A stretch of 64,000 nt of DNA, taken from the NCBI RefSeq assembly GCF_015218165.1, contig NZ_CP048659.1, forward strand, positions 62,001 through 126,000, in the 5' to 3' direction. The DNA comes from Acinetobacter piscicola. GTDB taxonomy: Bacteria > Pseudomonadota > Gammaproteobacteria > Pseudomonadales > Moraxellaceae. Below, piece by piece: positions 1 through 64,000 of the stretch (positions are counted from its first letter, which is position 1; every line of letters begins with the position of its first letter). The translations under genes were made by a program, and so were the position numbers. The notes beneath the pieces were generated by a model that had not been told where the DNA came from, searched no databases, and worked only from the letters and a program-made list of their open reading frames with translations.

Positions 1-333
1 GAATTAAGACCTAAATTGATGGCACAGGTGGAGCAATATCGTCAGTTTATTTCACAGGCTTTTCAGGGCGTGGAGATTCGATTGAATCAACCGCAGGGCA
101 GTTATGCATTGTGGTTACAGTTTCCTGAACAGGTGGATAGTTTGGCGCTGTATTATCATGCGCAAAAGCACAGTATTAATATTGTTCCGGGTTTAATTTT
201 TGGTGAAGATAATCGTTATAACAATTGTATTCGTTTAAATGCAGGGCATCAGTTATCGGATGAGATTCGAGCGGCGATTGTGTTGTTAGCGGATTGGGTG
301 AGAGGGGAGTTAGCTTCTGAAAATGTGGCTTAA
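1..333 (+). CDS. C-terminal part of a PLP-dependent aminotransferase-like protein (MocR/GntR type probable)
   Basis: The reading frame is open from the first base, so only the last ~110 residues are present. Seen: the segment with GSYALWLQFP, a middle section HSINIVPGLIFG, and a CIRLNAGH motif close to the end. This pattern matches the C-terminal small domain of fold-type I aminotransferases, especially the aminotransferase half of MocR-like transcription factors, where the final Arg of an 'R-L-N' motif binds substrate carboxylate. The N-terminal half (DNA-binding domain or lysine-containing PLP site) lies outside the window, so regulator versus enzyme cannot be decided here. Confidence 0.6.
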   Translation, partial: ELRPKLMAQVEQYRQFISQAFQGVEIRLNQPQGSYALWLQFPEQVDSLALYYHAQKHSINIVPGLIFGEDNRYNNCIRLNAGHQLSDEIRAAIVLLADWVRGELASENVA

Positions 334-344
334 TTTATACATTT

Positions 345-526
345 AATCCCTCCCTTGCGCAGTAATACTGCTCACCTTTGAAAAAGGGAGGAGCTTTGCG
401 AATTAGACGTCTAGCCAATACGTAACATTCTCCTCTTTGAAAAAGATGAGTAGCAAGAGGAGGAAGGTTTTTAATTACCTTTCCCCTTACGAAACAGTGT
501 TTCTCATCTCCTGAAAGGAGAGGGAA
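345..526. repeat. Intergenic stem-loop repeat cluster
   Basis: The 247-bp gap between the aminotransferase-like gene and the alcohol dehydrogenase gene holds three related units: CCTTTGAAAAAGGGAGG near 375, CTCTTTGAAAAAGATGAG near 433, and CTCCTGAAAGGAGAGG near 508. Each forms or half-forms a hairpin, for example CCTCCCTT near 350 pairing with AAGGGAGG near 385. No ORF is convincing here. The units look like a degenerate interspersed repeat; they also sit where convergent transcripts would end. Confidence 0.45.
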
Positions 527-580
527 TTTTAATTATGAATTATAAGTATTTTAAAATGATCTGTAATTTGGATATCTGAC

Positions 581-1603
581 TTAAAAATCCGCCTTTAACA
601 CAATGCGATAACGTGCCTGTCCTGAGTGTAGTCGCTCCAAAGCATCATTAATTTTTGACATCGGATAAAGCTCAATTTGTGGTGCAATGTTTTTACGCGC
701 AGCAAACTGTAGCAATTGACGTAAGGCAAATGGTGAACCCGTTGGTGAGCCTGTCACTGATTTTGCGCCACTGATTAAAGTTCCCGCAGGAATTGGCATT
801 GGGTCAAGAACCATACCCAACATATGAATCGTACCATTGGGTGCAAGTGTGTTCAGGTAGGCTTTCCAATCTAGGCTGACATTGACTGTACACAGTAACA
901 GATCAAATTTGCCACGTTGTGTTTTTAAAGCATCAACATCACGGCTATTGACCACATGATCTGCGCCCATGGCTTTGAGTTCATCGGTCTTATCCAGACT
1001 TGAGGTAAAAGCTGTAATTTCACAGCCCCAAGCTTTCAGTAGTTTAATCGCCATATGACCTAGACCACCAATGCCAATGACACCAACATGGTGAATGGCT
1101 TGAATCTGATGCTTTAAAATGGGGTCAAATACAGTGATCCCCCCACACAGTAAAGGTCCTGCACTTTCAGGTTCTAGGTCTTCAGGTAGAGGAATAATCC
1201 ATTGCCAACCTGCACGGACTTTATCGGCAAAACCACCTGCATGCCCAACAATGGTCGCTGTTTTACCCCCTGTACAAAGGACTTGTTGACCACTGACACA
1301 AGGGTCACAGTGTTGGCAGCTTTCCGCAGTCCAACCAATGCCGACACGCTGTCCGACTTTTAAGCCTTTGGCTTCTGAACCAAGTTGAGTAATCGTACCA
1401 ATAATCTCATGACCACCCACCACAGGATAAACAGCATTGCCCCATTCATTGTTGATCACGGAAACATCGGAGTGACAAAGTCCGCAATATTCGACTTTGA
1501 CTTCAACTTGATGCGCTTGTAATTCGCCTGCATCAAATGTGTAAGGTACAAGTGTGGCACCTGCTTGCAAAGCTGCATAAGCATGGATGGTATTATCTGT
1601 CAT
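581..1603 (-). CDS. Zinc-dependent NAD(P) alcohol dehydrogenase (cinnamyl-alcohol/YahK-type MDR family)
   Basis: Predicted cytosolic oxidoreductase interconverting alcohols and aldehydes with NAD(P). The 340 residues have the N-terminal GroES-like domain with catalytic-zinc ligands in GLCHSD (~residue 43) and GGHE (~65). The structural-zinc cysteines follow in ESCQHCDPC plus a later C (~95-110). The Rossmann dinucleotide-binding motif is GIGGLGHMA (~175-183). This length and ligand layout fit class III/CAD-like MDR enzymes such as YahK. The ATG is preceded by AGGAAG at suitable spacing. It stands alone on the minus strand; tag lies 40 bp upstream. Physiological substrate cannot be read from sequence. 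Confidence 0.85.
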
Positions 1604-1643
1604 GTGAATCCTTCCTGTTATTTTGAGTTTTTAATGAAAAATA

Positions 1644-2198
1644 TCAGCGAAATGCGCAATCATTTTCATGGTCATTGACCATACCTACCGCCTGCATAAA
1701 AGCATAGACTGTGGTTGGTCCAACAAATTTAAAGCCTTTTTTCTTTAAGGTTTTCGATAACTGCTGACTGATTTCAGTCTGAGCAGGGGCGAGTTTGTAG
1801 TCAGGTACATCATTGATCTGCTGTTTCTGATCGACAAAATCCCATAGCCATTGGACAGGATCTAAACCTTCAGCTTTCATGTTTTGCCAAGCGATGGCAT
1901 TGTCACGAATGGCTTTGAGTTTACCAAGATGACGAATTAGACCTGCATCCTGTAATTTATAGTCAAGATGCTGATCGGTCAGTTGCGCAATTTCAGCAAT
2001 AGGACGATGAAAAAAATGCGTCCGATAAGCTTCGCGTTTTTTCAGGACGGTAATCCATGACAGACCTGCTTGCTGTCCTTCTAGACACAGCATTTCAAAT
2101 AAATGCTGTTCATTGTGATTGGGCTTGCCCCATTCATGATCATGGTAATGGATATAAATCGGGTCATTGGAGCACCAGCCACAACGCTTATTTGTCAT
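1644..2198 (-). CDS. tag: DNA-3-methyladenine glycosylase I
   Basis: Base-excision repair enzyme that removes 3-methyladenine from alkylated DNA. The 184 residues match the usual family length. Seen: N-terminal KRCGWCSNDPIYIHYHDHEWG and C-terminal NDHENDCAF. The zinc ligands expected from E. coli Tag (C4, H17, H175, C179) correspond to C6, H19, H177 and C181. The motif EGQQAGLSWITVLKKR (~40-55) is the typical substrate-pocket segment. The 81-residue gene upstream ends only 26 bp away on the same strand, so the two may be co-transcribed. Confidence 0.95.
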   Translation of the reverse strand: MTNKRCGWCSNDPIYIHYHDHEWGKPNHNEQHLFEMLCLEGQQAGLSWITVLKKREAYRTHFFHRPIAEIAQLTDQHLDYKLQDAGLIRHLGKLKAIRDNAIAWQNMKAEGLDPVQWLWDFVDQKQQINDVPDYKLAPAQTEISQQLSKTLKKKGFKFVGPTTVYAFMQAVGMVNDHENDCAFR

Positions 2199-2224
2199 TT
2201 TTAAGTGCTCCTGAATTTTATTTT

Positions 2225-2470
2225 TTAAAGTTTAAATTCGACCCATTGATCGGTTTTATTGTCCCAATAAAATAATTCAGACTGTTGCAGCTCGTTGAAA
2301 TTTAGCCACAAATCTTTACCTGTCTTATCTGCAAAACCTGTACTGATCAGCAAAGCTTCATCGGTGATTTCCATAATCCAGCCTTGATGGCTTTGTCCAT
2401 TAAAGACAATTTTTTGTTGATTGCCTGATTCTGCAAATTCAACCAAACGCTCAAGCACTGCTTCTGACAT
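2225..2470 (-). CDS. Small hypothetical protein, 81 aa
   Basis: Not recognised as a named family. The product is acidic, soluble and probably beta-rich, with alternating hydrophobic residues, several Trp and no signal peptide or membrane segment. It begins MSEAVLERLVEFAESG and ends DQWVEFKL. A good ribosome site (AGGAAT region) precedes the ATG. It lies 26 bp upstream of tag and 32 bp downstream of the LytM peptidase gene, all on the minus strand, so it is probably a genuine operon member of unknown role. Confidence 0.7.
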   Translation of the reverse strand: MSEAVLERLVEFAESGNQQKIVFNGQSHQGWIMEITDEALLISTGFADKTGKDLWLNFNELQQSELFYWDNKTDQWVEFKL

Positions 2471-2502
2471 GGAATATTCCTAACTGATTTTTAAATAAAA
2501 AA

Positions 2503-3060
2503 CTATCTTAAATAAGGGTAAGGGTTGACTGCGCCACGCCCTTTACCGTTTAAGTATAATCCATAGTGCAAATGAGGGGCAGTATGTCGTGCATTTCCTG
2601 TATTGCCGACATAGCCAATTAGTTCACCACGACGGACATAGTCGCCTTCTTTTAAACCACGTTTATGTCCATTTAAATGTGCATAATAATGATAAGCCCC
2701 ACTCGGCCCCATGATCCAAATGACTGTGCCACCTAAGTTATTCCCTTTGAGGCTAGTCACTAAGCCTTCAGTGGTACTATAAACTTTTGTTCCACGTGGA
2801 GCCAAAATATCAATACCCTCGTGACTACGTCCTGCACTACGAGATGCTCCCCAAGTGTCAGTCAAATTTTTTGCTTTGATTCCTTCTACAGGAATAGGTA
2901 AGCGGTTTGGCATCGACATTGATTTTAGTTTTAAAATCGTATTTTGAGGTAAAGGGCTTGGTTTTTTAGGTGTAGTGGTACAAGCACTGATGAACATTGC
3001 AAAACATACAAGCAAACTATAACGAAAATAAAATGACACGAGAAATCCTAATTTATTCAT
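2503..3060 (-). CDS. M23/LytM-family peptidase lipoprotein
   Basis: Probable peptidoglycan endopeptidase or amidase activator in the periplasm. The 185 residues start with a charged N-terminus and hydrophobic stretch ending in a lipobox (FISAC, Cys ~27), so it is predicted to be lipid-anchored. The LytM domain has HEGIDILAPRGT (~100), the YAHLNGH motif (~147) and HLHYGLY near the C-terminus. The H-x3-D, H-x-H zinc pattern is therefore complete, which suggests an active enzyme and not a degenerate EnvC/NlpD-type activator. There is no LysM domain. It lies 65 bp downstream of mutY on the same strand. Confidence 0.85.
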   Translation of the reverse strand: MNKLGFLVSFYFRYSLLVCFAMFISACTTTPKKPSPLPQNTILKLKSMSMPNRLPIPVEGIKAKNLTDTWGASRSAGRSHEGIDILAPRGTKVYSTTEGLVTSLKGNNLGGTVIWIMGPSGAYHYYAHLNGHKRGLKEGDYVRRGELIGYVGNTGNARHTAPHLHYGLYLNGKGRGAVNPYPYLR

Positions 3061-3125
3061 TGTTCAAGTTTTAAAAGTACAGATGAAAATTGAAAATAAG
3101 TGGTGAATACCCGTGTCTGACTATG

Positions 3126-4160
3126 TCATATCTCAACCGCTGAGATCAATTTTTTCATGGCAGTTGGAATGCCCATTTGTGTAGCTTTTTGTGGCGAAAG
3201 CCATTCACCGCTCAGTTCTGCTTGCAGATATTCCTGTTGATCAGGCTCAATCTGGAAAATATGAGCATTTAAAATCCAGGTGAAATGGGTAAAGCTATGT
3301 GAAATTTGTACAGGTTTAACTTTAGAAATCAGCTTAAAACGCTTACAGATGTTTTCAAATTCAGCATCATCCTCAAGAATAGGTAAACTCCATAAACCAC
3401 CCCATAAACCACTGTTTGGACGTTGTTGCCATAACCATTGTTGGTCTGACTGAATCAGTAAAACTTTGGCTGTTTTTACAGGGACAGGCTTTTTCGGCTT
3501 CTTATAAGGCAGTTCTGTTTCTAAACCTTGCTGATGCGCTTGGCAGTGTTGTTGCATTGGGCAATATAGGCATAGCGGTTTTTTCGGCGTACAAATGGTT
3601 GCACCCAAATCCATAATGGCTTGCGTATAATCATGATTACGTTCAGTTGGGCACAGTGCTTCTGCACGTTGCCACATTTCCCGTTCATGAATGGGTTTAC
3701 TCAAATCATCTTCGATGGCAAAAAAACGTGCCAATACACGTTTGACATTGCCATCCATAATCACGCCATACTGACGTAAACCGAGAGACATCAGCGCGCC
3801 CCCCGTTGAACGACCAATACCAGGTAGCTCAACCCATTGTTCAAGCTTTGCAGGAAAATGTCCTTGTTGGCTGACAATAGCCGCTGCTTTATGCAGATTA
3901 CGTGCACGAGCGTAATAACCTAAACCTGCCCAATACGGAGCAACGTCATCCCAAGAAGCTTTGCCTAAGTCATCTACAGTTGGAAAACGGTCAATAAAAG
4001 GCTCAAAATATTGTAAGACAGTTTTCACTTGCGTCTGTTGCAACATGATTTCGGAGACCCATACTTTGTACGGATCATCCGCGACTTGCCAAGGTAAATC
4101 ATGACGACCATGTTGGTCAAACCATGTGAGGAGTGCATCTGAAAATGAAAACTGCGACAT
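3126..4160 (-). CDS. mutY: A/G-specific adenine glycosylase
   Basis: Removes adenine mispaired with 8-oxoguanine. The 344 residues show the catalytic Glu37 in SEIMLQQTQV, the helix-hairpin-helix VELPGIGRSTGG (~110-120) with catalytic Asp136 in VIMDGNVKR, and a 4Fe-4S loop C190-x6-C197-x2-C200-x5-C206. The C-terminal ~120 residues are the NUDIX-like 8-oxoG recognition domain (WGGLWSLP). All expected residues are present. The start is the ATG giving MSQFSFSDALLTWFDQHGRHDLPWQ, which aligns with E. coli MutY. Confidence 0.97.
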   Translation of the reverse strand: MSQFSFSDALLTWFDQHGRHDLPWQVADDPYKVWVSEIMLQQTQVKTVLQYFEPFIDRFPTVDDLGKASWDDVAPYWAGLGYYARARNLHKAAAIVSQQGHFPAKLEQWVELPGIGRSTGGALMSLGLRQYGVIMDGNVKRVLARFFAIEDDLSKPIHEREMWQRAEALCPTERNHDYTQAIMDLGATICTPKKPLCLYCPMQQHCQAHQQGLETELPYKKPKKPVPVKTAKVLLIQSDQQWLWQQRPNSGLWGGLWSLPILEDDAEFENICKRFKLISKVKPVQISHSFTHFTWILNAHIFQIEPDQQEYLQAELSGEWLSPQKATQMGIPTAMKKLISAVEI

Positions 4161-4231
4161 GCTGACTTCGAATGAAAAAGAGGGTATTAGTATAGCGAAA
4201 CTTAGGAGAGTGCATGTGAGAGAATATTGAG

Positions 4232-4257
4232 ATTAAAAAAGACGCCGTAGCGTCTTT
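4232..4257 (-). terminator. Rho-independent terminator after the HIT gene
   Basis: AAAGACGC, loop CGTA and GCGTCTTT form a perfect 8-bp stem. Read on the minus strand it is followed by a T run. It lies 20 bp beyond the stop of the HIT-family gene and 72 bp upstream of mutY. Confidence 0.85.
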
Positions 4258-4276
4258 GATAGTTTAAAGAAAAAAA

Positions 4277-4645
4277 TTATTGCTTAGAGGTCACGCCCCA
4301 ACGTTGATCTAGGACCAAAACTTGATCTTGATAACGGGGAATAATATGGATGTGAAAATGTTCAGTATGTTCATCAGCAAAGACATCACCATCATTAAAT
4401 GCAATGTGGAAACCTGCTGGCTGATGACGGATTTTTAATTCATTACGTGCCAGTTCAAGTAAGCTAGATAAGCTTTTTCTTTCTTTTTCAGAGACATCAA
4501 AAAAAGAAGTGATATGGCGTAAAGGAACAATCACAGAATGCCCTTTCGAAAGTGGATTTGGCTCAGGCAAAATTGCACCAAACTCATTTTTGGCAATAAT
4601 ATCGTATTCGTCAAAATTGCAATAAGGGCAGTTTAAGTCAGTCAT
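4277..4645 (-). CDS. HIT-family nucleotide hydrolase
   Basis: The 122 residues carry the histidine triad HFHIHIIPRY (~96-105), with the upstream GFHIAFNDGD segment, so it is expected to hydrolyse or transfer on nucleoside phosphoramidates or dinucleoside polyphosphates. An N-terminal CPYCNFD pair of cysteines could bind zinc, as in some FHIT/HINT relatives. It is monocistronic, with its own terminator downstream; the dienelactone hydrolase gene ends 54 bp upstream. Confidence 0.88.
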   Translation of the reverse strand: MTDLNCPYCNFDEYDIIAKNEFGAILPEPNPLSKGHSVIVPLRHITSFFDVSEKERKSLSSLLELARNELKIRHQPAGFHIAFNDGDVFADEHTEHFHIHIIPRYQDQVLVLDQRWGVTSKQ

Positions 4646-4699
4646 CTCAATATCCTCTCGAAATTATTTGATTTTTTAATGTCTAATATAATGTAAACC

Positions 4700-5440
4700 T
4701 TATTTCAGTTGGCGCTGTAACAGTTCATACATTGCAGCTAGACTTTGTTGTTCAGCTTCAGCGTTATAACCTAGATCCACATTATTTGCTTTTGCACGTT
4801 CATCTGCTAAAGGGTTACTAAAGCCGTGTTTAGCACCTTCAAATACAATAACTTCATGTGGGATGTGAGCAGCATGCATTTCCTGTTTAAATTCAGCAAT
4901 CGCATCGAGCGATAACATACTGTCTAATTCACCATGTAAAACCAATAATTCAGCTTGAATATTTTGAGCATCACCTGCTTGGCGTGGTGCAACATTGGCA
5001 GCATGGAAGGTTGCGACAGCTTTAAGTGCTGCTCCTGTACGTGCGAGATCAAGTACCACTTTGCCACCATAACAAAAACCAATGGCAGCCAAACGTGATG
5101 CATCTACTTCCGATTGAGCTGCCAAAGTATTTAAGCCTGCAGTTGCACGCTCAACAATGGTATTTTCATTTTCAAAGGTTTGTGTCATCCATTCACTGGC
5201 TTGCGGTACATTTGTGGTGACTTTCTTGTCGCCATACATATCGATGGCTAGGGCAGCATAGCCATGTTCAGCAAGCTCACGCGCACGTTGTTCTGTATAT
5301 TCATTACGACCCCACCATTCTGGCGCAACGATCACACCTGCTACTGGTGTATCAGAAACAGGACTTGCAAAATAACCAATCAGCGTTGTGCCGTCTTGGG
5401 CTTGATAAGAAATTTCACGTGTTGTAATCGTCATTGCCAT
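4700..5440 (-). CDS. Dienelactone hydrolase family protein
   Basis: Alpha/beta-hydrolase of 246 residues. Seen: the GFCYGG nucleophile elbow with Cys in place of Ser (~122), VLHGELDSM holding the acid residue (~170) and AKHGFSNP holding the histidine (~205). The Cys-Asp-His triad is that of dienelactone hydrolases, which open lactone rings in aromatic degradation. Isolated homologues like this one are usually general esterases of unknown substrate. No signal peptide. AAGGA lies about 8 bases before the chosen ATG; a second ATG two codons later is possible. Confidence 0.85.
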   Translation of the reverse strand: MAMTITTREISYQAQDGTTLIGYFASPVSDTPVAGVIVAPEWWGRNEYTEQRARELAEHGYAALAIDMYGDKKVTTNVPQASEWMTQTFENENTIVERATAGLNTLAAQSEVDASRLAAIGFCYGGKVVLDLARTGAALKAVATFHAANVAPRQAGDAQNIQAELLVLHGELDSMLSLDAIAEFKQEMHAAHIPHEVIVFEGAKHGFSNPLADERAKANNVDLGYNAEAEQQSLAAMYELLQRQLK

Positions 5441-5702
5441 GCTATAAATCCTTGTATAATTTTGAGAATACTTTGATTAAAACATAGTTTTTGAGTTTTC
5501 AAATGACTTTATACACAATAATGTACATAGAAATGTGAGAAATTATTATGTGCATTGCAGTGGTGTTCAATCTTATTTATTGATTGAATAATCACATAAT
5601 ATAATGATGTTTTAGAAAAATGACTCCATATTTCTAAAAAAATTGTCATGATGGCGTGCAAAAACATGAGCATTCATGAGCAAAGAGCCGTATATAGAAA
5701 TA

Positions 5703-5730
5703 AAAAAAGAAGGAATATTCCTTCTTTTTT
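5703..5730 (-). terminator. Bidirectional rho-independent terminator
   Basis: A perfect 28-base palindrome, A6-GAAGGAATATTCCTTC-T6, lies 20 bp beyond the stop of the DUF1328 gene. It can act in both directions. The rest of the 5441-5750 gap, upstream of the dienelactone hydrolase gene, is AT-rich and I see no gene in it. Confidence 0.85.
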
Positions 5731-5750
5731 TGATGATACTGGAATGAAAC

Positions 5751-5909
5751 TTAGACACGTCCGCGTGAAATAAATCCTACAATGGCAAGGATCACTGCGA
5801 CAACCAATAAGATCACTGCAAAATCTTTAGACATGCCAGCGACACCACCAAAACCTAACAGACTTGCAATAAGTGCAATCACTGCAAAGATAATCGCCCA
5901 ACGAAACAT
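5751..5909 (-). CDS. DUF1328 (YtjA-like) small membrane protein, 52 aa
   Basis: A 52-codon ORF translated as [20 protein letters not shown]...[10 protein letters not shown]...ISRGRV. It has two hydrophobic helices (residues ~3-20 and ~31-47) separated by a Gly-rich turn and ends with basic residues, which is the compact two-helix pattern of the DUF1328/YtjA family. GGGAGAA lies 5-6 bases before the ATG. Role unknown; homologues are often stress-induced inner-membrane proteins. Confidence 0.88.
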
Positions 5910-6101
5910 AATTATTCTCCCATGTTTTTATACTGTTCATATACGAGTATAAAAATCTGCAGGATTGCAATGTAGCTGAGTTTTGTTGCAAAGGTATAAA
6001 TTGTATAAATTTAAGTAAATGATTTGTAATTTGAAAATCTAAAATAATTCTCACCTAAAAATGCTATGATTTACGGTTAAATCACAGATTAAATTTGAAT
6101 T

Positions 6102-6554
6102 ATGCCTGCCGAATTACGTCCTGAATTTTGGAAAAAATATGCGCTGACAGAACTCAATCCAGCAGAGTGGGAAGCTTTGTGTGATGGTTGTGGATTGTGC
6201 TGTTTGGTCAAACTTGAAGATGATGAAACCAATGAAGTTGCCTATACCAAAGTGGCATGTCAGTTATTAGATTGTAAAACGGCGCAATGTTCAGATTATC
6301 CCAATCGTATGCAACATGTTCCAGATTGTATTCAATTGACTCCTGAAAAATTAGAGCATATTTATTGGTTGCCTTCGAGTTGCGCATATCAACGCTTAAA
6401 AGAAGGTAAAAAATTACCAACCTGGCATTATTTAAATACAGGCTCAAGAGAAAATATTATCCAAGCACGAAAATCAGCAGCAGGGCGTTGTATTTCTGAA
6501 ACTGAAGTTGATGAAGAGGATATTGACGAGTATGTTGTACGTTGGGTGAGATAG
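6102..6554 (+). CDS. UPF0260 (YcgN-like) cysteine-cluster protein
   Basis: The 150 residues contain CDGCGLCC (~28-35), then CQLLDCKTAQCSDYPNR (~53-69) and a later CIQL and SSCAYQRL, a cysteine set typical of the YkgJ/YcgN family thought to bind a metal or Fe-S cluster. Cytosolic, no transport signal. Function unknown in any organism as far as I know. A Fur box starts at its last coding base, but that site belongs to the next gene. Confidence 0.88.
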   Translation: MPAELRPEFWKKYALTELNPAEWEALCDGCGLCCLVKLEDDETNEVAYTKVACQLLDCKTAQCSDYPNRMQHVPDCIQLTPEKLEHIYWLPSSCAYQRLKEGKKLPTWHYLNTGSRENIIQARKSAAGRCISETEVDEEDIDEYVVRWVR

Positions 6555-6572
6555 ATATTGATAATCATTATC
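6554..6572 (+). promoter_or_regulatory. Fur box upstream of the secreted esterase gene
   Basis: GATATTGATAATCATTATC matches the 19-base Fur consensus GATAATGATAATCATTATC at 18 of 19 positions. It sits 28 bp before the proposed TTG start of the esterase, in position to repress it when iron is plentiful. Confidence 0.85.
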
Positions 6573-6599
6573 AAATAAAATTAAAATAGAGGCTGTCTA

Positions 6600-7526
6600 T
6601 TGCGAGCCTTGCAGATGTCAAAGTCACCAAATAAAATTCAGATTGGGCATATTTTATTGCTATTTACATTGATTTTGACTGTAAATATTTCATTGCATGC
6701 ACAGCCGAATTTACAGCCTTTGGGGGCAAATATCGCAGAGCAAGGCTCAAAGTACTATCAGTTTAAAATACAGAAATTTCAGTCTGTTGACCAAAAAAGA
6801 ACGTATAAAGTTTGGTTGGGTATCCCCAAGCAATCTAGTCAAGCGCAGCAAGCTGCCATTTTTATGCTCGATGGTAATTCGGTGATGGCTCGTTTGAATG
6901 ACGATATCTTAAAAGATTTATCACAGGGTGATGCACCTGTCTTAGTGGCGATTGGCTATGACACCAATTTGCCTTTTGAAACGAAAGCACGAGCATTGGA
7001 CTATACGCCTGCAGATGCAACAGGAAACATACAACCTGATCCACGAAATCCAGAGCGTATGACGGGCGGCAGTGCGCAGTTTCGTGAACTTATTTTAAAA
7101 CAAATCAAATCTTGGGTGCATCAACAGGTGCAACTCGATGCTCAACGTACAGTCTTGTGGGGACATTCTTATGGTGGTTTATTCGTCTTAGATAGTTTTA
7201 TGCACAGTGATTCATTTAGTTATTATATTGCAGCAAGCCCATCACTTTCTTGGGCTGAGCACCGAATGTTAAAAAGCTTGCAGCATGTAGCGGGTCATCA
7301 GGTTGAAAATAAGAAATTGTGGATCATGGAAGGTGATATTGCAAGTGAACATGGACAACAGCAAAGTCAAAACTTTGATGCTAATTTGATTGAAAATAAT
7401 CGAGCAGTGATTCGTACATTAGCCGCTAAAAAAACCCAAACCCAATTATTGCTTTATCCAAATCTTAGTCATGGTGATGTTTTTCAAGCTTCCTTAATGG
7501 AGGTGTTATATAACCGTTTATTTTAA
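6600..7526 (+). CDS. Secreted alpha/beta-hydrolase esterase, probable siderophore (IroE/Fes-type) esterase
   Basis: Putative esterase-D-fold hydrolase of 308 residues with an N-terminal signal peptide (hydrophobic stretch ~16-33, cleavage near LHA-QPN). The nucleophile elbow is LWGHSYGGLF (~190), with HxDxF-like NLSHGDVF near the C-terminus supplying His. The FMLDGN segment (~84) is typical of the siderophore-esterase group. The strong Fur box immediately upstream supports a role in releasing iron from a catecholate siderophore in the periplasm; that is inference. The TTG start is chosen because AGAGG lies 7 bases before it; the ATG at 6615 lacks such spacing. An IS605-type element begins 15 bp after the stop. 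Confidence 0.8.
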   Translation: MRALQMSKSPNKIQIGHILLLFTLILTVNISLHAQPNLQPLGANIAEQGSKYYQFKIQKFQSVDQKRTYKVWLGIPKQSSQAQQAAIFMLDGNSVMARLNDDILKDLSQGDAPVLVAIGYDTNLPFETKARALDYTPADATGNIQPDPRNPERMTGGSAQFRELILKQIKSWVHQQVQLDAQRTVLWGHSYGGLFVLDSFMHSDSFSYYIAASPSLSWAEHRMLKSLQHVAGHQVENKKLWIMEGDIASEHGQQQSQNFDANLIENNRAVIRTLAAKKTQTQLLLYPNLSHGDVFQASLMEVLYNRLF

Positions 7527-7627
7527 AGATGAAGGATTTATCTGAATAGCCGTAAAACCTTGCCCTTCAGAGCGGGGATATAAGGCTGCAATCCGCTAGT
7601 CCTCCTTATGGGGATTAGCTAAGATTG

Positions 7628-8071
7628 CTAATGCGGTGTCTGCTGACTCTCAATATATTGTTTAATAATTGAAATCGGAGCACCGCCACATGATGCAGCG
7701 AAGTAACTAGGTGACCACAGAGCATTTGCCCATAGCTTGTTTTTAATTTCGGGGTGTTTGGTTCGTAAAATTCGACTAGAAGCACCCTTTAAACTATTTA
7801 CTAAGCTAGAAATTGCTATTTTTGGCGGATAATTCACAAGTAAGTGAACATAGTCATGTTCTCCATCAAATTCCATCAATTCAGCTTCAAAGTCTAAGCA
7901 GACACGCTCAAATACTTCACGCATCGTTTCTTGCATTGCTTTGGTAAAAACATCTCTACGATATTTAGCTACAAAGACTAAATGTACATGCATATTAAAA
8001 ATACAATGGCGACCTGTTCTAATTTCTTGACTAGTACTCATACGCCAAATATATTTTAAGTATGAAGACAC
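7628..8071 (-). CDS. tnpA: IS200/IS605 Y1 transposase TnpA, copy 1 (HUH motif altered)
   Basis: Single-strand DNA transposase of 147 residues; the true start may be Met11 (8041). Family features: HVHLVFVAKYRR near the start, PPKIAISSLVNSLKG in the middle, and SIIKQYIESQ near the end with the probable catalytic Tyr. The expected HUH motif at residues 74-76 reads Y-V-H here, whereas copies 3 and 4 read H-V-H. Loss of the first metal-binding histidine suggests this copy is inactive. It overlaps tnpB by 10 bp at the 5' ends. Confidence 0.92.
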   Translation of the reverse strand: MSSYLKYIWRMSTSQEIRTGRHCIFNMHVHLVFVAKYRRDVFTKAMQETMREVFERVCLDFEAELMEFDGEHDYVHLLVNYPPKIAISSLVNSLKGASSRILRTKHPEIKNKLWANALWSPSYFAASCGGAPISIIKQYIESQQTPH

Positions 8072-9120
8072 TTAAATTACGCATAAAAGATAAACATTGC
8101 AAGATACTAGACCAACTAGCGTTAGAGGTAAACTTTGTTTGGAATTATGTCAATGATTTGTGTTTTAAACACTTGCAAAGAAAACAACAATTCTTTTCAG
8201 CATACGATATTGCAAAATATACAAAAGGTGCATCTAAGGAATGTAACTTGCACAGCCAAACCATACAGGCAGTTGCAGAAGAATTAGTGACAAGACGCAA
8301 GCAATTCAAGAAATCAAAATTAAAATGGCGTGTCAGCAATAAGAAATCAGCTAGACGCTCTTTAGGATGGATACCATTCAAGAAAGTAGCAATCAAATAT
8401 GCTGATGGCTATGTTCAATATGGTAAGCATCAATTCAAACTATGGGATAGTTACGGACTCAGCAAATACAATGTTAAAACAGGCTCATTTGTCGAGGATA
8501 GCCGTGGGCGTTGGTATGTTTGCCTTGTGATTGATTCAATTAAAACTGAGAAAACCACCGCTAAAACCTCGATTGGCATAGATTTAGGTTTAAAAGATTT
8601 AGCGACTTGTTCAGATGGCGTAAAGTTGAAAGCGCCTAAAATCTATCGGCAATATGAACAAAAACTTGGCATTGCACAACGTGCAAAAAATAAGAAACGT
8701 GTTAAAGCGATTCACGCCAAGATCAAAAATATTCGTCAAAACATGCTGCATCAATTCAGCCATAAATTGGTGAATGAACATGCAGCAATCTTCGTTGGCA
8801 ATGTGAATGCCAAAGCATTAGCACAGACTAGATTAGCTAAGTCAGTGTTAGATGCAAGTTGGACAACACTAAGAACCATGCTCAAGTATAAATGCGAGAA
8901 CGCAGGTGTATGGTATGAAGAAGTCAATGAAGCGTATACCACCCAAACGTGTTCGTGCTGTGGCTCACGCTTCAGTAGTCCGAAAGGTAGAGCAGGCTTA
9001 GGAATAAGAGAATGGCAGTGTTGTGAGTGTGGTAGCTCATGGGATCGGGATATAAATGCCGCACTGAATATTCTTGCGCTCGGACATGAGCGTCTCGCAG
9101 GAGGAATCTCCGTCCTTTAG
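8062..9120 (+). CDS. tnpB: TnpB RNA-guided nuclease-like protein, copy 1
   Basis: Protein of 352 residues. RuvC-I is IGIDLGLKDL with Asp174; the zinc finger is C297-x2-C300 and C320-x2-C323; RuvC-III is WDRDINAAL with Asp330. The stretch aligned to RuvC-II reads IFVGNVNAKAL, with Gly246 where a Glu is usual (typical IVVEDLN), so the catalytic Glu is missing or relocated, perhaps to E286, E287 or E290 in WYEEVNEAYTTQTC. Known family role: nuclease guided by an omega RNA made from the 3' end of the element. The reading frame is intact and near-identical in all complete copies here. Confidence 0.92.
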   Translation: MKTLKLRIKDKHCKILDQLALEVNFVWNYVNDLCFKHLQRKQQFFSAYDIAKYTKGASKECNLHSQTIQAVAEELVTRRKQFKKSKLKWRVSNKKSARRSLGWIPFKKVAIKYADGYVQYGKHQFKLWDSYGLSKYNVKTGSFVEDSRGRWYVCLVIDSIKTEKTTAKTSIGIDLGLKDLATCSDGVKLKAPKIYRQYEQKLGIAQRAKNKKRVKAIHAKIKNIRQNMLHQFSHKLVNEHAAIFVGNVNAKALAQTRLAKSVLDASWTTLRTMLKYKCENAGVWYEEVNEAYTTQTCSCCGSRFSSPKGRAGLGIREWQCCECGSSWDRDINAALNILALGHERLAGGISVL

Positions 9121-9185
9121 GTCGGGGAGGATGTCAAGGCATCGCATGGGAATTTTATCGACAATTGTCTAAACCATAGTAGACT

Positions 9186-10490
9186 ATGAACAGCTCTTAT
9201 TTTGCAAAAACAACTATGTCAGACACCCATATTCCTTTACCTGAACGCCTTCGTCCTCGTGATTTGTCTGAAATTATTGGGCAAGATCATTTACTTGGAG
9301 AACAAGCCCCTTTGCGTCAAATGATTGATCAAGGGCATTTGCCATCCATTATTTTTTGGGGACCACCGGGTGTAGGGAAAACCACGATTGCATTGTTGTT
9401 GGCGCAAGCGGTTGATCGACCTTTTGTGAGTTTATCTGCGCTCAATACAGGGGTAAAAGAGCTGCGTGAGGTGATTGCTGAAAGTGGTGATTTGCTTACG
9501 CCTGTGGTTTTTATTGATGAAATTCATCGTTTTAACAAGTCACAACAAGATGCATTACTCAATGCTGTAGAAAAAGGCAAAATCACTTTAATAGGGGCAA
9601 CCACAGAAAATCCATCTTTTGAAGTCAACAGTGCGTTGCTGTCACGTTGTCAGGTTTATAGCTTAAATGCATTAAGTAATGAGGCGATTCAAAGCTTGAT
9701 TGAAAATGCGATTCAGCAGGATCAATTTTTAAAAGACCGTCATATTCAAATTGAAGAATTTGATGCACTGATACAGTTTGCTGCAGGTGATGCCCGTAAA
9801 GCCCTCAATTTAATTGATTTAGTGGCAAGTACATTTGAGCCAGACCAAGAGAATATCGTCACAAATGCTGTGGTCGTGAAAGTGGCACAGCAAAATATTG
9901 CCCGTTATGACAAATCAGGTGAGCAACATTATGATTTGGTTTCGGCTTTTATTAAGTCGATTCGAGGCAGTGATCCTGATGCTACTTTGTATTGGATGGC
10001 GCGGATGCTCAAAGGTGGTGAAGATCCCGTTTTTATTGCGCGTCGTATGCTGATTGCTGCATCGGAAGATATTGGTAATTCTAACCCCAATGCATTGTTA
10101 CTTGCAGGAGAGTGTTTCCGTTCAGTACAAGCGGTGGGGATGCCTGAATGCCGTATTATTTTAGGACAATGTGCGGTTTATTTGGCAACTAGTGCCAAGA
10201 GTAACAGTACTTATTTAGCAATCAATAAAGCACTAGAACTCGCTGAAAAAACCTCAAATCTGCCTGTGCCTTTACATTTAAGAAATGCACCGACGAAGTT
10301 GATGAAAGAACAAGGCTATGGTGTAGATTATCTCTATCCACATAACTATCCTGAACATTTTGTGTTGCAGGACTACATGCCACCTGAACTTAAAGGCACA
10401 AAATTATATGAATCTGCACGTAATAAACGTGAAGTAGAAGGAGAGCGTTTACAGCAACGCCGTTGGCAACAAGAACAGCAACAACAGTAA
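9186..10490 (+). CDS. rarA: Replication-associated recombination protein A (AAA+ ATPase)
   Basis: Clamp-loader-like ATPase acting at stalled forks. The 434 residues have Walker A WGPPGVGKTT (~58-67), Walker B FIDEIHRFNKSQQDALL (~115), sensor 1 GATTENPSFEVN, the arginine-finger region LLSRCQVY and a C-terminal tetramerisation/MgsA domain (KGGEDPVFIARRML). The start is uncertain: the ATG at 9216 (MSDTHIPLPERLRP) aligns better with family N-termini than 9186. IS605 copy 1 ends 48 bp upstream and may have displaced the native promoter. Confidence 0.95.
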   Translation: MNSSYFAKTTMSDTHIPLPERLRPRDLSEIIGQDHLLGEQAPLRQMIDQGHLPSIIFWGPPGVGKTTIALLLAQAVDRPFVSLSALNTGVKELREVIAESGDLLTPVVFIDEIHRFNKSQQDALLNAVEKGKITLIGATTENPSFEVNSALLSRCQVYSLNALSNEAIQSLIENAIQQDQFLKDRHIQIEEFDALIQFAAGDARKALNLIDLVASTFEPDQENIVTNAVVVKVAQQNIARYDKSGEQHYDLVSAFIKSIRGSDPDATLYWMARMLKGGEDPVFIARRMLIAASEDIGNSNPNALLLAGECFRSVQAVGMPECRIILGQCAVYLATSAKSNSTYLAINKALELAEKTSNLPVPLHLRNAPTKLMKEQGYGVDYLYPHNYPEHFVLQDYMPPELKGTKLYESARNKREVEGERLQQRRWQQEQQQQ

Positions 10491-10629
10491 TTTTAATGGC
10501 GATTGGTATTTAAGATACTGTGTTTTGTTATAGATGGGTTTAAAATAATCACTTCATTGATAATAAGGAATGAAAGACCAAAATATCAGCCTAAAACAAT
10601 GTGTATTTTGGTCGGCATCATTTTGATCT

Positions 10630-12978
10630 ATGCATGTTTATATTTTTCCTGCCCTATTCGTTTTGAGTATTTTTTCACAGCAAAGTATGGCACAAGCTGT
10701 GCTTGTTCAACCGCAAGAAACGGCACAAAAAAGTCCTGAACAATTAGAAAAAATACGTTATGAAATTGATTTTTCTAAGATAAAACAATTACCCAAAGGT
10801 TGGAAAATTCCCGGAAATAATGCAGGTAGCATTTATATAAAAGATGGCTTTTTATGGGTTGATGGGCGCAAACAAAGCTTTGAGCCGACTTCTATTTTAT
10901 TGCCTTCTGAGTTAGCAAACTTAAGTCATTATCGTTTAGATGTTGAGTTTTCTTTGCAAGATGTGAACAATCCGAGTCGTTGGGGCGCACTGATTTATGA
11001 TATCGCACTTGGACAAGGTGTGATTCCACAAGCTTATACTCAGTTTACGCTACGGCAAAATGCACGTGCACAAAACGGCACTGAGCTGGGCGGAAAATTG
11101 GCAAATGGTCAGTGGCATGTGCGAGCAAAAGCAGCTTTTTCTGAAGATATTCAAGCCAATAAAATCTATAAAGCAACGTTATGGGTTTCAGGGCAGCAAG
11201 TGAAACATTATTTAAATGATGTTTTACTACAAAATACTGAAATAAAAAGAAAAGATTTGGGAGAGATCGGATTTTCTGCAGCAGGCTTACAAATGAAAAT
11301 AAAATCTGTGAAATTAACAACACCACAGATTGCCATAATCACACCGATTCAAAATGTGGCCACTGCACCAAATCATCAAGGATTTGCTGCGATAACCATT
11401 ATTCCAAAAGTGACGATCCATGCTGAGCAGCAAAAAATACAGACAGGTCAGCTTTATCTTAAGTTAAATCAACAACTCAATCTGTTGAATGCCTCAGGTC
11501 AAGTACAGGCGTCATTTGCTCAATATTGGTTAGACCCGCAACGTAAAAGCTTAGCAATTTTAGAAGTTTCAGATGTTGCGACTTTGAATGCACTGAAACA
11601 ATGGTCAGCTTCACGTGATATTTCTGATCTAATGATCGTATCGTCATCCTCTGATCTTTTAAAAACAGCACATGATTTACTGCCTACGGTGCGAATGGTT
11701 TTAGATTTTAGTCAGAACAAAAAGTTAGGTCATGCTTTGAGTGACTTAAATCAAATTGTGCAACAAAGTAATCAAGCGCATGCAAAAGTTGTAATTTTGC
11801 CTGAACATTTGGCAGTTAAAAAGTCTGTGCAATATATCCAACAACGTTTAATGAATGTTTGGGTCATGAGCTCTGCCAAGAATGAGGTAGAAGCAGCTTC
11901 TGTCATGATTTCAGGTGCCAATGGTGTCATCAGTTCCAATTATTTATTATTGAATCAAGTGCTCAAGAAACTTCCTGCACAGACTTTGTTACATCAACCG
12001 TTGATTATTGGACATCGGGGTGTACCGAGTCTAGAGGATGAAAATACGCTAGAAAGTGCTGTACGTGCAGTAAATCTAGGGGCAGATCTTGTTGAAAATG
12101 ATATTTATCTCAGTAAAGATCATCAGATTATTGTTATGCATGATGCAACGGTTGACCGGACGACCTATGCAACAGGCAAAATCGAAGACATGACTCTTGC
12201 TCAGATTCAGCAACTCCGTACCAAAACAAAAAATCGTCATGTTCCAACACTCGCTGAATATTTTAAGGCATTTAAAAATAATAAGAACGTGGTTTTAATG
12301 ATTGAAATTAAAAGTAATAATCCTTTGATTATTCCTGCATTAAAACAAGAAATTGCACGTTACAAAGTTGCAGATCAAGTGGTGATTACTTCTTTTAATC
12401 GAGAACAGTTACAGCGTGCGCATCGGGAAATTGCAGATGTCTCAATAGGTGTGTTGGCGGGTGCATTTGCAAGTCAGCAAAGCACAGCAGATCATGTGAA
12501 AACTGTTTTAAATAGTGTACAAAATTATACAGCCTCGTATCATCCTGTTTATCAAAAAGAATTATTGGCAGTGGTGCAAGATACTCAACAACGTGGAGTG
12601 ACTTATTGGCCTTGGAATCTTAATGATGCAGCATTTAAACAGTTTTATATTGCGGGTTTGAATGGGGTTACCACCAATTTTATACAGCAATATTCACATT
12701 ATATTGTTGATATTCGAGCGCCTCAAACAGTGAAAGTGGCACGTGGACAAACATTGAGTTTAGATGTCCAATTGCAGCAGCAAGATAAAAAAATAGTGAA
12801 TGCAAAAGTGCAAAACTTTGTGGTTTTGGCGGGCTCACCGACACATCATTTGGAAAATACCAGCCTAAAATTCACTCAAAAAGGTGTGGGCTATGTATTG
12901 GCAAGCTATAAAGTACAATTAGATGCACAAAATTTCTATCACTTGGTTTCAAGACCGATCAAAGTGGTGGTTGAATAA
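10630..12978 (+). CDS. Secreted multidomain glycerophosphodiester phosphodiesterase
   Basis: Hydrolyses glycerophosphodiesters to glycerol-3-phosphate, here outside the cytoplasm: a signal peptide covers residues 1-22 (...SQQSMAQA). Residues ~30-230 form a beta-rich concanavalin-like domain. Residues ~245-450 look like a degenerate GDPD-type barrel with no HRG motif but with NGVISSNY near its end. Residues ~455-690 are a true GDPD domain with IGHRGVPSLEDENT, GADLVENDIYLSKD, MHDATVDRTT and a C-terminal NGVTTNFIQQY. The last ~80 residues form an Ig-like tail. At 782 residues it is over twice the length of a simple GlpQ. The 139-bp gap upstream holds no gene. Confidence 0.85.
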   Translation: MHVYIFPALFVLSIFSQQSMAQAVLVQPQETAQKSPEQLEKIRYEIDFSKIKQLPKGWKIPGNNAGSIYIKDGFLWVDGRKQSFEPTSILLPSELANLSHYRLDVEFSLQDVNNPSRWGALIYDIALGQGVIPQAYTQFTLRQNARAQNGTELGGKLANGQWHVRAKAAFSEDIQANKIYKATLWVSGQQVKHYLNDVLLQNTEIKRKDLGEIGFSAAGLQMKIKSVKLTTPQIAIITPIQNVATAPNHQGFAAITIIPKVTIHAEQQKIQTGQLYLKLNQQLNLLNASGQVQASFAQYWLDPQRKSLAILEVSDVATLNALKQWSASRDISDLMIVSSSSDLLKTAHDLLPTVRMVLDFSQNKKLGHALSDLNQIVQQSNQAHAKVVILPEHLAVKKSVQYIQQRLMNVWVMSSAKNEVEAASVMISGANGVISSNYLLLNQVLKKLPAQTLLHQPLIIGHRGVPSLEDENTLESAVRAVNLGADLVENDIYLSKDHQIIVMHDATVDRTTYATGKIEDMTLAQIQQLRTKTKNRHVPTLAEYFKAFKNNKNVVLMIEIKSNNPLIIPALKQEIARYKVADQVVITSFNREQLQRAHREIADVSIGVLAGAFASQQSTADHVKTVLNSVQNYTASYHPVYQKELLAVVQDTQQRGVTYWPWNLNDAAFKQFYIAGLNGVTTNFIQQYSHYIVDIRAPQTVKVARGQTLSLDVQLQQQDKKIVNAKVQNFVVLAGSPTHHLENTSLKFTQKGVGYVLASYKVQLDAQNFYHLVSRPIKVVVE

Positions 12979-12994
12979 AAAACAGTAGGTATAA

Positions 12995-13828
12995 ATGAAA
13001 ATAGGTACAGTATTAAAAATTCTAAAGATTAATGAGCATCCTATTGAATATATAGATTATTTAACCATACCGCATGGTGATTTGATAGCGCAAAAATTTC
13101 AACTACCTATTTATATTGGTGAAATCGAAGGATTAGCAGAGAATATTGATTCAATTGTAGTGAGTTCAGATTTACAAGGAGTCTGTCAGTTTGATCAAAC
13201 CTCGAGCATATTACTTGGTGAAGTTTTAGCTGAAAGTTTGCCAATAATTTATGAGATGTATTTGACAGGATTTAGCATTAAAAAATCGTGGGCTTTTTTG
13301 TGTGGTGATTTGTACGCTAATTTAGAAAAAAGAGGCAGTAGCGGTAATCCAATCCAAGTGTGGCAGACATTTGCACAATATTTTGAGCAAGTAATTGGCA
13401 TAGCTGGCAATCATGATGACTTTGGCATAAATTTAAACCAACTCAAGAAGATTGAGAATGTACACTTTTTAGAAAATGATGTTGTAAAAATGAATGGATT
13501 AAACATTGCAGGACTTAGTGGCATCATTGGACGAACAGATAAAAACTTTAGACAAGAAGCACATGTTTATTTAAATAGCTTGGAAAAATTCTTAAAACAG
13601 CAACCCGATATCGTATTAACGCATTTGTCACCGCATCTTGAAGAATATGCTTTTTTAGGTGAACCACAGTTGACGAAAATCCTTGAAAGATATGCGGATA
13701 ATCTATTGTTTTGTGGGCATTCACATTGGAATACTTCGCAGACTGTGACATTAAAAAATAATACACAGATTTTAAATGCAGATAGTAAAGTCTTTATTTT
13801 GTTGAATAAAAAATACCCTCTAATTTAA
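12995..13828 (+). CDS. Metallophosphoesterase
   Basis: Calcineurin-like phosphoesterase of 277 residues. Visible metal-binding motifs are SSDLQG (~52), LCGDLYAN (~101), IAGNHDDFG (~135), LTHLSP (~207) and FCGHSHW (~236), so the di-metal site is complete. No signal peptide. It begins 17 bp after the GDPD gene and is probably co-transcribed with it, which hints at phosphodiester or nucleotide turnover. The substrate is unknown. Confidence 0.85.
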   Translation: MKIGTVLKILKINEHPIEYIDYLTIPHGDLIAQKFQLPIYIGEIEGLAENIDSIVVSSDLQGVCQFDQTSSILLGEVLAESLPIIYEMYLTGFSIKKSWAFLCGDLYANLEKRGSSGNPIQVWQTFAQYFEQVIGIAGNHDDFGINLNQLKKIENVHFLENDVVKMNGLNIAGLSGIIGRTDKNFRQEAHVYLNSLEKFLKQQPDIVLTHLSPHLEEYAFLGEPQLTKILERYADNLLFCGHSHWNTSQTVTLKNNTQILNADSKVFILLNKKYPLI

Positions 13829-13840
13829 AACAGGAGGGTA
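13814..13840. terminator. Hairpin between convergent genes
   Basis: TACCCTC pairs with GAGGGTA across a 13-base AT-rich loop, between the stops of the metallophosphoesterase gene and yciK. It overlaps the 3' end of the former, and the flanking A/T stretches allow termination both ways. Confidence 0.65.
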
Positions 13841-13869
13841 TTGGTATTGAACAATAGCGCTGTTAATGG

Positions 13870-14616
13870 TTAGTCCTGAGCATCAATACTTTCACCATTC
13901 ATGTGTAAGCTGTCTTCACCCATTAAATATAAATAGGCAGGTATAATATTTTCAGGCGTAGGCAAAGTTTTTGGGTCTTCTGCTGGGTAAGCTTTAGCAC
14001 GCATTGCAGTACGTGTACCGCCTGGATTAATACAGTTAAAACGAATATTTGGATAAGTTCGTTCTTTTGCAAAAATTTGGCTTACCGCTTCAATTGCAAT
14101 TTTAGATACCGAATAAGCACCCCATTCAGCACGTGCCTCACGTCCTACACCTGAACTGGCAAAAACCACAGAAGCGTGTTCAGACTTTTGTAAAAGTGGC
14201 ATTAATTCTTGTGTAAGGACAAAAGGTGCACGTAAATTTACCGCCATGACATCGTCCCACACTTCTTCAGGATAATGTGCTAATTCAACACGTTCACCTA
14301 AAATCCCTGCGTTATGTAAAATGCCATCTAAACGACCAAACTGTTGTTCTAAGGTTTGTACCAAAAGCTCATAGTCTCGTGGTGAGGCTGTCGATAATTG
14401 AAGCGGTAAAATAGCAGGTTGCGGTGCACCTAAAGATTCAATTTCATCATAAATGACTTCAAGTTTATTGAGTGTACGACCATGTAAAACCACGGTAGCA
14501 CCGTGTAGTGCATAGCTGAGTGCTGCTGCACGTCCAATACCATCTCCTGCACCTGTAATTAGGATGATTTTATCCTTCAGTAAGTCAGGACGAGGTTGAT
14601 ATTCAGAATATTTCAT
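13870..14616 (-). CDS. yciK: YciK-family short-chain dehydrogenase
   Basis: Short-chain dehydrogenase of 248 residues. NAD(P)-binding is ITGAGDGIGRAAA (~19-31), the NAG motif is HNAGILGE (~100), the catalytic residues are ASSGVGR and YSVSK (~168-172), and PGGTRTAMRAKAYP is the YciK-like C-terminal segment. Reaction unknown. In Pseudomonas the order ubiG-mupP-yciK is conserved, and it is the same here, so this is the last gene of that operon. Confidence 0.92.
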   Translation of the reverse strand: MKYSEYQPRPDLLKDKIILITGAGDGIGRAAALSYALHGATVVLHGRTLNKLEVIYDEIESLGAPQPAILPLQLSTASPRDYELLVQTLEQQFGRLDGILHNAGILGERVELAHYPEEVWDDVMAVNLRAPFVLTQELMPLLQKSEHASVVFASSGVGREARAEWGAYSVSKIAIEAVSQIFAKERTYPNIRFNCINPGGTRTAMRAKAYPAEDPKTLPTPENIIPAYLYLMGEDSLHMNGESIDAQD

Positions 14617-14660
14617 GGGAGACCTCCTTTAATTGTTATGATGTCATTATACTTTGCTGT

Positions 14661-15344
14661 TTAAGTGCTCTTTTCGATCTGAACCAAGCGATTAACCACC
14701 TGATGAAGCGTTGTCACATCATTGACGATACAGTCAGCATGCCATGCATTTAAGTCATCTTTATATTGTAAAGGTAAATAGCCATAGGCTGCTAAAATGG
14801 TATACATCTTGGCATTGCGACCAGCATCAATATCGCGTGGATGATCACCTACATAAATAATCTGTTTTTCATCAATCTTCAAGTGCTTTGCTGCTAAATA
14901 CATCGGCTCTGGATCAGGTTTAGTATTTTGAACATCCTCAGGGCAGACCAAAACGGCGCAGCGTTCTGTTAAATTGAGTGCTTTAAGTAATGCTTCACTG
15001 AGCCAGCGTGGTTTATTGGTCACAATGCCCCATGGAATATGATGCTTTTCTAAATCTTCTAGAAGGGGATACATGCCTGCAAAAAGATCGGTATCAACAG
15101 CAATGTCTGCACCATAAATGTCTAAAAAGCGTTGGCGATGGGCTAAAAATACAGGATCATCCACTTCTAGTTCGGGATAAACCAATTTCACCATCGCACG
15201 TGCCCCCTCAGACACTTGTGTGCGGATCAATGCGGCATCGACAACCGCACAGCCTTTTTCACGGCACATATTTTGAATAATGCGAATGAAATCAGCAGCG
15301 GTATCAATCAAAGTACCATCGAGGTCAAAGAGTACTGCTTTCAT
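14661..15344 (-). CDS. mupP: HAD-family phosphatase, N-acetylmuramic acid 6-phosphate phosphatase (MupP)
   Basis: HAD hydrolase of 227 residues: motif [12 protein letters not shown] (~5-15), motif II GIVTNKP (~107), motif III Lys in NTKPDPEP (~140) and motif [14 protein letters not shown] (~169). Position between ubiG and yciK matches Pseudomonas mupP, whose product dephosphorylates MurNAc-6-phosphate in peptidoglycan recycling; the sequence alone would also fit a Gph phosphoglycolate phosphatase. The start overlaps the ubiG stop by 4 bp (ATGA). Nearby ampD and murJ belong to related cell-wall pathways. Confidence 0.85.
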
Positions 15345-16057
15345 TGTGCAGACTCATTGATTGTATATACCATATAGTTGACATCAACATTTGGTGCTAA
15401 CCAATAATGCTTGGTCAATGGGTTGTAATGTAAACCTGTCATGTCTTTGAGTTTTAATCCTGCACTACGGATGTCATGTGCAAGCTCAGAAGGTTTAATG
15501 AATTTGTGGTAATCATGTGTGCCACGTTTGAGTAAACGTAAGACGTATTCAGCACCCACAATGGCAAATAAATAAGATTTTGGATTACGGTTAATGGTCG
15601 AAAAAAACACATGACCATTTGGTTTTACCAGTTTTTGACACGCTTGAATGATCGATGCAGGATCAGGTACATGCTCAAGCATTTCCATACAGGTCACGAT
15701 GTCATATTGACCTGCTTGTTCTTCAGCAAGTTGCTCTACAGGCACTTGACGATATTCAATATTGTGTACATTTTCTTGTTCTGCATGCAGACGCGCGACA
15801 TTGAGCGGCGCTGCACCCATATCGATACCAAGTACATCGGCACCACGGCGTGCCATGCTTTCAGCCAAGATCCCCCCGCCACAACCGACATCAAGAATTT
15901 TTTTACCTGTTAGACCACCCGAATGTTCATCAATCCAGTTTAAACGGAGTGGATTAATTTGGTGTAATGGGCGGAACTCTGAGTGCTGATCCCACCATAA
16001 GGCTGCAAGTGCTTCGAATTTTACAATTTCTTGTGGATCAACATTGAGTTGCGACAT
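15341..16057 (-). CDS. ubiG: Ubiquinone biosynthesis O-methyltransferase
   Basis: SAM-dependent methyltransferase acting twice in ubiquinone synthesis. It has 238 residues from the chosen start [21 protein letters not shown]-binding motif I is [19 protein letters not shown] (~52), with DMGAAPLN and [14 protein letters not shown] following; [12 protein letters not shown] and MTGLHYNP are UbiG-specific. The start at 16057 is preferred over the upstream extension because GAGG lies 8 bases before it and it aligns with E. coli UbiG. First gene of the ubiG-mupP-yciK operon. Confidence 0.95.
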
Positions 16058-16240
16058 GGGAGCCACCTCTGGGTCATTTGTTTTAATCAAAAATTAAGTT
16101 TAACTATGCTAGTGTACCCATAATTCTGAAAAAAGCGATGAATCGTGTAAAAAACTTCACAGAAGGAAAACGATTTTCCCATATTTGTTTTATAGTTAGT
16201 ACATAAGCTAGACAAGATGATATTAGAGGACAAAAACTGA

Positions 16241-16849
16241 ATGAAAAAATTACTTTTGGGTAGCGCAACTGCAATGCTCATGGCATTTTCTGCAAATACT
16301 ATGGCAGCAAATTTTGTTGCAGGAAAAGACTACACTGTGGTGCAAAACCCAGGTAAAGTTGAGGTTCCTGGCAAAATTGAAGTACGTGAATTCTTTTGGT
16401 ATGGTTGCCCACACTGCTTTAAATTAGAGCCACATATGCAAGCTTGGCTCAAAAAAATTCCAAAAGATGTGAACTTTATCCGTACCCCTGCATCAATGAA
16501 TCCACTTTGGGAACAAGGTGCACGTGCATATTTTGTTTCTGAGGCTTTGGGTGTACGCAAACGTACGCATTTACCTTTATTCCATGCCAATGGTACAGGT
16601 CAGCAAATTTTACAAAAAGATCAATTTGCAAAATTCTTTGTAAAATATGGCATTCCTGAGGCGAAATTTAACAGTACATATAACTCATTTGCGATCACTG
16701 CAAAAATTGCGCAAGCCAATAAATTGGCGCAACAATATCAGCTCAGTGGTGTACCTGCGGTGGTTGTAAATGGTAAATACGTGGTGCAAGGTGAAGATGG
16801 TAAAGTCACTCAAGTAGTTGATTACTTAATCAATAAAGAACGTAAATAA
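16241..16849 (+). CDS. dsbA: Periplasmic thiol:disulfide interchange protein DsbA
   Basis: Introduces disulfides into exported proteins. The 202 residues have a signal peptide ending NTMA-ANFV (~22), the active site FFWYGCPHCFKLEPH with C56 and C59, and the cis-proline loop LSGVPAVVVNGKYVV. AGAGGA precedes the ATG. It is divergent from ubiG across a 183-bp gap and has its own terminator. Confidence 0.95.
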   Translation: MKKLLLGSATAMLMAFSANTMAANFVAGKDYTVVQNPGKVEVPGKIEVREFFWYGCPHCFKLEPHMQAWLKKIPKDVNFIRTPASMNPLWEQGARAYFVSEALGVRKRTHLPLFHANGTGQQILQKDQFAKFFVKYGIPEAKFNSTYNSFAITAKIAQANKLAQQYQLSGVPAVVVNGKYVVQGEDGKVTQVVDYLINKERK

Positions 16850-16872
16850 GCATCTGATGGTGTGATGAATTA

Positions 16873-16898
16873 AAAACCCGCAAATTGCGGGTTTTTTT
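16873..16898 (+). terminator. Rho-independent terminator after dsbA
   Basis: AAACCCGC, loop AAATT and GCGGGTTTTTTT form a GC-rich stem with a T run, 24 bp past the dsbA stop and just before the convergent TetR-family gene. Confidence 0.9.
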
Positions 16899-16918
16899 GT
16901 TTCTTCAATATTGTGGCA

Positions 16919-17575
16919 TTAATCTAAAGGATCCATTTTGGGTGTTTCCCAATTTAAAATGCCTCTAAAAATAAAACGGATTTGGGTCACAGATTGTTTT
17001 TTATATATTATTTTTTGCAATTCTAATTCTTGCCCAGAATACTGGCGGCTTAAACTGAGCCATGACATTGCCCAAGTAAAAGCAGAGTTAATCAATAAAC
17101 TGGTCAACACATATAAATCATTTTCATTTTGAAAATGTTCAAAAATTTGTAATTTTTTTAGATCATTACTGAGATCATCATTTAAATAACGAATTTCTCG
17201 ATCAATGGCACGGCGCACCGTTTCTGAACCGCCCCAACGTTCTGCAATCATAAAAATCCATTGCTGTGGATTTTGTTCAACGGCTTTAAAAAATGAATCC
17301 ATGGTGGTCTGGGTTTTGGCTTCAGGCAAGGCGAGACCATGTCCGAGTTGATGCAAGACATTTTTTAAATATAAGGAAACTTGATCGACCAACTCTTTAC
17401 CGAGTTCTTCCATATCTTGGAAATGTCGGTAAAAGGCAGTAGGCACTAAACCCACTTCACGCGCAACTTCTCGCAAACTGATACTTGAAAATGAACGACC
17501 TGATGTGCTGAGTGTGAGTGCAGCATCAAGTAAAGCCTGACGACTTTGCTGTTTACGTTCATCCCGTATTGACAT
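16919..17575 (-). CDS. TetR-family regulator of unsaturated fatty acid synthesis (DesT/FabR-like)
   Basis: The 218 residues begin with a TetR helix-turn-helix: RQALLDAALTLSTSG then SISLREVAREVGLVPTAFYRHF (~27-50), whose VPTAFYRHF ending is shared with FabR and DesT. The C-terminal ligand domain includes FMIAERWGGSETVRRAI. In Pseudomonas, DesT represses the divergent desCB operon in response to acyl-CoA saturation, and the divergent neighbours here are a ferredoxin reductase and an acyl-CoA desaturase, the same arrangement. Two candidate operators lie in the shared promoter region. Confidence 0.88.
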   Translation of the reverse strand: MSIRDERKQQSRQALLDAALTLSTSGRSFSSISLREVAREVGLVPTAFYRHFQDMEELGKELVDQVSLYLKNVLHQLGHGLALPEAKTQTTMDSFFKAVEQNPQQWIFMIAERWGGSETVRRAIDREIRYLNDDLSNDLKKLQIFEHFQNENDLYVLTSLLINSAFTWAMSWLSLSRQYSGQELELQKIIYKKQSVTQIRFIFRGILNWETPKMDPLD

Positions 17576-17643
17576 TGTGTGACCTTAAATTTTGTGATGG
17601 CAAGAGTTTAACAAATAAACCTACAAATTAAACGACGAATGTC

Positions 17644-17661
17644 AGTGCACAGGTGTTGACT
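17644..17661. promoter_or_regulatory. Candidate DesT-like operator 1, overlapping a -35 element
   Basis: AGTGCACAGGTGTTGACT is an imperfect palindrome (AGT...ACT arms, CAC/GTG cores). Its TTGACT end can serve as a -35 box with TATAGT at 17677-17682 (15-base spacing) or TAGTTT at 17679 (17-base spacing), so a bound repressor would block the reductase-desaturase promoter. It resembles the DesT site I recall (AGTGAACnnTTGTTGACT-like); that motif is from memory. Confidence 0.55.
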
Positions 17662-17698
17662 GAATTTAAAAATAAGTATAGTTTACGACTGTTCACTA

Positions 17699-17716
17699 AA
17701 AGAACGCATGTTCACT
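17699..17716. promoter_or_regulatory. Candidate DesT-like operator 2
   Basis: AAAGAACGCATGTTCACT holds the inverted arms GAAC...GTTC, and its right half matches the expected half-site. It lies 37 bp downstream of operator 1, just after the predicted transcription start. A further TGTTCACT copy at 17690-17697 lies next to it. Confidence 0.45.
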
Positions 17717-17748
17717 CAATAAATAGCCAGCATAAAGAGGAACGCAAC

Positions 17749-18786
17749 ATGAGTAAATCTGTAACCATACAAACGATGTCATATCAACCTGAATGGATCC
17801 GTGAGGATTTTGTTGATTTTGTCGCAGCCAAGATCAATCCCTTATGGGCATGGAAAAAAGTCAAAGCATCTGTGGTCAAAATACGCAGTTTAAGCACAGA
17901 TTTTTTCCAAATTGAATTACGTCCTAACCGTAATTTTAAGAATCAACATTTAAAAGCAGGGCAAAGTGTTTTAGTCACTGTGTTGATTGAAGGGGTACGG
18001 CAGCAACGGCATTATTCCATTGTGAAAACATTGGCGAATGGTGACCTTGTTTTGGCGGTGAAGCGTCAGGGTAAAGTGTCTAAAGCTTTGAGCGAGTTAA
18101 CATTTGGGAGCATCATAGAGCTTTCACAACCACAAGGAGAATTTATTCTTGATCAAAACAGCATGCCGCTTTTGTTGGTTGCATCGGGAAGTGGGATCAG
18201 TGCGATTTATGCATTGCTCAATGCCGCTTTAAAACAGTCACAGCGCAAAATTACTGTGTTGTATTTTAGTCGAGATGAAGCTTTTCATGCTGACTTACAG
18301 CAACTTGCCGTGCAGCATTCACAGTTGAATTACTTATATTTCAATACATTAAAAACTCAGCAGCGTTTAACTTTAGCCTTGCTAAATGAACATGTGACAG
18401 ACTTTCAGCAACGTCAAACGTATGCCTGTGGTGCAAATGCAATGATGCAAAGTATTCAGCAAATATATCGTGAGTTGAATATTCAGCATCAGCTTAAACA
18501 AGAATATTTTCAGGTAGTTGCAGATGAGAGCCTGAATCAGCAACCTGTAACTTTTTTACGCTCACAGCAGGAATTTGTTGCCAAAACTAACTTGCTTGAA
18601 AGTGCTGAGCAAGCAGGTTTAAAACCGACACATGGTTGCCGTATGGGCATGTGTAATACCTGTACATGTACCAAAGTCAGTGGTTCAACCAAAAATATGC
18701 TGACAGGTGAAATTGATCATACTGCCAATACACAAATCAAACTATGTATTAGCCAAGCAGTGAGTCCTGTGGTGATCAATCTTTAA
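17749..18786 (+). CDS. Ferredoxin reductase with C-terminal 2Fe-2S domain (DesC-like, desaturase partner)
   Basis: Predicted electron-transfer protein for the adjacent desaturase, 345 residues. The FAD domain carries RHYSIVKTL (~87), the NAD(P) domain LLVASGSGISAIYAL (~142) and the C-terminal plant-type ferredoxin domain has CRMGMCNTCTC plus a distant KLCIS, i.e. C-x4-C-x2-C-x~28-C. ATG 17749 is chosen because AGAGGA precedes it; the frame is open further upstream but that stretch holds the promoter and operators. The desaturase gene follows by 135 bp. Confidence 0.88.
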   Translation: MSKSVTIQTMSYQPEWIREDFVDFVAAKINPLWAWKKVKASVVKIRSLSTDFFQIELRPNRNFKNQHLKAGQSVLVTVLIEGVRQQRHYSIVKTLANGDLVLAVKRQGKVSKALSELTFGSIIELSQPQGEFILDQNSMPLLLVASGSGISAIYALLNAALKQSQRKITVLYFSRDEAFHADLQQLAVQHSQLNYLYFNTLKTQQRLTLALLNEHVTDFQQRQTYACGANAMMQSIQQIYRELNIQHQLKQEYFQVVADESLNQQPVTFLRSQQEFVAKTNLLESAEQAGLKPTHGCRMGMCNTCTCTKVSGSTKNMLTGEIDHTANTQIKLCISQAVSPVVINL

Positions 18787-18921
18787 GTCAGAGTTAATTT
18801 TAAAAGCTATTTTCCAAATTTTTATTTAAACACGATCTTTGTCTCATCCATTAAGACAGGGGACGTTGTGGCCAAAATTCAGCACAGGCTTCTAAAAAAT
18901 GAAGCGCTGAGGAGTAAAACA

Positions 18922-20061
18922 ATGAATATATCAGTGAATTTTTTAAACAGTAAATCAAAGCATTTAAATGCTGAACACACAGCAGCATTTGGTCGCCGTG
19001 TCGATGAAATCCGTCGCGAGGTGATGGACAGCTTAGGAGAGTCGGATACCCAATATATTTATAAAATCCGTAATTTTGTCCGTTATAGCGAGATTGCATC
19101 ACGTGGCATGTTGATGTTTGGCGGCTGGATTCCACCTGTATGGGTGGTGGGTACAGGTTTACTCGGCATTTCCAAAATCGTGGAAAATATGGAACTGGGT
19201 CATAATGTGATGCATGGACAATTCGACTGGCTTAATGATCCAAGTTTGAATGGTGCCAATTATGATTGGGACACTATTGCTTCAGGTGATGACTGGAAAT
19301 ATACGCATAATTATGTGCATCACACTTATACCAATATTGTCGGTAAAGACCATGATGTGGGCTATGGTTTGCTACGTGTGAGTGAGTCGCAAAAATGGGA
19401 GCCTCGTTTCTTATTGAATATTCCTTTAGCAATTCAGCTTATGGTGTTTTTTGAGTGGTATGTGGGTGTGCAAAATCTACATTTAGAAGATGCATTGGTC
19501 TATAAAACTAAAACTTGGAAACAAGTGTGGGCAGATGCGACCAAGTTCCGTAAAAAAGCCCGCCGTCAAATTTTAAAAGATTATGTATTTTTTCCTGTGA
19601 TTGCAGGTCCAAATGCTTTGCCTGTTTTAGCGGGTAATGCGATTGCCAATGTGATCCGTAGTTTATGGTCTTCGGCTGTGATTTTTAATGGTCATTTCAC
19701 TGAAGATGCTGAAACTTTTGAGCCCGATAATACTGAAAATGAAACCCGTGCTGAGTGGTATTTACGTCAGATTCGTGGTTCGAGTAATTTTACGGGGACA
19801 GATTGGTTGCATATTCTGAGTGGTAATTTGAGCCATCAGATTGAGCATCATTTATTCCCTGATATGCCTGCTAACCGTTATGCGGAAGTTGCCCCAAAGA
19901 TTAAAGCCTTATGTGCTGAATATGGCATTAACTACAATGAAGCCAATTTCTTTCAGCAGTTTTGGAGTGTCTGGGTTCGTTTAGCGAAGTGTTCTTTGCC
20001 AAATAATATGACGGCTAAAATTACGCAGTCTTTTGCAAAAGTGAAGGGGATTTTTGCTTAG
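18922..20061 (+). CDS. Acyl-CoA/fatty acid desaturase (DesB-like)
   Basis: Integral-membrane di-iron desaturase of 379 residues. The three histidine boxes are HNVMHG (~93), HNYVHHTY (~130) and HQIEHHLFP (~310). Hydrophobic stretches occur near residues 60-85 and 200-245. GAGGAG lies 6-7 bases before the chosen ATG. Known relatives introduce a delta-9 double bond into acyl-CoA and are controlled by DesT; the operon context supports that, but the position of the double bond is inferred. Confidence 0.9.
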   Translation: MNISVNFLNSKSKHLNAEHTAAFGRRVDEIRREVMDSLGESDTQYIYKIRNFVRYSEIASRGMLMFGGWIPPVWVVGTGLLGISKIVENMELGHNVMHGQFDWLNDPSLNGANYDWDTIASGDDWKYTHNYVHHTYTNIVGKDHDVGYGLLRVSESQKWEPRFLLNIPLAIQLMVFFEWYVGVQNLHLEDALVYKTKTWKQVWADATKFRKKARRQILKDYVFFPVIAGPNALPVLAGNAIANVIRSLWSSAVIFNGHFTEDAETFEPDNTENETRAEWYLRQIRGSSNFTGTDWLHILSGNLSHQIEHHLFPDMPANRYAEVAPKIKALCAEYGINYNEANFFQQFWSVWVRLAKCSLPNNMTAKITQSFAKVKGIFA

Positions 20062-20098
20062 TTTTGCTAATAAAAATTGTGAAACGCTATTAATCATG

Positions 20099-20130
20099 AA
20101 AAAGCCTAGTTTGAATAATCTAGGCTTTTT
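20099..20130 (+). terminator. Rho-independent terminator after the desaturase gene
   Basis: AAAAAGCCTAG and CTAGGCTTTTT form an 11-bp stem with a T-rich end, 38 bp after the stop. The remaining stretch to 20334 is AT-rich and I see no gene in it. Confidence 0.9.
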
Positions 20131-20334
20131 AATTGTATTTAAGTTATTGAAATAAAATATTAATGTAAGTGTGTGTTACTCACCATTTAAAGTGTCTATA
20201 TTCTCACCAATAAAAATGTCTAGTTTATGATGGTTTTCCAATCATAGATCCAAAACCAAAAAATTTAGACAAATTGCATTTTTATAAACCAAACCTAAAA
20301 ACTCAACTTGTAACAAAACCATCACCTTATCATC

Positions 20335-20343
20335 TGTTATACT
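20335..20343 (+). promoter_or_regulatory. Extended -10 promoter for rph
   Basis: TGTTATACT is an extended -10 element (TG-n-TATACT). It lies 36 bp before the rph ATG. No good -35 box is seen at 16-18 bases, as is common with extended -10 promoters. Confidence 0.5.
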
Positions 20344-20379
20344 ATCTCGCATTATTTTCGAGCAAACTAAGGATTTACT

Positions 20380-21096
20380 ATGCGTCTTGACCAACGTGCA
20401 TTAGACCAATTACGTGACGTTAAAATTACCCGTAATTACACACGTTATGCGGAAGGTTCTGTATTGGTTGAATTTGGTCATACCAAAGTGCTTTGTACTG
20501 CAAGTATTGACAACTCAGTACCACGTTTCCTCAAAGGTCAAGGTCAAGGTTGGGTCACTGCAGAATACGGCATGTTGCCACGCTCGACACATACCCGTAG
20601 TGACCGTGAAGCAGCGCGTGGTAAACAATCAGGTCGTACTCAGGAAATCCAACGTTTGATTGGTCGTAGCCTACGTGCAATGGTCGATTTGAAAAAACTC
20701 GGTGAAAACACAATCACAATCGACTGCGATGTAATCCAAGCAGATGGCGGTACACGTACAGCATCGATTACAGGTGCTGCGGTTGCATTGATCGATGCAA
20801 TGAATGTATTGCTTGAAAAGAAAAAAATTAAACAAGACCCATTAAAAGGTTTAGTTGCTGCAATTTCAGTGGGAATCTATAAAGATGAAGTATTACTTGA
20901 TCTTTGCTATGAAGAAGATTCAAACTGCCAAACTGACTTAAATGTAGTGATGACACAATCTGGCGAATTCATTGAGATTCAAGGTACTGCAGAAGAAAAA
21001 CCATTTACCCGTGCGCAATCAAATGCCATGCTCGAAATGGCTGAAAAAGGCATTGCAGAACTTGTGAAAAAACAACAAGAAGCATTAGGTTGGTAA
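20380..21096 (+). CDS. rph: Ribonuclease PH
   Basis: Phosphorolytic 3'-5' exoribonuclease that trims tRNA 3' ends. The 238 residues are the usual length. Start [16 protein letters not shown]; conserved segments [17 protein letters not shown] (~26), [17 protein letters not shown] (~60), [16 protein letters not shown] (~87) and [19 protein letters not shown] (~117). An AAGGA ribosome site precedes the ATG. Monocistronic with a strong terminator. Confidence 0.97.
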
Positions 21097-21115
21097 TTTA
21101 ATTCGCTTGAAAATG

Positions 21116-21140
21116 AACGCATCTTCGGATGCGTTTTTTT
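21116..21140 (+). terminator. Rho-independent terminator after rph
   Basis: AACGCATC, TTCG tetraloop and GATGCGTT followed by a T run; 20 bp after the rph stop. Confidence 0.95.
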
Positions 21141-21167
21141 ATTTCCCCTATATTGACTGCTTTACAT

Positions 21168-21956
21168 GGTGGTGTTTCAAAAAGTATGCTGCCATTAAAC
21201 GAATCCATTGTTAATATAAAAGAACACTAAATCAAAGGCTTTGAAATGATTGTCCAGATTTTTTGAGAAGTTACAACTCCTCCTAAACCCTCGTCTAATC
21301 CGATGGCGTAAGCGACAATTATTGCCCTCAATACCTACAGTGAAAAACTTACCTATCAACTGTTTACATTTTTTAAAGGTCGTAACAAAGCTATCCCAAT
21401 CGTCACTTGATATACGGGTATAGCTCACACCTAGCTGCTTTAATTTTAATTTAAGTCGTTTTGCTGTGGTTAAATCTCGTTTACCCCATACATAAGCAAC
21501 GATTTCACCTGTTTCTCGGTGATAGGCGTAAATCAACCATTCTTTATTTTGCTTATTACCGACAAAAGTCCAAAACTCATCTACTTCAATGGTTTCATAA
21601 TGAGTTTGCCGTGCTTGAAGTTGATAGTTTGATTGGCTGAGCGTACGTAAAACCTTACCAATACTCACTCGCTCAACTTTGGCAATGTCTCTAACACCAC
21701 TGCCTCGTACCATCAGATGTAGTATTTTACTTTTGATACCAAAGTGACAACCTTGGTAACTCAGTGCATGATCACCGATAAATTGACGTTTGCATATTTT
21801 GCATTGGTAATTTTGCTTACCATATAGTTTTATGCCATTTTTCTTTATACTGTCACTCAGGCAGGTAGGACATTTGATTTGTAGAGTTATTTGCATTTCC
21901 CTATAGTATCAAATTCTTACCTGTCTTTCTTTCAGCATACTTTTTGAAACACTACC
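21168..21956 (-). mobile_element. IS1-family insertion sequence, copy A (789 bp)
   Basis: Terminal inverted repeats GGTGGTGTTTCAAAAAGTATG and, at the other end, the complement of GGTAGTGTTTCAAAAAGTATG, flanked by an 8-bp target duplication CTTTACAT (21160-21167 and 21957-21964). It carries one transposase ORF. A second copy of exactly the same length lies at 61212-62000. The intact duplication and near identity point to recent insertion. Confidence 0.95.
21195..21896 (-). CDS. IS1-family transposase (single ORF)
   Basis: The 233 residues have an N-terminal zinc-finger region CPTCLSD...CKICKRQF (~9-40), a helix-turn-helix VRGSGVRDIAKVERVSIGKVLR (~68-90) and the DDE catalytic part with ETIEVDEFWTF, ISSDDWDSF and EGNNCRLRHRIRRGFRRSCNF. 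In classical IS1 this product needs an InsA-InsB' frameshift; here it is one continuous frame. It differs from copy B at residue 5 (Gln versus Glu). Confidence 0.93.
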   Translation of the reverse strand: MQITLQIKCPTCLSDSIKKNGIKLYGKQNYQCKICKRQFIGDHALSYQGCHFGIKSKILHLMVRGSGVRDIAKVERVSIGKVLRTLSQSNYQLQARQTHYETIEVDEFWTFVGNKQNKEWLIYAYHRETGEIVAYVWGKRDLTTAKRLKLKLKQLGVSYTRISSDDWDSFVTTFKKCKQLIGKFFTVGIEGNNCRLRHRIRRGFRRSCNFSKNLDNHFKAFDLVFFYINNGFV

Positions 21957-21990
21957 CTTTACATTTCTCCATTTGACATCCTCCCCCGAC

Positions 21991-23049
21991 CTAAAGGACG
22001 GAGATTCCTCCTGCGAGACGCTCATGTCCGAGCGCAAGAATATTCAGTGCGGCATTTATATCCCGATCCCATGAGCTACCACACTCACAACACTGCCATT
22101 CTCTTATTCCTAAGCCTGCTCTACCTTTCGGACTACTGAAGCGTGAGCCACAGCACGAACACGTTTGGGTGGTATACGCTTCATTGACTTCTTCATACCA
22201 TACACCTGCGTTCTCGCATTTATACTTGAGCATGGTTCTTAGTGTTGTCCAACTTGCATCTAGTACTGATTTAGCCAATCTAGTTTGTGCTAATGCTTTG
22301 GCATTCACATTGCCAACAAAGATTGCTGCATGTTCATTCACCAATTTATGGCTGAATTGATGCAGTATGTTTTGACGAATATTTTTGATCTTGGCGTGAA
22401 TCGCTTTAACACGTTTCTTATTTTTTGCACGTTGTGCAATGCCAAGTTTTTGTTCATATTGCCGATAGATTTTAGGCGCTTTCAATTTTACGCCATCTGA
22501 ACAAGTCACTAAATCTTTTAAACCTAAATCTATGCCAATTGAGGTTTTAGCGGTGGTTTTCTCAGTTTTAATTGAATCAACCACAAGGCAAACATACCAA
22601 TGCCCACGACTATCCTCGACAAACGAACCTGTTTTAACATTGTATTTGCTGAGTTCGTAACTATCCCATAGTTTGAATTGATGCTTACCATATTGAACAT
22701 AGCCATCAGCATATTTGATTGCTACTTTCTTGAATGGTATCCATCCTAAAGAGCGTCTAGCTGATTTCTTATTGCTAACACGCCATTTTAATTTTGCTTT
22801 CTTGAATTGCTTGCGTCTTGTCACTAATTCTTCTGCAACTGCCTGTATGGTTTGGCTGTGCAAGTTACATTCCTTGGATGCACCTTTTGTATATTTTGCA
22901 ATATCGTATGCTGAAAAGAATTGTTGTTTTCTTTGCAAGTGTTTAAAACACAAATCATTGACATAATTCCAAACAAAGTTTACCTCTAACGCTAGGTGGT
23001 CTAGCATCTTGCAATGCTTATCTTTTATGCGTAATTTAAGTGTCTTCAT
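21991..23049 (-). CDS. tnpB: TnpB RNA-guided nuclease-like protein, copy 2
   Basis: Full-length 352-residue frame, near-identical to copy 1. Differences include Ala181 to Val after RuvC-I (LKDLVTCSDG). Asp174, the CxxC zinc pairs and Asp330 are kept, and the RuvC-II position again reads VGNVN. It remains open although its partner tnpA is destroyed. Confidence 0.92.
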   Translation of the reverse strand: MKTLKLRIKDKHCKMLDHLALEVNFVWNYVNDLCFKHLQRKQQFFSAYDIAKYTKGASKECNLHSQTIQAVAEELVTRRKQFKKAKLKWRVSNKKSARRSLGWIPFKKVAIKYADGYVQYGKHQFKLWDSYELSKYNVKTGSFVEDSRGHWYVCLVVDSIKTEKTTAKTSIGIDLGLKDLVTCSDGVKLKAPKIYRQYEQKLGIAQRAKNKKRVKAIHAKIKNIRQNILHQFSHKLVNEHAAIFVGNVNAKALAQTRLAKSVLDASWTTLRTMLKYKCENAGVWYEEVNEAYTTQTCSCCGSRFSSPKGRAGLGIREWQCCECGSSWDRDINAALNILALGHERLAGGISVL

Positions 23050-23495
23050 ACTTAAAATATATTTGGCGTATGAGTACTAGTCAAGAAATTAGAACAGGTC
23101 GCCATTGTATTTTTAATATGCAAGTACATTTAGTCTTTGTGGCTAAATATCGTAGAGATTTTTTTACTAAAGCGATGCTCGGAACGATGCGTGAAGTATT
23201 TGAACGTGTCTGCTTAGACTTTGAAGCTGAGTTGGTGGAATTTGATGGTGAACATGATTATGTTCATTTACTTGTCAATTATCCGCCAAAAATAGCAATT
23301 TATAGCTTAGTGAATAGTTTAAAGGGTGCTTCCAGTCGAATTTTACGAACCACCCCCCGAAATTAAAAACAAGCTATGGGGAAGCTCTGTGGTCACCTAG
23401 TTACTTCGCTGCATCATGTGGCGGTGCACCAATTGGGATTATTAAACAATACATTCAGCATGAGTGTCACTGACACTTAAAAGACACCGCATTAG
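23040..23495 (+). pseudogene. tnpA: Decayed IS200/IS605 transposase tnpA, copy 2
   Basis: The frame stops after 108 residues at 23366 because of a 2-base loss near 23352 (CCACCCCCCGAAATT in place of CCAAACACCCCGAAATT). A second 2-base loss follows near 23380, and the 3' end after 23430 is rearranged, ending near CATTAG at 23490-23495. Residue 28 is Gln instead of His, and the HUH position reads Y-V-H. This copy cannot make an active transposase. Confidence 0.9.
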
Positions 23496-23673
23496 CAATC
23501 TTAGCTAATCCCCACAAGGAGAACTAGCGGATTGCAGCCTTAATCCCCGCCCTGAAGGGCGAGGTTTTACGGCTATTCAGATAAAAATAGGGCTTGTGTA
23601 ACGTCATCTTTAAAAAAATCAGCATGCTTTATTTTTACAATGCTTGCCTTTAGAAACGATGACGAGAGGGAAT

Positions 23674-23817
23674 ATGAATTTATTGATTATCGGATTGATG
23701 GTGACGACCTTTCTTTTAATGACCACAGCACCACGTTCAACACAAGAAGTTGAACAGATTTCAGTACAAAAATATCAAAAAACTTCTCAATCTATAGAAC
23801 AGGATTCAGAAGTTTAA
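23674..23817 (+). CDS. Small single-pass membrane protein, 47 aa
   Basis: Short ORF translated MNLLIIGLMVTTFLLMTT... then APRSTQEVEQISVQKYQKTS and ...EQDSEV. A hydrophobic helix (residues 3-18) is followed by a polar, acidic tail. GAGAGGG lies just before the ATG. It fills the gap between IS605 copy 2 and the convergent LtaS-like gene. No family recognised. Confidence 0.5.
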   Translation: MNLLIIGLMVTTFLLMTTAPRSTQEVEQISVQKYQKTSQSIEQDSEV

Positions 23818-23830
23818 TGTCAACATAATG

Positions 23831-25708
23831 TTATAAAGCCGCTTGATTTGCTGCCAAACTCGGATGCATCAACTGATAACTAAAGTTTTTCCCATCTAAA
23901 ACATCAAGATTCAAAGCTTTGTAATCATTCAATAATTGTGCTGCATTGCCTTCACAATTTTGATTGCTGTGATTCCCTGTTTTATGAATCGCGGTATAGC
24001 AATGATTCACTTTTTGAATAAATTGATAATACGGCGACAGTGGGACATGAGCAGCCTCTAACACACGGGGTGCGAGAAAGTGCGCAGGAATAAAAGGTTC
24101 AGCCCATTGTTTTTTGTCTATTGGGAAATTACTCCAAATTGCCAAAGGTGTTTCATAAAAACGAACATCGTTTTTTTCAGTTTTGGCTTGTTCAGACCCC
24201 CAAAAACCATATTCATCATAGACGTTTTGTAAATTAGGTAAATGATCGCCAAAGAAAATGACAATGGTTGGACGTTGTAACTGTTTGACCGAATCAAGTA
24301 AAGCTTTTAAATGCTGATCGGCACGTTGCATACCTGATAAATAGGTATTTAGCGCACGTTTTGATCGATCACTAATGCCTTTTTTGGTGATTTTAAAATT
24401 ATCCGCGCCAAAACGGTCATCATTATACATTGGATGATTTTCGACACTGATGGCATAGATAAATTGTGGCTGATCCTGTTGTCTGAGCTGTTGTTGAATG
24501 CTGTTATAAATCAAATCATCATTTGCCCAACCTGCTTTGTTGATATATTGACTGCGTTGAGCAGCGCTGACCATATTTTCAATCGAGGTAAATTGGTTAA
24601 ACCCCAGATTTTGATAGACACTGCTACGATTATAAAAATATTTACCATTGTTGTGCATGGCAGTCGTGTTATAGCCCAAACTATTTAAATACATAGGTAA
24701 TGAATAGGTCGGGCGTTTTAATTTTGCCACATAAGCCAATTGGTTCTGGTTTAAATAGGTATTTAAACTGGTCAATACTTCGAATTCAACGTTGGCAGTG
24801 CCACCACCAAAGCTCGGTGATAACAATTGACTCACCTGATTTTTTGCAATGGTTGGGGTAATATTTTTAGGAATACTGGAATCAAGCTTGGTTGCATCCC
24901 AATGTGACTCGCTCATGACAAAAATAATATTGGGTAATACTTTGTCTGTCGCTGAACTCGGCTGATTGTCTACATCTAGCGTTGTAGCGGGAGCAGTGAG
25001 TAAACTCTGAATTTTCGTTTCAGGAATATTTGCAGTATTCGAAATTTTGGCTTTAATGCCATCGACTGTTTTAGAAAAGAAAAATGCGCTAAAACCGAGT
25101 TGGCGAATATTCATATGATCGCCAACCCAATCACTGTGAGTATTTGGTAAATAAATATTGTATTTACATAAGCTTGGCTTATTGTCACCTGAACAGGTTT
25201 GACTAAAATTATTTTGAAAATTAGCAGTAACGAAGAAGCCTAAAATTGATAGGGATAATACTGCATTCGTCCAAAGTAAGATATTTTTTTCGGCGCGTTC
25301 TTTTTTATATAACCATACTATCAGTGCAATACAGACAAGCAGTCCTGCAAAAAATACAAATTTGAGTAACATTGGTGCTGCAATGAGCGTTTCTTTGAGC
25401 AATAAAAAATCGCTTGGAATCAAACTTGCAGATAGATATTGCTCTTTTTTAATATTGATAAAGGTTAAGACAAAGATCAACACTTGGCTGACCAGAATCG
25501 TGGCAAAAGTACGTCTGAATATCAAATAAATCAAACTAATCAGGGCATAATTTAACAGTACAGAAAAGCCATATTTAAATAGACGTAATTTTCGATAAGC
25601 TTCAGGTAAATTCAAGAAATGTTGAATATTTTCTTGATACAGAAAAAAAGCCAATACTGATACAAAAGCCACAAGTAGAAAAAGTACTTGTTGTCTTAAA
25701 GTCTTCAT
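23831..25708 (-). CDS. LtaS/OpgB-like sulfatase-family membrane phosphotransferase
   Basis: The 625 residues begin with about five hydrophobic helices (~6-24, 47-65, 69-88, 107-129, 142-160), followed by a large periplasmic sulfatase-fold domain. Motifs: NIIFVMSESHWD (metal Glu), FGGGTANVEFEVLTSLN (candidate Thr nucleophile), VENHPMYND and FFGDHLP (metal Asp/His). Relatives transfer phosphoglycerol or phosphoethanolamine from phospholipids to envelope glycans. The acceptor in Acinetobacter is not known to me. A hairpin-like CCCCTTGG...CCAAGG occurs at 25815-25836 in the upstream gap. Confidence 0.82.
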   Translation of the reverse strand: MKTLRQQVLFLLVAFVSVLAFFLYQENIQHFLNLPEAYRKLRLFKYGFSVLLNYALISLIYLIFRRTFATILVSQVLIFVLTFINIKKEQYLSASLIPSDFLLLKETLIAAPMLLKFVFFAGLLVCIALIVWLYKKERAEKNILLWTNAVLSLSILGFFVTANFQNNFSQTCSGDNKPSLCKYNIYLPNTHSDWVGDHMNIRQLGFSAFFFSKTVDGIKAKISNTANIPETKIQSLLTAPATTLDVDNQPSSATDKVLPNIIFVMSESHWDATKLDSSIPKNITPTIAKNQVSQLLSPSFGGGTANVEFEVLTSLNTYLNQNQLAYVAKLKRPTYSLPMYLNSLGYNTTAMHNNGKYFYNRSSVYQNLGFNQFTSIENMVSAAQRSQYINKAGWANDDLIYNSIQQQLRQQDQPQFIYAISVENHPMYNDDRFGADNFKITKKGISDRSKRALNTYLSGMQRADQHLKALLDSVKQLQRPTIVIFFGDHLPNLQNVYDEYGFWGSEQAKTEKNDVRFYETPLAIWSNFPIDKKQWAEPFIPAHFLAPRVLEAAHVPLSPYYQFIQKVNHCYTAIHKTGNHSNQNCEGNAAQLLNDYKALNLDVLDGKNFSYQLMHPSLAANQAAL

Positions 25709-25862
25709 TTGCAGAGAGAAGTTTGATTTTAGGAGGATGGCAATTATAAGCCGCTCAAGAGGGTTTTCAAAGTTTTAATTAGATTAAATTGTAATCAAAA
25801 TGCAATCATTATTTCCCCTTGGTGAGATAAGCCCAAGGAGAAATACATGATATTCAAATCAG

Positions 25863-26708
25863 TTAAGCATTAAAACGCATCGATAAGTCAACGGCTTTGA
25901 CGTCTTTGGTCAGTACACCCATAGAAATATAATCAACGCCTGTACTTGCCACTTCACGTAAATTATCAATGGTAATATTACCCGATGCTTCTAATTTACA
26001 GCGTCCTGCAACATGTTTGACTGCATCAATCATTTGCTGTTGGCTAAAATTATCTAACATCACAATATCTGCTTTGGCTTCAAGGGCTTGATTAAGTTCA
26101 TCCCATGTTTCTACTTCCACTTCCACAGGTTTATTGGGTGCAATTTGATGTGCTTTAGCAATCGCTTGTGCAATGCCTCCTGCTGCCATGATGTGATTTT
26201 CTTTAATTAAAAAGGCATCAAATAAACCTAAACGATGGTTTTGACCACCACCCATTGCAACCGCATATTTTTGTGCAATACGTAAGCCTGGTAAGGTTTT
26301 ACGTGTATCCAGTAATTTGGTGTTCAACCCTTCGAGTTGTTTGACATAATCTGCAGTTTTGGTCGCTACAGCCGATAAGGTTTGGATGAAGTTTAAAGCA
26401 GGGCGTTCTATAGTGAGTAAACTACGTGCAGAACCTGCAAGTTTATAAATGGTTTCATTGGCTTTGACCATGTCACCATCATTTTTCAACCATGTGATCT
26501 GTACATTTGGATCATAAGCTTGAATCAAGGCATTGACCCAAGGCTGACCTGCTAAAATCATGTCTTCACGGGTAATGATCGTCGCTGTTGCTTGTTCATC
26601 TTCGGGCGTGAGTAGGGCAGTAATATCACCTTCGCCAATATCTTCTTGTAGTGCTTGTTGAATATTGATTTGTATGGATTGTTCAAGCAGTGCTTGCGAA
26701 ATGCTCAT
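25863..26708 (-). CDS. nadC: Nicotinate-nucleotide pyrophosphorylase (quinolinate phosphoribosyltransferase)
   Basis: Converts quinolinate and PRPP to nicotinate mononucleotide in NAD synthesis. The 281 residues from MSISQALLEQ are the family length. Seen: EDIGEGDITALL (~21), ERPALNFIQTLSAVAT (~105), LDTRKTLPGLR (~134), HRLGLFDAFLIKENHI (~157) and the C-terminal LEASGNITIDN. The start at 26708 is preferred over an upstream in-frame one because AAAGGGAA lies about 6 bases before it. Divergent from ampD. Confidence 0.96.
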   Translation of the reverse strand: MSISQALLEQSIQINIQQALQEDIGEGDITALLTPEDEQATATIITREDMILAGQPWVNALIQAYDPNVQITWLKNDGDMVKANETIYKLAGSARSLLTIERPALNFIQTLSAVATKTADYVKQLEGLNTKLLDTRKTLPGLRIAQKYAVAMGGGQNHRLGLFDAFLIKENHIMAAGGIAQAIAKAHQIAPNKPVEVEVETWDELNQALEAKADIVMLDNFSQQQMIDAVKHVAGRCKLEASGNITIDNLREVASTGVDYISMGVLTKDVKAVDLSMRFNA

Positions 26709-26889
26709 GGAAATTCCCTTTCGGTTCACCCTAAAATTTGAGCGATATATTAGCATTGTGGTTGTAATATTGAAGAAGTTTTTCATTTAACGCAGAACAG
26801 AGTACACTCAGTTTAGCTTGTGTTGATGGTCTACTTTGAATGCAATACAAGAAAATGACAGCAAAAAATACTGCTTTTAGGAAATCTAC

Positions 26890-27477
26890 ATGCAATCGGG
26901 TTCACCATTCCAAGTTAAAGATGGTCAATTGATTGGTGCACGACAAGTACCGTCACCAAACTATAATCAACGTCCTGAAAATACTGAAATTCAGCTGATC
27001 GTGATTCATAATATCAGCTTGCCACCTTCGCAATTTGGTGGAGGTTATATTGAACAATTTTTTCAAAATCAATTGGATTGGTCAGTACATCCCTATTTTC
27101 AAAGCATTGAAGGGATGCAAGTTTCAGCACATTTACTGATTTTAAGAACAGGTGAAGTACTGCAATTTGTCAATTTTAAAGACCGTGCTTGGCATGCAGG
27201 ACGTTCAAGTTACTTGGGTAAAGTAGAATGCAATGATTATTCAATTGGCATTGAGCTCGAAGGGAGTGATGATTTAGATTTTGAAGATATTCAATATCAA
27301 ACATTGGCGCAAGTGGTTGCGACTTTACAAAAAGTTTATCCTAAAACAGATCAGCATTTAGCTGGGCATTCAGATATCGCACCACATCGTAAAACAGATC
27401 CTGGCCCGCATTTTCAATGGAATGAGTTTAGAGCATTGCTACATATAAGCAAAAGTAATCATTATTTATCCGTATAG
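26890..27477 (+). CDS. ampD: 1,6-anhydro-N-acetylmuramyl-L-alanine amidase AmpD
   Basis: Cytosolic zinc amidase of peptidoglycan recycling; its loss derepresses AmpC in many bacteria. The 195 residues have LIVIHNISLPP (zinc His, ~40), WHAGRSSYLGKVECNDYSIGIELEG (~104) and the zinc/catalytic HSDIAPHRKTDPGPHF (~165). IS605 copy 3 begins at 27470, inside the gene: the last two codons and the TAG stop come from the element. Joining the flanks restores TTA-TGA, so the ancestral protein ended two residues earlier. Catalytic residues are untouched. Confidence 0.95.
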   Translation: MQSGSPFQVKDGQLIGARQVPSPNYNQRPENTEIQLIVIHNISLPPSQFGGGYIEQFFQNQLDWSVHPYFQSIEGMQVSAHLLILRTGEVLQFVNFKDRAWHAGRSSYLGKVECNDYSIGIELEGSDDLDFEDIQYQTLAQVVATLQKVYPKTDQHLAGHSDIAPHRKTDPGPHFQWNEFRALLHISKSNHYLSV

Positions 27478-27555
27478 CCGTGAAACCTCGCCTTTTAGGG
27501 CGGGGATATAAGGCTGCAATCCGCTAGTTCTCCTTGTGGGGATTAGCTAGGATTG

Positions 27556-27999
27556 CTAATGCGGTGTCTGCTGACTCTCAATATATTGTTTAATAATTGA
27601 AATCGGAGCACCGCAACATGATGCAGCGAAGTAACTAGGTGACCACAGAGCATTTGCCCATAGCTTGTTTTTAATTTCGGGGTGTTTGGTTCGTAAAATT
27701 CGACTGGAAGCACCCTTTAGACTATTTACTAAGCTAGAAATTGCTATTTTTGGCGGATAATTGACAAGTAAATGAACATGATCATGTTCACCATCAAATT
27801 CCACCAACTCAGCTTCAAAGTCTAAGCAGACACGTTCAAATACTTCACGTATCGTTCCAAGCATCGCTTTAGTAAAAACATCTCGACGATATTTAGCCAC
27901 AAAGACTAAATGTACATGCATATTAAAAATACAATGGCGACCTGCTCTAATTTCTTGACTAGTACTCATACGCCAAATATATTTTAAGTATGAAGACAC
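27556..27999 (-). CDS. tnpA: IS200/IS605 Y1 transposase TnpA, copy 3 (intact HUH)
   Basis: 147 residues. The HUH motif at 74-76 reads H-V-H in GEHDHVHLLVNYPP, and the C-terminal IIKQYIESQ Tyr is present. One private change is AASCCGAP instead of AASCGGAP (~131). By sequence it is one of the two copies here that look catalytically competent. The probable start is Met11. Confidence 0.93.
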   Translation of the reverse strand: MSSYLKYIWRMSTSQEIRAGRHCIFNMHVHLVFVAKYRRDVFTKAMLGTIREVFERVCLDFEAELVEFDGEHDHVHLLVNYPPKIAISSLVNSLKGASSRILRTKHPEIKNKLWANALWSPSYFAASCCGAPISIIKQYIESQQTPH

Positions 28000-29048
28000 T
28001 TAAATTACGCATAAAAGATAAACATTGCAAGATGCTAGACCAACTAGCGTTAGAGGTAAACTTTGTCTGGAATTATGTTAATGATTTGTGTTTTAAACAC
28101 TTGCAAAGAAAACAACAATTCTTTTCAGCATACAATATTGCAAAATATACAAAAGGTGCATCCAAAGAATGTGACTTGCACAGCCAAACGATACAGGCAG
28201 TTACAGAAGAATTAGTGACAAGACGCAAGCAATTCAAGAAAGCAAAATTAAAATGGCGTGTTAGCAATAAGAAATCAGCTAGACGCTCTTTAGGATGGAT
28301 ACCATTCAAGAAAGTAGCAATCAAATATGCTGATGGCTATGTTCAATATGGTAAGCATCAATTCAAACTATGGGATAGTTACGGACTCAGCAAATACAAT
28401 GTTAAAACAGGCTCATTTGTCGAGGATAGCCGTGGGCGTTGGTATGTTTGCCTTGTGATTGATTCAATTAAAACTGAGAAAACCACCGCTAAAACCTCGA
28501 TTGGCATAGATTTAGGTTTAAAAGATTTAGCGACTTGTTCAGATGGCGTAAAGTTGAAAGCGCCTAAAATCTATCGGCAATATGAACAAAAACTTGGCAT
28601 TGCACAACGTGCAAAAAATAAGAAACGTGTTAAAGCGATTCACGCCAAGATCAAAAATATTCGTCAAAACATGCTGCATCAATTCAGCCATAAATTGGTG
28701 AATGAACATGCAGCAATCTTCGTTGGCAATGTGAATGCCAAAGCATTAGCACAGACTAGATTAGCTAAGTCAGTGTTAGATGCAAGTTGGACAACACTAA
28801 GAACCATGCTCAAGTATAAATGCGAGAACGCAGGTGTATGGTATGAAGAAGTCAATGAAGCGTATACCACCCAAACGTGTTCGTGCTGTGGCTCACGCTT
28901 CAGTAGTCCGAAAGGTAGAGCAGGCTTAGGAATAAGAGAATGGCAGTGTTGTGAGTGTGGTAGCTCATGGGATCGGGATATAAATGCCGCACTGAATATT
29001 CTTGCGCTCGGACATGAGCGTCTCGCAGGAGGAATCTCCGTCCTTTAG
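27990..29048 (+). CDS. tnpB: TnpB RNA-guided nuclease-like protein, copy 3
   Basis: 352 residues, differing from copy 1 at a few positions in the N-terminal third (for example NIAKYT for DIAKYT, ECDLHS for ECNLHS and AVTEEL for AVAEEL). Asp174, the CxxC/CxxC finger and Asp330 are present, and the RuvC-II position is Gly246. The 3' end and right-end hairpin match copy 1. Confidence 0.92.
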   Translation: MKTLKLRIKDKHCKMLDQLALEVNFVWNYVNDLCFKHLQRKQQFFSAYNIAKYTKGASKECDLHSQTIQAVTEELVTRRKQFKKAKLKWRVSNKKSARRSLGWIPFKKVAIKYADGYVQYGKHQFKLWDSYGLSKYNVKTGSFVEDSRGRWYVCLVIDSIKTEKTTAKTSIGIDLGLKDLATCSDGVKLKAPKIYRQYEQKLGIAQRAKNKKRVKAIHAKIKNIRQNMLHQFSHKLVNEHAAIFVGNVNAKALAQTRLAKSVLDASWTTLRTMLKYKCENAGVWYEEVNEAYTTQTCSCCGSRFSSPKGRAGLGIREWQCCECGSSWDRDINAALNILALGHERLAGGISVL

Positions 29049-29132
29049 GTCGGGGAGGATGTCAAGATTTTACAACGATATTTGTTTTGAGTTTCTTTAC
29101 AATAACGACTTTATTTTAACTAGGTAAATGCA

Positions 29133-30674
29133 ATGGCGCTGTGGCGATCCACCTTTATTGTCAGTTCTATGACCATGTTGTCTCGGGTCTTAGGACTCGT
29201 ACGAGATATGGTGTTGTTAAATGTTTTTGGTGCAGGTAAGGATTTTGATACCTTTGTTGTTGCATTTCGCATCCCCAATTTTTTTCGGCGATTATTCGCT
29301 GAAGGAGCTTTTTCACAAGCCTTTATTCCTGTTTTAACTGAATATAAAACTACAAAACTACATGCCGAAGTACAGATTTTAATTAGCCGTGTTTTTGGTT
29401 GTTTATTAACGGTTATGTCATTATTGACGCTATTTTCTATGATTGCGGCACCTGTGATTTTGTATATTTATGCACCTGGTTTCCATGATGATCCTGCTAA
29501 ATTTGACTTAGCTGTTGATATGTTTCGTTTAACGATTCCATATTTGATGTTTATGTCACTAACAGCATTTGCCAGCAGTATTTTAAATAGTTACGGTTCA
29601 TTTGCATCACCTGCATTTTCACCTGTATTGTTAAATGTTGCGATGATCGCAGGGGCTTGGTGGCTTGCTCCACATATGGCTGAACCCATCATGGCACTGG
29701 GTTGGGCTGTGGTTGCAGCAGGCATTTTACAACTTGCCATTCAAATTCCTGAATTGTGGCGTAAAAAATTATTGATTCCACCAAAAGTTGATTTTAAACA
29801 TGAAGGTGTGGAACGCATTTTAAAATTAATGTTGCCTGCTTTGTTTGGTGTTTCGGTCACGCAAATTAATTTATTACTCAATACCATTTGGGCATCTTTT
29901 ATGCAGGATGGTTCAGTGTCTTGGTTATATAGTGCCGAGCGAATGACAGAGCTACCATTAGGTTTAATTGGTGTCGCAATCGGTACTGTCATTTTACCGT
30001 CTTTGTCGATGAGTAAAGCTGAACAAGACCAAGAAAAATTTAGAAAAATGCTAGATTGGGCAGCCCGTGTCATTGTTTTAGTGGGTGTACCTGCAAGTAT
30101 TGCACTGTTTATGTTGTCTACGCCGATTATTCAAGCGCTTTTCCAACATGGTGCTTTTGATGTACGTGATACACAAATGACGGCTATGGCGTTGCAATGT
30201 ATGAGTGCAGGGGTATTGGCATTTATGTTGATTAAAGTCTTTGCACCTGGTTTTTACGCGATTCAAGATACAAAGACACCTGTACGTGTTGGTTTAATGG
30301 CCGTTGCAGCGAATGCAATTTTAAACGTGATCTTTATTGGTATTTTTAAACTGATTGATTGGCATGCTGAGCATATGGCACTTGCCATTGCATCTTCAGG
30401 TTCTGCATTGGTGAATGCAGGTATGCTGTATTTCTATTTGCATAAACGCAATATTTTCCGTTTTGGTGCACATTGGAAAAAATTATTTGTACAATTTTTC
30501 ATTGCTAATATCAGCATGATTGCTGTGCTGTGGTGTGCATTAACTTGGTATGATGGTAGTGCTGCGCAGTGGATTCGTATACTTGAAGTAGTTGGATTGT
30601 GTGTCGTCGGTGTGTTGGCCTATGCGATTGGTTTAGTGGCAAGCGGATTTAGACCACGTCATTTAAAACATTGA
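29133..30674 (+). CDS. murJ: Lipid II flippase MurJ
   Basis: Polytopic membrane protein of 513 residues (about 14 helices) of the MOP superfamily that flips lipid II across the inner membrane. Start MALWRSTFIVSSMTMLSRVLGLVRDMV with conserved FVVAFRIPNFFRRLFAEGAFSQAF (~45) and LFQHGAFD (~325). Essential in most bacteria. Its native upstream neighbour is ampD, now separated by IS605 copy 3; AGGTAAATGCA precedes the ATG. Confidence 0.97.
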   Translation: MALWRSTFIVSSMTMLSRVLGLVRDMVLLNVFGAGKDFDTFVVAFRIPNFFRRLFAEGAFSQAFIPVLTEYKTTKLHAEVQILISRVFGCLLTVMSLLTLFSMIAAPVILYIYAPGFHDDPAKFDLAVDMFRLTIPYLMFMSLTAFASSILNSYGSFASPAFSPVLLNVAMIAGAWWLAPHMAEPIMALGWAVVAAGILQLAIQIPELWRKKLLIPPKVDFKHEGVERILKLMLPALFGVSVTQINLLLNTIWASFMQDGSVSWLYSAERMTELPLGLIGVAIGTVILPSLSMSKAEQDQEKFRKMLDWAARVIVLVGVPASIALFMLSTPIIQALFQHGAFDVRDTQMTAMALQCMSAGVLAFMLIKVFAPGFYAIQDTKTPVRVGLMAVAANAILNVIFIGIFKLIDWHAEHMALAIASSGSALVNAGMLYFYLHKRNIFRFGAHWKKLFVQFFIANISMIAVLWCALTWYDGSAAQWIRILEVVGLCVVGVLAYAIGLVASGFRPRHLKH

Positions 30675-30676
30675 GT

Positions 30677-30829
30677 GTAAGTATCCGCTGAACCTTACTC
30701 CAACTCAAGCAGGATTGCATTTATGAGGCAACAAGTCTTCGATGTCTTTCATTCTATGTATTGGTAATCTTTTCAGCACATTACTTAAATATAGGATGAA
30801 TTCATAAGGTGTTTTCAGCGGATGCTTAT
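30677..30829. mobile_element. IS66-derived mini-element (about 153 bp)
   Basis: Ends GTAAGTATCCGCTGAA (30677-30692) and TTCAGCGGATGCTTAT (30814-30829) form a 16-bp inverted repeat with two mismatches. Inside, on the minus strand, is the extreme C-terminus of an IS66 TnpC: KRLPIHRMKDIEDLLPHKCN then a stop at 30705. An internally deleted IS66 element with both ends would be a MITE-like derivative. The rest of the 30830-31045 gap holds nothing I recognise. Confidence 0.65.
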
Positions 30830-31045
30830 GGATCAAAGCAAATAGAGATATTTCCTCGATTTATTAATGCTCTGTTATAAGAAGACCAATTGCTTGTACG
30901 ACAGATTTTAGGTGTGGGCTTATTCATTTGAGAATTATACCTTTGAATAAGCCTTTAACGGTAGGCTTATGCAACAAAGCTGTTACTTTGTTAAAGCATT
31001 ATTAATCTTTGATAAAGTTTTCTAGAGATGAATATTTGAATTAAA

Positions 31046-31396
31046 TCAACGAGCACATACTTTGAAATCAGTACCTACCCAGCATGCTCGAACTCTTTTT
31101 GCTTTACCCCACCGAGTATTAGTACCACCAACTCTAGATCCTATTACTTCAGCAGAACCTGTTTCTATAACATTTACAGATACATCCATTGTGTCACGTA
31201 TGAATGGTTTATTTGAATTTAAATTAGTTAAGTAGAATGAGCCGCCACCGATTGGATTAAAGTTACACTTGTTCTTAAAAGTTATTTTCCCTTGTTCAAC
31301 GATTTCACATGAAGAAACTTTTGCTGAAACTGTTTGTGAACAAACTCCAAGAATTAGAGTTACTAAAGTCAAGGTCATTTTTTTTGATAATTTCAT
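31046..31396 (-). CDS. Secreted hypothetical protein, 116 aa
   Basis: Not recognised. A signal peptide is clear (MKLSKKMTLTLVTLILGVCS...VSA-KVSS). The mature part has four cysteines (near residues 29, 44, 103 and 113 by this start) and ends in basic residues. It lies 7-22 bp from the next gene, also a secreted Cys-containing protein on the same strand, so they are probably an operon. The ATG at 31396 is chosen over an upstream TTG. Periplasmic or extracellular, function unknown. Confidence 0.6.
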   Translation of the reverse strand: MKLSKKMTLTLVTLILGVCSQTVSAKVSSCEIVEQGKITFKNKCNFNPIGGGSFYLTNLNSNKPFIRDTMDVSVNVIETGSAEVIGSRVGGTNTRWGKAKRVRACWVGTDFKVCAR

Positions 31397-31417
31397 AGTA
31401 AATAGTCTCAATATGCA

Positions 31418-31879
31418 TTAACAGTATGGTTTTTTAACTAATTGTTGCATTTCTTTTTTATAGCTATTTGGATCGTATATATCATCTATTTTACAAGAGC
31501 TAGTATCACATTGTACTTTGAAGTCTCGATGAAATTTTTCTCCGAAACTAGTTCCACTCGCTCTAATTAATCCATTGTTTAAAGTAGTAAATTTCATTTG
31601 TCCTACTTTTGTATCAAAGTCATTGCCAGGAACATAAAGTGATCTAGCCCAATCGCAATATTCACCACCGAACCTAGAATGGATTCTATCTCGTGAATTT
31701 AATAGACTTTTTAACTCAGGAGTAGCATTTTTTTCCAACATGTTATTTGGTGGGTTTAAACTTAGCTCTGTTGCATAAATTTTTTTGATCAACTGTATTT
31801 TTCTTAGATCGTCGTTTTTTGCATATACATTGCTAAGCGTACCGAATAAAAGGAATGTTAATAATGCTATTTTTTTCAT
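31418..31879 (-). CDS. Secreted hypothetical protein, 153 aa
   Basis: Not recognised with confidence. Signal peptide MKKIALLTFLLFGTLSNVYA-KND; mature part with a pair C-x4-C (VQCDTSSCKIDD, ~124-129), a Cys in EYCDWARSLYVPG (~74) and a C-terminal KPYC. Its short alpha/beta composition resembles periplasmic lysozyme-inhibitor or immunity-like proteins, but that is only a resemblance. Upstream partner of the 116-residue secreted protein. Confidence 0.62.
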   Translation of the reverse strand: MKKIALLTFLLFGTLSNVYAKNDDLRKIQLIKKIYATELSLNPPNNMLEKNATPELKSLLNSRDRIHSRFGGEYCDWARSLYVPGNDFDTKVGQMKFTTLNNGLIRASGTSFGEKFHRDFKVQCDTSSCKIDDIYDPNSYKKEMQQLVKKPYC

Positions 31880-31998
31880 GATTGACTACTTGGTTATCTT
31901 AGTATCTGTACAATATTCTATTTTAAAATCAAAAGAAATGATTTATTTCAATAAATTATAGTATCTATCTTCTAGATTAAAACTTGAAAGTAAATTAC

Positions 31999-32148
31999 TT
32001 AAGGCGTTATGCGACCTGAAATTTTAAGGTGTTTTTCTAGCATCCAACTTTCTGCAGTATTTCCATTTTTCCAAAAATGCATAACGTAAGGCCAAGTTTC
32101 TTTACCACTCTTAAATTCTTGGTAAGCAACCACTGAATCTTTAAGAAT
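31999..32148 (-). pseudogene. C-terminal fragment of an unknown protein
   Basis: An open frame on the minus strand reads ...VVAYQEFKSGKETWPYVMHF...WKNGNTAESWMLEKHLKISG... and stops at 31999. It has no start codon context, and the frame is cut upstream where an IS66 remnant begins (32170). It ends 119 bp before the two secreted-protein genes on the same strand and may have been the first gene of their operon. Family not recognised. Confidence 0.45.
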
Positions 32149-32169
32149 AAGAAATAGTTATTTTATTTC

Positions 32170-32530
32170 CAAGCATCCACTGAACCGTACTTGAACTCAA
32201 GTAGGGTTCCATTTATGAGGCAACAAGTTTTCGATGTCTTTCATTTTATGTGTTGGTAATCTTTTCAACACACCACTTAAATAGGCATATGGATCTAGGC
32301 CATTCAGCTTGGCTAACTGAATGTCATGATCTTGGCTGCCCGTTGACCACTACGCAGTGATGCTGCAAATAGCCAATTCTTTCTTCCTAAAGCCCATGGG
32401 TGCATTTGATTTCCCACCCACTTATTACAAAACTGCTGCGTAAATTCCAGCAGTTGTCTATGGAGTAGTTGGATTAAATCAGGCAGTGTATTCATGACCG
32501 CAGTATGGCTGAGATCATGAATATGTGTAA
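32170..32530 (-). mobile_element. IS66-family remnant (tnpC 3' end, frameshifted)
   Basis: The minus strand encodes the TnpC C-terminus in two frames: KWVGNQMHPWALGRKNWLF then SGQRAAKIMT, and after a frameshift near 32325 IQLAKLNGLDPYAYL, KRLPTHKMKDIENLLPHKWN and a stop at 32197. The right outer end CAAGCATCCACTGAA resembles the IS66 end of the mini-element at 30677. The rest of the transposase is gone. Confidence 0.75.
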
Positions 32531-32532
32531 AT

Positions 32533-32558
32533 AAAAAGAGAGCTAAAAAGCTCTCAAA
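32533..32558 (-). terminator. Rho-independent terminator, originally that of fkpA
   Basis: GAGAGCT, loop and AGCTCTC (32538-32555) followed on the minus strand by TTTTT. Read without IS605 copy 4, it lies about 15 bp past the stop of the FKBP gene at 34167. The insertion has separated gene and terminator by 1.6 kb. Confidence 0.75.
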
Positions 32559-32577
32559 GTTTGACATACTCCCCGAC

Positions 32578-33636
32578 CTAAAGGACGGGGATTCCTCCTG
32601 CGAGACGCTCATGTCCGAGCGCAAGAATATTCAGTGCGGAATTTATATCCCGATCCCATGAGCTACCACACTCACGACACTGCCATTCTCTTATTCCTAA
32701 ACCTGCTCTACCTTTCGGACTACTGGAGCGTGAGCCACAGCACGAACACGTTTGGGTGGTATACGCTTCATTGACTTCTTCATACCATACACCTGCGTTC
32801 TCGCATTTATACTTGAGCATGGTTCTTAGTGTTGTCCAACTTGCATCTAACACTGACTTAGCTAATCTAGTCTGTGCTAATGCTTTGGCATTCACATTGC
32901 CAACGAAGATTGCTGCATGTTCATTCACCAATTTATGGCTGAATTGATGCAGCATGTTTTGACGAATATTTTTGATCTTGGCGTGAATCGCTTTAACACG
33001 TTTCTTATTTTTTGCACGTTGTGCAATGCCAAGTTTTTGTTCATATTGCCGATAGATTTTAGGTGCTTTCAACTTTACGCCATCTGAACAAGTCGCTAAA
33101 TCTTTTAAACCTAAATCTATGCCAATCGAGGTTTTAGCGGTGGTTTTCTCAGTTTTAATTGAATCAACCACAAGGCAAACATACCAACGCCCACGGCTAT
33201 CCTCGACAAATGAGCCTGTTTTAACATTGTATTTGCTGAGTCCGTAACTATCCCATAGCTTGAATTGATGCTTACCATATTGAACATAGCCATCAGCATA
33301 TTTGATTGCTACTTTCTTGAATGGTATCCATCCTAAAGAGCGTCTAGCTGATTTTTTATTGCTGACACGCCATTTTAATTTTGCTTTCTTGAATTGCTTG
33401 CGTCTTGTCACTAATTCTTCTGCAACTGCCTGTATGGTTTGGCTGTGCAAGTTACATTCTTTGGATGCACCTTTTGTATATTTTGCAATATCGTATGCTG
33501 AAAAGAATTGTTGTTTTCTTTGCAAGTGTTTAAAACACAAATCATTGACATAATTCCAGACAAAGTTTACCTCTAACGCTAGTTGGTCTAGCATCTTGCA
33601 ATGTTTGTCTTTTATGCGTAATTTAAGTGTCTTCAT
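32578..33636 (-). CDS. tnpB: TnpB RNA-guided nuclease-like protein, copy 4
   Basis: 352 residues with several private substitutions around the zinc finger (GSRSSSPKG, WQCRECG, INSALNI, GGIPVL). Asp174, C297/C300/C320/C323 and Asp330 are kept; RuvC-II position Gly246. The flank beyond its right end (ACTTTGAGAGCTTTTT on its own strand) would be the guide. Confidence 0.92.
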   Translation of the reverse strand: MKTLKLRIKDKHCKMLDQLALEVNFVWNYVNDLCFKHLQRKQQFFSAYDIAKYTKGASKECNLHSQTIQAVAEELVTRRKQFKKAKLKWRVSNKKSARRSLGWIPFKKVAIKYADGYVQYGKHQFKLWDSYGLSKYNVKTGSFVEDSRGRWYVCLVVDSIKTEKTTAKTSIGIDLGLKDLATCSDGVKLKAPKIYRQYEQKLGIAQRAKNKKRVKAIHAKIKNIRQNMLHQFSHKLVNEHAAIFVGNVNAKALAQTRLAKSVLDASWTTLRTMLKYKCENAGVWYEEVNEAYTTQTCSCCGSRSSSPKGRAGLGIREWQCRECGSSWDRDINSALNILALGHERLAGGIPVL

Positions 33637-34070
33637 ACTTAAAATATATTTGGCGTATGAGTACTAGTCAAGAAATTAGAACAGGTCGCCATTGTATTTT
33701 TAATATGCATGTACATTTAGTCTTTGTAGCTAAATATCGTAGAGATGTTTTTACTAAAGCGATGCTCGGAACGATACGTAAAGTATTTGAACGTGTCTGC
33801 TTAGACTTTGAAGCTGAGTTGGTGGAATTTGATGGTGAACATGATCATGTTCATTTACTTGTCAATTATCCGCCAAAAATAGCAATTTATAGCTTAGTGA
33901 ATAGTTTAAAGGGTGCTTCCAGTCGAATTTTACGAACCAAACACCCCGAAATTAAAAACAAGCTATGGGCAAATGCTCTGTGGTCACCTAGTTACTTCGC
34001 TGCATCATGTGGCGGTGCTCCGATTTCAATCATTAAACAATATATTGAGAGTCAGCAGACGCCGCATTAG
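33627..34070 (+). CDS. tnpA: IS200/IS605 Y1 transposase TnpA, copy 4 (intact HUH)
   Basis: 147 residues; HUH at 74-76 is H-V-H, and the terminal IIKQYIESQ Tyr is present. Differs from copy 3 by a few residues (for example IRKVFER, IAIYSLV). With copy 3 it is the likely source of mobility for the whole family in this window. Confidence 0.93.
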   Translation: MSSYLKYIWRMSTSQEIRTGRHCIFNMHVHLVFVAKYRRDVFTKAMLGTIRKVFERVCLDFEAELVEFDGEHDHVHLLVNYPPKIAIYSLVNSLKGASSRILRTKHPEIKNKLWANALWSPSYFAASCGGAPISIIKQYIESQQTPH

Positions 34071-34166
34071 CAATCCTAGCTAATCCTCACAAGGAGGACT
34101 AGCGGATTGCAGCCTTATATCCCCACCCTGAAGGGCAAGGTTTTACGGCTATTCGGATAAATAAAA

Positions 34167-34865
34167 TTAAGGAAAAATTTTTAATAATTCAACATCAAAA
34201 ATCAGGGTACTGTTCGGGCCTATGCTATCGCCTGCACCTATATCCCCATATGCTAATTTTGCAGGAATAAAGAAGCGATATTTCGCGCCCTCTTGCATCA
34301 GTTGTAAACCTTCCGTCCAGCCCGAAATGACTTGACTGACTTGAAAATCAACAGGTTGCCCACGTGCAATTGAGCTATCAAAAACCGTACCATCTAACAA
34401 ACGTCCTTCATAATTGACGAATACTTTAGATGTCGCAGTTGGTTTTTTTCCTTGACCTGCTTGTAAAACTTGATATTGCAAACCTGATTTTGTGGTCATA
34501 ATGCCTGATTTTTTTGCATTTTCAGCTAAAAAAGCTTCACCACGTTTGCCATTTTCTTGTGCTGTTTGTTGAAATGCTATGAGCTGTTTGGCTTCACTTT
34601 GTTGTTTATACTGTGCTAAAGCCTTCGCCATTTCTTCATCGGTTAAACTGGTTTTTTGTCCAAGCGCACCTTGCTGTAAGCCTTGTAAAAAAGCCTCTGG
34701 ATGAATATCTTTTAAAATATCGGCATACGTTTTACCCATAGCATAACCATAGCTATAGCTAAATTGATCTTTTTGTGTGCTTTTATTATTAACAGTTGCA
34801 GCCTGACTATGACTTACTGCCATTAAAATGCTTAACCCTAAAATTATTTTCTTCATCATATACAT
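34167..34865 (-). CDS. Periplasmic FKBP-type peptidyl-prolyl isomerase (FkpA-like), second copy
   Basis: The 232 residues have a signal peptide (KKIILGLSILMAVSHSQA-ATV), an N-terminal FkpA dimerisation region (FSYSYGYAMGKTYADIL) and a C-terminal FKBP domain (~135-230: [60 protein letters not shown]). Folding helper for outer-membrane or secreted proteins. The initiator may be the ATG at 34865, 34859 or 34856; all precede the same signal peptide. A terminator separates it from the upstream homologue. Confidence 0.9.
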   Translation of the reverse strand: MYMMKKIILGLSILMAVSHSQAATVNNKSTQKDQFSYSYGYAMGKTYADILKDIHPEAFLQGLQQGALGQKTSLTDEEMAKALAQYKQQSEAKQLIAFQQTAQENGKRGEAFLAENAKKSGIMTTKSGLQYQVLQAGQGKKPTATSKVFVNYEGRLLDGTVFDSSIARGQPVDFQVSQVISGWTEGLQLMQEGAKYRFFIPAKLAYGDIGAGDSIGPNSTLIFDVELLKIFP

Positions 34866-34892
34866 CCAAAAAGGAGAGCAGATGCTCTCCTT
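34866..34892 (-). terminator. Terminator/attenuator between the two FKBP genes
   Basis: AAGGAGAGCA, GA and TGCTCTCCTT form a perfect 10-bp stem, followed on the minus strand by TTTTT. It begins 4 bp after the stop of the upstream FKBP gene and ends just before the start of the second. Confidence 0.85.
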
Positions 34893-34896
34893 ATTT

Positions 34897-35604
34897 TTAT
34901 TTTACTTTAATTAATTCAACATCAAAAATTAAGGTACTGTTTGGAGGAATAGCACCAGGGAAACCTTGCTCACCATAAGCCAATTTAGATGGAATATATA
35001 AGGTCGCTTTTCCACCTTCTTTCATTAATTGTAAACCTTCAGCCCAACCTGGAATCACTTGATTTAGTGGGAATTCAGTAGGTTTATTACGATCATATGA
35101 ACTGTCAAAGACTTTACCATCAAGAAGTTGACCTTTGTAGTGGACAGTAACAACAGAATTGGCAGAGGGTGCTTTACCATCACCTTGTTTAGTGATTTTG
35201 TATTGTAGACCAGAAGCAGTGGTTTTAATCCCTTCTTTTTTCGCATTTTCCGCTAAGAAATTATCACTTTTAGATACCTCTTCTTTTGAGTCAGCGATTT
35301 GTTTCGTCTGCATTTCTTTTTGGAATTCAATATACGCAGCTTGTAATTCTTCATCAGTGAAGATGCGTTCTTTTTTCGCATGTGCATCACGGATCCCTGT
35401 AATAAATGTATCTACATCAACTTCAGGTGGCGTTTGGCTGGCAACTTCATAGCCTAAAGCGTAGCTGATTTTTTCGACAGGTTTTGCTGATTTGGAGATA
35501 GAACTTGCATTTACATCCACAGGATGTTGTGTTGCATAGTAAACAGGAACAAGTGCAGCACCGCCTAATAATACAGCAACAGCGATGGGTAAGGCTTTAC
35601 TCAT
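34897..35604 (-). CDS. fkpA: FKBP-type peptidyl-prolyl isomerase FkpA, capsule-flanking copy
   Basis: 235 residues: N-terminal hydrophobic segment (~5-22, signal or anchor), FkpA N-domain ([19 protein letters not shown]), and FKBP domain from ~130 with [48 protein letters not shown] and [13 protein letters not shown]. Clearly paralogous to the next gene. fkpA is the usual left border of the Acinetobacter capsule locus, next to wzc, as here. Confidence 0.92.
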
Positions 35605-35744
35605 GGTCTTTCCTAAAATTTTTATCGTGCAAAAAGCTAAATATTTTAAATGATAGCTTGAACTCTCAAAGCATATAACGTCTTACTCTGAAACGATATA
35701 CTTATTCAATGAAATCAACGAAAAATATACAGGGATTTCCCAAA

Positions 35745-35775
35745 AAAAATCCAGATCATAGATCTGGATTTTTCG
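35745..35775 (-). terminator. Rho-independent terminator after wzc
   Basis: AATCCAGATC, ATA and GATCTGGATT give a perfect 10-bp stem flanked by A and T runs on both sides, 14 bp past the wzc stop. It can end the wza-wzb-wzc transcript. Confidence 0.9.
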
Positions 35776-35788
35776 ACATTCAATTAAC

Positions 35789-37987
35789 TTAATCATCTTT
35801 ATGTGATGTATAGCTATAAGCATAGTTATAGCCGTAGCTGCTACCACCTGATGCACGGTTAATATCATTTAAGATAATACCGTTGACTTTACTACCCGCT
35901 TGTTCAAAACGTGTAAGCGTTATTTCAAGCTCTTTCATTTGAGTTTTAGCATAACGAGCGATAACTAAGTTCACACCTGCATATTGTGAAATGATAATAC
36001 CATCAGTCACCGCCAATACAGGTGGTGTATCCAAAATGATATGATCATATTGTTGAGACAACTGTTCAAGTAATGTTTTAAATTGACTTGAAGCTAACAT
36101 TTCAGATGGATTGCTCTGGTTTTTACCACGCGCAATAAAATCTAAATTTGGCACTTGGGTTTTAAAAATGGTTTGTTCTAGTGAACTTTGATTGTTTAAC
36201 AGTTCAGTCAAACCAGGGGAAGTCTCACGAGAAAAATATTTATGTAAATACCCACGACGAATATCGGCATCTATTAACAAGACACGTTTATTACTTTGCG
36301 CAAAAATAGTCGCCAAGTTTGTCGAAATAAATGATTTACCGACTTCTGGTGCAGGACCGGATACCGCAATGATATTATTTTTGGCATTTGCTAGAGAAAA
36401 GTGAATCGTGGTACGAATACTACGTAAACTTTCAATGGCAATATCATCACTGTTTTTCACTGCAAGAATAGGAATTGACTTTTTCTTCTTGAGGATTTGA
36501 ATACGACTTTCTTGTACAGGAGAACGTGGAACTGTGGCGTAAACAGGAAGATCTAACTCATTTTCAATTTGTGCTGAATCTTTAATGCCTGTATGCATGA
36601 GGTTACGTAATAAAGCAATTAATACACCAACAAAACCACCGACAAAAATAGAGAGAATCAGAATAATGAGTTTACGTGGCTTAATTGGTTTTACAGGTTC
36701 TACAGCAGTATCAATAATACGCACATTACCAATTTCACCTGCTTTGGCTATTTTTAACTGCTGATAACTGTTTAGTAATGCGGTATAAAGTTCATTATTG
36801 ACTTTAACATCACGATAGAGTTGTAAATATAATCGTTGCGTTTCAGGTAATTGTGTTAAACGGTTGTTAAGTTCTCCAATTTTTTTGTTTATTTCAGTCA
36901 CTTGTGCATCAATTTGACGAATTAATGGGTGATCGTTTGTATACTTCGCTGATAATTCAGCTTGTTTTTGTTGAAGCTCAATTTTCAGTTTTTCAAGATC
37001 AATATTTTGCTTGAGTAATAACTCAGATTCAGCGTTTACATCAACCGTTTTATATTTTTCACGAAATTGATTAAATTTAATTTCAGATTCTTCAAGTTGC
37101 TTACGGAGCTCAGGAAGTTGTTTATCTAAAAATGCTAACGTTTGTTTCGATTCAAGCGATTTACGTTCAATATTTTGTTCTTGGTAAACAGCGAGTACAT
37201 CGTTGAGAATTTGAGTAATTTGTTCAGGGTTTAAGCCAAGATAACTGAGACCAATTACACCTGTCATTTTTCCTCTTTCTGCAACACTATAAATACTATT
37301 AAAATTAGAAACAGCAGTAGGCAATGCTATTTTGGTTAAATTGTAACTTTGATCTTTTAAGTTACCTTGTGCATTGAGTTCAACCAACCATTTACCTTTT
37401 GTGGTTTCTAACATATTTTTGCTGTTTAGCTTCCCGCTAAACACGACTTGATCTTTATACGTTAAATCAAACTGATTATTATTTTTAAATGTTAATTTTA
37501 ATGGTTTATCGAGATAATACTCTGGAACATTCAGTTGTTTGACTAGAAGACTAGAATCACCATAGGTATATAAAACAGAATCAGGTTTATATTCTATTTT
37601 ATTTTTATCTTTTGAGATAAAGCGGTTGATTAAATTATGATTATTATCTTCAATATCAATATCAAGATTTAAGTTGCGAATGACTGTCCCTAAAACCATA
37701 CGAGATTTCAAAATCTCAATTTCTGCATCCGCAGGAGATTTTTGTGAGAACCCACCAGCCACTTTAGATAGATCACCTAGTAGAGCTGCTGAGGCAGCAC
37801 CTTTGCTATCTTCAACTTGGACAAGAGCATCCACTGAATAAGTATCTGGTGTGACTCGTAAATATAACAATGCACAAATCAAACTTAAGATAATACAGAG
37901 CGCAATTACTTTCCATTGAGCAATTAGAGAAAATAATAACTCTTTTAAGTCAATAGTATCTTCGCTAGTTTTAGAGTTTTCGTTCAT
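35789..37987 (-). CDS. wzc: Capsule tyrosine autokinase/chain-length regulator Wzc
   Basis: Inner-membrane BY-kinase of 732 residues that controls capsule assembly with Wza and Wzb. A Wzz domain with TM helices near residues 30-50 and 440-460 and a coiled-coil stretch (~270-385) lead to the kinase domain: Walker A SGPAPEVGKSFISTN (~545), Walker A' VLLIDADIRRGY and Walker B HIILDTPPVLAVTDG. The C-terminus is a tyrosine cluster (SSYGYNYAYSYTSHKDD) used for autophosphorylation. It is the last gene of the minus-strand export operon, followed by a terminator. Confidence 0.97.
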   Translation of the reverse strand: MNENSKTSEDTIDLKELLFSLIAQWKVIALCIILSLICALLYLRVTPDTYSVDALVQVEDSKGAASAALLGDLSKVAGGFSQKSPADAEIEILKSRMVLGTVIRNLNLDIDIEDNNHNLINRFISKDKNKIEYKPDSVLYTYGDSSLLVKQLNVPEYYLDKPLKLTFKNNNQFDLTYKDQVVFSGKLNSKNMLETTKGKWLVELNAQGNLKDQSYNLTKIALPTAVSNFNSIYSVAERGKMTGVIGLSYLGLNPEQITQILNDVLAVYQEQNIERKSLESKQTLAFLDKQLPELRKQLEESEIKFNQFREKYKTVDVNAESELLLKQNIDLEKLKIELQQKQAELSAKYTNDHPLIRQIDAQVTEINKKIGELNNRLTQLPETQRLYLQLYRDVKVNNELYTALLNSYQQLKIAKAGEIGNVRIIDTAVEPVKPIKPRKLIILILSIFVGGFVGVLIALLRNLMHTGIKDSAQIENELDLPVYATVPRSPVQESRIQILKKKKSIPILAVKNSDDIAIESLRSIRTTIHFSLANAKNNIIAVSGPAPEVGKSFISTNLATIFAQSNKRVLLIDADIRRGYLHKYFSRETSPGLTELLNNQSSLEQTIFKTQVPNLDFIARGKNQSNPSEMLASSQFKTLLEQLSQQYDHIILDTPPVLAVTDGIIISQYAGVNLVIARYAKTQMKELEITLTRFEQAGSKVNGIILNDINRASGGSSYGYNYAYSYTSHKDD

Positions 37988-38008
37988 AAGTTAACAACTA
38001 ATACAAAA

Positions 38009-38437
38009 TTATAATTGAGAGTGCCAATCTTGCACATATTTTTGGATATTTTGACAAGTTTGATCAAAAAAAGCTTGGTCATGTTTATATGGATCTGGAA
38101 CATTTTGAGCTTGCCAATGTCCCAATCTAAAAACTTTACCTTTAGCAAAATTCCAAGTTTGTTCAATATGCTTTTGTTGATTATGGCTCATCACTAAGAT
38201 CAGATCATTTTGCTTAATTAAATCAGCATTCAGCTGACGGGCAATATGCGGTCTGAGATCAATATTGAGTTGATCCATACAATAAATAGCCTTGTCATCT
38301 GCGGGATGTCCAACAAGTGCAGAAATACCTGCTGAAGATATATTTAATGTTGGATGTTGAGTTTTTAAAAAATACTCAGCCATCGGGCTACGGCAAATAT
38401 TTCCTACACAAACAACTAAAATATTTTTAAACTGCAT
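38009..38437 (-). CDS. wzb: Low-molecular-weight protein tyrosine phosphatase Wzb
   Basis: Dephosphorylates Wzc. 142 residues from MQFKNILVVCVGNICRSPMAE, containing the CX5R loop CVGNICRS (~10-17) and the acid loop DPYKHD (~113). The in-frame extension upstream of 38437 overlaps wza and is rejected. The wza stop codon lies 1 bp from this ATG, so translation is probably coupled. Confidence 0.96.
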   Translation of the reverse strand: MQFKNILVVCVGNICRSPMAEYFLKTQHPTLNISSAGISALVGHPADDKAIYCMDQLNIDLRPHIARQLNADLIKQNDLILVMSHNQQKHIEQTWNFAKGKVFRLGHWQAQNVPDPYKHDQAFFDQTCQNIQKYVQDWHSQL

Positions 38438-38438
38438 T

Positions 38439-39539
38439 TTAGTTTTTACCCAATTGATCAAATGTATAAAGCGCACTTGAGAATGGCACAATTTGATTCA
38501 TGATACGTTGCCAACGAGTTAACCCTGTTGCATCGATATATACGATATCATTTTTTTGCATCTGAAATTGATTGGATAAAGCAAGGTTACCAAGACTACT
38601 CAAGTTTAATTGGTAAATGGTTGACTTACGATTTTGCAAATCAGTTCGCATCACATAAATGCGTGCTGCACTTGCAGAATAAGGGTTTACCCCTTCACTT
38701 TCACCTAATACATCACTCAAGGTCATACCTTGGTCACGCAGAGGGATAGCTGAACTTTTATTAGATTCACCCATAACATAAAGCTTTTGATTCTGTTTTG
38801 TATTTACATATATTGTATCATTAGGTTGAACCAAAAGTTTGTGTAATGAATAACCTTGTTTTTCTAATGCGACTACATTTAGATTATAGACTTGACCATT
38901 TCGAATAAGCTGAATATCGGTATTGTCTCCTGACTCTTGATTTACACCACCCGCCATACTTAATGCGGTATAAATACTGATTGGTCGATCATCTAAAGTA
39001 TATTGACCACTTTTCATGACTTGACCATTGACAAAATACCGTTTCGCCTCATAAGACAATACACGAACAACTACATCTGGTGTTTTTAAATATTTGGCAA
39101 ATTGACTGCGTAGATAACGATTTGATTCAGCAAGTGTTTTCCCTGAAATATGGACTTGCCCAATAAGCGGTAATTGTACATTCCCATTAGAGTCAATAGG
39201 ATAACCGAATGCTTTAATATCTGCAGATGATCCTTGAATAGGGGGAGTAATCTCAGGATATGCCCACAGTTGGATAGAAAGAACATCCCCAGGACTTAAA
39301 CGATACTGATAAAAAGGTGTATTAAAAAGAGAACTTATATTTTCTTGTGGGCGAGAAATATTTAAACTAATGTCAGGTATATTATTTTGTGTTAATTGAA
39401 CAACAGCAACCTCAGCCCCTTGGTCTGTCTTAAAAGTTCCATTTTCAGGCAAATCATAGGTCTGTAAACCTGAAGTGATCATGCATCCTGTAAATGATAA
39501 AGAAATTGCTAAAAATAATAATGTGCTCTTATACTTCAC
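38439..39539 (-). CDS. wza: Outer-membrane polysaccharide export lipoprotein Wza
   Basis: Forms the octameric capsule export channel. The 366 residues have a lipobox (LSFTGC, Cys19), the polysaccharide export domain (YRLSPGDVLSIQLWAYPEI, ~80; DSNGNVQLPLIGQVHISGKT) and two SLBB-like repeats. The C-terminal helix region is PFSSALYTFDQLG. The initiator is GTG at 39539, with AAAGGG about 7 bases upstream; the overlapping ATG there is out of frame. First gene of the wza-wzb-wzc operon. Confidence 0.95.
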   Translation of the reverse strand: MKYKSTLLFLAISLSFTGCMITSGLQTYDLPENGTFKTDQGAEVAVVQLTQNNIPDISLNISRPQENISSLFNTPFYQYRLSPGDVLSIQLWAYPEITPPIQGSSADIKAFGYPIDSNGNVQLPLIGQVHISGKTLAESNRYLRSQFAKYLKTPDVVVRVLSYEAKRYFVNGQVMKSGQYTLDDRPISIYTALSMAGGVNQESGDNTDIQLIRNGQVYNLNVVALEKQGYSLHKLLVQPNDTIYVNTKQNQKLYVMGESNKSSAIPLRDQGMTLSDVLGESEGVNPYSASAARIYVMRTDLQNRKSTIYQLNLSSLGNLALSNQFQMQKNDIVYIDATGLTRWQRIMNQIVPFSSALYTFDQLGKN

Positions 39540-39742
39540 ATTTAAACCCTTTAATATCTGTAATCCAACGGTAGCTTACATGAGTATCTAGAATTGTAGT
39601 CTACTATTAACCCAAATCATACTTTATTTTTAAGGGATTAAATGTATATTGCAAGAAATCTTTGTTTAAAGTCTGCTATATTATCATAGTAGCACGTATC
39701 TATAATGTGAGTCCATTTAGAATAAATGGCTAGGTTTCATAT
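39540..39742. promoter_or_regulatory. Divergent capsule promoter region (wza / gna)
   Basis: This 203-bp AT-rich gap separates the two capsule operons. On the plus strand a perfect -10 box TATAAT stands at 39701-39706, 36 bp before the gna ATG, but no good -35 box accompanies it. I see no JUMPstart or ops sequence. The wza promoter is not clear. Confidence 0.5.
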
Positions 39743-41020
39743 ATGTTTCAACTTGAACAACTTAAATTGGCAGTTATAGGTCTAGGCTATGTTGGTCTAC
39801 CTTTAGCCGTTGAATTCGGTAAATATAAGCCAACTTTAGGATTTGATATCAATCAACAGCGTATTTTTGAGTTACAAAATGGACATGATCATACCTTAGA
39901 AGTTGATACCGAGGAGCTAAAGCAAGTTCAGAATCTTTCATATACTTCTAATATCGAAGACTTGAAAGAAGCCAACTTTTTTATTGTTACTGTTCCGACA
40001 CCAATAGATAATTTTAAACAACCTGATTTGACACCATTGATTAAGGCTTCCCAAAGCATTGCAACAGTTCTTAAAAAGGGCGATATCGTTGTTTATGAGT
40101 CAACGGTTTATCCTGGGGCGACTGAAGAAATATGTATTCCAGAGCTAGAGCGATATTCTGGTTTGAAATTTAATCAAGATTTTTTTGTGGGTTATAGTCC
40201 AGAACGTATTAATCCTGGGGATAAAACTCGTCATGTAACAAATATTTTGAAAATCACATCGGGGTCGACGCCTGATGTTGCTGATTATATTGATCAAGTT
40301 TATAACTTGATTATTAAAGCGGGTACATATAAAGCACCAACCATGAAAGTTGCTGAGGCTGCAAAGGTTATTGAAAATACGCAGCGTGATGTAAATATCG
40401 CACTTATTAATGAGTTGGCACTAATTTTCAATAAAATGGGTATTGATACAGAGGATGTGCTTAAAGCAGCAGGAACGAAGTGGAATTTTTTAAACTTTAG
40501 ACCTGGTTTGGTTGGTGGGCATTGCATTGGAGTTGACCCATATTATTTAACTCATAAAGCACAATCAATTGGATTGCATCCTGAAATTATTTTAGCTGCA
40601 CGGCGTTTAAACGACCGTATGGGAGAGTATGTTGCAACCCAGTTGATAAAAGAAATGGTCAAGCAAAGAATTCAGGTGGTAGGCTCAAAAATTTTAATTA
40701 TGGGTTTAAGCTTTAAAGAAGATTGTCCTGATATTCGTAATACCAAAATAGTAGATATGGTTAAGGCACTCAAAGAGTATGAACTAGATCTTGATATTTA
40801 TGATCCTTGGATAGACAGCACAGAAGTTGAAGCAGAATATGGTCTTGCGCCAGTTTTAGAACTTAAGCAAGGTCAATATGATGCAATTGTAATTGCTGTT
40901 GCACATGGCCAGTTTAAAAGTATGTCTAAACAAGAGTTTGATCTTTTAGGCAAAGATAAACATGTTTTATATGATTTAAAATATGTTTTAGATAAACAAG
41001 AAAGTGATATCAGATTGTAA
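39743..41020 (+). CDS. gna: UDP-N-acetylhexosamine 6-dehydrogenase (Gna, WbpO/TviB type)
   Basis: Oxidises UDP-GlcNAc or UDP-GalNAc to the uronic acid. The 425 residues have an N-terminal Rossmann motif [17 protein letters not shown] (~10), TVPTPID (~88), [12 protein letters not shown] (~119) and the catalytic cysteine in [16 protein letters not shown] (~258). First gene of the plus-strand capsule operon, as in many Acinetobacter K loci. The product suggests an acetamido-uronic acid (HexNAcA) in the capsule; GlcNAcA versus GalNAcA is not decidable from sequence. Confidence 0.93.
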
Positions 41021-41039
41021 CAACTAATACAGGAATTTT

Positions 41040-42098
41040 ATGAAAATTTTAGTTACAGGTGGAGCTGGTTTTATTGGATCTGCTGTTATAAGAAATATTA
41101 TAAAAAATACCCAAGATGAGGTTTTAAATGTTGATAAATTGACCTATGCAGGTAATTTAGAATCACTCATAGAAATTGATCAAGATAAAAAATACCAGTT
41201 TAAGCAGATTGATATTTGTAATGAAAATGATTTAATAAAAGCCTTTAATGAGTTTAAACCCGATTTAGTAATGCATTTAGCAGCTGAATCACATGTAGAT
41301 CGTTCAATTGATGGTCCAGCTGAGTTTATTACTACAAATATTGTTGGAACATATACACTTTTAGAGGTTGCTCGAAAATATTGGATGCAGCTTGATGAAC
41401 CAGCGAAAGCGAAGTTTAAATTTCATCATATTTCTACAGATGAGGTATATGGAGATCTAGAAGGTACAACAGATCTATTTACCGAAACAACCTCATATGC
41501 ACCAAGCTCACCCTACTCAGCAAGTAAAGCTAGTTCTGATCATTTGGTTCGTGCTTGGTATCGTACGTATGGTTTACCTACGATTGTTACCAATTGTTCC
41601 AATAATTATGGTCCGTATCATTTCCCTGAAAAATTGATTCCCTTGGTTATTTTAAATGCTTTAGATGGCAAATCTTTACCGATTTATGGCAAAGGTGATC
41701 AAATTCGTGATTGGTTATTTGTAGAAGATCATGCACGTGCACTTTATAAAGTGGTCACTGAGGGTAAAGTAGGTGAAACCTATAATATTGGTGGTCATAA
41801 TGAAAAGCAGAATATAGAAGTTGTTAAAATCATCTGTAAAATTTTGGATGAACTCAAGCCGCAAAAAAATCAGCAACCATATGAATCGTTGATTACTTTT
41901 GTAAAAGATAGACCAGGACATGATTTGCGTTATGCGATTGATGCTACAAAAATTGCTCATGATTTAGGGTGGAAGCCAGAAGAAACATTTGAAACGGGTA
42001 TTCGTAAAACAGTTGAGTGGTATTTGAATAATTTAGAGTGGTGTCGCCGTGTTCAGGATGGCAGTTACCAACGTGAAAGATTGGGAGTGAATGCATAA
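41040..42098 (+). CDS. rmlB: dTDP-glucose 4,6-dehydratase
   Basis: 352 residues of the extended SDR family: NAD site [15 protein letters not shown] (~5), catalytic region [11 protein letters not shown] (~130), [15 protein letters not shown] (~160) and [17 protein letters not shown]. Makes dTDP-4-keto-6-deoxyglucose. It shares its last base with the rmlA ATG. No rmlC or rmlD follows, so the intermediate goes to the 3,4-ketoisomerase and aminotransferase next door and not to rhamnose. Confidence 0.97.
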
Positions 42099-42976
42099 TG
42101 AATACAAAGGGTATTATTTTAGCAGGTGGTTCAGGAACTCGTTTGTATCCTATTACTAAGGGTATTTCAAAACAACTGCTCCCTATTTATGATAAACCTA
42201 TGATTTATTATCCTCTTTCTGTACTTATGTTGGCAGGGATTCAGGATGTTCTTATTATTACTACACCTGAAGATAAGGAAAGTTTTGAACGCTTGTTGGG
42301 GGATGGTTCTCAGTTTGGTATCAGCTTGCAATATGCAATTCAACCAAGTCCTGATGGATTAGCTCAAGCCTTCATTATTGGGAAAGAGTTTATTGGTGAT
42401 AGTAATGTCTGCTTAGTGCTTGGCGACAATATTTTCTATGGTCAAGGCTTTACACCAATGTTGAAACAGGCTGTTGCAAGAGGTCAAGGAGCTACAGTTT
42501 TTGGTTATCAAGTCAAAGATCCTGAGCGTTTTGGCGTCGTTGAATTTGATGAGCAGCGTAGAGCCGTGTCTCTTGAAGAAAAACCTAAAAATCCAAAATC
42601 AAATTATGCTGTAACTGGTCTGTATTTCTATGACAATGATGTAATACAGATTGCCAAGCAAGTGAAGCCTTCTGATCGTGGTGAACTTGAAATTACGACG
42701 GTAAACCAATTGTATTTGGAACGTGGTGATTTAAATGTTGAACTATTGGGACGTGGTTTTGCATGGTTGGACACTGGAACACATGCAAGTTTACTGGAAG
42801 CTGCTCAATTTGTTGAAACCATTGAAAAACGACAAGGGTATAAAGTGGCTTGTCTTGAAGAGATTGCGCTGAATAATGGTTGGTTGTGTAAAGAGCAAGT
42901 TTTGAAAATTGGTCAAAGTATGAGTAAAAATGACTATGGTCAGTATTTGATTTCTTTGGTGAGTGATCAGCTATGA
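42098..42976 (+). CDS. rmlA: Glucose-1-phosphate thymidylyltransferase
   Basis: 292 residues; nucleotidyltransferase motif [22 protein letters not shown] (~8), GDNIFYGQG (~110), [20 protein letters not shown] (~160). Makes dTDP-glucose for rmlB. Its end overlaps the next gene by 4 bp (ATGA), consistent with one transcript. Confidence 0.97.
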
Positions 42977-43833
42977 GTTTAATACAATGGATTGATTTAC
43001 CTAACCGAGGTGATGAAAGAGGTGCTTTGGTTATAGCCGAAGCAAATAAAAACATTCCGTTTGATATTAAACGTCTTTATTATATTTTTGATGCAAAACC
43101 AAATGTACCTCGTGGTTTTCATGCACATAAAGAATTAAGCCAAGTAGCATTTTGTATAAAAGGTAAATGCAAAATGCTTATGGATAATGGGGTGGATAAG
43201 CAAGAAGTATGGATCGATCAAGCGGATAAAGGTTTGGTGATCCCGCCTATGGTGTGGCATGAGATGCATGATTTTTCAGAAGATTGCATTATGTTGGTAT
43301 TGGCGAGCGATCATTATGATGAAAGTGATTATATTCGAGATTATGATGAGTTTATAAGTATAGTCAACAGACCATATATTCATCCTTTAGCTGATGTAAA
43401 GTCTGTAAATATTGGTCAGAAAACCAAAGTTTGGCAATTTAGTGTGGTTTTTTCTAAGGCTATAATTGGGGAAAACTGCAATATTTGCGCGCATACTTTA
43501 ATCGAAAATGATGTATTAATTGGTAATAATGTCACTGTCAAATCAGGTGTCTATCTTTGGGATGGTATTACATTAGAAGATAATGTTTTTGTTGGGCCTA
43601 GTGTCACTTTTACTAATGATAAAAAGCCCCGTTCGAAACAGTATCCTGATGAGTTTCCTAAAACTGTAGTAGAACAAGGTGCAAGTATTGGTGCAAATGC
43701 AACAATATTACCTGGCATTCAAATTGGTAAAAATGCATTGATTGGCGCAGGTGCTGTAGTGACAAAGAATGTTCCTGAAAATGCAATAATGGTTGGAAAT
43801 CCAGCAATAATAAAAGGTTATGTAGAAAAATGA
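42973..43833 (+). CDS. Bifunctional dTDP-4-keto-6-deoxyglucose 3,4-ketoisomerase / N-acetyltransferase (FdtD-like)
   Basis: 286 residues in two domains. Residues 1-~135 are a cupin of the FdtA/QdtA ketoisomerase family with RGFHAHKE (~47) and VWHEMHDFS (~94). Residues ~140-286 are a left-handed beta-helix hexapeptide acetyltransferase ([22 protein letters not shown] repeats, [27 protein letters not shown]). A fused enzyme of this kind, FdtD, is known in Shewanella. It should shift the keto group from C4 to C3 and, after transamination, N-acetylate the 3-amino sugar. Whether it yields Fuc3NAc or Qui3NAc depends on stereochemistry at C4. Confidence 0.88.
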
Positions 43834-44945
43834 TTCCTTTCCTTGATTTGAAAAATATTAATGGGCAATATAGAGCTGAATTAGTAGAGGCATGTACACG
43901 TGTTATTGATTCTGGATGGTATATCGGTGGTAAGGAATTAGAACAATTTGAAAAAAACTTTGCGGAGTATTGTGGGGTTAAATTTGCAATAGGTGTTGCG
44001 AATGGTTTAGATGCTCTTATTCTTACATTACGAGCATGGAAAGAACTTGGTAAATTAAAAGATGGTGATGAAGTAATAGTCCCGTCAAATACATATATTG
44101 CAAGTATTCTAGCGATCACAGCAAATAATTTAACACCAGTGTTAGTTGAGCCAGACATATATAGCTATAATATTGATCCAGAAAAAATCGAAGCAGCTAT
44201 TACAGTTAAAACGAAAGTAATTTTACCCGTACACTTATATGGGCAACTTGCTGAAATGCCAAAAATTATGGCGATTGCTAAAAAATACAGTTTATTAGTT
44301 CTGGAAGATTCCGCTCAGTCACATGGTGCAGAAATAGATAATAAACGAGCTGGAAACTGGGGGGACGCATCTGGCTTTAGTTTTTATCCTGGGAAAAATC
44401 TAGGTGCGTTGGGCGATGCTGGTGCAGTAACGACCAATGACGAAGAACTGGCAAATATGCTAAAAGCACTGCGTAATTATGGGTCACATGAAAAATATAA
44501 AAATTTAGTGCCCGGTGTGAATAGTCGTCTTGATGAAATTCAGGCAGCAATACTCGATATTAAACTTAAGTTTCTGGATCATGAAGTTGAACATCGCCGT
44601 AAAATTGCTGATTTGTATCTAAAAAATATCAAAAACTCTCTCATTCAATTACCTTTGAATGGTATAAATGTAGAAGATGATCATCAGCATGTTTGGCATT
44701 TATTTGTAATTCGTACAGAACATCGTGAGGCTTTGCAGAAGTATCTCTCTGAAAATGGTGTACAAACGCTAATTCATTATCCGATTCCTCCGCATAAGCA
44801 ACAAGCGTATAAAGATTGGAATGATTTAAGTTTCCCAATTTCTGAGCGGATTCATCGCGAAGTGATCAGTTTACCTATGGGACCAACTTTAAGTTTGGCA
44901 GAGACTAAGAAAGTTATTCAGCTTTGCAATCGCTTTACCGTATAA
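43830..44945 (+). CDS. fdtB: dTDP-3-keto-6-deoxyhexose 3-aminotransferase (FdtB/QdtB-like)
   Basis: PLP enzyme of the DegT/DnrJ/EryC1 family, 371 residues. Seen: [16 protein letters not shown] (~50), EDSAQSHGA (~155) and the PLP lysine in [16 protein letters not shown] (~185). It aminates C3 of the keto sugar made by the preceding enzyme. The 4-bp overlap with the gene upstream supports a tight pathway unit rmlB-rmlA-isomerase/acetyltransferase-aminotransferase. The QdtB alternative is equally compatible. Confidence 0.88.
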
Positions 44946-44946
44946 A

Positions 44947-46200
44947 ATGAATTTACTTAAAACCAGTGTTTTAAATGGTGTGGCTGTTTTAATTAAAACA
45001 GTCACAATGTTTATCTTGAATAAAATTTTAGCTGTCTATGTTGGTCCAGCAGGGTATGCTGCAATTGGTCAGTTTCAAAACTTTATCCAAATGGTGACGA
45101 CCTTTGCTGGTAGTGCGATTAATACAGCAGTGATTAAATATACTGCTGAGTACTATGATGATGAAATTAAGCAACGTACAATTTGGAAAACAGCGGGTAG
45201 TATTGTTCTATTCTTTAGTGTTTTATTTTCTTTAACTCTTCTTGTTTTTCAAAAGCAACTATCACTTTACATCTTTCATACAGATATGTACCAATCAGTT
45301 TTTGTTTGGTTTGCTGTATTTTTAACTTTTTTTACATTTAACGCACTATTTTTAGCAATTCTTAATGGTAAGAAAGAAGTTCTTAAATTAGTTGTTGCTA
45401 ATATTTTTGGAAGTTTATTTTCTCTCGCGATCACAAGTATTCTAGCAATAAAATATAGTTTATATGGTGCTTTAGTTGCGATTTCGATTTATCAGTCATT
45501 GGCTTTTTTTATAACGCTATTTTTATGCTATAAGTCTGATTGGTTTCAGTTGAATTATTTATTTGGAAAAATAGATAAAGAGATTGCTCAAAAATTTGCA
45601 GCCTTTGCGCTAATGGCATTGGTAAGTGCTATTTGTGTCCCAGTATCACAGATGGTTATTCGTGGCTATTTAAGTCATGAATATGGCGCAACCTATGCAG
45701 GTTATTGGGAGGCAATGATTCGGTTGAGTGCAGCATATCTTATGCTTGTGACTACAACACTTGGTGTATATTACCTACCTAGACTATCAGAGTTATCAAA
45801 TCTTACAGAGATTAAGGTTGAGGTTTACTTAGGATATAAATATATCTTTCCCCTTGCTGTCATAGGTGGGTTTGCAGTTTATATTTTAAGGGACTGGATT
45901 ATTGCTTTGCTGTTTACAAAAAACTTTTTACCTATGCGCGATCTGTTTTTTTGGCAAATGATCGGTGACACATTAAAAATAGGGAGTTGGATTTTGGCTT
46001 ACTTGATGTTAAGTAAGGCGATGACAAAGCTATTTATAAAGACTGAAATTATATTTGCGTTAACATCGATTGCGCTCACTTATATTTGTACACAAGTCAT
46101 GGGGTTTGAAGGTGTTTCGCTTGCTCACATGTTAAATTATGGAATGTATTGGGCTGTTATGAGTTATTTTGTGTTTAAAGTTTTGAGAGAAAAGGTGTGA
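44947..46200 (+). CDS. wzx: Capsule repeat-unit flippase Wzx
   Basis: Polytopic membrane protein of 417 residues with about 12 helices, of the WzxE-like branch: it starts MNLLKTSVLNGVAVLIKTVTMF and has NKILAVYVGPAGYAAIGQFQ (~25). Moves the undecaprenyl-linked repeat unit to the periplasmic side. Starts 1 bp after fdtB. GC content falls noticeably from here through wzy, as is usual for serotype-specific genes. Confidence 0.92.
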   Translation: MNLLKTSVLNGVAVLIKTVTMFILNKILAVYVGPAGYAAIGQFQNFIQMVTTFAGSAINTAVIKYTAEYYDDEIKQRTIWKTAGSIVLFFSVLFSLTLLVFQKQLSLYIFHTDMYQSVFVWFAVFLTFFTFNALFLAILNGKKEVLKLVVANIFGSLFSLAITSILAIKYSLYGALVAISIYQSLAFFITLFLCYKSDWFQLNYLFGKIDKEIAQKFAAFALMALVSAICVPVSQMVIRGYLSHEYGATYAGYWEAMIRLSAAYLMLVTTTLGVYYLPRLSELSNLTEIKVEVYLGYKYIFPLAVIGGFAVYILRDWIIALLFTKNFLPMRDLFFWQMIGDTLKIGSWILAYLMLSKAMTKLFIKTEIIFALTSIALTYICTQVMGFEGVSLAHMLNYGMYWAVMSYFVFKVLREKV

Positions 46201-46203
46201 TTG

Positions 46204-47049
46204 ATGAGTCTAAATAATCAACCATTGGTTTCAGTAGTTATTCCTTGTTATAACCATGAAAATTTTGTACAAGACTGTATTCAAAGTGTAATAGATCAGA
46301 CATATGAAAACATTGAGCTTATTGTTATAGATGACGGCTCAAAAGACAGCTCAGTAGAAAAAATACAACAAATGATAGAAAGTTGTGAAAAAAGATTTGT
46401 GCGTTTTGAGTTTCGTTATAGACTAAATAAAGGATTAACTGCAACATTAAATGAGGCGTTAGAGTGGTGTCGTGGGGAGTATTATTCTGCTATTGCTTCA
46501 GATGATATGATGTGTATTAAAAAAACTGAGTCACAAGTCAGCTATCTAAAAGCTCATAAAAATTGTGCTGCAGTATTTGGTGGGGTGGAACTTATAGATG
46601 AGAGTAATAATATAATTGGTAAACGATTAAATGAAACTAAAGTTTTTTCTTTTAAAGAGATAATTTTAAATCAGCATGATCTCCCTGCTTCAACACAGTT
46701 AGCAAGATTAAAAATAATTAAAGAAATAGGGGGATATAATACAAATATAAAAATAGAAGATTGGTATATGTTGCTTAAGATGACAGTAAAAGAGCAATTT
46801 GAGGTACACTATTTAGATCAATTAATGTGTATGTATAGATTTCATAATGAAAATTTTTCAAAAAACATGAAGTTGATGAGTATTGAAATGATATCAATAT
46901 TACAGGATTATCGAGATAGTAAGTTATATAAAAAGGCATTAATTAAAGTATATCGTATGGAATTTTCATATTATAAAAAAAATAAAGAATTTTTAAATGC
47001 TTTAGTGATTTTAGTGAAACTGGTTAAATTAAAATTTTTTGGAAATTAA
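46204..47049 (+). CDS. Glycosyltransferase family 2 (1)
   Basis: 281 residues, GT-A fold: PLVSVVIPCYNHENFVQDCI (~6-25), IVIDDGSKDSS (~41) and the DxD-like ASDDMM (~97). The C-terminal region is Lys/Tyr-rich without membrane helices. Builds one linkage of the capsule repeat; donor and acceptor unknown. The ATG at 46204 directly follows the wzx stop and is preferred to the TTG in front of it. Confidence 0.87.
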   Translation: MSLNNQPLVSVVIPCYNHENFVQDCIQSVIDQTYENIELIVIDDGSKDSSVEKIQQMIESCEKRFVRFEFRYRLNKGLTATLNEALEWCRGEYYSAIASDDMMCIKKTESQVSYLKAHKNCAAVFGGVELIDESNNIIGKRLNETKVFSFKEIILNQHDLPASTQLARLKIIKEIGGYNTNIKIEDWYMLLKMTVKEQFEVHYLDQLMCMYRFHNENFSKNMKLMSIEMISILQDYRDSKLYKKALIKVYRMEFSYYKKNKEFLNALVILVKLVKLKFFGN

Positions 47050-47055
47050 ATTCTT

Positions 47056-48126
47056 GTGAAAATCTTATATGTAGTTCCTGATTTTAAAGTTGGAGGGGTA
47101 ACAACAGTTGTCCAAAGTCTTGACGCTGAGATGAAGTCAAGAGGTTGTGACTCTAAAATTATATGTTTAAAACAATCTGAGAATCAGTTGGATAGCTTGA
47201 ATATAAATTCAAAACTTGATTTAATCTTAGCACTATTAAGGCTGAAAAAAATTGTATCAGAATATAAGCCTGATATAATTCATTCTCACACTATATTTCC
47301 ACATTTGATTGTTTTATTGTATAAGTTTTTATTCAATAGAAAAATTATCATTATTAATACGGAGCATGGTTCTCTAGTTGATGATCAAAAAGATAAATTA
47401 ATATTTAAACTATATAAAATTTTATCAGGTTCTGCAAATAAAATAACTTTTGTTAGTAAGTTTAGTGCCCAAACATATCTAGATAGTAATATCATTTCAA
47501 AAGAAAAGATAAAAGTTGTTTATAATGGAATAGGTCTAAGTCAAAATTTAACTAGTAAGATTAATGATGTAGATTTAGATGATAGTTTTAAATTTTGTTA
47601 TATTGGTCGGTTTTCACCAGAAAAAAATGTAATCTTATTAATACAAGCTTTTCAGAGAATTCAAGCAGAACAAAGAGGACAAAAAATAAGCTTATATTTG
47701 GTTGGAAATGGTGAACAAGAATCTTTTTTAAAAAGCTATTGTAGTCAGAATGATATAAAAAATATTTATTTTTTAGGATTTAGGCAAGATATAACTGAAA
47801 TATTGAATTCTATAGATTGTTTGGTATTGTCTAGTTTAACTGAAGGTTTACCAATGGTTATTCTTGAGGCTTATGTACAAAAGGTATTGGTTGTTTCTAC
47901 TAATTGTGGAGGAGTCAAAGAAATAATTCAAGATACTCGTTTTATTGCTGAAAATAATAATGTGAATTCACTTTGTGAGTCTATGAAGTTTGCTTTTTAT
48001 TTAAATAAAGAAGCTAAGGAGGATATAAAGTTAGAAAACTATATATATTATAAAAAGTTCTTCTCATCTGAAGTTATGTTGGAAAAATATGAAACTTTAT
48101 ATAAAGAGGCACTAGGTGATGTTTAA
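47056..48126 (+). CDS. Glycosyltransferase family 4 (1)
   Basis: 356 residues, GT-B fold. N-domain motif VPDFKVGGVTTVVQSLD (~6), C-domain FCYIGRFSPEKNV (~190) and the nucleotide-sugar site SSLTEGLPMVILEAYVQKVLVVST (~272, E-x7-E type). Retaining transferase for the capsule unit. It starts with GTG, 6 bp after the previous stop, and overlaps wzy by 8 bp. Confidence 0.87.
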   Translation: MKILYVVPDFKVGGVTTVVQSLDAEMKSRGCDSKIICLKQSENQLDSLNINSKLDLILALLRLKKIVSEYKPDIIHSHTIFPHLIVLLYKFLFNRKIIIINTEHGSLVDDQKDKLIFKLYKILSGSANKITFVSKFSAQTYLDSNIISKEKIKVVYNGIGLSQNLTSKINDVDLDDSFKFCYIGRFSPEKNVILLIQAFQRIQAEQRGQKISLYLVGNGEQESFLKSYCSQNDIKNIYFLGFRQDITEILNSIDCLVLSSLTEGLPMVILEAYVQKVLVVSTNCGGVKEIIQDTRFIAENNNVNSLCESMKFAFYLNKEAKEDIKLENYIYYKKFFSSEVMLEKYETLYKEALGDV

Positions 48127-49321
48127 TTTTATATTTTTCATATTTTTGTTTATTTTTGTTGTTAACTTGAAAACAGTTTTTTTTTCATTCCCAATATTTT
48201 ATTTTTTTGCACCAATTGGTTTGTTTTTATTTCTGAAAGATTTTTATGTGTCTAAATTTCTTTTAGATAGAAAATTTTTAACTTTCTTTTTTATTATATT
48301 TTTGAGTTTAATTATTTCTGCTATTTCACTTTTAGTTAATCAAATAGGGGATTTTTTTTATGTTCGTCAAATTTATTTATATTCTATAATTTCCTTTTTT
48401 TATATATTTTTTATAATTAAAATTTTTTTAATAAATCAGAATAATGATTTCGATAAGCTTGTTTTATTTTTTATAACTTCAGTAGCTACTCAATTATTTT
48501 TTTCATTTGTGTTGTTTATGAGTCCGAGTTTATTCGATGCTTTTTTTAGTATATTTGATACAGCTATTGGATATGCAGATAGTGATGCTGTTGATAAATT
48601 TAATGAACAGCGTATGATTGCTATAGGTAATCCTTTTTTTGGATCGGCAATAATAAATTGTTTTACTTTAGTTTTATTGGCAGTGCACTTTAAATTTTCA
48701 AAATACAAAAAAATACTTATTGTTTTATGGGTTGTTATAGCAATTTTAGGAATTGCATCAGCAAGAACTACAATTTTTGGTATTACTTTATCATTAATTA
48801 TTCTGCTTAAAGATTATAAGTCTAGTTACAGGTATTTACTTGCAGTATTAATTATTCTCTTAATTTCTTTAAACTTTGCCTATTTTACAAATGAGCGAAT
48901 ACAAACAATTATAGACTTCTCTTTTAGTTTTATTTTTGATTTTAAAAACTCTCAAGCATCAGATTCGGCTAGTGAATTAGTAAGTATGTGGAATATTTTA
49001 CCAAGTAAAGTATCTACGTGGTTAGTTGGTGATAATTTCTTTATAGATCAAAATGGTTATTATTATAAAGGAATTGATGTAGGATATACGAGAATTATTT
49101 TTGCTAACGGTATGTTGGGCTTAATTACATTCTTATCGATGCAAGTATATTTACTATATAATATTAAATTTAAGAGATTAGTTTTATCCTTAATCGCATT
49201 ACTTTTGGTGATTTTATTTTTGAATTTTAAAGGTTTAGCTAATTTAACTTTTTTAATTTTAATATTTTTTATGTATTCTAGATTAACTAGTACAGATTAT
49301 GGAGACGTTAGTAAATTATGA
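48119..49321 (+). CDS. wzy: Capsule repeat-unit polymerase Wzy
   Basis: 400 residues, very hydrophobic and Phe-rich, with about 10-12 membrane helices and a long loop near residues 270-330 (NSQASDSASELVSMWNILPS, LVGDNFFI). No conserved motif defines Wzy; the call rests on topology, its place between glycosyltransferases and its being the only Wzy-like ORF in the locus. Lowest GC content of the window, with many T runs. The ATG at 48119 lies inside the previous gene. Confidence 0.82.
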   Translation: MFNFIFFIFLFIFVVNLKTVFFSFPIFYFFAPIGLFLFLKDFYVSKFLLDRKFLTFFFIIFLSLIISAISLLVNQIGDFFYVRQIYLYSIISFFYIFFIIKIFLINQNNDFDKLVLFFITSVATQLFFSFVLFMSPSLFDAFFSIFDTAIGYADSDAVDKFNEQRMIAIGNPFFGSAIINCFTLVLLAVHFKFSKYKKILIVLWVVIAILGIASARTTIFGITLSLIILLKDYKSSYRYLLAVLIILLISLNFAYFTNERIQTIIDFSFSFIFDFKNSQASDSASELVSMWNILPSKVSTWLVGDNFFIDQNGYYYKGIDVGYTRIIFANGMLGLITFLSMQVYLLYNIKFKRLVLSLIALLLVILFLNFKGLANLTFLILIFFMYSRLTSTDYGDVSKL

Positions 49322-50184
49322 TTACAATAGGCATTCCTATTTATAATGCTGAGACATATTTAGAAGATGCTATAAAATCTGTCTTAGCTCAGTCGTTTAA
49401 AGATTTTGAGCTTATCTTGATAGATGATGGGTCTACAGATAATTCTTTAACTATTGCACAATCATTTAATGATCCTCGAATTCGTATTTATGCAGATGGA
49501 ACAAATAAAAGATTACCATATCGTCTAAATCAAATTATTCAATTAGCAAAATATGACTATATTGCTCGGATGGATGCAGATGATTTAATGGATATAAATC
49601 GTTTAAAAATTCAGATAGAACATCTAAAAAAGCATCCTGAAATTGATCTGGTGACAACTGGTATGTATTCAATTGGTAAGTCAAATGAAGCTTTAGGAAA
49701 ACGTATTCCTCAAGACTATATGATGAGTGCAAGTGAAATATTACAAGGAGTTACAAATTTACTACACGCCTCAATGTTAGCGAGAAAAACTTGGTGTTTG
49801 CGTAATCCATATAAAGTTGATAATGCTCTTGCCGAAGATTATGAATTATGGTTATCTTCAGCTATAAAAAAAGATCTAAAATATCATGTGATACAAGAGC
49901 CATTATATTATTATAGAGAAGTAGAAAATGTGAAAATTGAAAAAATGATTAAAGGTTATAATACTCAAATTGAAGTTATTAACCAGTATTCAAAGGGTGT
50001 CATTTCAGATGCTAATCGTCATAAAATAATAAGAAAGTTTCAAGTCAAAAAAGCAATTGTAAAAATATTAAGCGCAACAAATTTAATGTCAATTTTACAA
50101 AAAAGACGTGTCACAAAATTGAATGAAGATGATTTGATTAGATATTCTAAAAATTTAGATCGTATTCAACAAATGGGGAAATGA
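49318..50184 (+). CDS. Glycosyltransferase family 2 (2)
   Basis: 288 residues: ITIGIPIYNAETYLEDAIKS (~2-21), LILIDDGSTDNSL (~36), ARMDADDLMD (~83, DxDD) and AEDYELWLS (~176, a typical ED acid motif). Overlaps the wzy stop by 4 bp (ATGA). Adds one sugar of the repeat; specificity unknown. Confidence 0.88.
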   Translation: MITIGIPIYNAETYLEDAIKSVLAQSFKDFELILIDDGSTDNSLTIAQSFNDPRIRIYADGTNKRLPYRLNQIIQLAKYDYIARMDADDLMDINRLKIQIEHLKKHPEIDLVTTGMYSIGKSNEALGKRIPQDYMMSASEILQGVTNLLHASMLARKTWCLRNPYKVDNALAEDYELWLSSAIKKDLKYHVIQEPLYYYREVENVKIEKMIKGYNTQIEVINQYSKGVISDANRHKIIRKFQVKKAIVKILSATNLMSILQKRRVTKLNEDDLIRYSKNLDRIQQMGK

Positions 50185-50185
50185 G

Positions 50186-51352
50186 GTGGCATCTAAAGTT
50201 ATTATCATTGGAAATACTGCTACAAGTATTTTAGGCTTCCGCATTGATTTGATCAAAGACTTGAAAAGTAAAAACTTTATAGTCTACGCTTTTGTTTGTG
50301 AATACAATGATAAAGATTTAAGAGCGATTAACGATATTGGTGCGATTCCTGTTATATACAATATGCAACGAGGTGGATTAAATCCTTTCGCAGATCTAAA
50401 ATCTTTAATTGAACTTAAAAGTAAAATTAGTGAAATCCATCCAGATATTGTTTTTTCGTATTTTACAAAGCCTGTGATATATGGTTCATTGGCTGCAAAA
50501 ATGAGTAAAACACCAAAAGTTATTGGCATGGTTGAAGGGTTGGGAACGCCATTTACCATTCATAAACATGGTCAAAGTATCAAAGTCAAAATTATTCGTT
50601 TTATACAAGTACGTTTATATAAATTTGTTTTTCCATTTTTGGATAAGATTATTTTTTTAAATCCTGATGATCCAATTGATCTAATTGAAAAAAATCATAT
50701 TAGACATAAAAAAAATGCTGTGGAAATATTAGGGCCAATTGGATTAAATCTTGAAGAGTATTCATATAGTCGATGGGATGAAAGTAAAGAAGTATCATTT
50801 ATTTTTATTGCACGTCTTTTAGCAGAAAAAGGTATTTTTGAATATATTGAAGCTGCAAAATTAGTTAAACAAAAATATCCTAATATAATATTTAAAATAA
50901 TTGGTGGGCTAGATACAGAAAATCCTTATGGTTTGACTCAGCAACAGTTAGATAACTTGATATCATCTGCGGTAGTGGAGTATCCTGGTTTTGTAACAGA
51001 TGTTGCTAAACGTATACAAGATACTGCAGTTTTTGTATTACCTTCATATTACCGTGAAGGTGTGCCACGTAGTACACAAGAAGCGATGGCTATAGGTCGT
51101 CCTGTGATCACGACGGATGTACCAGGTTGTCGTGAAACTGTGGTGGATGGCGTGAATGGTTTTCTTGTGCCGAAATGGAATGCGAAAGCTTTAGCAGAGA
51201 AAATGTGTTATTTTATCGAAAATCCTGAGCAAGTGAATAAAATGGGATTGAAGAGCTATGAAATCGCTCAAGAAAAATTTGATGCTAAAAAAGTAAATTC
51301 CAAACTTATAGAGATTATGGGTTTAAAGGAACCAAATGAAAAGACTAATTGA
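50186..51352 (+). CDS. Glycosyltransferase family 4 (2)
   Basis: 388 residues; N-terminal VIIIGNTATSILGFRIDLIKDLK, C-terminal domain FIFIARLLAEKGIFEYIEAA (~208) and PSYYREGVPRSTQEAMAIGRP (~290) with VTTDVPGCRE. This is the type found next to the initiating transferase in many capsule and colanic-type loci, often responsible for the second sugar. GTG start 1 bp after the previous stop; 17-bp overlap with the next gene. Confidence 0.88.
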   Translation: MASKVIIIGNTATSILGFRIDLIKDLKSKNFIVYAFVCEYNDKDLRAINDIGAIPVIYNMQRGGLNPFADLKSLIELKSKISEIHPDIVFSYFTKPVIYGSLAAKMSKTPKVIGMVEGLGTPFTIHKHGQSIKVKIIRFIQVRLYKFVFPFLDKIIFLNPDDPIDLIEKNHIRHKKNAVEILGPIGLNLEEYSYSRWDESKEVSFIFIARLLAEKGIFEYIEAAKLVKQKYPNIIFKIIGGLDTENPYGLTQQQLDNLISSAVVEYPGFVTDVAKRIQDTAVFVLPSYYREGVPRSTQEAMAIGRPVITTDVPGCRETVVDGVNGFLVPKWNAKALAEKMCYFIENPEQVNKMGLKSYEIAQEKFDAKKVNSKLIEIMGLKEPNEKTN

Positions 51353-51962
51353 TATTATTATTTCTTTGATGGCATTAATCATTTTGTTACCTATTTTTTT
51401 ATTGGTTGCAAATAAAGTTCGTCAGAACTTAGGTTCCCCCATCTTTTTCTATCAAGAACGTCCAGGTAGAGATGGGAAATTATTTAAAATGATTAAATTC
51501 CGCTCTATGAAAGATGCATTTGACAAAGATGGTAATCCCTTACCTGATGATCAACGTATTACGCCTTTTGGACAGAAACTGCGCTCAACGAGTTTGGATG
51601 AGATGCCGCAGCTCATTAATGTTTTAAAAGGTGATATGAGTATTGTTGGTCCACGCCCACAAATGAAAGAGTTTTTAGATCACTATACACCGCATCAAAT
51701 GCGTCGCCACGAAGTAAAACCTGGAATGACTGGATTGGCGCAGGTGAGTGGTCGTAATAATTTGTCTTGGGAAGAGAAGTTTGATTTAGATGTAGAATAT
51801 GTTGAAAAACAATCTACTTTACTTGATTTTAAAATTATGTTTAAAACAGTTGAAGTGATGCTGAAGAAAGAAGGTATTAATGCACCTGACCAAGAAGTGG
51901 GTGCTGAACGTTTTTCTGGTAGTAATACTTCTTCAAATTCAAAACCGCATTCTCATCAATAA
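51336..51962 (+). CDS. Initiating sugar-phosphate transferase (PglC/ItrA-type)
   Basis: 208 residues. One N-terminal hydrophobic re-entrant helix (~5-25) and the catalytic core: QERPGRDGKLFKMIKFRSM (~45), LRSTSLDEMPQLINVLKGDM (~85), IVGPRPQMKEF (~105) and PGMTGLAQVSGRN (~130). Transfers the first sugar phosphate to undecaprenyl phosphate. The short length marks a monotopic PglC-like enzyme, in Acinetobacter called Itr; I cannot assign A or B subtype safely. Confidence 0.92.
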   Translation: MKRLIDIIISLMALIILLPIFLLVANKVRQNLGSPIFFYQERPGRDGKLFKMIKFRSMKDAFDKDGNPLPDDQRITPFGQKLRSTSLDEMPQLINVLKGDMSIVGPRPQMKEFLDHYTPHQMRRHEVKPGMTGLAQVSGRNNLSWEEKFDLDVEYVEKQSTLLDFKIMFKTVEVMLKKEGINAPDQEVGAERFSGSNTSSNSKPHSHQ

Positions 51963-51986
51963 GTCCAAGTGTCAGTAAATTAAGTT

Positions 51987-52862
51987 ATGATCAAAAAAGC
52001 AATTCTTCCTGTAGCAGGTTTAGGCACGCGTTTTTTACCTGCAAGTAAGTCTATTCCTAAAGAAATGGTCACAGTGGTAGACCGTCCTGCGATTGAATAT
52101 GTTATAAAAGAGGCGGTTGCTGCAGGAATCGAACAAATTATTCTTGTAACACATTCATCTAAAGCATCCATTGAAAATTATTTTGATCGTAATTTTGAGT
52201 TAGAAACAACCTTAGAACATAAAAAGAAATTTGATTTACTCAAAGAAATTACCGATATTTTGCCTAAAAATGTCAGTGTTGTGAGCGTGCGTCAACCTCA
52301 ACCTTTAGGTTTAGGACATGCTGTACTGTGTGCTAAAGATATTGTTGGAAATGAACCTTTTGCTGTGTTATTACCCGATGTTTTAGTAAAAGATGCAGAT
52401 ACAAAGAATGATTTGGCTTTAATGATTGAACGTTTTCAAGTATCAAATGCGTCACAGATTATGGTTGAAGCTGTGCCTGATCATTTAGTCGATCAATACG
52501 GTATTGTTGATGTTGCTCAATCACCGAATGAAGGTGAAAGCATCGTAATGCAAGGGATTGTAGAAAAACCTGCAGTAGGTACTGCACCTTCAAATTTATC
52601 GGTTGTGGGGCGTTATGTTTTACCTGCTGAAATTATGCAACTTTTAGCAAATACACCCAAAGGTGCAGGTAATGAGATTCAGTTGACCGATGCGATTGCT
52701 GCATTACAAAATACAGCAACCGTTGAAGCTTATCGTATGAAAGGTCAAACCTTTGACTGTGGCAGTAAAATCGGTTATTTAAAAGCTGTATTACACTATG
52801 GCATTGAACATCCAAAATTGGGTGCAGAGTTCAAACAGCTCATTCAAGAATTAGATTTATAA
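51987..52862 (+). CDS. galU: UTP-glucose-1-phosphate uridylyltransferase
   Basis: 291 residues: LPVAGLGTRFLPASKSIPKEM (~7), RQPQPLGLGHAVLCAKD (~102), LLPDVLVKD (~128), GIVEKP (~190). Makes UDP-glucose. First gene of the conserved 3' module galU-ugd-gpi-gne1, 24 bp after the initiating transferase gene. Confidence 0.97.
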   Translation: MIKKAILPVAGLGTRFLPASKSIPKEMVTVVDRPAIEYVIKEAVAAGIEQIILVTHSSKASIENYFDRNFELETTLEHKKKFDLLKEITDILPKNVSVVSVRQPQPLGLGHAVLCAKDIVGNEPFAVLLPDVLVKDADTKNDLALMIERFQVSNASQIMVEAVPDHLVDQYGIVDVAQSPNEGESIVMQGIVEKPAVGTAPSNLSVVGRYVLPAEIMQLLANTPKGAGNEIQLTDAIAALQNTATVEAYRMKGQTFDCGSKIGYLKAVLHYGIEHPKLGAEFKQLIQELDL

Positions 52863-52883
52863 AGATTCAAAATTAGGTGATCA

Positions 52884-54131
52884 ATGAAAATTAGTGTTTT
52901 TGGTACGACTTTACAAGCAGGCGTACTGGCAGGTTTGATGGCTGAATTTGGTCATCAAGTGTCGTGGTGTTTAAATTCACAAAAAACATTGAATTATCAG
53001 GATGAGCAAGTCAACCAGTTGATTGAACGCCAAGCTCAGCTTGGTTTTCTAAATATTGTTGATGTAGATCAACTGAATTTAGATCAAGATGTTTATTTAT
53101 TTTCATTTACACCGACAGAAGTTGATATTGCTTTAAATATTGCAAAAAAGATTAGCTTATCTCCGTTCATTCATCCTAAATTGATGATTAATGGTTCAAC
53201 CTTTGGGTTGCAGGGCACTGAAAAATTAAAAAGTATTTTATCTCAGGATTATTGGGCATATTTACCTGATGTCATTCAAGAAGGTAATGCAATTCAGAGT
53301 TTTACGCAGCTTAAACAAGTGATTGTGGGTGTGGAGCAAGAAGAAACTCAAAATCTGATGTCTGAATTACTCCGTCCTATTTTTCAGCTACAACATCAAT
53401 TTTTATTTATGCCGATTTTAGATGCTGAATTTACCAAACTCAGTATTTCTGGTATGTTGGCGACACGTATTAGTTATATGAATGACTTGGCTGTCGTCTC
53501 TGAAAAGTTAGGAATAGATATTAGTAATGTACGTCAAGGCTTAGCCGCTGATACACGCATTGGTGCAACGTATTTATCTCCCGGTGCAGGTTTTGGTGGT
53601 GAGAATTTTTCGCATGATATCTTAACCTTGTCGAATACTGTGGCGTATATGGGGGTTCATAGTCATTTATTGGAACAAGTCTGGGCAATTAACGAGCAAC
53701 AAAAAGAAGTTTTATTTAGAAAGTTATGGAATTATTACCATAGCCATTTAAAAGGCAAAACTGTTGCTATTTGGGGTGCTTCTTTTAAAGAAAATACCTC
53801 AAGTATTCAAAATGCACCAATTCATGTGATGCTACAAGCTTTATGGGCACAAGGTGTAATCGTAAAATTACATGACCCCCAAGCATTAAAAGAAATTGAA
53901 AATATGTATGGCACGCGTGCTGATCTGATTTTATGTGAAGATCAATATCAAGCCGTTGAGCATGCAGATGCACTGTGTTTAATGACCGCTTGGGCGCAAT
54001 ATTGGAGTCCAGATTATCTGCAACTCAAGCAGAAAATGCAGCATCCTTTGATTTTAGATGGTCGTAATATTTATGATCCCGCTTATGTGAAATCACAAGG
54101 CTTTGCATACCAAGGAGTAGGGCGTTCATGA
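52884..54131 (+). CDS. ugd: UDP-glucose 6-dehydrogenase-like protein (Ugd) without the usual catalytic cysteine motif
   Basis: 415 residues in the Ugd position of the locus. It has the three-domain layout of UDP-sugar dehydrogenases: N-terminal Rossmann-like region ([17 protein letters not shown]), central helix [21 protein letters not shown] (Lys retained) and C-terminal domain ([18 protein letters not shown]). The segment that normally reads GFGGSCFPKD is [10 protein letters not shown], so the nucleophilic Cys is absent, and the Asn of the NAF motif is also replaced. The gna product in the same window keeps its Cys. It may be a lineage-specific variant or have lost oxidation activity. Confidence 0.8.
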
Positions 54132-55783
54132 GTCATATCGAACAATTTTCTGTAGTGACAGAGCTTAGAGAACAACTGAACCAATTGGCTGAAGCACAAA
54201 AAAATATTCATTTAAATGAATTATTTGAAAAAGAAACACAGCGTTTTGAACAGTATTCTGTACAGTATCAAGATTTAACTTTTGATTTCAGTAAGCATCG
54301 CATTGATCAGGCGATTTTTAAAAATTTAATACAATTTGCTGAATCAAAAAAATTAGCGCAATGGATTCAGCGTTTATTTTCGGAAGAGCTGATTAACTAT
54401 ACCGAGCAGCGTGCTGCAATGCATTGGGCTTTGCGACAACCATCTGAAAATAAAAAAAATAGTAAAATTGTACAGGCTGTACATGAACAGTTAGAACGCA
54501 TGTATCGCATTGTTGAAAAAATTCATGCGGGACAATATCGTGGAGTAACCGGTGAAGTAATCCAAGATGTGGTGAATATTGGTGTGGGTGGCTCAGATTT
54601 AGGACCTTTAATGGTTACACATGCGCTATCTGATTATCAGGTACATACGACCAAGCCTCTGCATGTTCATTTTGTTTCAACCATGGATGGCAGTCAGCTT
54701 TCAGAACTGTTGCATCAGTTACGTCCTGAAACGACGTTATTTATTATTTCTTCCAAGTCTTTTGGTACGATCGATACATTATCGAATGCACAAACGGTAC
54801 GCCAATGGTTAGAAAAGTCTTTAGGGCAGTGTGAAGGAGTTTTAAAAAATCACTTTATTGGTGTTTCGACCAAACCTGAAAAAATGACGGCATGGGGGAT
54901 CGCGCCTGAAAATCAGTTGCTGCTGTGGGATTGGGTGGGGGGTCGTTATTCGCTGTGGTCATGCATTGGTTTACCGATTGCATTGACGATTGGTGTAGAT
55001 GGTTTTAAACAACTCCTTGCGGGTGCGTATGCGATCGACGAGCATTTCCAAAATGCTGAATTTTCAGAAAATTTACCTGTGTTGATGGGTATGCTTGGTG
55101 TTTGGAATAATAACTTTTTAAACATCCAGACCCATGCTGTGTTGCCCTATGATGGGCGTTTAAAATATTTTGCAGCTTATTTACAACAATTAGAAATGGA
55201 ATCGAATGGGAAATCCATTCAGCGTAATAATGAACAGGTAGAATATGATACTTGTCCGATTTTATGGGGCGAAGTGGGGCCAAATGCACAGCATGCCTTT
55301 TATCAATTATTGCATCAAGGCACGCATTCAGTGAGCTGTGATTTTATTGCACCTGTTCATCGTTACAATGCCAATCAATTTACTTATGCTCAAAATGCAG
55401 AAGCATTGATTGAACAACATCATTTAGCATTATCGAATTGTTTAGCACAGTCACGTTTATTGGCCTTCGGTAATCAAGCACTGGATCAAAAAGAGCTGAC
55501 CGATTTACCTAAATATAAACAATATACAGGGAATCAACCGAGTACCACACTTCTCATGAAAGAATTAAGTCCTTACAGTTTGGGGATGTTAATTGCTTTA
55601 TATGAACATAAAGTGTTTGTACAATCTGTGATATGGAATATTAATCCTTTTGATCAGTGGGGGGTTGAGAAAGGTAAGGAAATTGCCAATCAATTATTGC
55701 CTATTTTAAATCAGCAGCAACATGACTTATCTGCCTTGGATGCATCAACACAAGGTTTAATCAAAATCCTTCTTCAAAAATAA
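54128..55783 (+). CDS. gpi: Glucose-6-phosphate isomerase
   Basis: 551 residues; [19 protein letters not shown] (~153), the PGI signature [17 protein letters not shown] (~262) and [14 protein letters not shown] (~513). Links fructose-6-P and glucose-6-P, feeding precursor supply. It overlaps the ugd stop by 4 bp. Confidence 0.97.
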
Positions 55784-55795
55784 CAGAGTTTTATT

Positions 55796-56815
55796 ATGGC
55801 AAACATTTTAGTGACAGGTGGTGCAGGATACATCGGTTCACATACTTGTGTAGAGCTACTGAATGCGGGTCATTCTGTTGTTGTACTCGATAATTTATCT
55901 AACAGTTCTGAAGAAGCGCTACTCCGTGTGCAAGAGCTCACAGCAAAAAGTTTGACTTTTGTTGAGGGGGATATTCGAGATGCCTCTACTTTAGATCAAG
56001 TGTTTGCATCACATCAAATTGATGCTGTGATTCATTTTGCGGGCTTGAAAGCTGTTGGTGAAAGTCAGCAAATTCCATTGACTTATTTTGATAATAATAT
56101 TGCGGGTTCGATTAGCTTGGTTCAAGCCATGCAACGTGCTGAAGTCTTTCATTTGGTCTTTAGTTCATCTGCAACGGTGTATGATGAAGCCAATATTTCA
56201 CCGCTGAATGAAAATATGCCTACAGGTATGCCAAGCAATAATTATGGGTATACCAAACTCATTGTTGAGCAAATGCTGCAAAAATTAGCGATTGCTGATG
56301 CACGTTGGTCAATTGCATTATTGCGTTATTTTAATCCCGTGGGTGCGCATAAAAGTGGTCGTATTGGTGAAGATCCGCAAGGGATTCCTAATAATCTAAT
56401 GCCTTATGTAACGCAAGTTGCTGTAGGTCGCCGTGAAAAGCTGTCTATTTTTGGTCAAGATTATGATACGGTCGATGGTACGGGTGTACGTGACTATATC
56501 CATGTCGTAGATTTAGCGAATGCACATTTATGTGCATTAAATAATCGCCTAGATGCTGAAGGCTGCCGTGCATGGAATATTGGTACAGGTAATGGTTCAT
56601 CTGTACTTGAAGTCAAAAACACATTTGAACAAGTAAATGGTGTGGCTATTGCATTTGAATTTGCTCGACGTCGTGAAGGAGATGTTGCAACTTCATTTGC
56701 AGACAATGCGCGTGCTGTTGCAGAGTTAGGTTGGAAACCTCAATATAAACTTGAAGATATGCTTGCAGATAGTTGGAATTGGCAAAAGCAAAATCCAGAA
56801 GGATATAAAAAATAA
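55796..56815 (+). CDS. gne1: UDP-glucose/UDP-GlcNAc 4-epimerase
   Basis: 339 residues, extended SDR: LVTGGAGYIGSHTCVELL (~5), FSSSATVYDE (~122), YGYTKLIVEQM (~149; Tyr-x3-Lys), RYFNPVGAHKSG (~176), GVRDYIHVVDLANAH (~227). Interconverts UDP-Glc/UDP-Gal and probably the N-acetyl forms. Last gene of the plus-strand capsule transcript. IS982 copy A starts 12 bp after the stop. Confidence 0.93.
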   Translation: MANILVTGGAGYIGSHTCVELLNAGHSVVVLDNLSNSSEEALLRVQELTAKSLTFVEGDIRDASTLDQVFASHQIDAVIHFAGLKAVGESQQIPLTYFDNNIAGSISLVQAMQRAEVFHLVFSSSATVYDEANISPLNENMPTGMPSNNYGYTKLIVEQMLQKLAIADARWSIALLRYFNPVGAHKSGRIGEDPQGIPNNLMPYVTQVAVGRREKLSIFGQDYDTVDGTGVRDYIHVVDLANAHLCALNNRLDAEGCRAWNIGTGNGSSVLEVKNTFEQVNGVAIAFEFARRREGDVATSFADNARAVAELGWKPQYKLEDMLADSWNWQKQNPEGYKK

Positions 56816-56826
56816 TTTTTTAAGTA

Positions 56827-57828
56827 ACGTGAATTCGGGATAAGAAATTTGATAAAGAATAGGCATTTGAGTCACAATTTAATCACGACAAAAAACTGAA
56901 TAACCTCAAATGCCTATCGATACACAGCTTACAACACTTTTTTGTTTAATTGATGATTTTTGTGCTGATATTACCAACAATGTTGAACAATATAGGCTTA
57001 CTTCAGGACAAGCTAAGCGATTGCGCCAAAGTAAAATCAGTGCTTCTGAAGTTCTCACTTTATTATTGTGGTTTCATCTAACAGGGAGTAGAAACTTCAA
57101 GGCTTTTTATCTTTATTGGGCTAAGCCTTTTCTTTGCTCTTACTTTCCAAACTTACCTAGCTATAACCGATTCATTGAATTAAAAGCAAAATATGTGATG
57201 TATTTTGTCGCTCTTATTGAGAGTTTAAAGGTGCAATCCTCTGGAATTGCTTTTATTGATTCTACCAAATTAGCTGTGTGTCATAATAAACGTATTCAGC
57301 AACACCGTGTATTTGTAGACAGTGCAAGTCGGGGGAAAACCTCTGTAGATTGGTTTTATGGTTTCAAAATTCATTTGATTTGCGATCATGTTGGACGCTT
57401 AGTTTCTTATTGTATAACAACAGGTAACGTTGATGACCGTAAAGTATTACCAGAATTAATAGAACACTCAAAATTAAAAGGTAAGTTGTTTGGTGATCGT
57501 GGCTATATTGGTAAGAATTGGAAGGATCGCCTTGCAGAAGTTGGTGTTCAACTGATTACACGTGTAAAAAGAAATATGAAACCACAAGTTTTAGATCCAT
57601 TTGATCATGCTGTATTAAAAAAACGTGGAATTATTGAAGCACCATTTAATTTGATGAAAAGTCAATTTGATCTTGAACACACTCGCCATAGATCAAAAAT
57701 AGGATTATTGACGACAATATTCTCAGCTTTAACCTTATATGCGTTGGTACTTTTGAATGGATATAATTCAGGAATTCAGCAGATTTTAAAACCTATTGAA
57801 TTAAAATCTGCTTAAGCCGAATTCACGT
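56827..57828 (+). mobile_element. IS982-family insertion sequence, copy A (about 1002 bp)
   Basis: Inverted ends ACGTGAATTCGG and CCGAATTCACGT, flanked by the direct repeat TAAGTA at 56821-56826 and 57829-57834. It separates gne1 from the terminator shared with pgm. A truncated copy with the same orientation lies at 59766. Confidence 0.9.
56910..57815 (+). CDS. IS982-family transposase
   Basis: 301 residues, complete DDE transposase: TLFCLIDDFCADI (~9), ISASEVLTLLLWFHLTGSRN (~43), FIDSTKLAVCHNKR (~115, first Asp), LFGDRGYIGKNW (~194, second Asp) and RGIIEAPFNLMK (~247, Glu). All catalytic positions are present, so it may be active. Confidence 0.93.
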   Translation: MPIDTQLTTLFCLIDDFCADITNNVEQYRLTSGQAKRLRQSKISASEVLTLLLWFHLTGSRNFKAFYLYWAKPFLCSYFPNLPSYNRFIELKAKYVMYFVALIESLKVQSSGIAFIDSTKLAVCHNKRIQQHRVFVDSASRGKTSVDWFYGFKIHLICDHVGRLVSYCITTGNVDDRKVLPELIEHSKLKGKLFGDRGYIGKNWKDRLAEVGVQLITRVKRNMKPQVLDPFDHAVLKKRGIIEAPFNLMKSQFDLEHTRHRSKIGLLTTIFSALTLYALVLLNGYNSGIQQILKPIELKSA

Positions 57829-57837
57829 TAAGTATTT

Positions 57838-57866
57838 AAAAATGGGAGCTGATTGCTCCCATTTTT
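57838..57866. terminator. Bidirectional terminator between gne1 and pgm
   Basis: AAAATGGGAGC, TGATT and GCTCCCATTTTT form an 11-bp stem with A and T tails on both sides. It ends 25 bp from the pgm stop. The gne1 transcript must now cross IS982 copy A to reach it. Confidence 0.92.
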
Positions 57867-57891
57867 ATCAAGATTTTTAATGAAAATCAGA

Positions 57892-59262
57892 TTATCCTTG
57901 AATTAAAGTCGTTAATTCATCGACATAAGCTTGCATTGGTTTTGGATTTTTATCCTGACGACTTTCAATATTGAGGCGTAATAAAGGCTCTGTATTTGAA
58001 GCACGAACATTTAAACGCCAAGCACCAAAATCTAAACTCACACCGTCGGTTTGGTCAATTTTTGGATTTTGATCCGCAAAATAGTCAAGTATCTTTTGAA
58101 TCGTCTGTTGAGTATCAACGACTTTAAAGTTAATTTCACCACTACAAGGGAATTTTTCAATCATATCTTCGACCAGTGTAGATAAAGATAGATGGGTCTC
58201 TGAAAGCACTGAAATTGCCAATAACCAAGGAATCATACCGCTGTCACAATATGAAAAATCGCGGAAATAGTGGTGTGCACTCATTTCTCCACCATAAACC
58301 GCATTATGTTCACGCATCACATCTTTAATAAAGGCATGCCCTGATTTAGATTGAATTGCTGTTCCCTGATATTTTTCAACAATATCAAACGTATTCCACA
58401 CTAAACGAGGATCGTGCACAATTTTTTCGCCTGACTGTTTCAGTAAAAATGCTTGGGCAAGTAGACCTACAATATAATAGCCTTCGATAAATTGACCTTT
58501 TTCGTCAAAAAGGAAGCAACGGTCAAAGTCACCATCCCATGCGATCCCCATATCTGCCTGATGTTCAAGTACAGCATTACGGGTACTATCGCGGTTTTCC
58601 ACTAAAATTGGGTTAGGAATCCCATTTGGAAAGTGACCATCTGCATCATTGTGAATTTTAATGAATGCAACAGGAATACTCAGCTGTTTGAATTTTTCTT
58701 CAATAGCATCAACAACATGACCTGCTGCACCATTGCCTGCATTCATGACTAATTTTAATGGACGAATTTTACTTGGATCAATATAGGTAATTAAATGCTC
58801 GATGAACTCAGGCAAAATATTATATTTTTGAGTGGTTCCTTTTTTGGCAACGTCTTTAAATTGTTCTGTTTCAGCCAAAGCTTGAATGTCTTTTAAGCCA
58901 GTATCTGCACTGATTGGTCGTGCATTTTCACGCACTAATTTCATGCCATTATAATCCATCGGATTATGACTGGCTGTGATTTCAATCCCACCTTGAACAT
59001 CTAAGTGAAAAGCACCGAAATAAACCTCTTCCGTACCTGTCATACCTAAATCAAGGACATCAACACCCGCATCATTTAAACCACGGATGGTGGCTTGTTT
59101 GAGTGCTTCACTGGTTAAGCGAACATCACAACCGACAACTACAGTTTTAGGTTGATAAATTTGCCCATAAGCACGACCGATTTTATATGCAATATCGTTA
59201 TTGAGTTCTGTGCCGAGTTTTCCACGGATATCATAAGCTTTAAAGCAAGTGAGTTGGCTCAT
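57892..59262 (-). CDS. pgm: Phosphomannomutase/phosphoglucomutase
   Basis: 456 residues from [17 protein letters not shown]. The active-site serine loop is [15 protein letters not shown] (~98-112), metal-binding DGDFDRCF (~240), sugar-binding [10 protein letters not shown] (~322) and C-terminal phosphate loop [14 protein letters not shown] (~425). Converts Glc-6-P to Glc-1-P for galU and rmlA. Start 59262 is chosen because GAGAGAAG precedes it; an upstream in-frame start would include a hairpin. Convergent with gne1, as in other Acinetobacter K loci. Confidence 0.95.
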
Positions 59263-59285
59263 ATCTTCTCTCGTTTGATAAAGAA

Positions 59286-59307
59286 AAGGCTGGTTTATAT
59301 CCAGCCT
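59286..59307 (-). terminator. Terminator-like hairpin in the pgm leader
   Basis: AGGCTGG and CCAGCCT pair across an AT loop and are followed on the minus strand by TTTTCTTT. It lies 24 bp before the pgm ATG, so it could terminate or attenuate transcription entering pgm. Confidence 0.55.
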
Positions 59308-59318
59308 ATTGTGGTCAG

Positions 59319-59459
59319 ACAAAATAGTTGTTAACTAGTGACTATTAAAAATCAATAACTTAAACTTAGTTAAATTGTCTTTTATTACAAAATAGTTATT
59401 AACTAATAAATGTCATGAAATTGATACTAAAAAATTAAAGGACAAAATAGTTATTAACT
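59319..59459. promoter_or_regulatory. Three operator-like palindromic repeats upstream of pgm
   Basis: ACAAAATAGTTRTTAACT occurs at 59319-59336, 59387-59404 and 59442-59459. Its core TAGTTATTAACTA is a perfect 13-base palindrome in the second copy and one base off in the first and third. The spacing (68 and 55 bp between starts) and the place upstream of pgm suggest binding sites for one regulator, or leftover transposon-end repeats. An imperfect 14-bp hairpin (ATATTTTAGCATCT / AGATACTAAAATAT) follows at 59499-59536. Confidence 0.5.
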
Positions 59460-59559
59460 GACTGCTGAAGTTACCAGCCTTTCTCTTTGATACTCAGTAT
59501 ATTTTAGCATCTAAATTAATTCAGATACTAAAATATGATTTCAGAACTCAAAATATTAT

Positions 59560-59765
59560 TTATTTTGAGCGATTTAACTCATAAACTAATCTGAATAGCT
59601 CTACTTGGTATTTTGCATCATGCAAAGCATTATGATCACCTTGTAAGGTCGGATGTACATATTTATCTATTGAGCTTGATTTTGTATCGTGCCAACTACA
59701 TTTTGTAGCGCCCATAAAAAGAGCTTTGATATCTATGGCTGAAATACCGAAAGGATTTCTATTTA
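59560..59765 (-). pseudogene. C-terminal fragment of a DEDDh 3'-5' exonuclease
   Basis: About 68 residues remain: NRNPFGISAIDIKALFMG, ATKCSWHDTKSS and DHNALHDAKYQVELFRLVYE. The H-x4-D segment HNALHDA is the ExoIII motif of DEDDh exonucleases. The N-terminal catalytic DE motif is missing because IS982 copy B starts at 59766. The lost half is not elsewhere in the window. Confidence 0.75.
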
Positions 59766-60344
59766 ACGTGAATTCGGAATAAGAAATTTGATAAAGAATA
59801 GGCATTTGAGTCACAATTTAATCACGACAAAAAACTGAATAACCTCAAATGCCTATCGATACACAGCTTACAACACTTTTTTGTTTAATTGATGATTTTT
59901 GTGCTGATATTACCAACAATGTTGAACAATATAGGCTTACTTCAGGACAAGCTAAGCGATTGCGCCAAAGTAAAATCAGTGCTTCTGAAGTTCTCACTTT
60001 ATTATTGTGGTTTCATCTAACAGGGAGTAGAAACTTCAAGGCTTTTTATCTTTATTGGGCTAAGCCTTTTCTTTGCTCTTACTTTCCAAACTTACCTAGC
60101 TATAACCGATTCATTGAATTAAAAGCAAAATATGTGATGTATTTTGTCGCTCTTATTGAGAGTTTAAAGGTGCAATCCTCTGGAATTGCTTTTATTGATT
60201 CTACCAAATTAGCTGTGTGTCATAATAAACGTATTCAGCAACACCGTGTATTTGTAGACAGTGCAAGTCGGGGGAAAACCTCTGTAGATTGGTTTTATGG
60301 TTTCAAAATTCATTTGATTTGCGATCATGTTGGACGCTTAGTTT
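59766..60344 (+). mobile_element. IS982-family insertion sequence, copy B, truncated
   Basis: It starts with ACGTGAATTCGG and matches copy A nearly base for base up to the shared GCTTAGTTT at 60344, where an IS3-family element begins. The right half is missing, so no second end or target repeat can be found. Confidence 0.9.
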
Positions 60345-60346
60345 AG
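59849..60346 (+). pseudogene. Truncated IS982 transposase
   Basis: The first 165 residues are identical to the complete transposase at 56910; the frame then stops in the IS3 end. The second Asp and the Glu of the DDE triad are lost, so it is inactive. Confidence 0.92.
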
Positions 60347-61211
60347 AGGTGGTCCCACTTGTTTGAACAACTAAAAGCATATTTATAAGTGATATTCCGC
60401 TCTAGTTAAGCCACCTTGTTTTGTTGGGGTAGCTGATCATAGTAAAACTCATTTGGTGTCATTTTGTCTAGACTCGAATGAGGTCGTTTCAGATTATAAA
60501 ACTCAAAATATGCACTCAATTGCTTTTTCGCATCTGTGACACTGCTATAAGCTTTGAGATACACCTCTTCATATTTAACGCTCCGCCATAATCGTTCAAC
60601 CATCACATTATCTACCCATCGACCTTTACCATCCATACTGATTTGAATGCCATTTGATTTCAATACATCAATAAATGCATCACTGGTGAACTGACTGCCT
60701 TGGTCTGTATTCAATATTTCAGGTGATCCATATTTTTCAATCGCTTCATTTAAAGCCGAAATACAAAAATCCACCTCCATACTAATCGATACCCTATGCG
60801 CAAGTACCTTGCGGCTATGCCAATCAATCACAGCACATAAATAAACAAAGCCTTTTGCCATAGGGATATACGTTATATCCGTAGGCCACACTTGATTACT
60901 GCGCTGAATTGCCAATCCTTTGAGCAGATATGGATATTTACTGTGAGCTTGATTAGCCTGGCTTAAATTTGGTTTGCAATATAACGCCTGAATACCCATT
61001 TTCTTCATTAAAGTACGTGTATGACGTCGTCCTATATGATGTCCTTGACGATTCAACAAATTACGCATCCTACGGCTACCTGCAAAAGGATATTGCATAT
61101 GTAATTCATCAATACACCGCATCAGCTTCAGATCTGATGAGCTAACAGGTTTTGGGCGATAATAATAACAACCACGAGAGACTTTCAGCAGCTTAGCTTG
61201 CTTAGATACTG

Positions 61212-62000
61212 GGTAGTGTTTCAAAAAGTATGCTGAAAGAAAGACAGGTAAGAATTTGATACTATAGGGAAATGCAAATAACTCTAGAAATCAAATGTCC
61301 TACCTGCCTGAGTGACAGTATAAAGAAAAATGGCATAAAACTATATGGTAAGCAAAATTACCAATGCAAAATATGCAAACGTCAATTTATCGGTGATCAT
61401 GCACTGAGTTACCAAGGTTGTCACTTTGGTATCAAAAGTAAAATACTACATCTGATGGTACGAGGCAGTGGTGTTAGAGACATTGCCAAAGTTGAGCGAG
61501 TGAGTATTGGTAAGGTTTTACGTACGCTCAGCCAATCAAACTATCAACTTCAAGCACGGCAAACTCATTATGAAACCATTGAAGTAGATGAGTTTTGGAC
61601 TTTTGTCGGTAATAAGCAAAATAAAGAATGGTTGATTTACGCCTATCACCGAGAAACAGGTGAAATCGTTGCTTATGTATGGGGTAAACGAGATTTAACC
61701 ACAGCAAAACGACTTAAATTAAAATTAAAGCAGCTAGGTGTGAGCTATACCCGTATATCAAGTGACGATTGGGATAGCTTTGTTACGACCTTTAAAAAAT
61801 GTAAACAGTTGATAGGTAAGTTTTTCACTGTAGGTATTGAGGGCAATAATTGTCGCTTACGCCATCGGATTAGACGAGGGTTTAGGAGGAGTTGTAACTT
61901 CTCAAAAAATCTGGACAATCATTTCAAAGCCTTTGATTTAGTGTTCTTTTATATTAACAATGGATTCGTTTAATGGCAGCATACTTTTTGAAACACCACC
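61212..62000 (+). mobile_element. IS1-family insertion sequence, copy B (789 bp)
   Basis: Same ends and length as copy A; 8-bp target duplication AGATACTG at 61204-61211 and 62001-62008, inside the IS3 orfB. It is the youngest layer of this IS nest. Confidence 0.95.
61272..61973 (+). CDS. IS1-family transposase (single ORF), copy B
   Basis: 233 residues, differing from copy A only by Glu for Gln at residue 5. Zinc-finger CPTCLSD/CKICKRQF, helix-turn-helix and DDE segments are all intact. Confidence 0.93.
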   Translation: MQITLEIKCPTCLSDSIKKNGIKLYGKQNYQCKICKRQFIGDHALSYQGCHFGIKSKILHLMVRGSGVRDIAKVERVSIGKVLRTLSQSNYQLQARQTHYETIEVDEFWTFVGNKQNKEWLIYAYHRETGEIVAYVWGKRDLTTAKRLKLKLKQLGVSYTRISSDDWDSFVTTFKKCKQLIGKFFTVGIEGNNCRLRHRIRRGFRRSCNFSKNLDNHFKAFDLVFFYINNGFV

Positions 62001-62029
62001 AGATACTGAAATCTGAAGTGAGTCGTCGA

Positions 62030-62335
62030 TTAACTTTTGTGGTTGAAGCGGCCCAGTTTCTTCAACACACCTTCTAAAAAATCAATTTCTAATGCCTGCT
62101 CACCGATTTTTGCATGTAACTTTTTAAGATCAATGGGAGGTTCTGATGGAGCTTTTGATTGATCGAAAGCTTGTGAGGAAGCTGAGATCAATTGATTTTT
62201 CCAGTCAATAATTTGGTTTTGATGAACATCAAACTCAGAACTCAATTCAGCAAGTGTTTTTTCTGCTTTGATCGCAGCAAGTGCTACCTTAGCCTTAAAG
62301 TCGTTTGAATGATTTCTTCTTGGTCTACGTGCCAT
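62030..62335 (-). CDS. IS3-family OrfA (helix-turn-helix protein)
   Basis: 101 residues from MARRPRRNHSNDFKAKVALAAIKAEKT. Helix-turn-helix ~25-48 (LAELSSEFDVHQNQIIDWKNQL), then a coiled-coil/leucine-zipper region (KLHAKIGEQALEIDFLEGVL). The start at 62335 has GGAG 6 bases upstream. Intact, but its OrfB partner is broken. Confidence 0.88.
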   Translation of the reverse strand: MARRPRRNHSNDFKAKVALAAIKAEKTLAELSSEFDVHQNQIIDWKNQLISASSQAFDQSKAPSEPPIDLKKLHAKIGEQALEIDFLEGVLKKLGRFNHKS

Positions 62336-62418
62336 AAAATACTCCATATATTGATGTTTATAACATCATTTGAGGAGCAGAATATCACTTATAGCAGTTG
62401 TTCAAATTTCTGGATCCA

Positions 62419-63175
62419 CCTCTGGGAATACTTTCTTTCAACCAATAATCAAAAATTGGACGAGCAACTTTGGCAGCAGCACTACCACTGCGTCCATTCT
62501 CTAAAATAATGGCAAGAACAATTTGAGGGTTATCCGCAGGAGCAAAGCCAATAAATAGAGCATGATCGTAATGCCGTTCAATGAGTAAGGCTTCATTGTA
62601 GTGTTTGCCCTGTGCAATACTTTTAACTTGGGCTGTACCTGTTTTTCCTGCAATTTGATATTGTAGTCCCGACTTGATACCTTGACCTGTACCAGACTGA
62701 ATCACATCAATCATGGCGTGATGCATTTTTACCCAATCGTTAGGGGTGCCATTAAAGAGAATTTTACCATCTGTATCATGGTGGATTGGGTAGGGTGTTG
62801 AACCTTTACTTTCTTTAAGTAAATGAGGGGTAATATGCTTACCAGAATTGGCAACGATTGCTGTCGAAAGGGCTAATTGTAATGGTGTAGCGGTGAATGC
62901 CCCCTGACCAATACTTACGGAAATTGTTTCACCCATTAACCATTTTGTCCCACGGGTTCGCATTTTCCATTCGGGTGATGGATATAATCCCGAACCTTCA
63001 TAAGGTAAGTCAATTCCTGTTTTTTCACCAAAGCCAAACTGGGTCATCCATTTGTACATATTGTCGATACCCATTTGATAAGACAATATATAAAAATAGG
63101 TATCACTAGACTGTGTGATCGCTTTATGTAAATCGACAATGCCATGGCCAGATTTTTTCCAATCACGAAATTTAT
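62419..63175 (-). pseudogene. mrdA: Internal fragment of mrdA (penicillin-binding protein 2)
   Basis: Transpeptidase of rod-shape peptidoglycan synthesis; only its C-terminal half is here. Seen: LHKAITQSSDTYFYI (SxD motif), GIDLPYEGSGLYPS, VSIGQGAFTATPLQLA, and AGKTGTAQVKS (KTG motif). At the 3' side an IS3 end replaces the last ~15-20 residues (frame continues PRGGSRNLNN into the IS). At the 5' side IS605 copy 5 starts at 63176, before the SxxK serine region. As drawn it cannot make PBP2. Confidence 0.9.
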
Positions 63176-63261
63176 CTGAATAGCCGTAAAACCTTGCCCT
63201 TCAGGGCGGGGATATAAGGCTGCAATCCGCTAGTCCTCCTTGTGGGGATTAGCTAGGATTG

Positions 63262-63705
63262 CTAATGCGGTGTCTGCTGACTCTCAATATATTGTTTAAT
63301 AATTGAAATCGGAGCACCGCCACATGATGCAGCGAAGTAACTAGGTGACCACAGAGCATTTACCCATAGCTTGTTTTTAATTTCGGGGTGTTTGGTTCGT
63401 AAAATTCGACTAGAAGCACCCTTTAAACTATTTACTAAGCTAGAAATTGCTATTTTTGGCGGATAATTCACAAGTAAGTGAACATAGTCATGTTCTCCAT
63501 CAAATTCCATCAATTCAGCTTCAAAGTCTAAGCAGACACGCTCAAATACTTCACGCATCGTTTCTTGCATTGCTTTGGTAAAAACATCTCTACGATATTT
63601 AGCTACAAAGACTAAATGTACATGCATATTAAAAATACAATGGCGACCTGTTCTAATTTCTTGACTAGTACTCATACGCCAAATATATTTTAAGTATGAA
63701 GACAC
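63262..63705 (-). CDS. tnpA: IS200/IS605 Y1 transposase TnpA, copy 5 (HUH motif altered)
   Basis: 147 residues, differing from copy 1 by one residue seen (KLWVNALW for KLWANALW). HUH position reads Y-V-H, as in copies 1 and 2, so activity is doubtful; the C-terminal Tyr segment is intact. Confidence 0.92.
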   Translation of the reverse strand: MSSYLKYIWRMSTSQEIRTGRHCIFNMHVHLVFVAKYRRDVFTKAMQETMREVFERVCLDFEAELMEFDGEHDYVHLLVNYPPKIAISSLVNSLKGASSRILRTKHPEIKNKLWVNALWSPSYFAASCGGAPISIIKQYIESQQTPH

Positions 63706-64000
63706 TTAAATTACGCATAAAAGATAAACATTGCAAGATACTAGACCAACTAGCGTTAGAGGTAAACTTTGTTTGGAATTATGTCAATGATTTGTGTTTT
63801 AAACACTTGCAAAGAAAACAACAATTCTTTTCAGCATACGATATTGCAAAATATACAAAAGGTGCATCTAAGGAATGTAACTTGCACAGCCAAACCATAC
63901 AGGCAGTTGCAGAAGAATTAGTGACAAGACGCAAGCAATTCAAGAAATCAAAATTAAAATGGCGTGTCAGCAATAAGAAATCAGCTAGACGCTCTTTAGG
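63696..64000 (+). CDS. tnpB: TnpB RNA-guided nuclease-like protein, copy 5, N-terminal part
   Basis: Only the first ~100 residues are in the window and they match copy 1, including KKSKLKWRVSNKKSARRS. The catalytic domain lies beyond the end. Confidence 0.9.
   Translation, partial: MKTLKLRIKDKHCKILDQLALEVNFVWNYVNDLCFKHLQRKQQFFSAYDIAKYTKGASKECNLHSQTIQAVAEELVTRRKQFKKSKLKWRVSNKKSARRSL

What the first reader, a model, noticed from the sequence alone, without database searches (positions are those of the whole stretch)
8062..9120. TnpB lacks the glutamate expected at the usual RuvC-II position in all four complete copies
RuvC-I Asp174, the CxxC/CxxC finger and RuvC-III Asp330 are conserved, but the strand that usually reads VVEDLN reads FVGNVN (Gly246, Asn247). 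Either this lineage uses another acidic residue (E286, E287 or E290 in WYEEVNEAYTTQ) or it is a nuclease-deficient, binding-only TnpB. From memory, relocated RuvC-II glutamates have been described in some TnpB groups, and nuclease-dead TnpB derivatives can act as RNA-guided repressors. The near identity of the copies shows it is not a chance mutation in one.
Basis: partly seen in the sequence, partly recalled or inferred. Interest (0 to 1): 0.7.

Follow-up and report, generated by a model that had tools for sequence, protein, structure and literature searches.

The report
Transposon nuclease with relocated catalytic glutamate
The transposon-encoded TnpB protein really lacks a glutamate at the usual place, but it belongs to an already described group in which the glutamate sits about 44 residues further along, so it is most likely an ordinary working RNA-guided DNA cutter.

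Summary
All four complete TnpB copies in the window read FVG246N where ISDra2 TnpB has its RuvC-II glutamate; HH profile alignment agrees. The residue is not lost but moved: E290 lies six residues before the first CxxC of the zinc finger. This is the 'Ealt' position of Yoon et al. 2023 (PMC10711439), and the protein belongs with the D-Phi-G, Ealt TnpBs. In 157 sequences without the canonical Glu, the E290 column is E in 153 (D 1, G 1, gap 2). The element has TnpA, precise ends (TTTAT| and TCAA|) and a covarying omega-RNA scaffold. Four of four tested guides lack a TTTAT-flanked target at 2 or fewer mismatches in the genome. This fits a homing nuclease better than a host-gene repressor. Nety et al. 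2023 (PMC10278001) name one active RuvC-II-rearranged (RII-r5) TnpB. I could not predict the structure (queue full at all 21 attempts) or test cleavage. New member of a known kind; low interest.

The parts
7542..9137 (+). IS200/IS605 element, copy 1 (1596 bp), left end to right end
   Evidence: shared ends of the copies, TTTAT| and TCAA|
7537..7541 (+). TTTAT flanking the left end: target site and probable TAM
   Evidence: the same 5-mer in front of all five left ends in the window; that it is the TAM is inferred
7628..8071 (-). tnpA, Y1 transposase of copy 1; residue 74, first His of HUH, is Tyr
   Evidence: Pfam Y1_Tnp 1.8e-43; residue 74
8062..9120 (+). tnpB, 352 aa, Ealt type
   Evidence: NF040570 250 bits
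8581..8583 (+). RuvC-I Asp174
   Evidence: D in 157 of 157 non-canonical rows
8797..8799 (+). Gly246 in the canonical RuvC-II Glu position
8929..8931 (+). Glu290, relocated RuvC-II glutamate (Ealt), six residues before CxxC
8950..8961 (+). zinc finger CxxC, C297 and C300
9019..9030 (+). zinc finger CxxC, C320 and C323
9049..9051 (+). RuvC-III Asp330
9020..9137 (+). predicted omega-RNA scaffold overlapping the end of tnpB (5' limit chosen by me)
   Evidence: covariation on 24 distinct sequences
9138..9157 (+). predicted guide of copy 1 (outside the element; 20 nt assumed)
   Evidence: conservation stops after TCAA
21973..23580 (-). element copy 2; tnpB 21991-23049, tnpA frameshifted
27470..29065 (+). 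element copy 3; tnpB 27990-29048, tnpA 27556-27999 with intact HUH
32561..34156 (-). element copy 4; tnpB 32578-33636, tnpA 33627-34070 with intact HUH
63176..64000 (+). element copy 5, cut by the window end

Best explanation
This is the TnpB of a multi-copy IS200/IS605 element in an Acinetobacter-type genome. It belongs to the published group of TnpBs with a rearranged RuvC-II. The catalytic triad is D174, E290, D330: the glutamate has left the usual strand (now Gly246) and sits six residues before the zinc finger. TnpB should bind the omega-RNA made from the 3' end of its own gene and the right end, read a TTTAT TAM, and cut DNA that matches the guide, which is the sequence just right of the element. 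It thus cuts vacated copies of the insertion site so that repair restores the element. Shown here: the residue exchange, its conservation, the element ends, the RNA covariation, and the lack of TTTAT-flanked targets for four guides. Inferred: that E290 binds the metal, that TTTAT is the TAM, and that cleavage takes place.
For: G246 occupies the canonical column. E290 is seven before C297, i.e. ExxxxxxCxxC, the position called Ealt in PMC10711439. Non-canonical rows: column 290 E in 153 of 157, D 1, G 1, gap 2; canonical rows: E in 0 of 18. Codon 290 is GAA in 117 and GAG in 36, so the residue and not the codon is kept. The acidic positions kept in at least 146 of 157 rows are D174, D146, D264, E290 and D330. 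Ealt and Ecan are separated by one branch, 100/100 support, one change, 0 of 500 shuffles as low. The omega-RNA scaffold covaries: 17 of 34 pairs with two-sided changes against 7.4 in shuffles; helix 3 is 100% paired. The right end is conserved up to TCAA in 108 of 117 hits and variable beyond. One RII-r5 TnpB is active in a TAM screen (PMC10278001).
Against: No structure was obtained, so the entry of E290 into the active site is not shown here. E287 is also invariant among the 74 close relatives. Nety et al. found 27 of 59 orthologs of all clades active and, in the passages I saw, name one active RII-r5 ortholog and say that several orthologs process omega-RNA without showing activity; I cannot say whether this TnpB is RII-r3 or RII-r5. 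The published search pattern for Ealt proteins does not match this family in its outer spacings, 0 of 157. Most relatives lack a TnpA-like ORF in the fetched stretch (137 of 157). The right-end RNA of one copy folds no better than shuffles.
Confidence: 0.88

Rival explanations
1. Nuclease-dead TnpB that only binds DNA, for instance as an RNA-guided repressor like TldR.
For: The canonical Glu is absent in every copy. Only 20 of 157 loci of the wider family hold a TnpA-like ORF of 100 aa or more, so most members look tnpB-only, as an exapted gene could be. At exactly 3 mismatches four further sites exist for the four guides, one of them with intact TTTAT.
Against: D174 and D330 are kept and a Glu stands at the published alternative position. 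Copies are many and the sequence right of the element varies from locus to locus. The four guides tested have no TTTAT-flanked match with 2 or fewer mismatches in the 4.28 Mb genome.
Confidence: 0.06
2. The RuvC-II acid is E287 (or E286) and not E290.
For: E287 is E in 74 of 74 close relatives.
Against: In the wider set E287 is E in 134 of 155 (V 11, I 4 and others) and E286 in 95, against 153 of 155 for E290. E290, not E287, is at the published Ealt spacing.
Confidence: 0.04
3. Alignment error: another Glu is the canonical one.
For: None found.
Against: HMMER and HH alignments agree on G246, the MAFFT alignment has E in this column for 18 canonical rows, and no E stands between F244 and E279 in the protein.
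Confidence: 0.02

Closest known systems
D-Phi-G, Ealt TnpBs (Yoon et al. 2023, NAR, PMC10711439; passages and sections 23 and 25 read)
   Same: DLG in RuvC-I and Glu six residues before the zinc finger; separated from canonical TnpBs in a tree
   Different: Spacing D-x-G to E is 113 and the loop between the CxxC pairs is 19, outside the published pattern (120-160 as I read the printed '120160', and 12-18), so that pattern would miss this family: 0 of 157
TnpB clades RII-r3 and RII-r5 (Nety et al. 2023, CRISPR J, PMC10278001; passages read)
   Same: TnpB with a rearranged RuvC-II; one RII-r5 member active
   Different: Which of the two this is could not be decided; the classification paper I looked for (PNAS 2023, DOI recalled) is not held
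ISDra2 TnpB (PDB 8BF8, 8H1J)
   Same: RuvC-I, RuvC-III and zinc finger by alignment; omega-RNA at the right end and IS200/IS605 context (recalled, and abstracts listed)
   Different: canonical RuvC-II Glu; chain of 408 residues
Fanzor and pro-Fanzor
   Same: Ealt position
   Different: DPG in RuvC-I, IS607 or eukaryotic transposons (PMC10711439); here DLG and a Y1 TnpA. One of 157 family rows does match a relaxed DPG pattern

Membership tests
RNA-guided TnpB (NF040570) | profile match above the curated cut-off | tested here: met
   250 bits against 100
RNA-guided TnpB (NF040570) | RuvC-I Asp, RuvC-III Asp, CxxC/CxxC finger | tested here: met
RNA-guided TnpB (NF040570) | Glu in the canonical RuvC-II position | tested here: not met
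   G246; not required of the rearranged clades described in PMC10278001
RNA-guided TnpB (NF040570) | omega-RNA from the right end | tested here: met
   covariation and sharp boundary; transcription not tested; single-sequence fold not better than shuffles
RNA-guided TnpB (NF040570) | RNA-guided DNA cleavage | not testable with these tools
   needs an assay
Ealt TnpB (D-Phi-G) | Glu six residues before the zinc finger | tested here: met
   E290 AYTTQT C297
Ealt TnpB (D-Phi-G) | hydrophobic residue after RuvC-I Asp, then Gly | tested here: met
   D174-L-G
Ealt TnpB (D-Phi-G) | published search pattern with its spacings | tested here: not met
   0 of 157; relaxed spacing 132 of 157 and 0 of 18 canonical rows. 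The pattern was a search filter, not a definition of the group
Ealt TnpB (D-Phi-G) | Glu in the active site | not tested
   structure prediction was not accepted at any of 21 attempts
pro-Fanzor / Fanzor | DPG in RuvC-I | tested here: not met
   DLG
TldR | loss of the nuclease triad (recalled) | tested here: not met
   D174, E290 and D330 kept, if E290 is accepted as the third residue
TldR | guide that targets a host gene (recalled; one abstract in the listing) | tested here: not met
   four guides, no TTTAT-flanked site at 2 or fewer mismatches; fifth guide not tested
IS200/IS605 element | Y1 HUH TnpA next to TnpB | tested here: met
   Y1_Tnp 1.8e-43; HUH intact in copies 3 and 4 only
RII-r3 / RII-r5 | place in the reference tree | not tested
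   reference alignment not held

The most novel reading that the evidence does not exclude
A TnpB lineage spread through Acinetobacter that keeps its RNA guidance but has turned into a binding-only or otherwise non-cutting protein, with E290 kept for another purpose such as omega-RNA processing.
Probability: 0.06. Interest if true: 0.6.

Novelty: new member of a known kind. Interest (0 to 1): 0.2.

Why it matters
It makes it very likely that the missing glutamate is the known relocation and not loss of function. It also shows that a proteobacterial family of this type falls outside the published search pattern because of its spacing. The family gives compact (352 aa) candidates for testing whether the moved glutamate lowers collateral ssDNA cutting, as Yoon et al. 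suggest for pro-Fanzors and Fanzors.

Tried and rejected

Rejected: E286 or E287 as the moved acid; binding-only TnpB; alignment error. An early argument of mine, that the presence of TnpA speaks against co-option, was weakened because most relatives lack a TnpA-like ORF in the fetched stretch (137 of 157; stretches of 3 to 6 kb, search with this TnpA only, so other transposases would be missed).

Led nowhere: the empty site of copy 1 in relatives is too diverged to read the junction base by base, although three of the 10 loci from other genomes align across it. The fold of the single right-end RNA is not better than shuffles (z -0.83); only covariation supports it. RNAalifold prefers another partner for the last strand, and my helix 1 is paired in only 65.4% of cells. 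Passages of PMC10432273 and PMC11423790 had nothing on the moved glutamate under the terms that I tried.

Rows dropped: one search left out 29 partial ORFs; one search dropped 33 short and 22 duplicate ORFs of 230. Among the 157 are five rows from the window's own genome, and two distant rows (L124, L125) whose alignment is doubtful.

Full report
What was claimed.

The ORF, the copies and the residue numbers are correct. The protein matches the RNA-guided TnpB model NF040570 with 250 bits against a cut-off of 100 and Pfam OrfB_IS605 and the TNB finger domain. HMMER places G246 in the column of the ISDra2 glutamate. An HH alignment of 147 sequences of this type to 18 canonical TnpBs gives the same register, IFVG against YAVE, and puts E290 opposite an Arg of the leading canonical sequence.

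The glutamate has moved. E290 stands six residues before C297. Yoon et al. (PMC10711439; sections 23 and 25 and passages read) define this position as Ealt, against Ecan about 50 residues before the finger, and describe two Ealt clades, D-Phi-G and DPG. Here RuvC-I is DLG. Nety et al. (PMC10278001, passages) describe RuvC-II-rearranged clades RII-r3 and RII-r5, expect no inactivation a priori, find 27 of 59 orthologs of all clades active, and name one RII-r5 member as active.

Conservation. In 74 distinct relatives with at least 300 aligned residues (from 99 loci, own genome included; 29 partial ORFs left out): D174 74, G246 74, E287 74, E290 73 (D in one), D330 69 of 74 (three gaps, one Y, one N). 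In the wider set of 175 ORFs (230 hits, 33 short and 22 duplicates dropped), 157 lack the canonical Glu; their column 290 is E in 153, D 1, G 1, gap 2. Of the 18 with the canonical Glu none has E there; they have A, P, F or W seven before the finger. The set is not a random sample: most rows were found with this protein or its profile, the canonical rows mainly with the general TnpB model, and five rows come from the window's own genome. E287 falls to 134 of 155 and E286 to 95, which singles out E290. Codon 290 is GAA in 117 and GAG in 36. On a tree of 86 representatives, 75 Ealt and 10 Ecan rows (one row in neither group) lie on two sides of one branch with 100/100 support; Fanzors were not included. 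The window's own genome also carries canonical TnpBs: L007 with AVEDLG, and a 183-aa fragment L008 with VVEDLK and Pro at the Ealt place.

The element. Five copies have TTTAT just left of the left end; the four right ends in the window finish in TCAA, and so does that of copy 5 in the genome. In 117 right-end hits from the window and fetched loci (some of them beside canonical-type TnpBs, such as L109 and L131), the last 11 bases each have the same base in 102 or more, and the next 12 positions have at most 43 alike; 108 of 117 end in TCAA. The right end folds into hairpins that covary in 24 distinct sequences: 17 of 34 pairs show changes on both sides (shuffles 7.4, 0 of 500 as high), helix 3 is paired in all cells and helix 5 in 93.5%, but helix 1 only in 65.4%. 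RNAalifold gives 22 pairs, 12 with two-sided changes, and another partner for the terminal strand. The right-end RNA of one copy alone folds no better than shuffles.

Targets. TTTAT plus the first 15 guide bases of copies 1 to 4 was sought in the 4.28 Mb genome with up to 3 mismatches. No guide has a match at 2 or fewer. Each finds its own flank at 3 mismatches, because GTCAA stands there in place of TTTAT, so the own occupied site would be spared. The other hits are 0, 1, 1 and 2, all with exactly 3 mismatches; one of the four, has TTTAT intact (reversed-pattern controls 0 each). This is what a homing nuclease should show, and there is no sign of a host gene as target. The fifth guide was not tested.

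Mechanism. The most likely reading is an active RNA-guided nuclease with the triad D174, E290, D330 that cuts vacated insertion sites. Cleavage, the TAM and the place of E290 in the site are inferred.

What is different. The published Ealt pattern needs 120-160 residues between D-x-G and E (as I read the printed '120160') and 12-18 between the CxxC pairs; here the numbers are 113 and 19, and 0 of 157 sequences match, against 132 of 157 with relaxed spacing. This looks like a compact family that the published pattern search would not have listed. I did not see their supplementary tables, so I cannot say that it is absent from their tree.

Verdict. Observation confirmed, first alternative supported, dead-nuclease alternative unlikely. 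A new member of a known kind.

Noticed in passing
window 9066-9150 (+); L012, L055, L064, L067, L121 at their tnpB right ends: Rfam HgcC (RF00062) matches weakly at the right end in the window (18.1 bits, E 0.25) and in 5 of 10 relatives (22.4-31.1 bits, best E 0.0023), all below the gathering score of 50. In T. kodakarensis HgcC1-3 are transcribed from within transposase genes, HgcC4 and 5 are not (PMC4247193, passages). HgcC may thus be a TnpB omega-RNA family; no paper of the library holds both words TnpB and HgcC.
   Followed up: partly
tnpA at 7628-8071, 23040-23366, 63262-63705 against 27556-27999 and 33627-34070: Residue 74 of TnpA, the first His of the HUH motif (motif recalled), is Tyr in copies 1, 2 and 5 and His in copies 3 and 4; copy 2 is also frameshifted. 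Perhaps only copies 3 and 4 still move the family.
   Followed up: partly
window 7542-64000 (G000:C1:70062-126751): The five full copies of this TnpB found in the 4.28 Mb genome have their tnpB genes within 57 kb (random placement about 1.4e-7), around what looks like a surface-polysaccharide locus (ten proteins scanned). Local hopping or selection is possible.
   Followed up: no
Ealt loci: Only 20 of 157 loci hold a TnpA-like ORF of 100 aa or more in the fetched stretch, so most elements of this family look tnpB-only and may be moved in trans.
   Followed up: partly
21167-21957 and 61211-62001: Inverted copies (791 nt, reported as 100% complementary) of an IS1-type transposase element (first copy scanned) enclose about 39 kb, including the polysaccharide genes.
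   Followed up: no
plasmid NZ_CP055280.1, 2630-2857: A 6.8 kb Acinetobacter plasmid matches only the right end of this element (88.8% identity, no listed gene under it in an incomplete gene table), perhaps a lone omega-RNA left from a decayed copy.
   Followed up: no
62385-63086 (-): A 233-aa ORF matches the Pfam transpeptidase domain (3.4e-38); penicillin-binding protein or class D beta-lactamase kin, not examined.
   Followed up: no
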